A stretch of 36,760 nt of DNA, from the NCBI GenBank assembly GCA_020341755.1, contig CP070834.1, positions 1,243,837-1,280,596 on the forward strand, given 5' to 3'. A program made the position numbers and the translations under genes. The notes under the pieces are model-generated. The model had not been told where the DNA came from, did no database searches, and saw nothing but the letters and a program-made list of their open reading frames with translations. Below are positions 1 through 36,760 of the stretch, piece after piece (the first letter of the stretch is position 1; the number at the start of each line of letters is the position of its first letter). The DNA is from Caldifarciminota bacterium (GTDB lineage Bacteria > Hydrothermota > Tepidihabitantia > SM23-42).

Positions 1-1275
1 TCTGACTTCATGGAATGGATGAGGGAAAACAAACGTATAGGAACCGGGTACTATTACGATGACATCGAGGAAAACAAGAACTTTGCATCTATCCGGGGTC
101 TATCTCCACAGCCCGGTACCTTCCCTGAAGAATATGATGGTGATGGGCTTGTCTCCCTCCATTCCACACTTCTAACACCGATCGAACCCGAGCCGTTCAG
201 GTTGAAACATTTCGACTTATATGAGAACGACCGGGTACTGCATCGTATTGTCGAATTCTTGAAATTGTATCGTTCATTCAACTGGCCTTCGTTGTTTTCA
301 CAGGTGTGGGACAAGAAGGAATCTTTTTCCAGAGTAAACGAAATATGGAAACAGGAAGCACGACTCATGTACGGCGATATCAACTACAATATTTTGCTTG
401 AATACAATGAAAACATGCTGAAATCAGCGCCGCAGAGCGCACTCCTCGTTACCAATGGCGATAACGATACGTATCCGGCTTGGTTCCTCCAACAGCAGGG
501 GGTACGGAATGACGTTTTGATTGTCAACCGCAGTTTGCTCAATGTGACTGAATATGTACAATTTCTTATGGACCAGGGGTTACCTCTTGACATCTCTGAC
601 GCGGAACTGTCCATGATCACATACAAGAAAGTGAAGGACGCTGTCGTAACCAGGTCGGATCAATTGATAGAACGACTGGCGCGGCAGGAGAAACGACCAC
701 TTGTGTTATCGACTACGGTCTACAACCCGGAGCGTTTCGGTTTCCCCCTCACGATGGTTGGCATGGTGTACGAGATCGGGGAACACGGCGAGAAGATCGA
801 TGGAACATGGCTTGATGTTGAGAGAACGCAAAAACAGTTGTTCGAAGATTTTCGTTATGATAAATACGTATCGACACCGCGTGATTCGCTGAGCGATGTT
901 TTAGTATCCATGGCGGTGAACTATTCAGCAACGGCAGTAAGATTATCACAGGCTCTTCAGCAGTTGGGTAGATATCAAGAAGCGCGCGAAGCGCTCGAAC
1001 TCGCAAGGCAATTCACCGATAGTCCGATTTTTACGGCATTCCAGGAAGCTGCATTACATATAAGAATGAAGCAATACGAGACAGCTGATAGTGTACTCGA
1101 GAGTATGCTTTCTCGCGAGGATATCGACATTGCCTTGAGAAAGAGCATTGCCGAGAAGTACTACGAAATGGGTAATGTCCGAAAAGCCATAGAGATATTG
1201 GGCGATTGTCTGAAACAGGATCCGACATCGCCTGATATCACCGAATTGATTAAACGCTACCAGGAGGAATTATAG
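1..1275 (+). CDS. DUF2723-type protein with C-terminal TPR repeats (5' end outside window)
   Basis: The frame is open to the first base, so the true start lies upstream and the ATG at 10 is probably internal. About 420 residues are visible. Residues ~140-175 (counting from that ATG) carry a TNGDNDTYPAWFLQ stretch followed by RNDVLIVNRSLL, which resembles the soluble C-terminal part of DUF2723 membrane proteins. The last ~120 residues form helical repeats of TPR type. No membrane segment is visible here; in DUF2723 proteins these lie in the N-terminal half, which would be outside the window. DUF2723 proteins are often treated as glycosyltransferase-like, but I see no catalytic evidence in this part. 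The stop codon overlaps the proposed start of the ECF sigma factor, so they are probably co-transcribed. Family assignment is moderate. Confidence 0.6.
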   Translation, partial: SDFMEWMRENKRIGTGYYYDDIEENKNFASIRGLSPQPGTFPEEYDGDGLVSLHSTLLTPIEPEPFRLKHFDLYENDRVLHRIVEFLKLYRSFNWPSLFSQVWDKKESFSRVNEIWKQEARLMYGDINYNILLEYNENMLKSAPQSALLVTNGDNDTYPAWFLQQQGVRNDVLIVNRSLLNVTEYVQFLMDQGLPLDISDAELSMITYKKVKDAVVTRSDQLIERLARQEKRPLVLSTTVYNPERFGFPLTMVGMVYEIGEHGEKIDGTWLDVERTQKQLFEDFRYDKYVSTPRDSLSDVLVSMAVNYSATAVRLSQALQQLGRYQEAREALELARQFTDSPIFTAFQEAALHIRMKQYETADSVLESMLSREDIDIALRKSIAEKYYEMGNVRKAIEILGDCLKQDPTSPDITELIKRYQEEL

Positions 1276-1820
1276 AGTATTCCGATCTTGAGCCGTTCGT
1301 ACTGTACAGGCGCTTCCAGAATGGCGATGACAAGGCATTTAATGCGTTGTATGCGAGGTTCAGCCATGGATTGTTTAATTACTGCCTGCGGCTGCTCGGT
1401 GACTGGCATCATGCTGAGGATGTCCTGGTAGAAACCTTCACAAAATTGGCTCGCTCACACCTGACTGAGACCGGTAGCCTCAAGGGCTGGCTGTACCGTG
1501 TGGCGACTAATGCATGTTATAAGCTCTTTCGCAAAAAAAAGAGAGAATACGGGATGAATGGCTATGCATGGGGCGGGTACGTTGACGACCCGGCACCGGA
1601 TATAACCAGGGAAATGGAAGTACAGAGGCTGTTGAGTAAGCTGCCGGAAAACCAGCGTATCGTGGTCGTGCTCAAATTTTATGAAAACATGCGCTATCAG
1701 GAAATAGCAGAAGTTCTCTGCTGTCCTCTGGGGACAGTGAAATCGCGCATGCATGAAGCAATGAAAACAATCCGAAAACTTTATCATTCAGGGACAAGGA
1801 GGATATATGAAGTGCACTGA
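1272..1820 (+). CDS. ECF-type RNA polymerase sigma factor, probable ATA start
   Basis: Extracytoplasmic-function sigma70 factor of about 182 residues. Region 2 is visible from LYRRFQNGDDKAFNALYARF through the GWLYRVATNACY helix. Region 4 contains LPENQRIVVVLKFYENMRYQEIAEVL and GTVKSRMHEAMKTI, the -35-recognising helix-turn-helix. The first ATG/GTG/TTG in frame is TTG at 1347, which would delete about 25 residues of conserved region 2.1. The frame is open back to a stop at 1251, and AGGAGG at 1262-1267 sits 4 nt before ATA at 1272, which overlaps the upstream TAG stop. ATT at 1269 and CTG at 1302 are the alternatives. The anti-sigma gene overlaps its 3' end by 14 nt, so the pair forms a standard sigma/anti-sigma unit. 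The stress it senses cannot be read from the sequence. Confidence 0.88.
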   Translation: MEYSDLEPFVLYRRFQNGDDKAFNALYARFSHGLFNYCLRLLGDWHHAEDVLVETFTKLARSHLTETGSLKGWLYRVATNACYKLFRKKKREYGMNGYAWGGYVDDPAPDITREMEVQRLLSKLPENQRIVVVLKFYENMRYQEIAEVLCCPLGTVKSRMHEAMKTIRKLYHSGTRRIYEVH

Positions 1821-2241
1821 GATCAAGCCTTATTTATTTGATTTTGTGATGGATGAAGTCGACCCGAACATCGAGATCCAGATACATGAGCATCTTAATG
1901 AGTGTACAGCATGTCGGGCAGCAGTGCAGGAGATCGATGCAGTCGCTTCCCGGTTGCAGAGTCCGACCCGGTTCGCACCGGACCCAGGAGCGTACCGCCG
2001 CATACGAGATGCGCTGCCGCGAAAGAAGAAGCAAAAAATATTTTCCTGGCTGCCCGTGAGTGCCGGATACGCGCTCGCCGCGTTCCTGCTCGGTGCGGTT
2101 ATCATGCACACTGCTGATAATATTATGTTGCGTGAGAGGGTAACTGAAAAAGAGGTGCGTTATGAGCCACCGAGCAGAATGCCTTATGCAGACACGGTGG
2201 AGTTCTATACCGTACCTGTGAAAAATCTTGCGCGGTCATGA
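1807..2241 (+). CDS. Zinc-binding membrane anti-sigma factor (ZAS / zf-HC2 type)
   Basis: Predicted to hold the preceding ECF sigma factor at the inner membrane. The N-terminal zinc-binding anti-sigma domain is complete: Cys3, His29, Cys33 and Cys36 make the C...HxxxCxxC pattern within about 40 residues. A basic stretch (RKKKQK) precedes one transmembrane helix at about residues 83-103, and only about 40 residues follow on the outer side. The small outer part gives little room for a sensory domain, so signal input may need a partner or proteolysis. AAGGAGG stands 6-7 nt before the ATG, and the gene overlaps the sigma factor by 14 nt. Downstream is a 40-nt gap to a convergent gene. Confidence 0.85.
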   Translation: MKCTEIKPYLFDFVMDEVDPNIEIQIHEHLNECTACRAAVQEIDAVASRLQSPTRFAPDPGAYRRIRDALPRKKKQKIFSWLPVSAGYALAAFLLGAVIMHTADNIMLRERVTEKEVRYEPPSRMPYADTVEFYTVPVKNLARS

Positions 2242-2281
2242 GAGGTACATGAACGATTAAGCCGTTTTGAAAATGATGTAA

Positions 2282-2845
2282 CTACTTCCACAGGCTATCA
2301 CGCAGAATCCGCGTGACCGACGGGCTCTTGAGTAGCCTGACAACCTTCTCTGCCATGGGTGGGTATTTTCTTCTGATCACACCGACATGTTTTTTTATCA
2401 CTGAGTAACGTGGGGCATCATTTCTCAGTTCGCTACCGATAGCCTCAATACTGTGATTCACGATATCGATATCATCGACCTTCATACTTTGTGACTTTTT
2501 TATACCGGCTGCGAGTTCATCGAGAGCGAGAAAGATATTTTCAGGGATAGGTTTGTTCTCGCCCGAGGCAGGAAAAGCGGCATCGAACCGGTACTCGTCC
2601 TCGCAGAGGTCGATACCCTCCAGTGTAATACGGGCTCCGACAAATACGTTACCCTCAAGTGGTTTTTGTAATTCCAGTAACCCCTTCTCCTCGAGGTATA
2701 CGGCATGGAAATTCAGCTCGCTGAGTTTGATGTGCAGCGTTTCCATGAACTCCTTGGGCGTGATACGATGATACGGATGTTCTTTGAAACGTGCAAAGAC
2801 CATCTCGAGGATCTTCCGTCGTATATCGTTACCGGTCATCTCCAC
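2282..2845 (-). CDS. Protein of unknown function, possibly winged-helix
   Basis: About 187 residues starting at GTG 2845, or two codons shorter from ATG 2839; neither start has a well-spaced ribosome binding site. I do not recognise the family. The first ~95 residues (IRRKILEMVFARFKEH, then ITPKEFMETLHIKLSELNFHAVYLEEKGLLEL, then a beta-hairpin-like VGARITLEGIDL) have the look of a winged helix that reads out a short motif, as in small regulators. The remainder is helical and charged. There is no signal peptide or membrane segment, so it is probably cytoplasmic. Its start is 2 nt from the stop of the upstream lipoprotein gene, implying co-transcription from the promoter at 3617-3644. Confidence 0.7.
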   Translation of the reverse strand: MEMTGNDIRRKILEMVFARFKEHPYHRITPKEFMETLHIKLSELNFHAVYLEEKGLLELQKPLEGNVFVGARITLEGIDLCEDEYRFDAAFPASGENKPIPENIFLALDELAAGIKKSQSMKVDDIDIVNHSIEAIGSELRNDAPRYSVIKKHVGVIRRKYPPMAEKVVRLLKSPSVTRILRDSLWK

Positions 2846-2847
2846 TA

Positions 2848-3591
2848 TCAGAATGCAACACAGAACTGCACACCGACCTGGAACACATTGAAATCGATAC
2901 GGTCATGCTGCGGTTCGCTTCCCCATAGATACGTCGCCTCGGGCCGGATCTTCAATTTCTGAACCTTTTCACCGGGACCAAGAGGTATGGAAAAGCTGAA
3001 ACCGGCACTGCCGCCGGCGATCGGCGCGAAGTCGTATCTCCAGGTATCGGCGCCAAACTCGTCACCCTCAACATACCAGGGGTAGAGGTAATTAATATAG
3101 CGTGGTGCGAGGTAGATGACCATATGGTCCTTAACGAGTTCATAGCCCAGTATCACGGCTGCTCTCATGTCGAAACTCCATGCTTCCCTGCCCATACCGC
3201 CGCCGAACCCAAAATAAGGGCTTGCGATCACTGGCAGTCGTGCCAGATTGAATTTGAAATCAAAGACGCCGTGGCCATAGAGTTCATCGTCCACGTATGT
3301 GCTCGTGAAGACCACGCCGTTCTCGAAAAGATGGCTCCACGCATAGTGTATCGTTATGCTTCCGGCAGTTGCTGTTATTGATGTGTCGGTATCCGTTGAC
3401 GTATGCACGTAATTTCCAGACAATCCCAATCCCGTGTGCTGGGGTCCGTCAATCGGTTCCGGGAGGACATAGGTATCATACCCGATGTATGGTGAACTTT
3501 CCAGGATACTCACGGTTCTACTCCAGCGTACACAGCTCATCCCGATGAGCAGGATGATGTTGAAGGTGCATACTACAATATATTTACGCAT
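2848..3591 (-). CDS. Outer-membrane-associated lipoprotein, beta-barrel-like
   Basis: A 247-residue exported protein. The N-terminus is MRKYIVV followed by a hydrophobic core ending in a lipobox-like LLIGMSC, so Cys20 is the probable lipidation site. The rest is rich in alternating aromatic/hydrophobic strands with Gly-rich turns (for example YFGFGGGMGREAWSF, AGGSAGFSFSIPLG) and ends in FQVGVQFCVAF, a strand with terminal Phe. This resembles small outer-membrane barrel proteins, although a lipobox together with a barrel is unusual; an uncleaved Cys by chance is possible. AGTAGGAA lies just before the ATG, and a good promoter sits 25-53 nt upstream of the start. Function unknown. Confidence 0.72.
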   Translation of the reverse strand: MRKYIVVCTFNIILLIGMSCVRWSRTVSILESSPYIGYDTYVLPEPIDGPQHTGLGLSGNYVHTSTDTDTSITATAGSITIHYAWSHLFENGVVFTSTYVDDELYGHGVFDFKFNLARLPVIASPYFGFGGGMGREAWSFDMRAAVILGYELVKDHMVIYLAPRYINYLYPWYVEGDEFGADTWRYDFAPIAGGSAGFSFSIPLGPGEKVQKLKIRPEATYLWGSEPQHDRIDFNVFQVGVQFCVAF

Positions 3592-3616
3592 GGTTCCTAC
3601 TTGTGCATTCCATACA

Positions 3617-3644
3617 ACTATACAAATCAGTGCGGTTGAGTCAA
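3617..3644 (-). promoter_or_regulatory. Sigma70-type promoter for the 3591-2282 operon
   Basis: On the minus strand TTGACT (3639-3644), a 16-nt spacer and TATAGT (3617-3622). The predicted transcription start is near 3610, giving a leader of about 20 nt with a Shine-Dalgarno sequence. It is divergent from the lysS promoter. Confidence 0.75.
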
Positions 3645-3661
3645 TACCTGAGAGTTCTTGC

Positions 3662-3689
3662 TTGACTTTTCGATGGTTTGGAATATTAT
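3662..3689 (+). promoter_or_regulatory. Sigma70-type promoter of lysS, predicted leaderless transcript
   Basis: TTGACT (3662-3667), 16-nt spacer, TATTAT (3684-3689). Only 5 nt separate the -10 box from the lysS ATG at 3695, so transcription should begin at or within a base or two of the start codon. No Shine-Dalgarno sequence precedes this ATG, which fits a leaderless mRNA. Confidence 0.7.
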
Positions 3690-3694
3690 TGCCT

Positions 3695-5122
3695 ATGGAC
3701 GAACGGTTGGAGAAGCTGGAAAAACTAAAAAGTTTGGGAATAGAGCCCTACCCGTATGAACACGAGCGGACACATCGGTTTTCGGAGATTATCAAGGATT
3801 TTGAACGTTTGGGTGATAGTGGTGAGATCGTGAGATCCTGCGGTCGCATCATGACCGTACGCGGACACGGGAAAACAGCCTTTCTGACACTGGGTGATGA
3901 AACGGCTTCCCTGCAGGTGTATTTGCGACAGGATGAGTTACAGGAGCAGTTTGAACTGTTGAAATCGTGTGACATCGGTGATATCATCGGGGTAGAGGGC
4001 AGTGTCTTTAAAACAAGAACCGGTGAAATTACGATACTTGTGAAGAAATTCACTGTACTCTGTAAAGCACTTCGACCTATGCCTGAAAAATGGCATGGTT
4101 TGAAGGATATTGAAATTCGATACCGTAAACGATATCTTGACCTCATAGCAAATCCCGAAGTCCGTGATTTTTTCAAAAAACGCGCCATGGTGATACGACT
4201 TATACGCGATTTCTTCCACGATCGGGGATTCGTGGAAATGGAAACACCAGTGCTGCAACCGATTTACGGTGGTGGTACGGCAAAACCTTTCACGACCCAT
4301 TACAGTGCCCTTGATCAGGATATGTATTTGCGGATTGCTGATGAATTGTACCTGAAACGTCTGCTCGTCGGCGGTTTCGAAAAGGTGTATGAGATATGCC
4401 GAGATTTCCGCAATGAGGGTTTTGACAGGTTTCATAATCCCGAGTTCACCATGATCGAAGCGTATCAGGCGTATACGGATTATCTTGGTATTCTGGAACT
4501 TATTACCGACCTGTTTGACAGTTTGGTGCGTAATGCCGTTGGATCGCGTTCGCTTATGTTCGGAGAACATGAGATCACGGTCAAGGTTCCCTTTCAGCGC
4601 ATACGGTATGTAGATGCGCTCAATGCCAAATTGGGCTTCGATATTTTGTCAGCCGATGCACAGAAGATCGACAAGGCATGCCAGCAGTATGGGATCGATC
4701 TGACCCTTGCTCCCGGAGCAAAGATCGATAAACTGTTCAGCGAACTTGTCCAGGTAAATCTCATACAGCCGACGTTCGTTATGGATTATCCAAAGATCAT
4801 TTCGCCGTTAGCCAAGAAACACCGCGATGATGACCGGCTCGTGGAACGTTTCGAGTTCATTGTCTGCGGTCTGGAACTGGCTAACGCTTTTTCTGAATTG
4901 AACGACCCGGCAGAGCAGCGAAAACGATTCGAAGAGCAGCTTGCTCACCGGGAAGAGGGCATCGCCGAGGTCGATGAGGATTTCATAGAAGCGCTTGAAC
5001 ACGGCATGCCGCCAGCCGGCGGTCTGGGGATGGGTATCGACCGCCTGTGTATGATACTTTTCAATAAACCCTCGATTCGGGATGTCATTCTTTTCCCCCA
5101 GTTAAAAAAAGAACGTTCATGA
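3695..5122 (+). CDS. lysS: Lysyl-tRNA synthetase, class II
   Basis: Charges tRNA-Lys in the cytoplasm. The protein of 475 residues has the usual class II LysRS order: an N-terminal OB-fold anticodon-binding domain (~45-125, including VRGHGKTAFLTLGDETASLQVY) and then the catalytic core. LRIADELYLKRLLVGG and FRNEGFDRFHNPEFTM cover motif 2, and GGLGMGIDRLCMILF near the end is motif 3. Length is close to the family norm. The frame extends upstream to 3485, but that extension runs antisense through the divergent lipoprotein gene and lacks family similarity. I chose ATG 3695 because homology starts there (LEKLKSLGIEPYPY) and a promoter ends 5 nt before it. The next gene follows after 42 nt and is probably in the same operon. 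Confidence 0.96.
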   Translation: MDERLEKLEKLKSLGIEPYPYEHERTHRFSEIIKDFERLGDSGEIVRSCGRIMTVRGHGKTAFLTLGDETASLQVYLRQDELQEQFELLKSCDIGDIIGVEGSVFKTRTGEITILVKKFTVLCKALRPMPEKWHGLKDIEIRYRKRYLDLIANPEVRDFFKKRAMVIRLIRDFFHDRGFVEMETPVLQPIYGGGTAKPFTTHYSALDQDMYLRIADELYLKRLLVGGFEKVYEICRDFRNEGFDRFHNPEFTMIEAYQAYTDYLGILELITDLFDSLVRNAVGSRSLMFGEHEITVKVPFQRIRYVDALNAKLGFDILSADAQKIDKACQQYGIDLTLAPGAKIDKLFSELVQVNLIQPTFVMDYPKIISPLAKKHRDDDRLVERFEFIVCGLELANAFSELNDPAEQRKRFEEQLAHREEGIAEVDEDFIEALEHGMPPAGGLGMGIDRLCMILFNKPSIRDVILFPQLKKERS

Positions 5123-5164
5123 CCATCCTCACACCCGAGAGTCGTCATCCCGGCACCGATTGAT

Positions 5165-6364
5165 ATGAACACCGAACTTTTTGTCGCGCGGCGCTATCTG
5201 CGCTCCAAGAGATACAGGTTCTTCTCTTTGTCGACCGCGATCGCGATCGGCGGGATATTTGTCGGCGTTGCAGCATTGTTGATCACCCTATCCATGCTAA
5301 ATGGCTTCCAGAACGAATTGAGGAGGCGGATACTCGGCGGTACGCCCCATATCATTGTACGCAGATATTTCAATGAGCCCATAAGCGATTATCCCACGCT
5401 CATGGAAGACCTTAAGGATTTCAATTTTATCCGCGGTATGGCGCCGTTCATCGTCCAGAAGTCCATCGTCAGACACCAGCGGCAAATGGACGGTGTCGTC
5501 GTCAAGGGTGTCCAGCAGGAGCTAGAAGCTGTTATTACCGAAATAGAAGAAAAGATCATTCACGGGGTCTTTAATCTGGATGATGGCTGTGTTATCGGCG
5601 TGGAATTGGCACGGTCGCTGAAAGCTAATGTAGGCGATACGCTGGTCGTGGCGTCGCCGTTCGTTGAACAGCTCGGGATGTTCCCACGTGCAAAGAAAAT
5701 CGTCCTGAGGGGGATCTTTGATCTGGGATACTACGATTATAATGCCACGATCCTCTATATGGACATCCGTGATGTACAATCTTTGTTCGATATTCGCGGA
5801 TATGTTAGCGGGATCCAGGTGAGCGTTGATGATGTCTACGAAACCCAGCGCTACAGCAAGCAGATAGAGAATAAGATCGGTTATCCTTATCGTGCAGTAG
5901 ACTGGATAGAAAGCAATCATTCGGTATTCGCCGCATTGAAACTCGAGAAGATCATCACCTTCATCGTCCTTACATTGATCATCATTGTCGCCGGGTTCAA
6001 CATCATCGGAACCCTGGTAAACATGGTGAAGAAAAAGACCAAGGAGATAGGCATTCTGCGTTCGTACGGTTTCAAACGTGCCAGTATTATGAGGCTCTTC
6101 ATCTATCACGGATGCATGATCGGCATCATGGGGACGCTCCTGGGCGTGGTTTTCGCATACATCGCTTGTTTGATTCTCGGCAGAATCGTTTTCATCACAC
6201 TCCCCGGCGACGTATATTTTATTGAAACACTGCCGGTAGAGATGGCTCCCGAAGATTTCATCATTACGGCTGCCGCGGCGATCCTTATCACTTTTCTGGC
6301 AACCATCTATCCTGCCGTGCGGGCTACGAAATTAACGACCGTCGAGGCATTAAGAAATGAATGA
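5165..6364 (+). CDS. LolC/LolE-type lipoprotein-releasing ABC transporter permease
   Basis: Inner-membrane permease of the complex that extracts lipoproteins for transfer to the outer membrane. Its 399 residues follow the FtsX/MacB plan: a cytoplasmic start (NTELFVARRYLRSKRYRFFS), TM1 at ~22-45, a large periplasmic domain (~46-255) with a QLGMFPRAKKIVLRGIFDLGYYDYN segment typical of LolC/E, and three C-terminal helices (~262-285, ~311-340, ~370-390). The coupling region VNMVKKKTKEIGILRSYGF and the terminal [17 protein letters not shown] are characteristic. The C-terminus overlaps lolD by 8 nt, so the pair should be made together. Only one permease gene is present, so a homodimer (LolF-like) or a second permease elsewhere is possible. 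No Shine-Dalgarno sequence is evident at the ATG. Confidence 0.92.
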   Translation: MNTELFVARRYLRSKRYRFFSLSTAIAIGGIFVGVAALLITLSMLNGFQNELRRRILGGTPHIIVRRYFNEPISDYPTLMEDLKDFNFIRGMAPFIVQKSIVRHQRQMDGVVVKGVQQELEAVITEIEEKIIHGVFNLDDGCVIGVELARSLKANVGDTLVVASPFVEQLGMFPRAKKIVLRGIFDLGYYDYNATILYMDIRDVQSLFDIRGYVSGIQVSVDDVYETQRYSKQIENKIGYPYRAVDWIESNHSVFAALKLEKIITFIVLTLIIIVAGFNIIGTLVNMVKKKTKEIGILRSYGFKRASIMRLFIYHGCMIGIMGTLLGVVFAYIACLILGRIVFITLPGDVYFIETLPVEMAPEDFIITAAAAILITFLATIYPAVRATKLTTVEALRNE

Positions 6365-7031
6365 GATTTTATCGCTTCAGAAGATCACCAAGACGTATTA
6401 CCTGCAGAGCGAGGACATCGAAGTACTGCGCGGGGTAGACCTGACGGTAAGCGAAGGGGAGTTTGTCGGAATATTCGGACCGTCAGGAAGCGGAAAATCG
6501 ACGTTATTGAATATCATCGGCAGCCTCGACAAGGCAACGAGCGGAACAGTGCGTTTTAATGGAATGAACCTTGAAGAACACGACGACACGGCACTCTCGG
6601 AAATACGGAATAAGCAGATCGGTTTTGTTTTCCAATTCCACCATCTGCTGTCCGAATTTACCTGCCTTGAAAATATCGCTCTGCCTGGACTCCTTGATTG
6701 TCCGTCACCGCGCGATGTTTACGACAGAGCCCAGCATCTGCTCGAGAAATTCGGAATGGCAGATAAGCGAAACAGGCTTCCCGAACAACTGTCCGGAGGT
6801 GAACGGCAGCGCGTTGCTATTGCGCGGGCATTGATCAATGATCCTTTGTTGATACTTGCCGATGAACCAGCAGGTAATCTCGACGATATGAACACCAATA
6901 AACTCCTCGAGGTGTTCGTGGGTCTAAATCATGATGGTAAGACGATTATCCTGGTTACACACAGTCTGGATGTTGAAAGGTTCGGTACACATGTGTATAA
7001 TTTAAGAGAAGGAAGGTTATATGCTATGTGA
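6357..7031 (+). CDS. lolD: Lipoprotein-releasing ABC transporter ATP-binding protein
   Basis: ATPase subunit that powers lipoprotein release with the preceding permease. Its 224 residues contain every expected motif: Walker [10 protein letters not shown], a Q-loop in [14 protein letters not shown] (the FQFHHLLxEFT form is typical of LolD), signature LSGGERQR, Walker B LLILADEP followed by the D-loop AGNLD, and the switch His in LVTHS. The gene overlaps the permease stop by 8 nt and mcsA by 11 nt, giving tight translational coupling. LolA and LolB are not in this window. Confidence 0.94.
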
Positions 7032-7497
7032 TGATTGCAAGAAGAATCCGGCAACGATTTTCTTTAAAGAGGTTCTACCGGAGAAGGTAGTTGAACTTCA
7101 TTTGTGCGGTTCATGTGCGCATAAGCGAGGATTGCTATTGACAAAGAAAATGTCACCGATCGAGATGCTGCAGAGATTGCTGAAGGAGAAAAGTGCTAAG
7201 GACGAACAGATTATCTGCGGGAAATGTTACCTGTCGCTTGCTGAGTTTAAACGGATTGGACGGTTCGGCTGTGTTCGATGTCTGGAAACCTTCAAGCCGT
7301 ATATTAAGAATTTAATAAAACAAATACATCACAGTGAAAAACATGTCGGGCGGCATGCCGAGCACGGTAAGCAGAAAGGATACGAGGTGTATCAGCTGCG
7401 AGAACAACTAAAAAAGGCACTTGAGAAAGAAGCCTATGAAGAAGCGGCTGCGATACGGGACAAGCTGAAAAAATTTGGGGTGGAAAGTGCTGAATAA
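7021..7497 (+). CDS. mcsA: McsA-like zinc and UVR-motif activator of the protein arginine kinase
   Basis: Predicted partner and activator of McsB. Its 158 residues contain four CxxC pairs (Cys3/6, Cys29/32, Cys66/69, Cys84/87) that should bind two zinc ions, followed by a C-terminal UVR motif (REQLKKALEKEAYEEAAAIRDKLKKF, roughly 127-152 with similar spacing to UvrB/UvrC). This matches the Firmicutes McsA architecture. AAGGAAGG lies 5 nt before the ATG. It overlaps lolD by 11 nt at the start and the proposed mcsB start by 11 nt at the end. In Bacillus this gene sits in a ctsR-mcsA-mcsB-clpC operon; neither ctsR nor clpC is adjacent here. Confidence 0.9.
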   Translation: MLCDDCKKNPATIFFKEVLPEKVVELHLCGSCAHKRGLLLTKKMSPIEMLQRLLKEKSAKDEQIICGKCYLSLAEFKRIGRFGCVRCLETFKPYIKNLIKQIHHSEKHVGRHAEHGKQKGYEVYQLREQLKKALEKEAYEEAAAIRDKLKKFGVESAE

Positions 7498-8530
7498 AAT
7501 ACGGTGGCTCGTTTCCGGCAACGGACAGCATTCAGAATATGCTGATATCGTCGTGTCCTCGCGTGTACGCATCGCGCGTAATGTGAGCCAGTTCAACTTT
7601 GACGTTAAACTGAAACCAGCAGATGCAGAGCGTCTGCTTCAGTTCCTCCGGACGACGATCGGATCATTGATCAAGGGAGAATACATTGATATCCGACAGA
7701 TATCAGCACTTGAGCGTGAGAGTCTTCTGGAGTGTCATCTTATCTCGCCTGCGTTTCTGAGGAAAGAAAAACCAACCGGTCTGTACATTTCTGAAGATGG
7801 AGATATTTCCATCATGCTCAATGAGGAGGATCATCTCAGGATACAGGCGCTTGCTGCTGGTATGAATATCCAGCAGATAGCTGATAAGATATTCAGTTTT
7901 GAAGATAGTATCGGTGCCGAGCTTGATTTTTCCTTTGATGAGACATACGGTTTTATCACATCATGTCCTACGAATCTTGGTACTGGTTTCAGGGGTTCAG
8001 TACTGCTTCATCTTCCCGGACTGGTATTTACCAATGAGGTGGAAAAAGTACTGAAAGGTGCGCTTCAGATCGGTATGGCGGTACGGGGTATTTACGGCGA
8101 AGGTTCCGAGATCAAGGGGAGTCTGTTCCAGATATCGAACCAGCACACTCTCGGGCTCAGAGAAGAGGATCTATTGCAAACTATTACAAAACTGACATCC
8201 ATGATCGTCGATATAGAAAAGAAAGCACGCGATGTGATTTTCTCGAAAGCACGTCATGAATTTGAAGATAAGATTTTCCGGAGTATCGCGATATTAAGAT
8301 CTGCCAGGATTATCAGTACCGATGAGGTGCTTAATCTGCTGTCCGCCGTCCGTTTCGGTGTCGGCACAGGCATTCTGAAAGAAGTGAACCTTGATGTCGT
8401 CAATGAGATAATGCTCGTATCCCGACCAGCGAACATACAATTATTTTATAACGAGATTCTTGAAGAACATGAACGGGACGTGAGAAGAGCTGATTTCATC
8501 AGAAGTAGATTGAGCAGGAAAACAGCATAG
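7487..8530 (+). CDS. mcsB: Protein arginine kinase (ATP:guanido phosphotransferase)
   Basis: Phosphorylates arginine residues in proteins, marking them for ClpCP degradation in the systems studied. Family features are DIVVSSRVRIARN near residue 24, the EDHLRIQAL stretch, and SCPTNLGTGFRGSVLLHLPGL, which contains the catalytic Cys. The C-terminal catalytic half includes the RSARIISTDEVLNLLSAVRFG segment. A TTG at 7475 opens the frame, but GTG at 7487 is better placed behind the G-rich GGGGTGG and gives 347 residues, close to the usual length. It ends an overlapping lolC-lolD-mcsA-mcsB run. A 73-nt gap with an unpaired T8 run follows. Confidence 0.94.
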   Translation: MLNKIRWLVSGNGQHSEYADIVVSSRVRIARNVSQFNFDVKLKPADAERLLQFLRTTIGSLIKGEYIDIRQISALERESLLECHLISPAFLRKEKPTGLYISEDGDISIMLNEEDHLRIQALAAGMNIQQIADKIFSFEDSIGAELDFSFDETYGFITSCPTNLGTGFRGSVLLHLPGLVFTNEVEKVLKGALQIGMAVRGIYGEGSEIKGSLFQISNQHTLGLREEDLLQTITKLTSMIVDIEKKARDVIFSKARHEFEDKIFRSIAILRSARIISTDEVLNLLSAVRFGVGTGILKEVNLDVVNEIMLVSRPANIQLFYNEILEEHERDVRRADFIRSRLSRKTA

Positions 8531-8603
8531 CAAAACCAACCATCCGATCCATCGTTTTTTTTCGCCATCCAGGTAAGGACTGGCATTCATCCTTTTATAC
8601 CAT

Positions 8604-9449
8604 ATGAAAAAATCACAAAAACGAAAAGATGTACTCGCTGTTCACCATGATGATGAGATCGTCTTTCTCGGAACGGGCGGTGCCCGCTACGTTATAGCCA
8701 CGCAGCTGCGTGCAACCGGTGGTATACTCTTCCGTGCCGGGGGGAAGAACATGATCGTCGACCCTGGCCCGGGTTCATTATTGAGATTTCTCAGCTACGT
8801 ACCCGATGTGCGACCGGAAAAAGTGGATACACTCATACTCTCGCACAAACACATTGATCATTCCGCCGATATCAATGTATACCTCGATGTCATCACGAGG
8901 GGAGGTTTTCGCAACAAAGGTATGCTCATCGCACCCCACGATGCGTTCGGAGAAGATGGTGTTGTACATTCGTACCTTCTCGACCACCTCGAGCGGGTCG
9001 TTATGATAGAACCCGGCACTGAAGTGCCGATCGGGTCGTGCACAGTTCAGTTTCCTCTGCGGCATGAACACCGCGTGGAAACATATGGTTTTGTATTGAA
9101 GTGTGACGAGTATTCGATCAGCTATATCGCCGATACTAAGTATTTCCCCGATATCGACCAGGCTTATGCGGCGGACATTCTTATAATGAACTTGCTGCGC
9201 CTTGAACCGTCGGACATCGACCATCTCTCGATCCCTGACTGCGAGCAGATCATTACCACGGTAAAGCCGGCAGTAGCGATCATCACACATTTCGGTATGA
9301 CGGTACTGAAAACCGGACCATGGAACATAGCCAGGAAATTACAGGCATCTACTGACATCACAGTCCTGGCAGCCGAAGACGGGAAACATTACCCCATACG
9401 ACAACTCCTGGAATACCGCAGGCAGCAGGAACTACGAACTAAGAAGTAA
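8604..9449 (+). CDS. Metallo-beta-lactamase-fold hydrolase
   Basis: A 281-residue cytoplasmic hydrolase of the MBL superfamily. The HxHxDH signature is present as H81-K-H83-I-D85-H86. Further likely metal ligands are His154/His156 (PLRHEHRVETYGF), Asp177 (YIADTKYF) and His229 (AIITHFG). The early FLGTGGARYV strand and the IVDPGPGSL strand are standard for the fold. The layout is RNase Z/PhnP-like, but the exosite of tRNase Z is not evident, so the substrate is open (a phosphodiester is most likely). It starts 73 nt after mcsB; I see no clear promoter in the gap, so it may be the last gene of the lysS operon. Confidence 0.88.
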   Translation: MKKSQKRKDVLAVHHDDEIVFLGTGGARYVIATQLRATGGILFRAGGKNMIVDPGPGSLLRFLSYVPDVRPEKVDTLILSHKHIDHSADINVYLDVITRGGFRNKGMLIAPHDAFGEDGVVHSYLLDHLERVVMIEPGTEVPIGSCTVQFPLRHEHRVETYGFVLKCDEYSISYIADTKYFPDIDQAYAADILIMNLLRLEPSDIDHLSIPDCEQIITTVKPAVAIITHFGMTVLKTGPWNIARKLQASTDITVLAAEDGKHYPIRQLLEYRRQQELRTKK

Positions 9450-9486
9450 GAACTTACATTATAGATCCAGTCTTCTGTATTCTGAA

Positions 9487-9564
9487 TTCTACGTTTTACA
9501 TTTGCGTGGGTTATTTTAGTAATAAATTCTATCCTCTACGTTCTACCTTCTACGTTCTGCATTT
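9487..9564 (+). repeat. Degenerate direct repeat in intergenic DNA
   Basis: The 17-base word at 9487-9503 recurs at 9548-9564 with two mismatches, and shorter copies of TTCTACGTT/TTCTACCTT lie between them. The region 9450-9569 is AT-rich, contains no convincing gene and ends at the promoter of the next lipoprotein. Confidence 0.6.
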
Positions 9565-9569
9565 ATATC

Positions 9570-9597
9570 TTGACATCCCATTGTATGCCCGTATACT
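9570..9597 (+). promoter_or_regulatory. Sigma70-type promoter of the 9612 lipoprotein gene
   Basis: TTGACA (9570-9575), 16-nt spacer, TATACT (9592-9597). The predicted start is near 9604, leaving a leader of only about 8 nt that would cut into the AGAGG at 9602-9606. Confidence 0.75.
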
Positions 9598-9611
9598 GAA
9601 AAGAGGTCGTG

Positions 9612-10457
9612 ATGAGAATAAAATACTTCACAGTCGCAGCTATCGTTATCCTGACCATAATGGGTGGATGTGAGAAGCCTTTGCCGCCGGATACTGTTTT
9701 ATCGAATTGCCTTAATGCGCTGATTGCGGGGAATGTGACCGAAGCATATGAATATTTCTCCTACGATGACCAGTTGACCATGAGCAAGGATGAATTCGTA
9801 AAGCAGCATGAATTATCTGCCCGGGAATTGTGTATCGCGGATATGCTGCGCGATCATGTGATACTTCAGGTTGATTCACTCTCAATAAGCATGGAAACTG
9901 CAAAGACGGTAGTGACCATCATTACGCCAACACTTATGAAAGAACGCTTTTCCCTTCTGTTCTTCCGTGGGTGCAGTACTACGGTATTGGACAGTGTTAT
10001 GAATCCCCAGGGTGACCCTGAATGGATACACATCACGCAGTTATCAGACACCGTGCTGATCAGAAAGGAAGAAAAAGGCTGGAGGATATTTGGATACTGG
10101 CAGCGCCAGCGAATAAAAGAAGCCGAAGCCTCGGCAAAGCGTTTGAACTATATACAGACAAAGATAGAAGTCACTGATATGCGAGCATTTGCATTCAAGG
10201 GAGAGCGTACTTCCTATCTTACTGCACGCATTCTGAACAATGGGGATGAGACATTACGCCATGTAGAAATAATTGTCGTTTGTTATAATCCGGATAACCG
10301 GCCATGTTACTCTGTTACCGCCTATCCGGTCTCATCTTCGAGTCTCCCACTTGACCCATACCGGAGCAAGACATTCCGTGTCGAGCTGCCCAGTGTCCCG
10401 GTAGACTGGACCGGGAATGTAACCGCAAAGATCGTTAACGCCACGTTCGTAGAGTAA
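9612..10457 (+). CDS. Lipoprotein of unknown function with FxLYD-like C-terminal domain
   Basis: An exported lipoprotein of 281 residues. The signal peptide MRIKYFTVAAIVILTIMGGC ends in a clear lipobox with the modified Cys at position 20. Residues ~25-165 resemble the DUF4878/SnoaL-like fold (a short helical part, ALIAGNVTEAYEYFSYDDQLTMS, then strands ending KEEKGWRIFGYW). Residues ~175-281 look like an immunoglobulin-like FxLYD domain (YLTARILNNGDETLRHVEIIVVCYNPDNRP, DPYRSKTFRVELP), common in bacterial surface lipoproteins. GTG at 9609 is a possible alternative start, but ATG 9612 is better spaced from AGAGG. It stands alone between its own promoter and a convergent operon. Confidence 0.78.
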   Translation: MRIKYFTVAAIVILTIMGGCEKPLPPDTVLSNCLNALIAGNVTEAYEYFSYDDQLTMSKDEFVKQHELSARELCIADMLRDHVILQVDSLSISMETAKTVVTIITPTLMKERFSLLFFRGCSTTVLDSVMNPQGDPEWIHITQLSDTVLIRKEEKGWRIFGYWQRQRIKEAEASAKRLNYIQTKIEVTDMRAFAFKGERTSYLTARILNNGDETLRHVEIIVVCYNPDNRPCYSVTAYPVSSSSLPLDPYRSKTFRVELPSVPVDWTGNVTAKIVNATFVE

Positions 10458-10567
10458 GCGCCTGAGACCATACTCCCGATTGCTATATCTGAGAGTGATA
10501 AAATTCACTGGATGATCTGCACTAATGCACAGGCAGTATTTTTGTGACGTTGTTATGTATTGACCGG

Positions 10568-12682
10568 TTAAAATGTTAAGCGAATACCGATGAACGGTAT
10601 ACGCGGCATCATGAAAATGGCTTTCTGCATGCTGTAATTGCTGTTGTAGAGATACCCCTGTATATTCTTGTGATTAGTAATATTAAGAATGGTCAGGTAT
10701 ACTTCTCCAGTAAAACCAAACACATGGATATTTTTCCCAAAATGGACGTCGATTCGTTGGTATTGAGGAAGATATGATTTTTCAGGAGCATAGATTGGTG
10801 CCCATCTGTCCATAAGCCACTCAACGCCAACCAAATCATAGTATGCCGCACCAGTGGCAAACTGACACTTGAGAGTAATGAGGTAACCATTGGCAAATTC
10901 CTTCCCGTAAACAAAATTCAGAATATGTGGTCGGTGGGCGTTAGAGGTTCTAATTTCGGCGTCATATGGTGATGTTCGCTTGGATGCTGAGAACGAGTAT
11001 GATACCCAGCCGAATGAGCCGTGGTCGTTATGCTTACGGAGTGAAACCTCTATACCATTGGCATACCCGCTGCCGTCAAACGATGTATAGTACCCGCCGT
11101 CACGCATAAGATGACGATATTGTTTACGGTACAATTCGATATAACCGGTGAACAGGGGATGTATAGTATGCTCGATCCCACAGCATATTGTTTTTGAATA
11201 ATATGCCTTGGTTTCTATGGTCACGTATTCAAACGGCGGTGTCTGGTATTGAAGACCATACCCCATAAAAATGCGGGGTGTACCATCAAATAATAATCGT
11301 ATACGGGGTGAGAAAACGGGTTGCTTCACAAGAGGAAACCATTCAAGACGCTGTCCTAGTTCGCATACAAAGGGTGAGAGGATAGAAAAGCGTTGATCAG
11401 CATAGAAATATGCATAGATATCTGATGTGTCTATATCATATACAGTTTCTAGGGAATTTATGCCATAGAGTATATCCACGGCTTTTGGTCCATCATGTCG
11501 ATACACGTAGGTGCCTGTACCACCGCCTGTTTCCATCTTCACCAGACCGTTAGTATACTGTGCATGGTAGAACGCACCATATTTCTTGGTATATATATCT
11601 TCCTCGGCATGATTGATGGTTTGACTTACACCCGGGATTTCGCCAAACAGATGTTGTGTAAATTCACTATGAAAATATCCACCCCATGTTTTGATGGTAT
11701 TTGTTTCAGCATGTTCCCAAACACCGTTGATTGTCTGTCCGGAACCATCGATCTCCAGGTTTATACGTTCTCCAGCGATATTTGCTGTGATATTTGTTTT
11801 TTCCTGATTCTTGAATCCGTCAAAAATGAACCGCCCAAGGGGCGTTTGTATGGAAATATTGCCCTGGTGATCGATGTAGTAGGGTATGATAACATCTTCA
11901 ACAATACCAAGGTTCTCAAGAAGAACATCAAGATAATTTCTTCTGGAAGAAAAGGTGAAAGTAACGATCTTGTTTACCGGGCAGTGGTACATCCAGTCCG
12001 CTTCGATGAGATCGATACTGAGTGCACCACTGATGGTGAGAGGGTGTGGCTTTGATTGTATCGCGAGAACGGATGAAACGGCACCGCCGTAACGGGCTGG
12101 AAACGCACCTGCAAGAAAGTCGAAAGAGCCGATCATATCCGTGTTGAATATGGTGCTTATACCAAGAAAATGATAGGGATGTAGAATCTCGGTGCCATCA
12201 TAATATACTGCGTTTTCGTTCAATTCACCACCACGGACGTAGAGGAGACCGAGGAAATCGCACGGTGAATTCACACCGGGAAGGGTCTGAAGCGCCTTGA
12301 AGACATCCTTTTCCGCACCAGGAATTGTCCGCAGTTCATCGAATGTGACTTTGCGCCTGTCTGGCATAGATAGTTTTTCTGCTTGTACATGTATACTGTC
12401 GAGGGTGATCGGCAGGGCTTGTAACCCCACAGTAAGATGCGGTACCCTGTACGGGTAGGGAGCCAGATTGATAGTGTCTGATTTATAACCAACATGACTG
12501 ATGATCAATGAATTACTTCCTTCAGATACGCCGGTAATGGTAAACGTACCAGCGGAATCACAGACATGCACGTATTCGCGATCGTTGATGGAAACATGTG
12601 CCTGTAGCGGTATCTGTGTATCGCGATCGTACACAATACCGGTGACTGTGGAACAGAATAATGTGAATACGAGAATATGCAT
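10568..12682 (-). CDS. TonB-dependent outer-membrane receptor with N-terminal carboxypeptidase-like domain
   Basis: A 704-residue outer-membrane transporter. A signal peptide (MHILVFTLFCSTVTG) is followed by a CarboxypepD_reg-like beta-sandwich (~15-95, VYDRDTQIPLQAHVSI ... GTFTITGVSEGSNSLIISHVGYKSDTINL), then the plug domain (~115-215, including TLPGVNSPCDFLGLLYVRGGELNENAVYYDG). The rest is aromatic-rich barrel strands ending in IPFIGIRLTF with terminal Phe. I see no obvious TonB box. GTG 12685 opens the frame, but ATG 12682 shares its A with the upstream stop in TGATG and is the better start. It is the last gene of a four-gene operon; its neighbours are surface lipoproteins rather than known uptake enzymes, so the substrate cannot be named. 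Confidence 0.9.
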   Translation of the reverse strand: MHILVFTLFCSTVTGIVYDRDTQIPLQAHVSINDREYVHVCDSAGTFTITGVSEGSNSLIISHVGYKSDTINLAPYPYRVPHLTVGLQALPITLDSIHVQAEKLSMPDRRKVTFDELRTIPGAEKDVFKALQTLPGVNSPCDFLGLLYVRGGELNENAVYYDGTEILHPYHFLGISTIFNTDMIGSFDFLAGAFPARYGGAVSSVLAIQSKPHPLTISGALSIDLIEADWMYHCPVNKIVTFTFSSRRNYLDVLLENLGIVEDVIIPYYIDHQGNISIQTPLGRFIFDGFKNQEKTNITANIAGERINLEIDGSGQTINGVWEHAETNTIKTWGGYFHSEFTQHLFGEIPGVSQTINHAEEDIYTKKYGAFYHAQYTNGLVKMETGGGTGTYVYRHDGPKAVDILYGINSLETVYDIDTSDIYAYFYADQRFSILSPFVCELGQRLEWFPLVKQPVFSPRIRLLFDGTPRIFMGYGLQYQTPPFEYVTIETKAYYSKTICCGIEHTIHPLFTGYIELYRKQYRHLMRDGGYYTSFDGSGYANGIEVSLRKHNDHGSFGWVSYSFSASKRTSPYDAEIRTSNAHRPHILNFVYGKEFANGYLITLKCQFATGAAYYDLVGVEWLMDRWAPIYAPEKSYLPQYQRIDVHFGKNIHVFGFTGEVYLTILNITNHKNIQGYLYNSNYSMQKAIFMMPRIPFIGIRLTF

Positions 12683-13644
12683 CACAAACCGGTTTTGATA
12701 TGCGCAATAAAAAGTTTTGAGCTTGTGAGAAGGTATATCGTATCTTCGTTGATCACTCCGGATAATGGCGTTTCCAACAAATACATTGTTTCACATATAG
12801 CAAGTACTGGCGTATATTGCATATCGACCAGCAGTAACTCGTTACTATTGAGGACGAATCCGTACTCTTCTCCGATATATGCATAATAAACATTCGGCAG
12901 AGATAGGCTTGAGTAATTCCTATTGAGACCGTCTGATTCTATAGTGTAAATGAGTATGAAATCATCGTATTTATTGAAAGCATATAAACACCCGTGTTTT
13001 ACATGGAGGTTATATGGTCCAAATGCTGGAAATACCAGGGTCGCTGTGAGTACCGGATCAGACGGGTTCTGAACATTGACCACATTCAGGGTGTAATAAT
13101 CAGTTTGTACGAATGCATATACAGTATCGACGGCGAGGCTATTAATGGTGAATGGGAAATCCATTATAGCCTCGATCTCTGGAGCCCTGGGATTTGTGAT
13201 ATTGATTATGTACAGTGCTGAATTGCATGCGACGTATGTACGGTCATCAGATAACGCGATGATCGACGCCGGAGGTATATTTAAACTGCTGTATACTACA
13301 GCTTCGGTTGAAGTAAATTTGATAATCTCAAATCCCTGTTCTGACGCAAGGTATACGTATGGATCATCAACGAAAAAATCGTGTATAGTATAATTCGCAC
13401 CGTAAGTAGCAAGGATAGCGATTGAATCACCGGATATATAGCAGTTGAATATATTGCTCGCATTGTAATAATCATGGTCCAGTACGAATAAAATGCCGTC
13501 TTCGTAGATTATTTCATTACCTTCCAGTTGATACGACGCCGTTAGTTCGAGATATATCCCGTTGGCATCTTCATCTTCAGAGACAAAATCGAATTTTATG
13601 CAACTGGCAATACTCAGCATGATACAGATGACTATTTTATTCAT
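12682..13644 (-). CDS. LVIVD-type beta-propeller lipoprotein (second copy)
   Basis: A 320-residue exported lipoprotein. The signal peptide MNKIVICIMLSIASC has its lipobox Cys at 15. The mature part repeats a motif of about 40-45 residues, with strands such as YVACNSALYIINITNPRAPEIEAIMDFP and YYTLNVVNVQNPSDPVLTATLVFP. The [VI]xx[VI][ND]xxxPxxP core is that of LVIVD repeats, which fold as beta-propellers. The repeats fade toward the C-terminus, which ends in LLTSSKLFIAHIKTGL. It overlaps the upstream paralogue by 8 nt and shares one base with the TonB-dependent receptor gene. Probably surface-exposed and acting with that receptor; function unknown. Confidence 0.8.
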   Translation of the reverse strand: MNKIVICIMLSIASCIKFDFVSEDEDANGIYLELTASYQLEGNEIIYEDGILFVLDHDYYNASNIFNCYISGDSIAILATYGANYTIHDFFVDDPYVYLASEQGFEIIKFTSTEAVVYSSLNIPPASIIALSDDRTYVACNSALYIINITNPRAPEIEAIMDFPFTINSLAVDTVYAFVQTDYYTLNVVNVQNPSDPVLTATLVFPAFGPYNLHVKHGCLYAFNKYDDFILIYTIESDGLNRNYSSLSLPNVYYAYIGEEYGFVLNSNELLLVDMQYTPVLAICETMYLLETPLSGVINEDTIYLLTSSKLFIAHIKTGL

Positions 13645-14851
13645 ATTTAATCACTGAGTATTCAGGATAACCAGAAGAGAGTAAGGTTCCATGTATACAG
13701 AAAGGTCCCTCCAAGAAGCGGGTTTTGCCTATATAGACAGGATCGTTCATTGTGGATATATCATAGATATACATACTGTTAAAACCTAAGAATAGATAAT
13801 CACCAGCAGTAATTATATGGTAGGCAATCTTTTCAATGCAGTTTACCTGTACTGGGTTTGCAGGACTGATGATGTCATAAATCATGGTTGGGTTACTAGC
13901 AACAAACAAATAATGCTCGTTTATATGTAATTTGTTAGTATAGGTTGACAGGGTCGCTACGGTGTTGCCAGATTGCAGGTCAATGATGTAAATACCATTG
14001 CCACCTACGTATGCATAGTCGTTATCAACCACGATATGATTTCCGTATCCGGGCAGCGTATCTACGATTATCAGGGAGTCAGAATCAGTAATATCTATGA
14101 CGATAGGAATATGATCGCAGAGAACATAAGCGCGGTCATTGTCAATCCAGAAGTCTCCGGGTATATGCAGAGTAAGGCTATTCGTGAGTACTGGTTGATC
14201 AGGGTTTTCAAGATTGTAAACTGAAATACTGCCATAATAACCAGTGTGTGTTACGTATAAATACTGCCCGGAAATGAATAAATGATTGAATGCGAGCGCT
14301 GAATCGTGATATGTCTGCACCAGATAGGGAGTGTGGGGATTTGATATATTGATGATGGCAAGGTCTCCATTCGTTGCCATATATATTCGATCATTTGCGC
14401 TCACCATATCACCCGTTGCGGTAACGGCGCACGACGCAACTAGTGGGAATAGTACATCAAACTTCCATGCCGGCGACCACTCACTCCAACCACCATCAAT
14501 ATAGCGTGCGCGGGTCTGCCAGTAATACGTGTTATCACCGAAAAGGTGTTCAGGCGATAGACTGCTCCATAAGTGATTCGTGATGTTATATACAGTATCT
14601 GAAAATTCATCGGTTGTATCCACGCGCAGTTCGTATATAAGTGGTTCACCATAAAAGGGATTCAACGTATCTTCGCTGACATCCCAATGAAAATGAGGCG
14701 GATTATCAACGCTTGTGCTATCATCCTGAGGTTCTTGTAAATATGGAGCTGGCGGAAGGTTAATGGGATCGTACGGATTGAGATATTCCTTGCGCTCGCA
14801 GTAGAGTATGACCAGTAAAAGAATTAAAAATCCTTTACCACACCGAGACAT
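13637..14851 (-). CDS. LVIVD-type beta-propeller lipoprotein with fibronectin-like domain
   Basis: An exported lipoprotein of 404 residues. The frame opens at 14869, but the ATG at 14851 has AAAGGA 7 nt upstream and begins a normal signal sequence, MSRCGKGFLILLLVILYC, with the lipidation Cys at its end. Residues ~30-125 form an Ig/fibronectin-like domain (PPAPYLQEPQDDSTSVDNPPHFHWDV ... YYWQTRARYIDGGWSEWSPAWKFDV). Residues ~130-404 are LVIVD-like repeats, for example GDLAIINISNPHTPYLVQTY and YGSISVYNLENPDQPVLTNS. It overlaps the small upstream gene by 28 nt and its paralogue by 8 nt. A protein- or glycan-binding role at the cell surface is plausible but unproven. Confidence 0.82.
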   Translation of the reverse strand: MSRCGKGFLILLLVILYCERKEYLNPYDPINLPPAPYLQEPQDDSTSVDNPPHFHWDVSEDTLNPFYGEPLIYELRVDTTDEFSDTVYNITNHLWSSLSPEHLFGDNTYYWQTRARYIDGGWSEWSPAWKFDVLFPLVASCAVTATGDMVSANDRIYMATNGDLAIINISNPHTPYLVQTYHDSALAFNHLFISGQYLYVTHTGYYGSISVYNLENPDQPVLTNSLTLHIPGDFWIDNDRAYVLCDHIPIVIDITDSDSLIIVDTLPGYGNHIVVDNDYAYVGGNGIYIIDLQSGNTVATLSTYTNKLHINEHYLFVASNPTMIYDIISPANPVQVNCIEKIAYHIITAGDYLFLGFNSMYIYDISTMNDPVYIGKTRFLEGPFCIHGTLLSSGYPEYSVIKYE

Positions 14852-15195
14852 AATTTTTCCTTTGTACATTGGAATTCAATACCTACCTTATCGTCTTTAT
14901 CGGTTCTTAACCACATAATTGTGCTTATAGAGAAGTTGGTGACCGCCAATCCAAAGGAGATATTGCGGATTTTTTCACAGAACTTAATACGGGAGCGGAA
15001 CAGTTCGCACTCATCCGGATCAGTAGTTTCCTCATATTGATTGTAGTAATTTTCGCTCAGAATATCAGAACCGACCGCGACGAGACTGCACGCAAAACCT
15101 ATCACGCCGAAAATCTTCGCAGTTTTTTGGCTGTCGGCTGCGAGCCCGAGGGGGTAAAGAAACAACAATAGAAATACAAAAATTCTCCTCTCCAT
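14824..15195 (-). CDS. Small exported or membrane protein of unknown function
   Basis: 123 residues with an N-terminal hydrophobic signal (MERRIFVFLLLFLYPLGLAA, likely cleaved after ALA-like residues). A second hydrophobic stretch, IFGVIGFACSLVAVGSDIL, and a third around ISFGLAVTNFSISTIMWL suggest a small integral membrane protein. I do not recognise the family. It is the first gene of the surface operon: its own promoter ends 5 nt before the ATG, and its 3' end overlaps the next gene by 28 nt. This position suggests a role in assembling or anchoring the beta-propeller lipoproteins and receptor, which is inference only. Confidence 0.72.
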   Translation of the reverse strand: MERRIFVFLLLFLYPLGLAADSQKTAKIFGVIGFACSLVAVGSDILSENYYNQYEETTDPDECELFRSRIKFCEKIRNISFGLAVTNFSISTIMWLRTDKDDKVGIEFQCTKEKLCLGVVKDF

Positions 15196-15200
15196 GTGTA

Positions 15201-15229
15201 AATATATGCAGTGTAGTATAAAAAGTCAA
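15201..15229 (-). promoter_or_regulatory. Sigma70-type promoter of the surface operon, predicted leaderless
   Basis: On the minus strand TTGACT (15224-15229), 17-nt spacer, TATATT (15201-15206). Five bases separate the -10 box from the ATG at 15195, and there is no Shine-Dalgarno sequence. Confidence 0.65.
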
Positions 15230-15236
15230 TAGTAAT

Positions 15237-16067
15237 TCACCCGCCGCAGCCGAAGGCGAATTTACAGCTCACGCGCTCCTCAAGACCGATCGCCGAGATC
15301 TTCTTCATGAGAGCGGCGCCGTACCTATCTGCATCCTTTTCGTATTCGCGAAATGACGGCAACGCCCTGGGAAAATGCTTTTTGACAAGCCGGGTGACAT
15401 TGCGCCACACCCGGGGGTAGGGATTGAGCGTATCAAAGAGTATGTAGCGTGTGCCTGCGTTTCGTGCCTTGATCATGAGTTTTCGCAGCATGGCGGTCTG
15501 GTCGCTGAAATACGGCAGGACCGGAGCGACGAAAATCCACGTGGGAATATTATTGCAGGACATGACATTAATAGTATGGAATCTCCTTTCCGGCGGCAGG
15601 GTCCCCGGTTCAAAGACGCGTCGCACTTTTTCATCGAGCGTGACTATGGTAAAACCGACTTCCACGTCGCGGAGTTTCCTGAGCAGGTCGAGGTCTTCCA
15701 GGACAAGCGGAGATTTTGTCAGGATTGAAACGGCATGGGGATGGCCGATCAGTTTCTCAAGACACTGACGTGTTATCCGGTAACGTTTTTCCAGAGGTTG
15801 ATAGGCATCGCATACCGTCCCGAAGAGAATATCGCTTTTTTTCTTCAGTTTTTTCAACTGCCGTTCCAGGACTGATGGTGCGTTTATCTTGACGTCAACG
15901 AAATCACCCCATGGTTCGGTATGACCGGTGAATTTTTTCATGAAGACCGCGTAGCAGTACTGGCATTTATGCATGCAGCCTACATAGGGATTGATGCCGT
16001 AGTCGACGCCGGGTATACCCGAGCGGTTCAAGATACTGCGGCAAGTGATCTCATTGATGCGTGTCAC
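15237..16067 (-). CDS. Radical SAM protein, SPL/SplB-like family
   Basis: A 276-residue radical SAM enzyme with the [4Fe-4S] motif C31-xxx-C35-xx-C38 (GCMHKCQYCYA). N-terminal NPYVGC and later ILTKSPLVLEDLDLL and VGFTIVTLDEKVRRVFEPGTLPPERR are typical of the spore photoproduct lyase-like group (often annotated Rv2578c-like radical SAM). True spore photoproduct lyase repairs thymine dimers in sporulating bacteria; nothing here suggests sporulation, and this branch has no firmly established reaction. It ends in VSCKFAFGCGG, two more cysteines that could bind a metal. It lies 27 nt downstream of the DUF4438 gene and probably shares its promoter. Confidence 0.85.
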   Translation of the reverse strand: MTRINEITCRSILNRSGIPGVDYGINPYVGCMHKCQYCYAVFMKKFTGHTEPWGDFVDVKINAPSVLERQLKKLKKKSDILFGTVCDAYQPLEKRYRITRQCLEKLIGHPHAVSILTKSPLVLEDLDLLRKLRDVEVGFTIVTLDEKVRRVFEPGTLPPERRFHTINVMSCNNIPTWIFVAPVLPYFSDQTAMLRKLMIKARNAGTRYILFDTLNPYPRVWRNVTRLVKKHFPRALPSFREYEKDADRYGAALMKKISAIGLEERVSCKFAFGCGG

Positions 16068-16094
16068 CCGTTACTCCCGGTGACATAGGATATT

Positions 16095-16982
16095 TTATTT
16101 TTTTCTGAAACGACCGATCTTCATTATCTTCGCAATATTAGCCTTCGGGCTGATGACCGGTTCAATGAGCGGCTTGCTCGAGGAGAGAAGCGTGCTCACA
16201 CCGGGTCCGTGTCCGGCGTAGCGGCAGTCACCGTGTATCACGATACCAATGGTCATGGCGCCTTTTCTGAAACTTCTTCCGTATAAATTATCGTGGTCCA
16301 TGAGCGCAACGAAATCGCCGAAGCGAAGTTTATCGATGCCGTACTTGCTTATGTATTTACGGTCGGTCGTCATGATATCGTAGTCACCGCCGCCCATGGC
16401 GATGCTTCCGGTTCCAGAGCCCATGAGCGCTGCCGGTATCTTGGCAGTGACCGGGACTTGTAGTTTCTTGCCTTTCTTCTTCATTCCCATTTTCTGGAAC
16501 AAACGGGGATCGAGATTATACACTGCGATGTCCGGGAAATCCGTGATCTTCAGACCCTGACCCCAGCCCTTTATGAGTATTTTCGTATCGAGCGTCAGTT
16601 TATCCAGGACCGAATTTGCGAAATCGATCATGACGTGCTCAGCACCTCCGTGGTGCCCGGTTACCACGCCCTTTTTGCCCTGGGCATCGCCGTCGAGTAT
16701 GATCGCATCGTTGCCTACGCATGCATAGAACACATAGCCCTGATTAGGACCTTCGTAGCGGTGTTTTTCATCGAGTATTGATGAGACACACGGTTCGATG
16801 TGATCTGCTTCCCAGCCGAAAGCCGGATCACCGACTTTTACGTTGTATGCTATGCCGCCGGTACCGGGGAGCAAAAAAGGTCTTCCGTCTGCATCGACAC
16901 CGTGTGCCCGCGGTCCGCGCGGGTTTACTACTTTGCCTTGAACTGACATCATAACCAATGCATCAGCATTTGTCCGTATCAT
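16095..16982 (-). CDS. DUF4438 family protein
   Basis: A cytoplasmic protein of 295 residues that I match to DUF4438, a conserved family of unknown function found in Thermotogae and several candidate phyla. Recognisable blocks are VNPRGPRAHGVDADGRPFLLPGTGGIAYNVKVGDPAFGW, ADHIEPCVSS, GNDAIILDGDAQGKKGVVTGHHGGAEHVMIDF and MGSGTGSIAMGGGDYDIMTTD. The density of conserved His, Asp and Gly suggests an enzyme. The frame opens at 17006, but AGGAGG (16989-16994 on the minus strand) stands 6 nt before the ATG at 16982, which fixes the start. It has its own promoter and leads the radical SAM gene. Confidence 0.8.
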   Translation of the reverse strand: MIRTNADALVMMSVQGKVVNPRGPRAHGVDADGRPFLLPGTGGIAYNVKVGDPAFGWEADHIEPCVSSILDEKHRYEGPNQGYVFYACVGNDAIILDGDAQGKKGVVTGHHGGAEHVMIDFANSVLDKLTLDTKILIKGWGQGLKITDFPDIAVYNLDPRLFQKMGMKKKGKKLQVPVTAKIPAALMGSGTGSIAMGGGDYDIMTTDRKYISKYGIDKLRFGDFVALMDHDNLYGRSFRKGAMTIGIVIHGDCRYAGHGPGVSTLLSSSKPLIEPVISPKANIAKIMKIGRFRKK

Positions 16983-17010
16983 GAAGAGCCTCCTTTTAAT
17001 AGCCACATGA

Positions 17011-17038
17011 ATTATAGGGATTGTTGTCTCAAAGTCAA
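17011..17038 (-). promoter_or_regulatory. Sigma70-type promoter of the DUF4438-radical SAM operon
   Basis: On the minus strand TTGACT (17033-17038), 16-nt spacer, TATAAT (17011-17016). Predicted start near 17004 with a 22-nt leader that contains AGGAGG. Confidence 0.8.
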
Positions 17039-17095
17039 CACGGAGTGAGAAATATTTTCAAGCAAGCATTATGGTACTACAAAAGGGGAGTTGTT

Positions 17096-18214
17096 TTATT
17101 TGAGTATGGCGCGCAGGAACAGCATGAAACCCTGTGCTTCACTTTCCACCAGCTCAAGATTTTTCCGGGCTTGCTCGTATGAGGGATTTATGTCCAGTGC
17201 CCGTTTGAAATTCTCTATTGCAGCATTGAACAGGGTCCTCATCTTGATGAGATACGCCTTTGCCAGTGCATTACGGAGATCGGCATATCCGGGATGCTGT
17301 TCGATCTTTGCGGACAATCGTTCAATGTATTCATCGATGGTGACGGGTACGTCCCTGAGATCACTGTATTTTGAGAACAGTTCAAAATCAGAGACGACTT
17401 CATGAATGTCGACCCCGCTCAGGGTTTTTTTGAACCGTTCGAAACCGGCGAGTGCATCTGCATACTCTTCGTTCTCAAGCAATCTGAAAGCTTTTTTGAA
17501 AGCTTCTTGTTGAAAACGCGGATCAAGAAGTGAAGCATATTTCATGTTGACGATTGCTGACATGACATTCTTCTCTTCCGGTGACGGTACCTTCACAACC
17601 TTTTCTTGTAAAATCAATAGACCTAGATTGAAGTATGCTTCGGCATAGTCTTTATTGATATTAATGGCTTTTTCGAGTTCTCTGAATGCCTCGTCATACT
17701 GGTCTTTATCCAGATATGCCAGTCCTAGATCAAGATAAAAATCCGCGTTGTTCGGTGCGAGATAGAGGGCCCGCGTGAATTGGTCGATCGCCTTGTCGAT
17801 ATCGCCCATCTTCCTGTAAACATAGCCGAGATTTCTGTGTGCACTCGTCATGTTGTTATCGAGTTTGATGACCTGTTCGAAAGCAATGCGTGCGTCATCG
17901 TAGAAACCGCGCGAGAAGAAAAGCATACCGATCTTATTCAGGGCATCGGTTTGCATGCGTGCTTTCACATTGTCGGCTAACTGAAGAAGGTTGGATATTT
18001 CATCGATCTGCTTGTTGTGTATGGATTGAATGAGGGCGATGAGTTTTTTCTCCCGCATATCCGTATCGTACGGTGTTTCCGTGATGTCGAGCACTTTACC
18101 AGATTTATAGATATGGGTCGCTATTCTATGTTTTTTTGGTTCGGCAAATGTTTCTACGTGGTATATCTCATCCCCGGATTTGATGGCGCTGTCAAGACCG
18201 AATGTTTTTTTCAT
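17096..18214 (-). CDS. TPR-repeat scaffold protein
   Basis: 372 residues. Residues 1-65 form a small beta-rich domain (GDEIYHVETFAEPKKHRIATHIYKSGKVLDI). From ~85 onward there are several consecutive TPR motifs, clearest in DDARIAFEQVIKLDNNMTSAHRNLGYVYRKMGDIDKAIDQFTRALYLAPNNADFYLDLG, with a last repeat near residue 335 (NFKRALDINPSYEQARKNLELV). No signal peptide or membrane helix, so cytoplasmic. It starts 3 nt after the stop of the STAS gene, with AGGA upstream of the ATG, so both come from the promoter at 18912-18939. The pairing with an anti-sigma-antagonist-like domain suggests a signalling scaffold. Partners unknown. Confidence 0.85.
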   Translation of the reverse strand: MKKTFGLDSAIKSGDEIYHVETFAEPKKHRIATHIYKSGKVLDITETPYDTDMREKKLIALIQSIHNKQIDEISNLLQLADNVKARMQTDALNKIGMLFFSRGFYDDARIAFEQVIKLDNNMTSAHRNLGYVYRKMGDIDKAIDQFTRALYLAPNNADFYLDLGLAYLDKDQYDEAFRELEKAININKDYAEAYFNLGLLILQEKVVKVPSPEEKNVMSAIVNMKYASLLDPRFQQEAFKKAFRLLENEEYADALAGFERFKKTLSGVDIHEVVSDFELFSKYSDLRDVPVTIDEYIERLSAKIEQHPGYADLRNALAKAYLIKMRTLFNAAIENFKRALDINPSYEQARKNLELVESEAQGFMLFLRAILK

Positions 18215-18217
18215 CGA

Positions 18218-18859
18218 TCACATCCTCGTCTTCTTGACCAAGCACTGCCACGCGTAATACAATTTTCTCTCCCTGGTATTGAGACGGAGACGCCGGAGAA
18301 CAAAATAGACTTTCAAGGTATTCAACTTGACAAAACCATAGGCTGGGCTGGTCAACGTTTGTTTTATCTGAGTAGCATTTAACAATGGATTCTCGCGAAC
18401 GATTCGACGTATTGCATCCTCGATGGTTAGCCGCTGAGCATCTGGAGAACCATCCCCACCTGACAGCGGTTCTTCAAGCTCTGACACGGCACCTGGCTCG
18501 GTCACTCCGAAGTATCTCAGCGCATCTTTGGTCGTTGAGAAATATTTTATGACCTGGTTGAGTTCCAGAAGTTTGAAGATCGAGTTGACTTCGTCCGACA
18601 TGTTGATGAAAACGATGTCACCCTTCTTTTCTCTGAACTCTCTTATTCTGGTTAAGACAACGCCCCAACCCGCTGAACTGACATACTCAACTCCTCTGAA
18701 GCTAATGATAAATCGGAAGATCTTCTTTCCCAGATGTTCTATTTCTTTCTTGAGTTGGACAGCGGTCGTTGAGTTGATATACCCGTCGAGCGTCAGCATG
18801 GCGAGATCGTTGCTGTCCAGAGTCCGTGATGTGATTTTAAGTTCTGTTTCTGTTTGCAT
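18218..18859 (-). CDS. STAS-domain protein with possible C-terminal helix-turn-helix
   Basis: 213 residues. Residues ~8-118 are a STAS domain of the anti-sigma-antagonist type: MLTLDGYINSTTAVQLKKEI, then VEYVSSAGWGVVLTRIREF with Ser61/Ser62 at the usual phosphorylation site (normally D-S-[ST]-G; here V-S-S-A-G), and DIVFINMSDEVNSIFKLLELNQVIKYF. A linker rich in Gly, Glu and Ser (~120-143) leads to a helical segment at ~145-205 (AIRRIVRENPLLNATQIKQTL ... NTLKVYFVLRRLRLNTRERKLYY) that resembles a helix-turn-helix or winged helix. If real, this is a direct STAS-to-DNA (or protein) output. It leads a two-gene operon with the TPR scaffold. No well-placed Shine-Dalgarno sequence precedes the ATG. 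Confidence 0.82.
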   Translation of the reverse strand: MQTETELKITSRTLDSNDLAMLTLDGYINSTTAVQLKKEIEHLGKKIFRFIISFRGVEYVSSAGWGVVLTRIREFREKKGDIVFINMSDEVNSIFKLLELNQVIKYFSTTKDALRYFGVTEPGAVSELEEPLSGGDGSPDAQRLTIEDAIRRIVRENPLLNATQIKQTLTSPAYGFVKLNTLKVYFVLRRLRLNTRERKLYYAWQCLVKKTRM

Positions 18860-18911
18860 TATATTTAACCATACTACCTTTCATGATAGCAAAGGCTCCA
18901 TGGTTCATGCA

Positions 18912-18939
18912 ATTATATGGAAGGTCGTCAAAATGTCAA
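18912..18939 (-). promoter_or_regulatory. Sigma70-type promoter of the STAS-TPR operon
   Basis: On the minus strand TTGACA (18934-18939), 16-nt spacer, TATAAT (18912-18917), a full consensus promoter. The predicted start near 18905 leaves a leader of about 46 nt. It is divergent from the tRNA promoter. Confidence 0.8.
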
Positions 18940-18965
18940 TGAAAATACTTAAGAAAGTACAAGCA

Positions 18966-18993
18966 TTGACATGCAGCAAGATATTAATATAAT
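18966..18993 (+). promoter_or_regulatory. Sigma70-type promoter of the tRNA gene
   Basis: TTGACA (18966-18971), 16-nt spacer, TATAAT (18988-18993). The GGGGAGG just after it is G-rich, as in stringently controlled promoters. The mature tRNA begins about 25 nt after the predicted start. Confidence 0.85.
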
Positions 18994-19024
18994 ACGGGGA
19001 GGGTGCGAATAGTATATATGAAAA

Positions 19025-19098
19025 GGGCCTGTAGCTCAGTTGGTTAGAGCAGCTGACTCATAATCAGCGGGTCGGGGGTTCAAGTCCCTCCGGGCCCA
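19025..19098 (+). tRNA. tRNA with anticodon CAU, probably tRNA-Ile2 (or elongator Met)
   Basis: A 74-base cloverleaf is complete: acceptor GGGCCTG pairs with CGGGCCC, the D arm is GCTC-AGTTGGTTA-GAGC, the anticodon arm is GCTGA-CTCATAA-TCAGC with CAT at the anticodon, and the T arm contains TTCAAGT. The discriminator base is A, and the 3' CCA is not encoded. The G1-C72 pair rules out an initiator tRNA. The acceptor stem (GGGCCTx) is closer to isoleucine tRNAs than to elongator methionine tRNAs, which would make this the lysidine-modified AUA-reading tRNA; this choice is inference. Seven T residues follow at 19099-19105. Confidence 0.95.
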
Positions 19099-19105
19099 TT
19101 TTTTT
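19099..19105 (+). terminator. T-run immediately after the tRNA
   Basis: T7 follows directly after the discriminator base. The GC-rich acceptor and T arms could act as the stem of an intrinsic terminator. Seen directly; function inferred. Confidence 0.45.
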
Positions 19106-19110
19106 AAACC

Positions 19111-19187
19111 CTAATATCGAATTTCTAAATCCTGAATCCCACATACTTGCCTGGTGGAATCGATTACGAAGATTACAAAAAGATTAC
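19111..19187. repeat. Low-complexity intergenic repeat words, including three GATTAC units
   Basis: The 282-base gap between the tRNA and the next gene begins with AT-rich words of the form CGAATTTCTAAATCCTGAAT (19119-19138). GATTAC then recurs at 19162, 19171 and 19182, spaced 9 and 11 bases. Similar words reappear at 19325-19375 and 30130-30161. They look like members of a scattered intergenic repeat rather than gene remnants. Confidence 0.5.
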
Positions 19188-19209
19188 AGTGATAACACCC
19201 CGGATAGCA

Positions 19210-19237
19210 TTGACTTTTACTTCATTTTCTGTATAAT
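19210..19237 (+). promoter_or_regulatory. Sigma70-type promoter upstream of the membrane protein-DHH-mglA genes
   Basis: TTGACT (19210-19215), 16-nt spacer, TATAAT (19232-19237). Predicted start near 19244, about 137 nt before the ATG at 19381 and 3 nt before a GTG-initiated small frame at 19247. Confidence 0.75.
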
Positions 19238-19246
19238 AACCTCACC

Positions 19247-19384
19247 GTGAATACTTATTCGACAACTCCCCTGTGCTATGTGAGATTTTTGCAGAGTAAT
19301 ATTCATAGTCGTTTAGATCATTTGGATTTTTTAATTTGGAATAAATATGCAGTTAGTATTTTGAATTTAGGATTTACTGTATGA
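19247..19384 (+). CDS. Possible 45-residue leader ORF
   Basis: A GTG 3 nt downstream of the predicted transcription start opens a frame of 45 codons whose TGA overlaps the ATG of the next gene in an ATGA arrangement. The position suits a leaderless, translationally coupled leader peptide. However, the peptide (ending AVSILNLGFTV) is not recognisable and the second half runs through AT-rich repeat words, so an accidental open frame is quite possible. Confidence 0.25.
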   Translation: MNTYSTTPLCYVRFLQSNIHSRLDHLDFLIWNKYAVSILNLGFTV

Positions 19385-19806
19385 AGTGGAGCATACATCC
19401 TGCGCGCAAGCACCGCCTGAAGACGATCATAACAGGTTTTTTCATCGTCTGCTTCCTCGTATTTGTGACGGTCTTGTACGGTACCATTTTCGGTTTGCTC
19501 GGTCTTTTGATATTATTTTTCTCGTTGTATTCGTACTACTTTCCGACGCACTACGAGGCGACCGAGAACGCCATTATCATAAAAAACGTGTTTATGACCC
19601 AACGCAGAGAGCTATCCGAGTTCAAGCGGGTATACCGGGGCAAGAATGGAATCCTGTTGAGTCCCTTCCGGAGAAAGACATTTTTGAACCACTTCCGCGG
19701 TGTCTTCTTGCTCCTGCCGGAAAAAAGGGATGAAATAACAGCCTTTTTAGAAGAACGTATTGCCGCACTCCAACCTCAAGAAAGCAAATCATCTGACAAT
19801 GGGTAA
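19381..19806 (+). CDS. Small membrane protein with PH-like (YcxB-type) tail
   Basis: 141 residues: a short basic N-terminus (MKWSIHPARKHRLK), two closely spaced transmembrane helices at ~14-34 and ~36-54 (GFFIVCFLVFVTVLYGTIFGLLGLLILFFSLYSYYF), then a soluble domain of ~80 residues (HYEATENAIIIKNVFMTQRRELSEFKRVYRGKNGILLSPF) typical of bacterial PH-like domains that follow two helices in YcxB/YdbS-type proteins. AGGA lies 8 nt before the ATG. The stop overlaps the start of the DHH gene (ATGGGTAA), so the two are coupled. Function unknown. Confidence 0.75.
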   Translation: MKWSIHPARKHRLKTIITGFFIVCFLVFVTVLYGTIFGLLGLLILFFSLYSYYFPTHYEATENAIIIKNVFMTQRRELSEFKRVYRGKNGILLSPFRRKTFLNHFRGVFLLLPEKRDEITAFLEERIAALQPQESKSSDNG

Positions 19807-21307
19807 TATGGGCAAGACCGCACGACTCGATAAAATGCTCGTGCAGCGGTACACTGCCGACTTTTCCATCCCCCAGGAACTTGCGCAGATCATCGCATCG
19901 AGGTTTCCGGTGTATACCGATGCACAGGCATATTTATTCCCGGAATTAAGCACGCTTCATGATCCTGGATTACTTCCGGATATAGAAAAGGCAGCAGACC
20001 GCATCGTGCGTGCTGTGCATGATGGCACGGGGATACTCGTATACTGCCACGACGACGTCGATGGCTACACTTCTGGTGTGATCATGTACACGACCCTCAA
20101 GGATATAATGAGGAAACGTGCCCAGCCGCTATTTCTGTACCCGGTCATCAGGGAAAAAGATGGTTATATTCTGAATCCGAGAGTCTTGCAGGAATACCGT
20201 TCAAAGGGTGCGCGGATCATCATTACCGTCGATTTCGGTGTAAGCAGCAACGAGAATTTCGAGATTGCAAGAGAACAGGACATGGAACTGATCGTATGCG
20301 ACCATCACGAGGTGAAGGCAGATGCGTTTACCGTCCCTGTGGTGGATCCAAAAAGACCCGCATCGTCTTATCCGTTCCGGGATCTGGCCGGTGTCGGTGT
20401 GACGTTAAAACTCGCTCAGTTCTTGTACAGATCTTCACTGGGGTTAGGCACCGATGAATTTTTCAACGTAAAAAAAGAATTCATCGCATTGTCTATGCTC
20501 GGTACCGTTGCTGACCGCGTCATACTTACAGACGAGAATCGGGTTCTGTGCAGACATGGTTTGGACATGATCAATCAGCTTGATGTTCCGTGGGCCAGGT
20601 ATTTCAGGGCCAACGGAGAGATCGATACGGCGACGGTTATACAGATGATCATACCAACAATATCATCAGCGGCATACTGTGATCCCATGTACGGTGTCAG
20701 GGTTTTTCTGAACAGCGACATGGCATATATCTGTGATGCATTCACGAAACTCAGGAACGTGACCGATGAACGCAGGAAGGGTGTCGCGATATTTTTCGAA
20801 GATGTGATATCTGCAGCACGGGTATATCCTGACGTTGTCATATCGGTCGTACCGGTCGTCCGTCAGCATTATCTCGGGTCGGTCGCCGGATGGCTCAGGG
20901 ACCGGTACCAACGGACGGCAGTGGTTATCGGGATTAGAGATGGACGGTGCATCGGTGAATTGCGCAGTCACCGGCTTAACCTGTACGAAATGCTGCACAG
21001 CATGGGTGATTTGTTCTCTGATTACGGTGGTCACCAAAGAGCAGCCGGTTTCACAATGGCCCATCAGCACCTGGATGAACTGGCAGATAGAATTCTTCGC
21101 TACGTAACGGAAAATACGCATGAAACGAAGGAAAAAACACGTGAACCTGTTTTTCTCCTTGCACGAACGAACGTTGACATGCTCAAACGGATGATGCCGT
21201 TTGGCGAGGGCAATTCCGCACCATTATTGACAGATGGTTCGCTCGTCTATACAATAGACAATAAGCTGAATATCGTGGAAAAGGGCAGTTTCGATAGCAA
21301 ATATTAA
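19799..21307 (+). CDS. DHH-family phosphoesterase, RecJ-like
   Basis: About 502 residues from ATG 19799; the frame also contains an upstream ATG at 19760 that lies inside the previous gene. DHH-domain motifs are present: H84-D-D-V-D88-G (motif I), TVDFGVSS (Asp145, motif II), CDHHEV (Asp168-His169-His170, motif III) and DLAGVGVTLKLAQ (motif IV). A DHHA1-type YGGHQRAAGFTM lies near residue 410. The order matches RecJ 5'-3' single-strand exonuclease, but at ~500 residues it is shorter than RecJ (typically 550-580) and its motif I reads HDDVDG rather than the usual DYDADG. It could instead be a relative acting on short RNAs or nucleotides. It overlaps the proposed mglA start by 14 nt. Confidence 0.85.
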   Translation: MGNMGKTARLDKMLVQRYTADFSIPQELAQIIASRFPVYTDAQAYLFPELSTLHDPGLLPDIEKAADRIVRAVHDGTGILVYCHDDVDGYTSGVIMYTTLKDIMRKRAQPLFLYPVIREKDGYILNPRVLQEYRSKGARIIITVDFGVSSNENFEIAREQDMELIVCDHHEVKADAFTVPVVDPKRPASSYPFRDLAGVGVTLKLAQFLYRSSLGLGTDEFFNVKKEFIALSMLGTVADRVILTDENRVLCRHGLDMINQLDVPWARYFRANGEIDTATVIQMIIPTISSAAYCDPMYGVRVFLNSDMAYICDAFTKLRNVTDERRKGVAIFFEDVISAARVYPDVVISVVPVVRQHYLGSVAGWLRDRYQRTAVVIGIRDGRCIGELRSHRLNLYEMLHSMGDLFSDYGGHQRAAGFTMAHQHLDELADRILRYVTENTHETKEKTREPVFLLARTNVDMLKRMMPFGEGNSAPLLTDGSLVYTIDNKLNIVEKGSFDSKY

Positions 21308-21890
21308 CTACGCTGAAAAAGAATTGAACCTGAAAATCGTATACTACGGTACAGGACTATGCGGCAAGACCACAAACCTCCGAATGGTTTACGGCGCCAT
21401 GAATCCTGAACGTCGAGGGAAAATGATGAGTCTGGCCACGGAACTCGATCAAACGCTATTCTTCGATTTTCTACCGGTCGATCTGGGGAGCATAAAGGGT
21501 TGGAAACTGCGCCATCATCTGTATACGGTGCCCGGACAAATATACTATAATGTTTCCCGGAAATTGGTATTGAAAAACGTTGATGGTATCGTTTTTGTAG
21601 TAGATTCGCAAGAAGAACGCCTGGAAGAGAACCTGGAGAGTTACAATAATCTCCAGGATAATCTTCAGAGTTATGGTCTGTCGCTGAAGAGTATACCGCT
21701 TGTCATGCAGTATAACAAGCGTGACCTGCCCAATATCATGCCGATCAGCGATCTCCAGTCTCATATCAATAAGGCAGGATATGAGTATTTTGAGAGCGTG
21801 GCGATCCGTGGTATTGGTGTTTTTGATACGTTGAAAACTATTTGTCGTCTTACCGTACATAAACACGCAGACGAACTGCCCCAGGGATAA
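21294..21890 (+). CDS. mglA: MglA-type small GTPase, probable ATA start
   Basis: A Ras-like GTPase of the MglA polarity family, about 198 residues. Motifs: P-loop GTGLCGKT (~19-26), TVPGQIYYNVSRK (~78-90) with the MglA-type PGQ, and NKRDLP (~141-146). MglA of Myxococcus cycles at cell poles with its GAP MglB. The first ATG/GTG/TTG in frame is TTG at 21324, but the 10 codons before it read IANINYAEKE, matching the conserved MglA start M-x-F-I-N-Y-x-x-x-E. AAGGG at 21281-21285 stands 8 nt before ATA 21294, and no canonical start exists between the stop at 21267 and the TTG. The gene overlaps the DHH gene. mglB follows 78 nt later with its own promoter. Confidence 0.92.
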   Translation: MANINYAEKELNLKIVYYGTGLCGKTTNLRMVYGAMNPERRGKMMSLATELDQTLFFDFLPVDLGSIKGWKLRHHLYTVPGQIYYNVSRKLVLKNVDGIVFVVDSQEERLEENLESYNNLQDNLQSYGLSLKSIPLVMQYNKRDLPNIMPISDLQSHINKAGYEYFESVAIRGIGVFDTLKTICRLTVHKHADELPQG

Positions 21891-21901
21891 TACCCGAATT
21901 T

Positions 21902-21914
21902 CAGCGGTACGCTG
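21902..21914. promoter_or_regulatory. Short palindrome between mglA and the mglB promoter
   Basis: CAGCG-GTA-CGCTG is a perfect 5-bp inverted repeat 18 nt upstream of the mglB -35 box. It lacks a following T-run, so it is a weak terminator candidate and might instead be a small operator. Confidence 0.3.
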
Positions 21915-21931
21915 TTAGATATTTAAACCTC

Positions 21932-21960
21932 TTGACTTTTCTATAAATATTCACTATAAT
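21932..21960 (+). promoter_or_regulatory. Sigma70-type promoter of the mglB-che operon, nearly leaderless
   Basis: TTGACT (21932-21937), 17-nt spacer, TATAAT (21955-21960). The mglB ATG begins 8 nt after the -10 box, so the predicted leader is about 2 nt. GGTGGA stands just before the ATG but would lie at or upstream of the transcript start. Confidence 0.75.
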
Positions 21961-21968
21961 CTGGTGGA

Positions 21969-22376
21969 ATGGCTGATCGGCAAACCCTGAGCATTTCAAA
22001 GGAAAGCATCGATAAACTGACCTATTTATTGGGCGATTTCTGTACTCAGGCAAACACGGTGTGGGCGATATTTGTAACGATATCCGGACAACTTTTAGTA
22101 CAACGCGGGTTTGTGCGTTCCTATGATGTCCTGGCGATCTCAGCGCTGGCATGCGGGGTATACAATTCGACAATGGAACTTGCCCACATCGTCGGTGAAC
22201 GAAAATTCAGTCAGTTCCTCCAGGAAGGCAAGCGTTTTAGTGTCTACTATATTGGCGTGGAGCGGGACTATTTACTCGTTTCGCTCTTTGATGATCGTAC
22301 ACTACCAGGAGTCGTTAAAGTTGCGAGTGAGGTTTTCTCCCAGAAGGCAAAGTCAGTAGTGGGTAATGGAAGATGA
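21969..22376 (+). CDS. mglB: Roadblock/LC7-domain protein, probable MglB
   Basis: 135 residues forming one Roadblock/LC7 domain: an N-terminal helix (SKESIDKLTYLLGDFC), strands AIFVTISGQLLVQRGF, the helix DVLAISALACGVYNSTMELAHIVG, and strands RFSVYYIGVERDYLLVSLFDD. MglB homodimers act as GTPase-activating protein for MglA. The adjacent MglA gene supports this, although the domain alone would also fit other Roadblock regulators. It has its own promoter separate from mglA. Its TGA overlaps the ATG of the DnaA-like gene (ATGA), so the two are translationally coupled, an unusual pairing. Confidence 0.88.
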   Translation: MADRQTLSISKESIDKLTYLLGDFCTQANTVWAIFVTISGQLLVQRGFVRSYDVLAISALACGVYNSTMELAHIVGERKFSQFLQEGKRFSVYYIGVERDYLLVSLFDDRTLPGVVKVASEVFSQKAKSVVGNGR

Positions 22377-24505
22377 AGCGAGAGCTTACCTTTGATAATT
22401 TTTTCGTATACGAAGGTAACCAGGTTGCCTTTCTTGCTGCAAAGAAAATCGTAGATTTCCCAGGTGAATTATTCAATCCCTTGTACATCTATAGCAATAC
22501 GGGCTTGGGTAAGACTCATTTGCTCTGGGCGCTGTTCAGTGAATTGAACAAAAAGTCAACTATGCTGTTTTTTTCTGCGAAGGAATTCGAGGGATATCTC
22601 GATAAAGCAAAGGTGTTTAATACACCGATCGTCGTTGATGATATCCATATGGTCTCGAGTACATACCAGGAAAAGATACTGGGTATAGTCGATACATTCC
22701 TAGCAAATAATAGGCAGATCTGTTTCTCGGGAAGTACGGCACCAAGGGAATTAAAGAATTTTGAACCGAAATTGATATCACGGATAGAGGGAGGCCTTGT
22801 TTGCGACATTGCCCCGCCGAAAGAAATGGCGCTTATCGACATGATCAAGAAAAAATCCGGGGAAGCGGGGATACTCCTTCCCGATGAGATTGCCCTTGAA
22901 CTGGCTCAGATCTCAACCGGTTCTATCCGCACTATTGAGGGTATGATCAACCGGCTGATCGCGTACTCGTCGCTGGGTAATGTCTCGCTTGATGTTGACA
23001 GCGCGCGAATGATATTAAAGGAGTTCTATCCCAAGGGTATCTACAGCCCGGTATCGTCTCTGCTCGAGGAGTTGAAAAAGAATGCGAGTGAAATACTCGA
23101 GGATGTGTCGGAAAAAATGGATGTTCGGGAGGAGTACAAGGAGAAGATTTATATATGGGAGATGAAAGGATTCGATACATCCTCGCTCAGTGTTCTGCTC
23201 GATGGAGATGTCGATGTGCTGAAATCCGAATACGATAAATTCATCGAGAAGGTCGGGCGGCTCATTGATTTGCAGAAAGCATTCGGTGCCCTGGACACGA
23301 GCTCGTGCATAGAGGATGCCATGAAGGTCGAGTCTATGTTGTTTTCACCGGATCATCTTGAGGAAATAGAACAGCTCATAGCCCGTATCAAGCAGGGTGG
23401 CGAAGAACCTGATAAAACAAAATCGTTCGATACGTTGATCATCGGTGAAGGTAACAAAAAAGCGTATGAAATATATCAGGGGCAGGTGGTTTCGTCACTC
23501 GGTGAGAAATACAACCCGTTCATCATCTTCGGTGGTACCGGTAGGGGGAAGACACGGTTTCTCGAAGCCATTCGCAACGACCTTCTATCACGGAAGAGGA
23601 ACGTAAAACTAATTGATTTAGAGACGAGTGAAGGCGTACCGCAAAAAGGATTATTGAGTACGTGTGACGCGCTCCTGATCGACAATTTCCACCTTGTGTT
23701 TTCATATCCGCAGGAAAAACGACAAGCACTGATCGATCGCCTTCTTGAACTGGTAAACGAGAAAAAGGCGATAATCGTCAGCAGTGAGATATTTTCATCG
23801 GCAGTCGCTTTTAGTGATCAAGAAAGGCTTTTTTTCGAATACGGGATCGAAGCCGAACTATCAGCACCGGATAGTAATATGGCGAGGATGTATATTTCCT
23901 CGCGCCTGCCCGCCGATACTTCGAATATGATCCTGCGCAGTGATTTCCCGCCGTTCAAATCGTTTAGCGAAGTAGACCAGTTCGTCGACGACGTTCAGAA
24001 GGGAGTAACCACTATCGAGGTAAAGGTAGGAGAAGTAGAAGAAGAGGTGGAAGAAAAACCACAAGAGGTTACCGCCGAAGTCCCTGTGGATGTTGTTCCA
24101 CTAGGCCTGGAGGGAGAAGAACAACTGATTGAAGGCGCTGTACAGGCCGAGCCGGTGGTCGAAGGTGATACACATGCTGAGCCGGTGGTCGAAGCACCGA
24201 AATCTGATGACCTCGTGCCGCTTGGGCTGGAAGGTGAGGTAGCGCCACAACCCGCAGTCCGGGTACCCGATGCTGCTGCGTCATCAGTGCCTGCAGAAGA
24301 AGAACAGATAAAGGTAGAGGATACATCTGAAGATGCTGAAATACACGTTAAGGAGGATGAGTCGTCTCCGGTACCCGAAGTGGCAGAACAAATCCCGACA
24401 GGTGTACGAACATCAGTACTAGAGACGGAATTTCTTGAGGAACGCCGGCAAGAGCGGTTTATCATAACGGACATACTGGGCGAATTGCTGGAGGATAATT
24501 ACTGA
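22373..24505 (+). CDS. Tandem DnaA-like AAA+ protein with acidic tail, no DnaA DNA-binding domain
   Basis: 710 residues in three parts. Residues 1-215 are a full DnaA domain III: LTFDNFFVYEGN, Walker A SNTGLGKT (41-48), Walker B VVDD (87-90), sensor 1 FSGST, the arginine finger in LISRIEGGL (Arg137), CDIAPP, and sensor 2 SIRTIEGMINRLIAY (Arg186). Residues ~221-345 are a charged helical linker in place of DnaA domain IV. Residues ~351-515 are a second DnaA/Hda-like module with Walker A GGTGRGKT (387-394) and Walker B LLIDN (434-438), but no arginine-finger box. Residues ~545-685 are an acidic, proline-rich tail with duplicated VPLGLEGE and AEPVVE words, ending in a conserved-looking IITDILGELLEDNY. 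It is coupled to mglB. Probably an ATP-dependent oligomeric switch in signalling rather than a replication initiator; this is inference. Confidence 0.88.
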   Translation: MKRELTFDNFFVYEGNQVAFLAAKKIVDFPGELFNPLYIYSNTGLGKTHLLWALFSELNKKSTMLFFSAKEFEGYLDKAKVFNTPIVVDDIHMVSSTYQEKILGIVDTFLANNRQICFSGSTAPRELKNFEPKLISRIEGGLVCDIAPPKEMALIDMIKKKSGEAGILLPDEIALELAQISTGSIRTIEGMINRLIAYSSLGNVSLDVDSARMILKEFYPKGIYSPVSSLLEELKKNASEILEDVSEKMDVREEYKEKIYIWEMKGFDTSSLSVLLDGDVDVLKSEYDKFIEKVGRLIDLQKAFGALDTSSCIEDAMKVESMLFSPDHLEEIEQLIARIKQGGEEPDKTKSFDTLIIGEGNKKAYEIYQGQVVSSLGEKYNPFIIFGGTGRGKTRFLEAIRNDLLSRKRNVKLIDLETSEGVPQKGLLSTCDALLIDNFHLVFSYPQEKRQALIDRLLELVNEKKAIIVSSEIFSSAVAFSDQERLFFEYGIEAELSAPDSNMARMYISSRLPADTSNMILRSDFPPFKSFSEVDQFVDDVQKGVTTIEVKVGEVEEEVEEKPQEVTAEVPVDVVPLGLEGEEQLIEGAVQAEPVVEGDTHAEPVVEAPKSDDLVPLGLEGEVAPQPAVRVPDAAASSVPAEEEQIKVEDTSEDAEIHVKEDESSPVPEVAEQIPTGVRTSVLETEFLEERRQERFIITDILGELLEDNY

Positions 24506-24545
24506 TCCATGGTTATGATGAGCAAGAGGTGGATGAGAACATAAA

Positions 24546-26135
24546 ATGGCAATAAAAGGTTCCCTGGCAGAAGCATCCTTACCTGATGTGATCCAGCTAC
24601 TGAGCTATTCGGGTAAGTCAGGGTGCCTGAGCGTTACTGACGGCCGTAACTTTGGTAATATCTTCATAAAGGACGGTAAGGTGGTCTTTGCCACCATACT
24701 AAACAGAAAACAGAAACTCGGTGACATTTTGTTGACGAAACAGCTCATCGACAAGGAAACACTCACCAAGGCGCTGGAAATGCGTAAAAATTCGAAGAAC
24801 AAAAGGCTCGGTGAGATCATGATCGAGATGGGTGCACTCAGCCGGGACGTTCTCGACAGAGAACTCCGCGCTCAAATAGAGCAGACTATTTTCACCATGC
24901 TTACCTGGGAGACCGGTTACTTCAATTTCGAAGCGGACCTGCTGCCCCTGGCAGAGGATTATACGCTGCAATTGTCGGCGCAAGAGCTTTTGCTCGAAGG
25001 CGCACGCAGGATCGATGAATGGAAAAAAATTGAGAATAAGATACCACCTTTCGAGACCGTTCTGATACGTAATGAAGACGTGCAGAGCATACCATTGACA
25101 CAAGAAGAGGAAAAGATCATGGAACTCGTTGACGGCGTGCGCACGATCGATGATATACTGAAGCTCTCCGAATCTGATTTTTTTGCTACATGCCGGACCG
25201 TGTATGGGCTGCTGTCAGCCGGTCTCCTCATGAAACCGGAGAAACCACTCGCGAGCAGGCGTGTTTCCGGTGATGTTTCTGAATATAAAAACCTCGGGTT
25301 TGCTTTTTACAAAACAGAAATGTACGATGAGGCCGAAAGGGAATACAAAAAGATCCTCGACATTGACGGGACCGATCCGGAGGCTTTTTTCTATTTGGGT
25401 TTGATCGAACTGATGCGCGGCGACATGAAAGCAGCGCGGGAACAACTGGTACGGTCAGCTGAAAAAGAAAAGCGTGCCTCGGTTCTTACAAACGCCGGCT
25501 ACGTCTGTATCAAGATGGAATGTTACGACGAGGCGATCGCGTATCTTCAAACAGCACGCGAACTGATGCCGGATAATCTCAAGATGAAGTGTAACCTGGC
25601 TATTGCACTATTTAAAAAAGGTAATCATGATGAGGCAGAAGTATTGCTGCGTGAAGTGATCAAAGAATCACCTGCAACAATCACTCCGTACATGTACCTG
25701 CCAATGATCTTAGTGGAAAGGAAGAATTTCGAGGATGCTGCACAGACATTGCAGGAAGCTATTGACCACTTCCCCCGAATGACTGCGTTCAAGAACAACC
25801 TGGCCGTGTTGTATGAAAGCATGGACAGACCGGAGGACGCCGAGAAACTCTACCGACAAGCACTCGAGGTGGATCCGCATAACAAGAAAATATGCAAAAA
25901 CCTCGCCGATTTTTATTATAAGACGCAGATACTTGGTGCGGCGCGGGAATTATTCGAGAAGATTGCAGATGCATACAATGACTGGCAGATATTCTTCAAA
26001 CTCGGGAACATCCATCTCCGTCAGGGCGATAAGGAGAAAGCATTAGAATACTGGTACAAAGCCAGTGAATTAAATCCGTCAGAACAATTGATCGCGAGAA
26101 ATATCGAAGTACTCACTAAATCTGGTGGAAAATAG
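24546..26135 (+). CDS. PATAN (DUF4388) domain protein with TPR repeats
   Basis: 529 residues. The N-terminal PATAN/DUF4388 domain begins IKGSLAEASLPDVIQLLSYSGKSGCLSV and runs to about residue 60. A GspE-N-like helical part (LGDILLTKQLIDKETLTKALEMR ... FTMLTWETGYFNFEADL) follows to about 150, then a winged-helix-like piece (~185-230, MELVDGVRTIDDILKLSESDFFATCRTVYGLLSAGLL). From about 245 to the end there are eight or so TPR units. PATAN proteins are tied to MglA/Roadblock and two-component signalling in several phyla, so this is a likely scaffold between the GTPase pair and the Che enzymes. It begins 40 nt after the AAA+ gene and overlaps cheR by 11 nt. Confidence 0.88.
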   Translation: MAIKGSLAEASLPDVIQLLSYSGKSGCLSVTDGRNFGNIFIKDGKVVFATILNRKQKLGDILLTKQLIDKETLTKALEMRKNSKNKRLGEIMIEMGALSRDVLDRELRAQIEQTIFTMLTWETGYFNFEADLLPLAEDYTLQLSAQELLLEGARRIDEWKKIENKIPPFETVLIRNEDVQSIPLTQEEEKIMELVDGVRTIDDILKLSESDFFATCRTVYGLLSAGLLMKPEKPLASRRVSGDVSEYKNLGFAFYKTEMYDEAEREYKKILDIDGTDPEAFFYLGLIELMRGDMKAAREQLVRSAEKEKRASVLTNAGYVCIKMECYDEAIAYLQTARELMPDNLKMKCNLAIALFKKGNHDEAEVLLREVIKESPATITPYMYLPMILVERKNFEDAAQTLQEAIDHFPRMTAFKNNLAVLYESMDRPEDAEKLYRQALEVDPHNKKICKNLADFYYKTQILGAARELFEKIADAYNDWQIFFKLGNIHLRQGDKEKALEYWYKASELNPSEQLIARNIEVLTKSGGK

Positions 26136-26931
26136 TTTCGAACATCTCATTGACTACATAGAGAAGCACACTTCATTCAGATGCCAGAATTACAAAGTAC
26201 GACCGCTGAGGCGGCGTATCAAAGTACGCATGCGTGCCCTGGAAATCGAAAGTTACAATACCTACTGGCGCTATTTACAGAACCATCCCTCCGAACTGAA
26301 AAAATTACAGGATATCTTAACCATAAACCTATCCTACTTTTTCAGAAATACAGAGACATTCGATTTTTTAAGTACCGAGATATTTCCCGAGTTCAGGCGT
26401 ATGAAAGGGTCCTTGACGTTCTGGAGTGCCGGATGTGCTCGAGGTGAAGAACCGTACTCGCTCGCGATACTCGCCGCAGAGCACGGTATTAAAAACCGCG
26501 TCCGGATATACGGTACCGATATAGATGATAATGCGCTGAATTCAGCCAAAGAAGGCATCTATTCATCGGTATCATTTCACTATACACCCGAGGAGATAAA
26601 GAAACGATATTTCGTTAACGCTAATAACGGCTACGCGATACGGCACGATCTGATTGGCGATGTCAAATTTATCAAGCTCGACCTTTTTGAGAAACCGATC
26701 TTCGAGCGATGCCAGCTGGTAGTATGCCGTAATGTATTGATATACCTTGACCGTCCCGGTCAATCAGCAATACTGAAGACCTTTTACGATCACATGACAA
26801 ACGGAGCGTATCTTGTGATCGGTAAGGTAGAGCTGCTCATCGGACTCCCCGAGGTGAAGCTTTTTCACCTTGTCAACCGTGCCGAGCACATTTATCGAAA
26901 ATCCGATCTGCAGGCGGAGGTGGTATCGTGA
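26125..26931 (+). CDS. cheR: CheR-type chemoreceptor methyltransferase
   Basis: Methylates glutamates of chemoreceptors with S-adenosylmethionine. 268 residues from GTG 26125. The N-terminal helical domain (FEHLIDYIEKHTSFRCQNYKVRPLRRRIKVRMRALEI) is typical, with INLSYFFRN marking the junction. The Rossmann domain has FWSAGCARGEEPYSLAIL (SAM binding, ~99-116), YGTDIDDNALNSAKEGIY and VVCRNVLIYLD. Length is normal. It overlaps the PATAN gene by 11 nt and cheD by 4 nt. No receptor, CheA or CheW is in the window, so the substrate is encoded elsewhere or is not a classical receptor. Confidence 0.94.
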   Translation: MENSFEHLIDYIEKHTSFRCQNYKVRPLRRRIKVRMRALEIESYNTYWRYLQNHPSELKKLQDILTINLSYFFRNTETFDFLSTEIFPEFRRMKGSLTFWSAGCARGEEPYSLAILAAEHGIKNRVRIYGTDIDDNALNSAKEGIYSSVSFHYTPEEIKKRYFVNANNGYAIRHDLIGDVKFIKLDLFEKPIFERCQLVVCRNVLIYLDRPGQSAILKTFYDHMTNGAYLVIGKVELLIGLPEVKLFHLVNRAEHIYRKSDLQAEVVS

Positions 26932-27392
26932 AGGAGAACGAGCTGCGGGTGGGGATAGGTGAGGTTCAGGTGAAGCAGGGGGATCAAATCCTCGTCGCTT
27001 ATGGCGTGGGGTCATGTGTTGTCATAATACTCTACGATGAAGAGAAGCGGATCGGTGGTCTTGCACACTGTTTGTTGCCGTCCGGTAACAAGAACAGTCT
27101 GAAATATCCAAAAGGAGCGATCGAAGAGATCATCCGGCAGATGTCAATATTCGGTGTCAGAAAAAATAGGATTGTCGCAAAAATAGTGGGCGGTGCGACC
27201 ATGTTCAATGGTTTCGAACGCCATGCCATCGGCAGAAGAAACATCAAAAGGGCGCGTGAGGAACTCGAAAAACACAACATCCCTGTTATCGCCGAAGACG
27301 TCTTCGGTACCTGGGGACGATCCATATTTTTCAATATTCTGAACGGAGAGGTACGTATAAATTCTTATCGTCATGGGAATAAGATATTGTGA
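26928..27392 (+). CDS. cheD: CheD-type receptor glutamine deamidase
   Basis: Deamidates receptor glutamines and, in some species, interacts with CheC. 154 residues from GTG 26928. The catalytic Cys30 (YGVGSCVVIILYD) and His47 (GGLAHCLLPSG) are in place, and the third residue is likely the Thr/Ser near VGGATMF. RRNIKRAREELEKHNIPVIAEDVFGTWGRSIFFNILNGEV is the usual C-terminal half. The GTGA overlap with cheR and a 4-nt overlap with cheB show tight coupling. No CheC is seen nearby. Confidence 0.94.
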   Translation: MKENELRVGIGEVQVKQGDQILVAYGVGSCVVIILYDEEKRIGGLAHCLLPSGNKNSLKYPKGAIEEIIRQMSIFGVRKNRIVAKIVGGATMFNGFERHAIGRRNIKRAREELEKHNIPVIAEDVFGTWGRSIFFNILNGEVRINSYRHGNKIL

Positions 27393-28411
27393 AAAGTAAA
27401 CTACTGATCGTCGAAGACTCTATCTTAATGCAGCGTGTGATCGGTGATATCGTTAGCACGTCCGAGCACTTCGAGGTTGGGGGATTTGCCCGGGATGTTG
27501 TGGAGGGGTGGGCGAAGTTCAATAAGCTAAAGCCAGATATGATAACACTGGACTATGAGTTACCTGGGGAGAATGGGCTCGTACTTCTAAAGAAGGTGAT
27601 GGAAGAGCGACCGGTCCCCGTTCTCATGCTGTCTGCGCATACCAAGGCGGGCGCGGAATTGACCATGCAGGCGTTGGAAATGGGGGCGGTCGATTTTTTC
27701 ACTAAACCCTCTGGTCCTATTTCTATCGATCTTTATAATTATAAGGATGAACTCCTCCAGAAACTAGAGGTTACTGCTTCGGCGAAGTTACCCAAGAAGA
27801 TCGTAAAAAAAGTACGCAAGCACCCGCGGATCACTTTTGAGCTGTATGTTGGTGTCGCTGCATCGACCGGCGGCGTACGCGCGCTGCATTATCTCATTCC
27901 TTCTTTGCCTGTAGAGTGCGGGCTGAGAATGGTGGTGGTACAGCATATGCCCAAGTTCTTCACAACCAGTCTTGCCGAGCACCTCAATGAGCGTTCAAGC
28001 ATGGTCGTGAAAGAGGCGCGTGACGGTGATAAGGTACTCGCCGGCGAAGTGCTCATTGCTCCGGGTGGTTGTCACTGCCGGGTCGATAAGGAAGGACGCA
28101 AGATATCTCTAACCGATGAGCCACCGCGGCATGGTGTTAGACCATCGGCAGATATTCTGTTCGAGTCGATGGCGCGTGCCTACGGGGACCATATGCTTGG
28201 TATCATACTCACCGGCATGGGAAAAGATGGTGCCGAGGGAGCAGCACGCATAAAAAATTCGAACGGCCGTGTCATTGTCCAGGACCCGCTCGATGCCGTG
28301 ATCGGTGGAATGCCGCAAGCTGCGTTGAACACAGGCAGGGTGGATTTTATGCTCCCGCTGAAAGAAATACCAGAACAGGTTATTAATTTGTTGACCGGAT
28401 GGAGAAAATGA
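27389..28411 (+). CDS. cheB: CheB-type receptor methylesterase with receiver domain
   Basis: Phosphorylation-controlled methylesterase/deamidase that opposes CheR. 340 residues from GTG 27389. The receiver domain covers 1-~120 with the phospho-acceptor Asp55 (ITLDYELP), an upstream acidic pair in IVEDS, and the switch residues MLSAHT and FFTKPSG. The catalytic domain (~150-340) has Ser159 (AASTGG), His186 (VVQHMP) and Asp280 (TGMGKDGA). All expected residues are intact, so the enzyme should be active and needs a kinase (CheA) from elsewhere. It overlaps the downstream TPR gene by 13 nt. Confidence 0.95.
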   Translation: MKSKLLIVEDSILMQRVIGDIVSTSEHFEVGGFARDVVEGWAKFNKLKPDMITLDYELPGENGLVLLKKVMEERPVPVLMLSAHTKAGAELTMQALEMGAVDFFTKPSGPISIDLYNYKDELLQKLEVTASAKLPKKIVKKVRKHPRITFELYVGVAASTGGVRALHYLIPSLPVECGLRMVVVQHMPKFFTTSLAEHLNERSSMVVKEARDGDKVLAGEVLIAPGGCHCRVDKEGRKISLTDEPPRHGVRPSADILFESMARAYGDHMLGIILTGMGKDGAEGAARIKNSNGRVIVQDPLDAVIGGMPQAALNTGRVDFMLPLKEIPEQVINLLTGWRK

Positions 28412-29286
28412 ATGATGCATTGAAATACATCGAAGAGCGTATTAAAGAGCTCGAGAAAAAAGTGAAGAAATACGATCCGAGAGAACAAAAGAGTATTCTC
28501 AAAGAGATCAAGAATCTCTATGTGGATATAGCGAATGCCCTCAGCACGCTATCCCGGGCGCAGGACAGGGTCAGAGCCATTGCGCAGGATTTCAGAAAAG
28601 CCAAGACATCCCAGACCGAGGTAAGTAAATTCTATTCATTCGTTAAATCCCAGACATCAGCCGAACTCGACCTCGCGACCCTGCTTGATAAAGCATGGAA
28701 TCTTATTGTGATGGAAGACCATGATGAGGCGATAACCGTTCTGAAGAAGGTGATCAGTATTGATCCGCAGAACATCAAGGGTATGGGTCTCATGGGTCTG
28801 GCGTTCATGAATAGACAGTTGTACGACGATGCCATGCTATATTTGCAAAGAGTTTTACTCATAGAACCGGAAAATCCCTTTGCTTTGAACAATCTGGGGT
28901 ATATATGTTATAAAAAAGGCATATGGGGTGAAGCGATCGAGCATCTGGGGCATGCGGCGCGGCAGGAAAAGGACCGCACTGCTGCACTGTATGCAAACTA
29001 CTATCTGGGGCTCGTCTATTACGAACGATCGATGATACCGGATGCGATAAAGTTCTTCGAAAAAGCCGTGAAATTGGGGCCGAATCTCCAGGAAGCATAC
29101 TACTATTTGGGTCTATCTGAGGTGAAGCGTTTTGAGTTCAAACAGGCTGTGAATTATTTCGCTCAATGCGTCGAAGTCGACCCCGAATCGAAGTATGGAA
29201 AATTGAGCAGCGAGGAGATAAAAAAGATCAAACCCCTTACCGATGCCGGAAAAACATTCGAAGATGAAGATGGTAGTCCTGCATAG
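28399..29286 (+). CDS. TPR protein with N-terminal coiled coil
   Basis: 295 residues. Residues 1-~85 are a charged coiled coil (LKYIEERIKELEKKVKKY ... ALSTLSRAQDRVRAIAQDFRKAK). From ~95 to 265 there are five TPR-like units, for example DEAITVLKKVISIDPQNIKGMGLMGLAFMNRQLYDDAMLYLQRVLLIEPENPFALNNLGYICY and PDAIKFFEKAVKLGPNLQEAYYYLGLSE. It is cytoplasmic, overlaps cheB by 13 nt and closes the Mgl/Che run. A docking role for the receptor-modifying enzymes or the AAA+ protein is plausible. Confidence 0.86.
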   Translation: MEKMNDALKYIEERIKELEKKVKKYDPREQKSILKEIKNLYVDIANALSTLSRAQDRVRAIAQDFRKAKTSQTEVSKFYSFVKSQTSAELDLATLLDKAWNLIVMEDHDEAITVLKKVISIDPQNIKGMGLMGLAFMNRQLYDDAMLYLQRVLLIEPENPFALNNLGYICYKKGIWGEAIEHLGHAARQEKDRTAALYANYYLGLVYYERSMIPDAIKFFEKAVKLGPNLQEAYYYLGLSEVKRFEFKQAVNYFAQCVEVDPESKYGKLSSEEIKKIKPLTDAGKTFEDEDGSPA

Positions 29287-29301
29287 AACTGAACTTCCCT
29301 C

Positions 29302-30090
29302 GTGAAGGTTCGCGTAACCACCCAGACGCTAAAATTCGTGATCGATCTCGTCCAGCATGTAGGTGACATGCTGTGTAAGGGGACGAGCAGGAAAAAAAGA
29401 ATAGAGTATAAAGGATCGGTCGATCTGGTAACACAGTATGATAGAAAATCTCAGCGTTACATCGTTCGGGCACTCAAGAAACATTATCCTGATTTCGGCA
29501 TCCTGAGTGAAGAAGCGGTGAGCCACCGGATCTCTGAACCGGTCAAGTGGATCGTCGATCCGCTCGACGGCACGACAAATTTCGCCCATGGACTTCCGAT
29601 ATGGACCATTTCCATTGCACTCGAAGTGGAGCATGATATCGTTCTGGGTGTTGTCTATGATCCGACCCGTCGTGAAGTTTTCCACGCACGTGCTGGCCGA
29701 GGCGCATATCTCAACAGAAAAAAGATATCCGTGTCACGCGTCAAAGATCTGGGCCGTGCCCTTTTAATCACGGGATTCCCCTATGATATCCGGACGAGCG
29801 TCGATAATAATCTTGACCATTTCGCAGATTTCGCTGTTCGGTCCCAGGCTGTCAGGCGTCTCGGTTCTGCAGCAATGGATTTGTGTTACACGGCATGTGG
29901 CAGGTTTGATGGATACTGGGAGAAAAAACTCTCACCGTGGGATCAGGCTGCCGGATCGCTCATCCTCAAAGAGGCTGGGGGTGTCATAACAGATTTCCGC
30001 GGAAGACCGTTCGATATATACGGTGATGAGGTGCTCGCAACCAATGGTCTCATCCACCGCCAGATGATGAAGATTCTGTTGCGCAAATAG
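29302..30090 (+). CDS. Inositol monophosphatase family protein
   Basis: A 262-residue Mg2+-dependent phosphatase of the IMPase/SuhB family. Metal-binding motifs are present: GILSEEAV (Glu), WIVDPLDGTTNFAHG (the Asp-Pro-Leu-Asp-Gly-Thr core), and the second site SPWDQAAGSLILKEAGG. GSAAMDLCYTACGRFDGYWE is also standard. SuhB-like enzymes hydrolyse inositol 1-phosphate; some relatives act on fructose bisphosphate or PAP, which cannot be separated here. It uses a GTG start 15 nt after the TPR gene and is probably the last gene of the operon. Whether it has anything to do with the Mgl/Che genes is unclear. Confidence 0.92.
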   Translation: MKVRVTTQTLKFVIDLVQHVGDMLCKGTSRKKRIEYKGSVDLVTQYDRKSQRYIVRALKKHYPDFGILSEEAVSHRISEPVKWIVDPLDGTTNFAHGLPIWTISIALEVEHDIVLGVVYDPTRREVFHARAGRGAYLNRKKISVSRVKDLGRALLITGFPYDIRTSVDNNLDHFADFAVRSQAVRRLGSAAMDLCYTACGRFDGYWEKKLSPWDQAAGSLILKEAGGVITDFRGRPFDIYGDEVLATNGLIHRQMMKILLRK

Positions 30091-30094
30091 TAAA

Positions 30095-30122
30095 ACGTTA
30101 TTCGGTGACGATGCCGTAACGT
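30095..30122. terminator. Hairpin between convergent genes, probable bidirectional terminator
   Basis: ACGTTA-tt-CGG, an 8-base loop, then CCG-TAACGT forms a 9-bp stem with a small bulge. T-rich bases follow on both strands (CTTTCGGTTTT on plus; TTTTACT on minus). It sits 4 nt past the stop of the phosphatase gene and 35 nt from the stop of the convergent gene. Confidence 0.55.
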
Positions 30123-30156
30123 CTTTCGGTTTTAGGCATTTAGGAATTCAGGTATT

Positions 30157-31419
30157 TTAAAACGTGTGTTTTATGGTCAATCCGCCTGCATAGTGCCGAC
30201 CTGAAAGAAAGAATCCATCGCACCATTCATCCCGGGCGTTTGAGATATTGTTCATGCGGAAAAATAACCGGAATGCAGTGATAGTAATTCCTAACTCTCC
30301 ATCCATACGTAAGATGTCGGGCAATGTTTTTGTGACGCCATCATGCTGTGATCTGAACAGGGTATTGAACGCTATATCGAACGCTGCAAGCCTGAGTATT
30401 ATGCTGTCCTTAACTGTCCAGATGGGTATGAGAGGTAATTCTGTATCAGCCCAGTGGTACTGCACACTGAGGGCATTGGCAGCAGACAGGAAACGCATCT
30501 GCAGGGAATCGCCGGCTGTGAATTTTACACCGAATTCCTGGATATCTGACACGCCCGTGAGATAGAAACTATCGTCAACCGATATCTTGTTGTACCAATT
30601 GTCATAGGAACCGTCGATACGTATGATATGGTGGTACAGGTCAGCGGCAATCGTGAGGCTGGCGCTGAGTCGAAGACTTTCTTCGGGTACGATCGTGGTA
30701 TACGCAATTGGCAGGTCAGGATCAAAATATGATTTTAACGTGTGATAGACCGAACCGGACCGGACAGTGCCTCTCACGGTGACGATCGGATCCCGGTACT
30801 GTATGGTAAGTGATGGCGAGGGAAAATCATAGGCAAGGGGTGACCGCACCGACACATGCAGATTTCTTATATGCATGTTCCATGCAGCTTCGGCTCTCAT
30901 ACGCTGCGATGTATAGAGTCCCGCTATCTCGAGATGCGGTTTATATATCATTTTGTCAAATATGACCTGGAGATCGGTTTTGTATTCGAACTGGTGACTG
31001 CCATCGATGCGCCACAGGTCAAGAGAATTTTGACCCCACACGACCGCCCATGGTGTCGGTGCTGAGAAATCGATACGTGGAGAGGTATGGATATAATCAT
31101 GCTCATGCTGCAGGATGAAACCGGACAAGGATGGTTTCAGATACAAATGATCAAAATAAAGATTGAGTGATCCGTCAAAATAGCCGGAATGGATCGTAGT
31201 CCACTCATCTCTCTTTCTATACGTAGCATGAAGTGTTAGATACTTCGTGTCGATGGTGGCGTTCACTCCGGTGATATCACCGACACATCCACCGAGACCC
31301 AGTATATTTATCCGGCGCACCATGTGCAGCGGCGGTTCCGGAAAGACGACCGAAGAGAGATCGGGAGATGGCGGCAGGCTGTCAGTTGCTATAAAGAGCA
31401 ATATGAGCGCGATCGCCAT
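30157..31419 (-). CDS. Probable outer-membrane beta-barrel protein of unknown function
   Basis: About 420 residues. The frame opens at ATG 31425, but the second ATG at 31419 has GAGG 8 nt upstream and is preferred. A short signal peptide (MAIALILLFIATDSLP) precedes a protein rich in amphipathic strands with aromatic ends and short turns (YLTLHATYRKRDEWTTIHSGYFDGSLNLYFDHLYLKPSLSGFIL). It ends RHYAGGLTIKHTF with the terminal Phe typical of barrels handled by BamA. The general look is that of a TonB-receptor-like barrel without the plug, or a PorV/FadL-like channel. It lies 70 nt downstream of mtnA on the same strand; I see no promoter in the gap. Confidence 0.7.
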   Translation of the reverse strand: MAIALILLFIATDSLPPSPDLSSVVFPEPPLHMVRRINILGLGGCVGDITGVNATIDTKYLTLHATYRKRDEWTTIHSGYFDGSLNLYFDHLYLKPSLSGFILQHEHDYIHTSPRIDFSAPTPWAVVWGQNSLDLWRIDGSHQFEYKTDLQVIFDKMIYKPHLEIAGLYTSQRMRAEAAWNMHIRNLHVSVRSPLAYDFPSPSLTIQYRDPIVTVRGTVRSGSVYHTLKSYFDPDLPIAYTTIVPEESLRLSASLTIAADLYHHIIRIDGSYDNWYNKISVDDSFYLTGVSDIQEFGVKFTAGDSLQMRFLSAANALSVQYHWADTELPLIPIWTVKDSIILRLAAFDIAFNTLFRSQHDGVTKTLPDILRMDGELGITITAFRLFFRMNNISNARDEWCDGFFLSGRHYAGGLTIKHTF

Positions 31420-31489
31420 GGTCATACCTCACGTACGGTGGTACCTGGTATACGATACGATCGGCAAAGGTATATCATTGTACACGGTC

Positions 31490-32506
31490 TCATGCTGTGG
31501 TAATGGCTTGTCCATAAGGAGGTGTCAGTATACCGTTTTCCGTAACGATCCCACTAATGAGATTCGCGGGCGTCACATCGAAAGCAGGGTTGCATATCTG
31601 TGCCGCTTCCGCGACGATGGTCTGCCCCTTGAATGAACATAGTTCATCGGGGCTGCGGATCTCGATCGGGATATTGATGCCCGATGCTACGTGACTGTCG
31701 AATGATGACAATGGTGCCGCCACGTAGAAGGGGATGTTAAAATGCTTGGCGATGATCGCCAGTCCAAGGGTACCGACCTTGTTCGCTGTGTCACCATTTG
31801 CGGCAATGCGGTCTGCACCGACGAGCACGATATCCATGTTCGACATGTACGAAGCCGCCATGTTATCACAGATCGCAAACGTGTCAACACCCTGCCGGGT
31901 CAACTCCCAGGTAGTAAGACGTGCGCCCTGGAGCAGCGGTCTCGTTTCGCACGAATATACTGATATCTTTTTCCCTTGCTGGCGTGCCGTATAAATAATG
32001 CCCAGCGCAGTGCCGATACCGCTGGTTGCGAGAGCACCGGCATTGCAGTGTACCATGATGGATGCATTATTTTTGATAAGTGTGGCGCCGTGTTCTCCGA
32101 TCTTTCGGCATGCGGTCTTATCAATTTCTTCGATTTCTCGTGCTGCACGGAGGAGTCGTTTGTGCAGACCGGGTTCTTCAGAGATCTGCCGTTTCATTCG
32201 CTCGAGCGCCCATGTGAGATTGACTGCGGTGGGTCGAGCGCTCGCAAGCAATTCTGCAGCACGCATAGTTTCCTGCACATCACCCTGCACTCCGGCGAGT
32301 ACCAGACCATAGGCAGCAGTAATGCCGATAAGAGGTGCTCCGCGTACGTTCATACTTTTGATGGCTTCAAAAACGTCCTCTGGAGTTTTTAGAGTGAGGT
32401 ACACCTCTTCATTCGGCAGTCTGGTCTGGTCGAGTACCGTCAGGACGTTGCGCTGGTGATCATATTCTATTGTTTTAAAATCGATGATATTACTGCCTGC
32501 CTGCAT
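31490..32506 (-). CDS. mtnA: S-methyl-5-thioribose-1-phosphate isomerase
   Basis: Isomerises methylthioribose 1-phosphate to methylthioribulose 1-phosphate in methionine salvage. The eIF2B-like fold is recognised by SMNVRGAPLIGITAAYGL, VHCNAGALATSGIGTALGII (catalytic Cys), SCETRPLLQGARLTTWEL and VGADRIAANGDTANKVGTLGLAIIA (catalytic Asp). The frame opens at 32530, but family N-termini begin about 10 residues before TIEY, which favours ATG 32506 (338 residues). Neither start has a strong Shine-Dalgarno sequence. The start lies inside the end of folD (17-nt overlap), so translation is probably coupled. Other methionine-salvage genes are not seen, and MtnA relatives also act in other pentose phosphate routes. 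Confidence 0.93.
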   Translation of the reverse strand: MQAGSNIIDFKTIEYDHQRNVLTVLDQTRLPNEEVYLTLKTPEDVFEAIKSMNVRGAPLIGITAAYGLVLAGVQGDVQETMRAAELLASARPTAVNLTWALERMKRQISEEPGLHKRLLRAAREIEEIDKTACRKIGEHGATLIKNNASIMVHCNAGALATSGIGTALGIIYTARQQGKKISVYSCETRPLLQGARLTTWELTRQGVDTFAICDNMAASYMSNMDIVLVGADRIAANGDTANKVGTLGLAIIAKHFNIPFYVAAPLSSFDSHVASGINIPIEIRSPDELCSFKGQTIVAEAAQICNPAFDVTPANLISGIVTENGILTPPYGQAITTA

Positions 32507-33377
32507 GATCTTTTGCAGCCTTGATGACATTATGGAGGAGCATGGCTATGGTCATCGGGCCCACACCGCCCGGCACGGGAGTAATGGCACTCACCTTGGG
32601 TTCGACCTCGGCAAAATCGACATCACCGATGAGCCGATAACCTCTTTTCTTCGTTGCGTCCTCGACCCGGTTGACCCCGACATCGATGACCACGGCTCCC
32701 TCTTTCACCATATCAGCCGTCACCGTATGCGGTCTGCCGACGGCGGCAACGAGGATGTCAGCCGTGCGGGTGACCGCACCGAGGTCCCTGGTGCGTGTAT
32801 GACAGATGGTCACGGTTGCGTTCGCGCCGTTTTGCTTTTGAACGAGCAGCATAGCAAGGGGTTTTCCGACGATGTTACTTCTGCCAACAATGACCACATG
32901 CTTTCCCTCGACCTTAATGTTATTCTGTATGAGCAATTGCTGTATACCGAGTGGTGTTGCAGGATAGTACGCCGGTTCTCCGAGCAGGAGGCGCCCGGCA
33001 TTGACGGGATGAAATCCATCAACGTCCTTGAGTGGATCAATAGCGTAGAGTACTTTTGCTTCATCGATATGGTCTGGCAGCGGGAGTTGGACGAGAATAC
33101 CATGAATGTTTTTATCATGATTCAACTCATCTATGAGTTTTAATAAAGCGTCCTCTGTGAAATCTTTTTCGAATCTGAGATCACGGGAATGGATACCTAT
33201 TTCTGCGCAGGCTTTTTCTTTCAGCCGTACATACGATAGCGATGCTGGATTATCGCCGACAAGGACGACTGCCAGTCCCGGTACAATATTGTGCTCTTTT
33301 TGCAGTCTTGCGATTTCATTCTTGTATTCACCCTTGAGTCTTTCAAAAAGGTCTTTGCCGCTTATTACCTGTGCCAT
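32490..33377 (-). CDS. folD: Bifunctional methylenetetrahydrofolate dehydrogenase / cyclohydrolase
   Basis: Interconverts 5,10-methylene-, methenyl- and 10-formyl-tetrahydrofolate. 295 residues with all landmarks: SYVRLKEKACAEIGI (catalytic Tyr and Lys in YxxxK), GILVQLPLP, DPLKDVDGFHP, the nucleotide-binding GRSNIVGKPLAMLL, and PVPGGVGPMTIAMLLHN. Length is normal. GAGGAGG lies 5 nt before the ATG, and a promoter is 30-57 nt upstream. It leads the folD-mtnA pair. Confidence 0.97.
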   Translation of the reverse strand: MAQVISGKDLFERLKGEYKNEIARLQKEHNIVPGLAVVLVGDNPASLSYVRLKEKACAEIGIHSRDLRFEKDFTEDALLKLIDELNHDKNIHGILVQLPLPDHIDEAKVLYAIDPLKDVDGFHPVNAGRLLLGEPAYYPATPLGIQQLLIQNNIKVEGKHVVIVGRSNIVGKPLAMLLVQKQNGANATVTICHTRTRDLGAVTRTADILVAAVGRPHTVTADMVKEGAVVIDVGVNRVEDATKKRGYRLIGDVDFAEVEPKVSAITPVPGGVGPMTIAMLLHNVIKAAKDHAGRQ

Positions 33378-33406
33378 TGAACCTCCTCGTTTTGTATTTT
33401 TTCCTT

Positions 33407-33434
33407 ATGATAATCAGTATCACTATGTTGTCAA
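33407..33434 (-). promoter_or_regulatory. Sigma70-type promoter of folD-mtnA
   Basis: On the minus strand TTGACA (33429-33434), 16-nt spacer, TATCAT (33407-33412). Predicted start near 33400 with a 23-nt leader that carries GAGGAGG. Confidence 0.75.
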
Positions 33435-33444
33435 TATAACGGCA

Positions 33445-34704
33445 TCACGCATGATTGTGCCGGTACCATCGCCATGCTTCATGCACCGCGTATGCAGCCA
33501 GCGGTATGAGACAGGTCTCAATAGGCAGACGGTATCGAGCGAGACCAACATGCGCGATAATATATATACAGGAAATAAAGAAAACGGTCAGTACGATAAG
33601 TAGAGTATCAGCACTGCGGCGTTTGATCACGGTCAGGTAGCCTCCGATACAACCAAAAAGCAGGATGGGAGCGTACACGAGCGTATGCCACAAACCATAG
33701 CGTCTGGCATCAGGCGATGCGGTGATGGACGATGGTGCCCGCCACCAGTAATAGAATGTTTTCTGCAGCAGGAGGCGTATGAAGTGTTGAGGGTGTCGGC
33801 AGACGAACCGCCATGTTTCCTGCAGAAAAAAATCCGCTTGCTCAATTTCACTCATAGTACCGAGCACAATTTTCGTTTCTCTTGGCAGAGTCTGGGTCAT
33901 GAGGGTGAAATCTGAGTGCTGCCCGTGTACCGAACGGTAGTAATCGGTACCGGTGGCACGCGGGTTGTTGCCTATCCAGAGATTCTTAGCATACTGCGTG
34001 GTTACTACAACGATTCTGCGGTGGATACGGAAATTTCTCACGGTCCATGGTATCAGGACCGCACAGGAGACGAGCAGGATTATGGCTATCGTATGCCAGC
34101 GCAGCCGTCGGTACAGGAGCGTACAAACAATGAGGGCAGGGATGAGTGCGATGCCGACGGGATCGCACAGTACAGTCAGACCGACGAACACACCGGCTGC
34201 AACGGTCTTTATGACATTTCCATTCGCAGCTATGATGAGGTACAAGGAGATGCTCAGCAGGAACACGAACAGCATTACGGGTGTAAATTTCAGGGTATAG
34301 TATATGAGCGGCGGATAGAAAGCGAGCCCCATGGCTGCCAGTACTCCCGTTGTCCGATCGTACAGCCTGCGGCAGATCCCGTAAATGAAAAAGACGGTCA
34401 ACACGCTGAGTATCGCTTGCAGTAGCTGAACCCCTGGAAAACCGAAGGTGCGACCACTCCCGGCAGACAGGAGGGAAAGTAAGAAAGGATATAAGGGAGC
34501 ATGACTCGATGTCGGTTCCAGGTGAGTGCTGAACTCGTTCACCCGGCTGAAGCCACGACCGCTCATGATGTTCGCAGCGATCTCGCCGTATTCGTAGGTA
34601 CTGGGATTCTCGTAACTTTTTGCAAAATAAATAAACCCCGCCCGCACGAGAAATCCCAGCACAGCGAGCAGGATGACGATCAGCGTTACATCTTTTCTAT
34701 CCAC
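33445..34704 (-). CDS. PMT-type (GT39-like) membrane glycosyltransferase
   Basis: A 419-residue polytopic inner-membrane protein with about ten hydrophobic helices. The first helix (VTLIVILLAVLGFLVRAGFIYF) is followed by a periplasmic loop with YEYGEIAANIMSGRGFS, the position of the catalytic acid in GT-C enzymes, and SHAPLYPFLLSLL, typical of PMT_2/ArnT-like family members. A C-terminal soluble-to-membrane region includes TTQYAKNLWIGNNPRATG. Such enzymes transfer sugars from lipid-linked donors to proteins or lipids on the periplasmic side. The start overlaps the cyclophilin gene by 19 nt. The substrate is unknown; the GT4 gene two positions upstream may act in the same glycan pathway. Confidence 0.86.
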   Translation of the reverse strand: MDRKDVTLIVILLAVLGFLVRAGFIYFAKSYENPSTYEYGEIAANIMSGRGFSRVNEFSTHLEPTSSHAPLYPFLLSLLSAGSGRTFGFPGVQLLQAILSVLTVFFIYGICRRLYDRTTGVLAAMGLAFYPPLIYYTLKFTPVMLFVFLLSISLYLIIAANGNVIKTVAAGVFVGLTVLCDPVGIALIPALIVCTLLYRRLRWHTIAIILLVSCAVLIPWTVRNFRIHRRIVVVTTQYAKNLWIGNNPRATGTDYYRSVHGQHSDFTLMTQTLPRETKIVLGTMSEIEQADFFLQETWRFVCRHPQHFIRLLLQKTFYYWWRAPSSITASPDARRYGLWHTLVYAPILLFGCIGGYLTVIKRRSADTLLIVLTVFFISCIYIIAHVGLARYRLPIETCLIPLAAYAVHEAWRWYRHNHA

Positions 34705-35249
34705 ACGCGTTCCATGATGACCGGAGTAAGCGGTTGATCCCGCGGTGGACCACTGGTCGGCACTGCACCGATACGTTCAACGACCTCCATGTTCTTTACG
34801 ACCTGTCCGATTATGGTATAGCCGCCGTCAAGGCGCGGTAATGGTTCCAGACATATGTAGAACTGACATCCATTGGTGTTCGGTCCGCTGTTCGCCATTG
34901 CTACCGTACCCTTGAGATGAGAGAGATTCTTTGATATCTCATCATCGATCCGGTACCCCGGGTCACCCGTGCCGTTACCGACCGGGCAACCACCCTGTAT
35001 GACAAAACCTTTTATGATACGGTGAAATGTCAGCCCGTCATAAAATCCCTGCTCGGTGAGCTTGACGATATTGGCGACATTGTTGGGTGCTTCTTTTTCG
35101 TACATCCTGATGACGATCTCGCCATGATCTTTCACCGCTATGTGCATAAACGTACCGGCCTCAGTTTTCATTTCGGGTTTCTCCACTTTTTCTTGCTGTG
35201 CTCCACCACATGCAAGGAGTGCGAGCACGATGAATGGCATATATTTCAT
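34686..35249 (-). CDS. Cyclophilin-type peptidyl-prolyl isomerase lipoprotein
   Basis: 187 residues. The signal peptide MKYMPFIVLALLAC ends in a lipobox with Cys14, so the enzyme is anchored outside the cytoplasm. A short charged linker (EKVEKPEMKTEA) is followed by the cyclophilin domain (~33-185). Active-site landmarks are FHRIIKGFVIQGG (Arg, Phe, Gln), MANSGPNTNGCQFYI and LDGGYTIIGQVV. The Trp that confers cyclosporin sensitivity in human CypA is Leu here (PLPRLDGG), as in many bacterial cyclophilins. GGAGG stands about 5 nt before the ATG. It is between and overlapping glycosyltransferase genes in one operon. Confidence 0.93.
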   Translation of the reverse strand: MKYMPFIVLALLACGGAQQEKVEKPEMKTEAGTFMHIAVKDHGEIVIRMYEKEAPNNVANIVKLTEQGFYDGLTFHRIIKGFVIQGGCPVGNGTGDPGYRIDDEISKNLSHLKGTVAMANSGPNTNGCQFYICLEPLPRLDGGYTIIGQVVKNMEVVERIGAVPTSGPPRDQPLTPVIMERVWIEKM

Positions 35250-35278
35250 ACAACCTCCGTTTTTTCCGATATTTTTTA

Positions 35279-36406
35279 TTATTTCTCATGTTGTTCGATA
35301 AGATGAACGTAGAATTCTTCCACCATCCGGGCAACGTTCTGCCAGGATACGGTCTCGGCATACTGACGTCCCTGTTTGCTCAAAGACCTGCTCAGATGCT
35401 GGTTGGTGAGTACCGCGATGATTTTTTCTGCGATATCGTGAATTTCGGCAACATTGAACAGCAGCCCGTTCTTTCCGTGTGTCACTACCTCATTGTATCC
35501 CGGAATGTTGGAAGCAACCACTGGTGTGCCGGTAGCCATGGCTTCGGTGAGCACGATCCCGAACACTTCGCCGCCAGTTGCCGGCGAAACATACACGTCA
35601 CCGGTTGCATAGTACCGCGGTATAAGGTCGTGAGTTACCCGTCCTTCGAAGAACACCGAACCGCGCAGCGTATCCGGGATCATCCGTTCATACTGAGCCC
35701 GCAGAGGTCCTGACCCCACGACAATGAGGAGCGCGTTGGGTATTCGTTTTTTAACCTCGGGAAATGCCGCGAGCAGGCGGATAAACCCTTTTCTCGGGTC
35801 GAGCCGCCCCAGGAACAATATCTTCGGCCCTGCAGGGAATTTCTTCAGGGGTCGGACGTCCGGATTGAATTTCGTCGTGTCGATGCCGTTCGGTATGATG
35901 CGGTATGGAGTAGGAAAATGCGGATAGGTTGTCCTGTATGCTTTATGTGAGGGATAGACCGCAGCGAGTCTTTTTGTCTGGAACTCATTCTTGAATATCA
36001 ATTTGGCAAACCGGTACAGATTGAAACCGGTGAACGCGGTATGAAAGGTCGCGACATTTATCGAACGTGAGTAATGGAACGCCCAGTACGGCAACGTGTA
36101 CCCGAGGGGACCATTGGTGTGCACCACGTCGAACGACTGTGTACGCATATAATCCCTGACCAGCAGCGGAAGCCGCGGATGGAACGTGATGGTGATCGTC
36201 GCCATATTGGCGGTAATGTAGTAGCACCTGCCGATACGTTTCGTATATGCGTCGTCCTGATACGGTTCTGCATAATGCGGTGCCAGGATGGTGACGGTAT
36301 GCCCCCTTTTTCTGAGGTAGGTGCCGAGATAGTGCAGGTATTCTGATACCCCGCCCGGATGGGGATAATATGAATCACTGCACATGAGTATGTTCAAAGG
36401 GCGCAT
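35279..36406 (-). CDS. GT4-family glycosyltransferase, PimA-like
   Basis: A 375-residue GT-B glycosyltransferase. The N-terminal acceptor domain starts ILMCSDSYYPHPGGVSEYLHYLGTYLRKRGHTVTILAP with the Gly-Gly loop. The C-terminal nucleotide-sugar domain has ILFLGRLDPRKGFIRLLAAF, IVVGSGPLRAQYE and the EX7E motif in GGEVFGIVLTEAMATGTPVVAS. It resembles phosphatidylinositol mannosyltransferases and other retaining GT4 enzymes at the cytoplasmic membrane face. The promoter ends 5 nt before the ATG, predicting a leaderless mRNA. The cyclophilin gene follows 29 nt downstream. Sugar and acceptor cannot be fixed from sequence. Confidence 0.9.
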   Translation of the reverse strand: MRPLNILMCSDSYYPHPGGVSEYLHYLGTYLRKRGHTVTILAPHYAEPYQDDAYTKRIGRCYYITANMATITITFHPRLPLLVRDYMRTQSFDVVHTNGPLGYTLPYWAFHYSRSINVATFHTAFTGFNLYRFAKLIFKNEFQTKRLAAVYPSHKAYRTTYPHFPTPYRIIPNGIDTTKFNPDVRPLKKFPAGPKILFLGRLDPRKGFIRLLAAFPEVKKRIPNALLIVVGSGPLRAQYERMIPDTLRGSVFFEGRVTHDLIPRYYATGDVYVSPATGGEVFGIVLTEAMATGTPVVASNIPGYNEVVTHGKNGLLFNVAEIHDIAEKIIAVLTNQHLSRSLSKQGRQYAETVSWQNVARMVEEFYVHLIEQHEK

Positions 36407-36411
36407 CGTTC

Positions 36412-36439
36412 AGTATACCGTGGATTTGCTCCGTGTCAA
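36412..36439 (-). promoter_or_regulatory. Sigma70-type promoter of the GT4 operon, predicted leaderless
   Basis: On the minus strand TTGACA (36434-36439), 16-nt spacer, TATACT (36412-36417). The ATG at 36406 begins 5 nt after the -10 box, and no Shine-Dalgarno sequence can fit in the transcript. Confidence 0.75.
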
Positions 36440-36471
36440 ATGATATTTCTTCACATTTGTCCACTGATGTG

Positions 36472-36499
36472 TTGACAAATACGCCTGAATGGGTATAAT
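36472..36499 (+). promoter_or_regulatory. Sigma70-type promoter of the S1 gene
   Basis: TTGACA (36472-36477), 16-nt spacer, TATAAT (36494-36499), a full consensus promoter as expected for a ribosomal protein. Predicted start near 36506 with a 38-nt leader that contains AGGAGG (36528-36533). Confidence 0.88.
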
Positions 36500-36543
36500 T
36501 ACAGCTTGAATAGCAACCCTGTTCAAAGGAGGAAGTATCGAAG

Positions 36544-36760
36544 ATGAAAGGTTTTACCGAAGAAGATATGAAGAAGTTGCTGGACAGTTCTTTTACTGCT
36601 CCACGCGAGGGCGAGATTGTAAAGGCAAGTATAATCAGAAAAACTGAAAATGGTGTCCTGTTGGACCTGGGACTCAAGGCAGAAGGCTTTTTACCCTTAG
36701 AGGAATTCCCGTCGCCGGACGATGCAGCGATCGGTAACAGTGTATACGTTTACCTCGAAG
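36544..36760 (+). CDS. rpsA: 30S ribosomal protein S1, N-terminal part (runs off the window)
   Basis: Only 72 codons are present. After an N-terminal helix (MKGFTEEDMKKLLDSSF) the sequence reads REGEIVKASIIRKTENGVLLDLGLKAEGFLPLEEF, the first S1 (OB-fold) motif of bacterial ribosomal protein S1. A single S1-motif protein of another type cannot be strictly excluded, but the acidic start and the consensus promoter support S1. AGGAGG stands 10 nt before the ATG, slightly long. The gene is divergent from the GT4 operon. Confidence 0.82.
   Translation, partial: MKGFTEEDMKKLLDSSFTAPREGEIVKASIIRKTENGVLLDLGLKAEGFLPLEEFPSPDDAAIGNSVYVYLE

Follow-up and report, generated by a model that had tools for sequence, protein, structure and literature searches.

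Does a propeller lipoprotein encoded beside a TonB-dependent receptor act as the lid of an outer-membrane transporter, and did such an arrangement arise in the WOR-3 phylum, the first cultured representative of which was reported in 2025 (PMC12285271)? The question is raised by four adjacent genes of an uncultured WOR-3 bacterium, which lie in the window, that is, the whole 36,760-nucleotide stretch of DNA that was analysed. Their products are a small membrane protein (S), two lipoproteins (P1 and P2) and the receptor (Table 1).

Table 1. Features of the S-P1-P2-receptor locus (window coordinates)
Feature	Position	Strand	Basis
TonB-dependent receptor, 705 aa: signal peptide, CarbopepD_reg_2, plug, putative beta-barrel	10568..12685	-	Pfam, alignment
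P2, propeller lipoprotein, 320 aa	12682..13644	-	lipobox, model, 13 orthologues
Conserved P2 segment from lipid Cys, C-x(n)-ED-x-[ND]-G-[IF]-Y, residues 15-33	13546..13602	-	13-member alignment
P1, lipoprotein: Ig/Fn3-like domain (about residues 37-135), then LVIVD propeller	13637..14851 (internal ATG) or 13637..14869	-	Pfam LVIVD
S, small membrane protein, 123 aa, no known family	14824..15195	-	ORF, alignment
Promoter-like TTGACT-N17-TATATT, 5 bases before S ATG (leaderless arrangement)	15201..15229	-	sequence; pattern enriched in lineage

Organization of the locus

All four open reading frames lie on the minus strand of the window sequence, in the operon order S, P1, P2, receptor. The receptor and P2 genes overlap by 4 nt, P2 and P1 by 8 nt, and P1 and S by 28 nt if the internal P1 start is used, so that the overlaps of 1–28 nt given in a preliminary description of this DNA were nearly right. 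The four-gene operon which it proposed is confirmed by the shared strand and by the recurrence of the gene order across the WOR-3 phylum.

The TonB-dependent receptor

The receptor possesses CarbopepD_reg_2 [33.6, cut-off 32.2] and Plug [27.6 bits, cut-off 23.9] motifs from Pfam, and the plug region is the most conserved part of the 13-member alignment. Its beta-barrel is putative: no Pfam barrel family matched the window receptor, and the structure model has a pLDDT of 31. No SusC-family NCBIfam model matched it at E≤0.01, and the SusC/RagA model gave the G132 orthologue a score of 39.5, below the cut-off of 368.25. A scan of genome contigs with the receptor sequence returned no relative, and a search of the PDB with this single sequence gave two matches only, which were dismissed as chance. 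The receptor profile matched one SusC homologue among PDB sequences at E≤0.01 and no BtuB, in a copy that may hold no BtuB chain.

The lipoproteins and S

P2 carries a regular lipobox (IASC) and is modelled as a propeller of about 28 strands (pLDDT 69, with residues 57–78 below 50). The Pfam LVIVD score of the window protein (13.6) is below the cut-off of 20.2; across the P2 family, ten of 13 members reach E≤0.1 against LVIVD, the best of them 2.6e-12. DUF4374 was matched by none of the 13 at E≤0.1, nor was a SusD/RagB Pfam domain present in any of them. Foldseek places BamB high in its list, at ranks 2, 10 and 17, along with propellers of many kinds.

The segments which follow the lipid attachment site are the best conserved parts of both P2 and P1. 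Over residues 15–33 of P2 the mean pairwise identity is 62%, against 28% for residues 34–320 (13 members). In the model, residues up to 27 have a pLDDT below 50 and a strand is present from residue 30 on; since residues 30–33 lie in a modelled propeller strand, closure of the fold rather than docking may explain part of this conservation. The corresponding segment of P1 shows 65% identity against 34–39% (nine members).

P1 is itself an LVIVD protein [22.2, cut-off 20.2]. Positions 54–127 of its profile weakly match cytokine-receptor chains (E 0.04–0.6), which have an Fn3 fold, and its N-terminal domain is putatively Ig/Fn3-like. No SusD/RagB Pfam domain was present in the P1 proteins scanned, those of G000 and G061. 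Its lipobox, ILYC, is non-standard in that Tyr precedes the Cys; those of the orthologues are mostly regular (IFGC, FIGC and FLAC, for example), and that of G004 reads LPRC. S matched no family in Pfam (E≤0.1) or NCBIfam (E≤0.01). It has hydrophobic segments at residues 1–23 and 23–48, and D44, Y51, Y54, C63, E74 and R77 are invariant in a 10-member alignment.

Distribution in the WOR-3 phylum

A P2 profile search of 147 genomes of the phylum gave 13 full-length orthologues at 287–408 bits and, next, a partial match at 98 bits; because the profile was built from these same 13 members, the evidence is the gap to 98 bits and not the scores. At E≤1e-30 the same profile found no P2 in a 395-genome sample of the phylum of a Bacteroidales genome; by itself such an empty result shows nothing unless a positive control is present, and in WOR-3 the profile recovers the 13. 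Every one of the 13 orthologues lies directly upstream of a receptor belonging to a single clade, members of which occur in 15 of the 147 genomes, the G012 fragment included. The junction is a 1- or 4-nt overlap in 12 cases and a 1298-base insertion in the remaining one (G133).

The full S-P1-P2-receptor order is found in ten of these 13 genomes (G000, G024, G061, G128, G132, G133, G134, G137, G138 and, over two contigs, G004); two have P2 and the receptor alone and one is cut by a contig end. Orthologues of P1 are likewise present in ten of the 13, the G004 copy being split over two contigs, and searches of G019 and G020 detected neither P1 nor S. Of the two lipoproteins, it is P2 that constantly accompanies the receptor. 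Recurring as it does across the phylum, the gene order is not due to chance, and P2 is co-inherited with the receptor. The distances of the two proteins correlate (r=0.97, 78 pairs), a result which plain common descent would also yield. In G012 (94% complete) the first 149 residues of the receptor, encoded 196 bases past the radical SAM gene, run to a contig end; no P2 is present at this locus and none was found in the assembly. Either a receptor of this clade need not be accompanied by P2, or the G012 copy is decaying.

The co-occurrence of LVIVD lipoproteins with TonB-dependent receptors, raised in the preliminary description, thus holds for the P2 family (13/13) but not for LVIVD proteins in general, which had to be rejected as receptor partners since a receptor-like ORF lay near only one of 60 sampled loci. 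In a second set a receptor was nearby at two of 12 LVIVD loci, one of the two having been picked for matching both queries.

The 13 propeller-paired receptors form one side of a branch with support of 100/99. Related receptors in the same genomes have a DUF4249 lipoprotein as partner in 16 of 22 loci; a two-sequence profile scan gave no match to an adjacent DUF4249 gene in 16 loci of the propeller-paired receptor clade.

Comparison with known systems

In the SusCD systems a receptor with a CarbopepD domain is paired with a surface lipoprotein, and the parallel drawn with them in the preliminary description is a fair analogy in these two respects. The scanned P1 and P2 proteins are without a SusD match, and the receptor has no SusC-family NCBIfam match above the cut-off; on these model results assignment to SusCD was ruled out. 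Two systems of gut Bacteroides, BtuBG and XusAB, come closer. The lid of BtuBG, which takes up vitamin B12, is a seven-bladed propeller (PMC10404256), as is the lipoprotein which forms the lid of XusAB in siderophore uptake (PMC13142918). Propeller lids thus have precedents, which weakens the suggestion that the locus encodes a new type of lid.

As in BtuBG, a lipid-anchored propeller accompanies a TonB-dependent receptor. In that complex the barrel loops hold the linker between the lipid Cys and the propeller (PMC10404256), and it is the same segment which is best conserved in P2. Unlike BtuBG, the WOR-3 receptor has a CarbopepD domain, there are usually two propellers, and the phylum is another one. 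The P2 profile matched four unrelated chains and no BtuG among PDB sequences at E≤1, in a copy that may hold no BtuG chain. BtuG and XusB were also absent among the 50 matches listed in each of two structural comparisons; as propellers of many kinds match, this absence says nothing. The likeness to XusAB lies in the propeller lipoprotein; XusB is a DUF4374 protein, a family which none of the 13 P2 members matches, and assignment to XusAB was therefore ruled out. The DUF4249-paired receptors are of the BT2172-BT2173 type (PMC11003636). They resemble the present module in having related receptors, in the same genomes, in a recurring receptor-lipoprotein gene pair, but the partner is different, its gene lies downstream of the receptor whereas that of P2 lies upstream, and they form a separate group in the tree.

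Proposed function

We favour, at a probability of roughly 0.55, the view that S, P1, P2 and the receptor constitute an inherited outer-membrane uptake module in which the P2 propeller is a surface lid. The lipidated Cys would anchor P2 in the outer leaflet, its conserved N-terminal stretch might dock onto the outer loops of the receptor, and the propeller would then sit over the barrel. The lid might bind a scarce small ligand, close, and hand the ligand to the plug, entry presumably being powered by TonB; TonB_C domains are found at five places in the source genome (G000). P1 could serve as an additional, dispensable protein for capture or scaffolding, its propeller held further out on an Fn3-like stalk, and S a membrane helper gained and lost together with P1. 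The module is best read as working probably in the manner of BtuBG or XusAB, with another receptor lineage and often a second propeller, outside the Bacteroidota. The preliminary description left uptake and export open; the BtuBG and XusAB precedents favour uptake and nothing seen supports export.

One might instead suppose that the propellers are periplasm-facing lipoproteins which assist assembly or regulation of the receptor, in the manner of BamB, a propeller lipoprotein on the periplasmic side of a barrel machine. The Foldseek ranks of BamB would agree with this, though many propeller kinds match, and no signal for surface export in the WOR-3 phylum is known to us. A BAM complex of the Bacteroidota reportedly includes surface lipoproteins (PMC12578637), which may bear on the matter. 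We consider this explanation rather unlikely, as BamB serves barrels generally and has no tie to one receptor, and as the dedicated receptor-propeller pairs BtuBG and XusAB are surface lids (PMC10404256, PMC13142918).

A further proposal, that the surface propellers act alone in capturing some protein, polymer or cell while the receptor, though regulated together with them, is an importer physically apart from them, draws on the dispensability of P1 and S (G019 and G020), the receptor start without P2 in G012, and the sampled LVIVD proteins of related genomes, which mostly lack a receptor. Retention of the P2-receptor neighbourhood by all 13 orthologues, nearly always with overlapping genes, argues against such separation and makes it improbable. 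Co-inheritance in an operon with no joint function at all seems very improbable. In its favour, the f1 genomes with visible flanks share one slot for the locus, between a radical SAM and an MBL-fold gene. Against this, the neighbours differ in G024, G061, G128, G132–G134, G137 and G138 and the order is kept. As regards a possible substrate, no enzyme or importer shared by the different contexts was noticed by eye.

If the uptake module holds, it would, together with the DUF4249-receptor pairs, add a further phylum to those with lipoprotein-assisted uptake, and would point to repeated recruitment of propellers as lids. More tentatively, we raise the possibility of an independent further origin of propeller-lidded TonB-dependent transport outside the Bacteroidota, with one barrel, two propellers of different reach (P2 near the membrane, P1 on its Fn3-like stalk) and the helper S. 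Nothing related was found in the literature on LVIVD with TonB-dependent receptors or lipoproteins, as judged by the listings, nor was anything found on WOR-3 with TonB-dependent receptors. The 13 natural P2-receptor pairs provide a defined, phylum-wide set for complex prediction and expression tests.

Promoter-like sequences

A promoter-like TTGACT(N17)TATATT(N5)ATG, as expected of the leaderless promoter predicted in the preliminary description, is present in the sequence. The same pattern precedes the first gene in six of 12 operons checked (G000, G019, G020, G024, G061 and G137), that of G024 being counted at an internal start. Among 74 genes with an upstream gap of at least 40 nt, taken from the window and eight loci of the same and related genomes, 18 have the pattern, compared with 0.5 in shuffles.

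Organization of the operon

Four genes form an operon with overlapping ORFs, as the preliminary description had held; the overlaps are 4, 8 and 28 nt. They specify a TonB-dependent receptor, a propeller lipoprotein (P2), a lipoprotein with an Fn3-like domain and an LVIVD propeller (P1), and a small membrane protein (S).

Genes of the operon, all on the same strand
Gene	Coordinates	Strand	Basis
receptor	10568–12685	minus	ORF in window
P2	12682–13644	minus	ORF in window
P1	13637–14851; alternative upstream start 14869	minus	ORF in window
S	14824–15195	minus	ORF in window

The receptor possesses CarbopepD_reg_2 and Plug domains, both above the Pfam cut-offs. LVIVD scores above its cut-off in P1 and, in this genome, below it in P2; S matched no known family. 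A promoter-like sequence is present where a leaderless promoter was predicted earlier: TTGACT(N17)TATATT stops five bases 5' of the S start codon (ATG). Of 12 operons inspected, six have this pattern, which we defined ourselves, ahead of their leading gene; it also lies before 18 of 74 genes, versus 0.5 in shuffles, the genes being drawn from the window and eight loci, some of them in related genomes (L060, L064, L068–L071, L123, L126). A Shine-Dalgarno-like motif was found at the listed start of 14 of these 74 genes. To judge from such sequences leaderless mRNAs may be widely used in this lineage. The source genome is a single contig of 2,384,213 bases.

Distribution in the phylum

A receptor profile was searched against 27 genomes of the order, 65 of the class and 147 of the phylum (WOR-3). 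Related receptors occur in 14 phylum genomes at E≤1e-90, or 15 if a fragment in genome G012 (3.4e-65) is included. A 13-member P2 profile gave 13 full-length matches at 287–408 bits across the 147 genomes, followed by a partial match at 98 bits; since the profile was built from those same 13 the scores are circular, and it is the gap to 98 bits that is informative. P2 is present in 13 of the 15 receptor genomes, and in all 13 it lies directly upstream of the receptor, overlapping it by 1 or 4 nt in 12 pairs. Concerning the other two, the contig of G006 begins inside the receptor, so that the presence of P2 there cannot be judged, and in G012 P2 is absent from the visible region upstream of the receptor and from the rest of the assembly at the thresholds used. 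In G133, P2 and receptor are set apart by 1298 bases. By reading of the sequence this insert holds a transposase-like ORF (L206:6316–6864).

The complete order S-P1-P2-receptor was found in 10 of the 13 (G000, the source genome, G024, G061, G128, G132, G133, G134, G137, G138 and G004, where it is spread over two contigs); G019 and G020 have P2 and receptor only, and the G026 locus is truncated by a contig end. For all its ordinary look, the operon is a module of four genes that ranges across the phylum but occurs in a minority of genomes (15 of 147 for the receptor). G024 and G026 carry an extra propeller-type (PD40) protein immediately downstream of the receptor (L061:6052–7008; L059:3038–3949), which by reading looks lipoprotein-like in both.

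Where flanks are visible in f1 genomes, the locus has a radical SAM gene on one side and an MBL-fold gene on the other (families assigned by Pfam in the window), and is adjoined by McsB-like and Lol-like genes, named by reading their N-termini. Five loci without the operon (L088, L090–L093) have the radical SAM and MBL-fold genes directly adjacent. The operon has other neighbours in G024, in G061 and in six more distant genomes. Because neighbours differ between genomes and operon-free loci close up, the operon genes persist or travel as a unit. Near the slot occupied elsewhere by the operon, L089:6700–8934 specifies a 744-aa LVIVD protein between DUF4438-like and radical SAM genes.

Other receptors and other propellers

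Among 22 loci with the receptors most like this clade (L071 and L080 are outside the count), 16 have a gene for a DUF4249-like lipoprotein beside the receptor, with an overlap or gap of no more than 55 bases, and six have none. The gene was recognized with a profile made from two of the 16 (L069, L082), which had no match in 16 loci of the clade. Of the two scanned with Pfam, L069 exceeds the DUF4249 cut-off and L120 matches below it. A tree of 32 receptors sets the 13 paired with propellers on one side of a branch (support 100/99), and likewise the 16 paired with DUF4249 (100/100); the long-branched L080, L129, L083 and L138 were left out, and roots are for drawing only. Each group was also single in a tree that included those four and seven members of the clade, which placed L129, lacking a propeller, beside the propeller group. 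The two kinds of receptor occur in the same genomes but differ in lipoprotein partner. A DUF4249 protein has been suggested in published work as the partner of a different receptor, BT2172 (PMC11003636).

We sampled 60 further propeller loci from the top of the match lists, in list order, with some 5 kb per side where contigs allowed; loci already fetched and two rows matching only the Fn3-like part were left out, and many loci are clipped by contig ends. A propeller ORF was recognized by profile in 58, and a receptor-like ORF besides in one (L178); in this sample LVIVD proteins do not generally pair with receptors. Two of 12 earlier LVIVD loci have a receptor-like ORF: L081, and L080, which was picked because it matched both queries. 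The co-occurrence of propeller lipoprotein and receptor proposed in the preliminary description therefore holds for the P2 family and fails for LVIVD proteins at large.

The LVIVD lipoproteins closest to P2 in size sit elsewhere, beside CapC and a Mur-ligase-like gene in L068 (G000 contig C1, 1885000–1904000) and beside similar genes in L073 and L075–L079. This recurring cluster combines an LVIVD lipoprotein of 317–347 aa, the Mur-ligase-like gene and CapC, of the poly-gamma-glutamate capsule type, with two further proteins, one of 320–385 aa and one of the Peptidase C25 family that ends in a type IX sorting tail (in L068 the families were checked, in the other loci they are by reading). In G056 a gap of 162 bases separates a 288-aa LVIVD protein from a downstream receptor that is unrelated and SusC-sized, at 901 aa (L081:4794–8528), possibly an independent propeller-receptor pairing.

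Possible role of P2

Residues 15–33 of P2, the stretch that starts at the lipid Cys, show a mean identity of 62% versus 28% for the remainder (13 sequences), with E25, D26, G29 and Y31 invariant; the post-Cys segment of P1 shows 65% versus 34–39% elsewhere (nine sequences). Both alignments include some close relatives. A P2 model built from three sequences (pLDDT 69) has about 28 strands over residues 29–320, a number which fits seven blades, with low confidence at residues 1–27 and 57–78. Its structural matches are propellers of many kinds. The receptor model (pLDDT 31) was too low for use.

We consider it most likely that P2 works by the lid scheme of the Bacteroides uptake complexes BtuBG and XusAB, which fits its conserved post-Cys segment, its strict pairing with one receptor clade and the presence of TonB in the source genome. 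In each of these complexes a lipid-anchored seven-bladed propeller sits above the barrel; it captures the ligand and, on the published view, passes it to the receptor (PMC10404256; PMC13142918). In BtuBG the linker behind the lipid Cys is held by barrel loops (PMC10404256), and it is the corresponding segment of P2 that is conserved best. The first isolate of the WOR-3 phylum has both an inner and an outer membrane (PMC12285271). Against the lid scheme, profile searches (PDB sequences for BtuG, DUF4374 for XusB) detected no kinship of P2 to BtuG or XusB, and G012 has its receptor fragment without P2 in the visible upstream region or elsewhere in the assembly. BamB faces the periplasm, and these propellers may do so too. 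Some of the conserved residues are also part of the propeller proper, so that docking may not account for all of the conservation. Under the lid scheme, we infer, P2 would face outward; it would cover the barrel, bind the ligand and hand it on, and P1 would serve as an accessory of longer reach. P1 and S are missing together in two genomes.

The new type of lid suggested earlier is not new as a propeller lid, BtuBG and XusAB being known. What stands is that the module, of which no description was found in the literature searched, is probably a new form of TonB-dependent uptake assisted by lipoproteins.

Elsewhere in the window (22373–24505) a 710-aa protein carries two DnaA-type ATPase domains in tandem, with DUF4388/TPR, CheR and CheB genes nearby.

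Follow-up and report, generated by a model that had tools for sequence, protein, structure and literature searches.

How does a protein with the fold of the replication initiator DnaA come to be encoded among genes for a small GTPase and for chemosensory enzymes, and what might it do there? DnaA-family AAA+ proteins are familiar from replication and its control. The window analysed here, a stretch of 36,760 nucleotides, belongs to a genome of the candidate phylum WOR-3 (single contig, 2.38 Mb). An uninterrupted open reading frame at positions 22373-24505 of its plus strand encodes a protein of 710 amino acids, which we named TDA (tandem DnaA-like AAA+ protein; the name was coined in this analysis). 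We consider it probable that TDA is a DnaA-derived AAA+ protein that left replication and became a dedicated partner of MglA and MglB, in a chemosensory module controlling type IV pili.

Two Bac_DnaA domains, both above the Pfam cut-off, are found in this single frame, and the tandem of DnaA-type modules claimed by the original prediction therefore stands. The two AAA+ modules resemble domain III of DnaA and occupy residues 1-219 (module 1; 22373-23029) and about 349-545 (module 2; 23417-24007, all on the plus strand). Between them lies a helical linker with its core at residues 251-336 (23123-23380, plus strand). In the AlphaFold2 model (20 orthologues), module 1 is predicted with confidence, the helical middle and module 2 are good, and residues after about 550 are disordered. 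The disordered tail nonetheless carries conserved short motifs. Two copies of VPLGLxGE start at residues 575 and 615 (24095-24232), and a conserved C-terminal peptide, which in the window ends with RFIITDILGELLEDNY, covers residues 692-710 (24446-24502; both on the plus strand). Tails in the window's order and class contain one to three VPLGLPGEE motifs each; 25 occurrences of VPLGLxGE were counted in 20 orthologues of this order and class, against 0.012 expected by shuffling.

Structure prediction and profile comparison, the two routes along which the original prediction proposed to check the relationship, both lead to DnaA. The top Foldseek matches of TDA are DnaA structures, and the nearest solved structure is domain III of B. 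subtilis DnaA (8bv3, target TM-score 0.81 for module 1). The closest known counterparts are the domain III structures of B. subtilis (8bv3 and 8btg), T. maritima (2z4r) and A. aeolicus (2hcb). When aligned by hhalign to 28 DnaA domain IIIs, each module reaches a probability of 100%, with E 6.6e-60 for module 1 and 1.5e-38 for module 2. Against the NCBIfam DnaA equivalog TDA scores 217.9 bits, below the cut-off of 343.9.

Module 1 shares with DnaA domain III the AAA+ fold and the Walker A and B motifs. Its Walker A is at residues 41-48; K47 aligns with K178 of E. coli DnaA, and D89/D90 of Walker B align with D235/D236. The arginine finger Arg137 and the sensor 2 Arg186, both named in the original prediction, are indeed present in the window and align with R285 and R334. 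The broader claim that module 1 keeps every domain III element does not hold. The initiator-specific (ISM) helix, carrier of the ssDNA-binding H motif, is gone, and in module 1 the ISM interval spans 22-36 residues, with a median of 26, versus 39-42 in 28 of 28 DnaAs. V211 falls into a gap in the window protein, as it does in 21 of 27 module-1 sequences, K243 has no equivalent in the alignment to E. coli DnaA, and R245 of the B-motif is replaced by T97; most orthologues, like the window protein, lack these three residues through deletion or substitution. R227 of AID-1 is absent in the window and not conserved across the family. The sensor-1 D269 became S121 in the window, with aspartate kept in four of 27 module-1 sequences. 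In E. coli, residues of the ISM region, of the H and B motifs and of the K243 and R227 type take part in ssDNA binding or in DnaA-DnaA contacts (PMC5742627, PMC5448010). TDA further differs from DnaA in having neither domain I nor domain IV, and in the addition of a second module and a new linker domain.

Conservation across the family is uneven. G46 and K47 of the module 1 Walker A are invariant in all 35 aligned family proteins, and the Walker B position Asp89 is D in 30 of them and E in five. Arginine occupies the finger position in 20 of the 35 and the sensor 2 position in 26. Both arginines are kept in the window's clade and both are lost in genus g6. Two more divergent proteins of family f11 (L143 and L144) stood outside this alignment and were aligned later. 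Since the ISM and ssDNA-binding residues are lost and the arginine finger and sensor 2 are patchy, TDA is, as far as its sequence can tell, a DnaA derivative not built to bind origin DNA. By the same reasoning from alignments, DnaA-type filaments appear not to be a conserved property of the family.

Module 2 has a Walker A at residues 387-394, as originally described, and Walker B Asp at D437. It was also said to lack the arginine finger, and F487 is found at that site; S532 stands at the sensor 2 site, so that both arginines are lost. In some orthologues its Walker A is degenerate, and at six loci (L047, L050, L098, L111, L147 and L149) the entire module is absent. The resulting proteins of 381-426 amino acids retain module 1 together with the linker and C-terminus, and their genes still reside in the operon. 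In a phylogenetic tree most module-1 sequences form a group of their own, separate from the module-2 group (support 0.56 and 0.74, respectively), with the divergent L097, L143 and L144 outside the main groups. This suggests, with modest support, that the two modules arose by an old duplication. The original prediction also envisaged a head-to-tail or capped assembly, built from one intact, filament-forming module and one deficient module in the same chain. We downgraded this mechanism because both module 2 and the arginine finger are lost in orthologues, and it is weakened further by the absence from module 1 of K243 and AID-1 R227, residues of the DnaA-DnaA interface.

Do such modules still work as a nucleotide switch? 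They might instead be protein-protein platforms, nucleotide-bound or empty, that neither run a hydrolysis cycle nor switch between oligomeric states. The sensor-1 aspartate missing from most module-1 sequences would fit this, as would the loss of the arginine finger in 15 and of sensor 2 in nine of the 35 proteins, and so would a module 2 deprived of both arginines and, in places, of a proper Walker A. Against it stand the invariant G46/K47 and the acidic residue found at position 89 in all 35 aligned proteins, and the window protein retains R137 and R186. We thus regard this explanation as unlikely and favour a partner of MglA and MglB whose module 1 would respond to ATP.

The part of TDA that selection holds most tightly seems to be the linker and not the pair of modules. 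Among 13 divergent orthologues, mean pairwise identity is 43% in the linker core versus 29% in module 1 and 21% in module 2, and the core bears the signature YxEKxYxWEMKGF...RLIELQ...E..LF.P. A model of the core by itself is compact and helical and includes one helix of 26 residues (pLDDT about 90, pTM 0.68). The core has no convincing Pfam match and no PDB sequence match, and a PDB fold search with the model gave no match with E below 2.9. With the linker profile we searched first 61 and then 147 WOR-3 genomes, where only TDA-type proteins matched with confidence; viral contigs gave no match, and in plasmids there were only DnaA-type proteins among the annotated matches listed. The original prediction held that a helical linker replaces DnaA domain IV, and that a domain IV-like helix-turn-helix within residues 221-345 would point back to replication. 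Neither Bac_DnaA_C (PF08299) nor another Pfam helix-turn-helix matched these residues, and hhalign gave a probability of 0.5% against 28 DnaA domain IVs. On these grounds, together with the missing fold match, we rejected a hidden domain IV. Its absence was thus predicted correctly, and "linker" proved too modest a word for the best-conserved domain of the family. Both sequence and model indicate a new helical domain unlike DnaA domain IV.

The operon around TDA lies on the plus strand. It includes an MglA-type small GTPase with a TVPGQ motif (21324-21890, its conserved N-terminus reaching upstream to about 21294) and an MglB-like roadblock protein (21969-22376), whose match to the NF052242 MglB profile (E 3.5e-8) is below the curated cut-off. 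The mglB stop overlaps the TDA start by 4 bp (ATGA), and it does so in relatives as well. Downstream follow a PATAN (DUF4388)-TPR protein with an MshE-like insertion (24546-26135; PF14332, E 3.5e-34), the methyltransferase CheR (26125-26931), the deamidase CheD (26928-27392), the methylesterase CheB with a receiver domain (27389-28411) and a TPR protein conserved in the operon (28399-29286). Neighbours were counted at 42 loci, which represent 13 families. TDA is immediately preceded by mglA at 14 loci and by mglB at 23 (37 of 42 in sum), mostly with a 4-bp overlap, and it is immediately followed by the PATAN-TPR gene at 41 of 42. CheR usually comes next, most often accompanied by CheD, CheB and the TPR gene. 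The operon is enlarged by CheW in family f11, and in families f28, f29, f30 and f31 by CheW and mostly also an AAA protein and a methyl-accepting chemotaxis protein (MCP). In the window genome, CheW-domain proteins and MCPs are encoded elsewhere. Genus g6 has neither mglA nor cheRDB adjoining TDA.

Several details of this region were observed along the way. The mglA frame stays open 5´ of its TTG (21324), where the conserved N-terminus is encoded (MANLN(F/Y)AKKELNLK in homologues); in place of the homologues' ATG the window has an ATA at 21294, which may reflect translation from an unusual codon, a point change or an error in sequencing. The insertion in the PATAN-TPR protein carries two MshEN-like repeats, RLGEIL...L..AL, visible in many orthologues, and it scores 44.6 bits (cut-off 38) against NF053729, an MshE-related c-di-GMP motif, which could provide an added c-di-GMP input. 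A RecJ-like DHH/DHHA1 phosphoesterase (window 19760-21307) is conserved beside mglA in the window's family. Further away, window 7021-8530 encodes what may be a protein-arginine kinase pair, here outside Firmicutes: first a McsA-like zinc-motif protein (recognized by sequence, no Pfam match) and then an ATP:guanido phosphotransferase of the McsB type (PF00217, E 7e-61).

In seven families (f11, f12, f16, f28, f29, f30 and f31), a pilT gene immediately precedes mglA-TDA or lies no more than about 3-5 kb away; these were called by TIGR01420, above its cut-off. Where pilT precedes mglA-TDA, several families (L106, L108, L146, L147 and similar loci) have it flanked by two metabolic genes, unexpected beside a motility operon, which encode a biotin carboxylase and a biotin carboxyl carrier-like protein. 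Family f1, to which the window belongs, has no pilT in the operon; two PilB-like and four PilT-family genes are found in other parts of the window genome. All 55 genomes with TDA possess pilT, and none of the 25 genomes without pilT possesses TDA. The probability of this co-occurrence is 2e-6 if genomes are taken as independent, a figure inflated by relatedness; the co-occurrence is confounded by phylogeny, and pilT is common (122 of 147 WOR-3 genomes). Because related genomes are not independent, we regard the co-occurrence as only suggestive of a link to pili and not as proof.

Known systems make such a link plausible. In Myxococcus, MglA controls type IV pili and polarity (PMC11580455), and in Synechocystis PATAN regulators bind the pilus motor PilB (PMC9090330, PMC10519157). 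Some mglA genes of groups 1 and 5 adjoin PATAN genes (PMC4316618). The TDA operon resembles the MglA/MglB polarity modules of Myxococcus, Thermus and Bdellovibrio in its MglA-type GTPase, roadblock partner and PATAN protein, and in the tie to type IV pili and chemosensory proteins. It differs from them by its DnaA-family AAA+ member, a component that the main text of the small-GTPase survey does not mention (PMC4316618). Our literature searches brought up no description of a DnaA-like protein in an MglA operon and no paper that combines MglA, PilT, DnaA and twitching.

Adjacency to PilT might be understood in another way, with TDA as a clamp-loader-like or Hda-like remodelling factor that loads or inactivates PilT or PilB, or drives nucleotide exchange on MglA. 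DnaA-family members do engage other ATPases: Hda acts on DnaA, and DnaC on DnaB. PilT adjacency in seven families and the retention of the arginine finger and sensor 2 in the window's clade would agree with such an activity. A trans-acting arginine would, however, be expected to be kept, and across the family it is present in just 20 of 35 proteins. We find this quite unlikely and prefer to see in TDA a signalling partner of MglA and MglB.

It remains to be asked whether TDA left replication at all. WOR-3 is uncultured, and the phylum is known mainly from genomes. TDA is present in 55 of 147 WOR-3 genomes, the set that our distribution figures cover (relatives bear the labels candidate division WOR-3 or Candidatus Stahlbacteria); families f5 to f10 except f8, from the same class, have pilT and no TDA. 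One genome carries a second TDA-like copy of 675 amino acids (L048, G005:C1:276537), possibly an assembly chimera or a fusion, which was left out since its frame has a masked stretch and an unrelated C-terminal sequence. The original prediction asked for a check on another dnaA, and the window genome indeed encodes a complete one elsewhere (G000:C1:516687), with DnaA_N, Bac_DnaA and Bac_DnaA_C all above cut-off.

Two other relatives of DnaA deserve comparison. Hda/HdaA shares with TDA the AAA+ fold, the descent from DnaA, the lack of domain IV and a shorter ISM region. Unlike TDA, E. coli Hda keeps both the arginine finger and the sensor-1 aspartate and has a single module; TDA, moreover, is encoded in an mglA operon. 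The profile comparison proposed at the outset left TDA at 89.6 bits, below the Hda equivalog cut-off of 194.8. DnaC/DnaI belong to the same initiator/loader clade of AAA+ proteins, and module 2 weakly matches DnaC (6qel, E 8.6e-6). TDA, in contrast, has a different architecture and no helicase-binding context, and the ISM interval of E. coli DnaC has 41 residues versus the median of 26 in module 1. It is very improbable that TDA regulates replication, be it Hda-like on DnaA or the clamp (RIDA-type) or as an alternative initiator: the clear DnaA descent of both modules (hhalign 100%) and the Hda-like loss of domain IV and shortening of the ISM region would speak for it, but the operon is mglA/mglB-PATAN-che and not replication genes, most WOR-3 genomes lack TDA, the arginine finger is poorly conserved, DNA-binding elements are missing, and the Hda score is far below cut-off.

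The original prediction placed this DnaA fold outside replication, in a signalling operon, and we support that non-replicative use because the genome has a separate dnaA, because TDA has lost domain IV along with both ssDNA-binding elements, and because the linkage with mglA/mglB and PATAN-TPR is phylum-wide. A possible mechanism, starting from the probable role as a dedicated partner of MglA and MglB, is the following. ATP binding by module 1 would cause a conformational change or weak self-association. The linker domain would serve as the central docking surface, and TDA would bind through it MglA/MglB and/or the PATAN-TPR protein in a manner gated by ATP. The disordered tail, with its VPLGLPGEE and C-terminal LIEENY-type peptides, may act as a tether for further partners. 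Module 2 would be an accessory, partly degenerate and dispensable copy that tunes or caps the assembly. Input would come from CheR, CheD and CheB and, in other families, from the CheW and MCP of the operon; output would pass to PATAN and PilT. TDA may be an effector, a scaffold or a regulator, and the pilus output would be twitching or polarity.

Taken together, TDA adds a new branch to the DnaA-related AAA+ group, distinguished by a new domain and a new context. Whether the family, marked by a helical domain that separates the two AAA+ modules or follows the single one, constitutes a new class of DnaA-derived switches, acting as ATP-dependent partners of MglA in a phylum-wide pilus chemosensory operon, is in our opinion an evenly balanced matter. 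If our assumptions are true, then a replication-initiator fold was recruited to cell polarity, and a GTP switch and an ATP switch meet in one circuit. A conserved, operon-linked branch that does not bind DNA and is associated with MglA and PilT would put the initiator fold to a new use. MglA circuits would gain a potential ATP-dependent component, and there would be a testable handle on surface motility in a phylum that we know mainly from its genomes.
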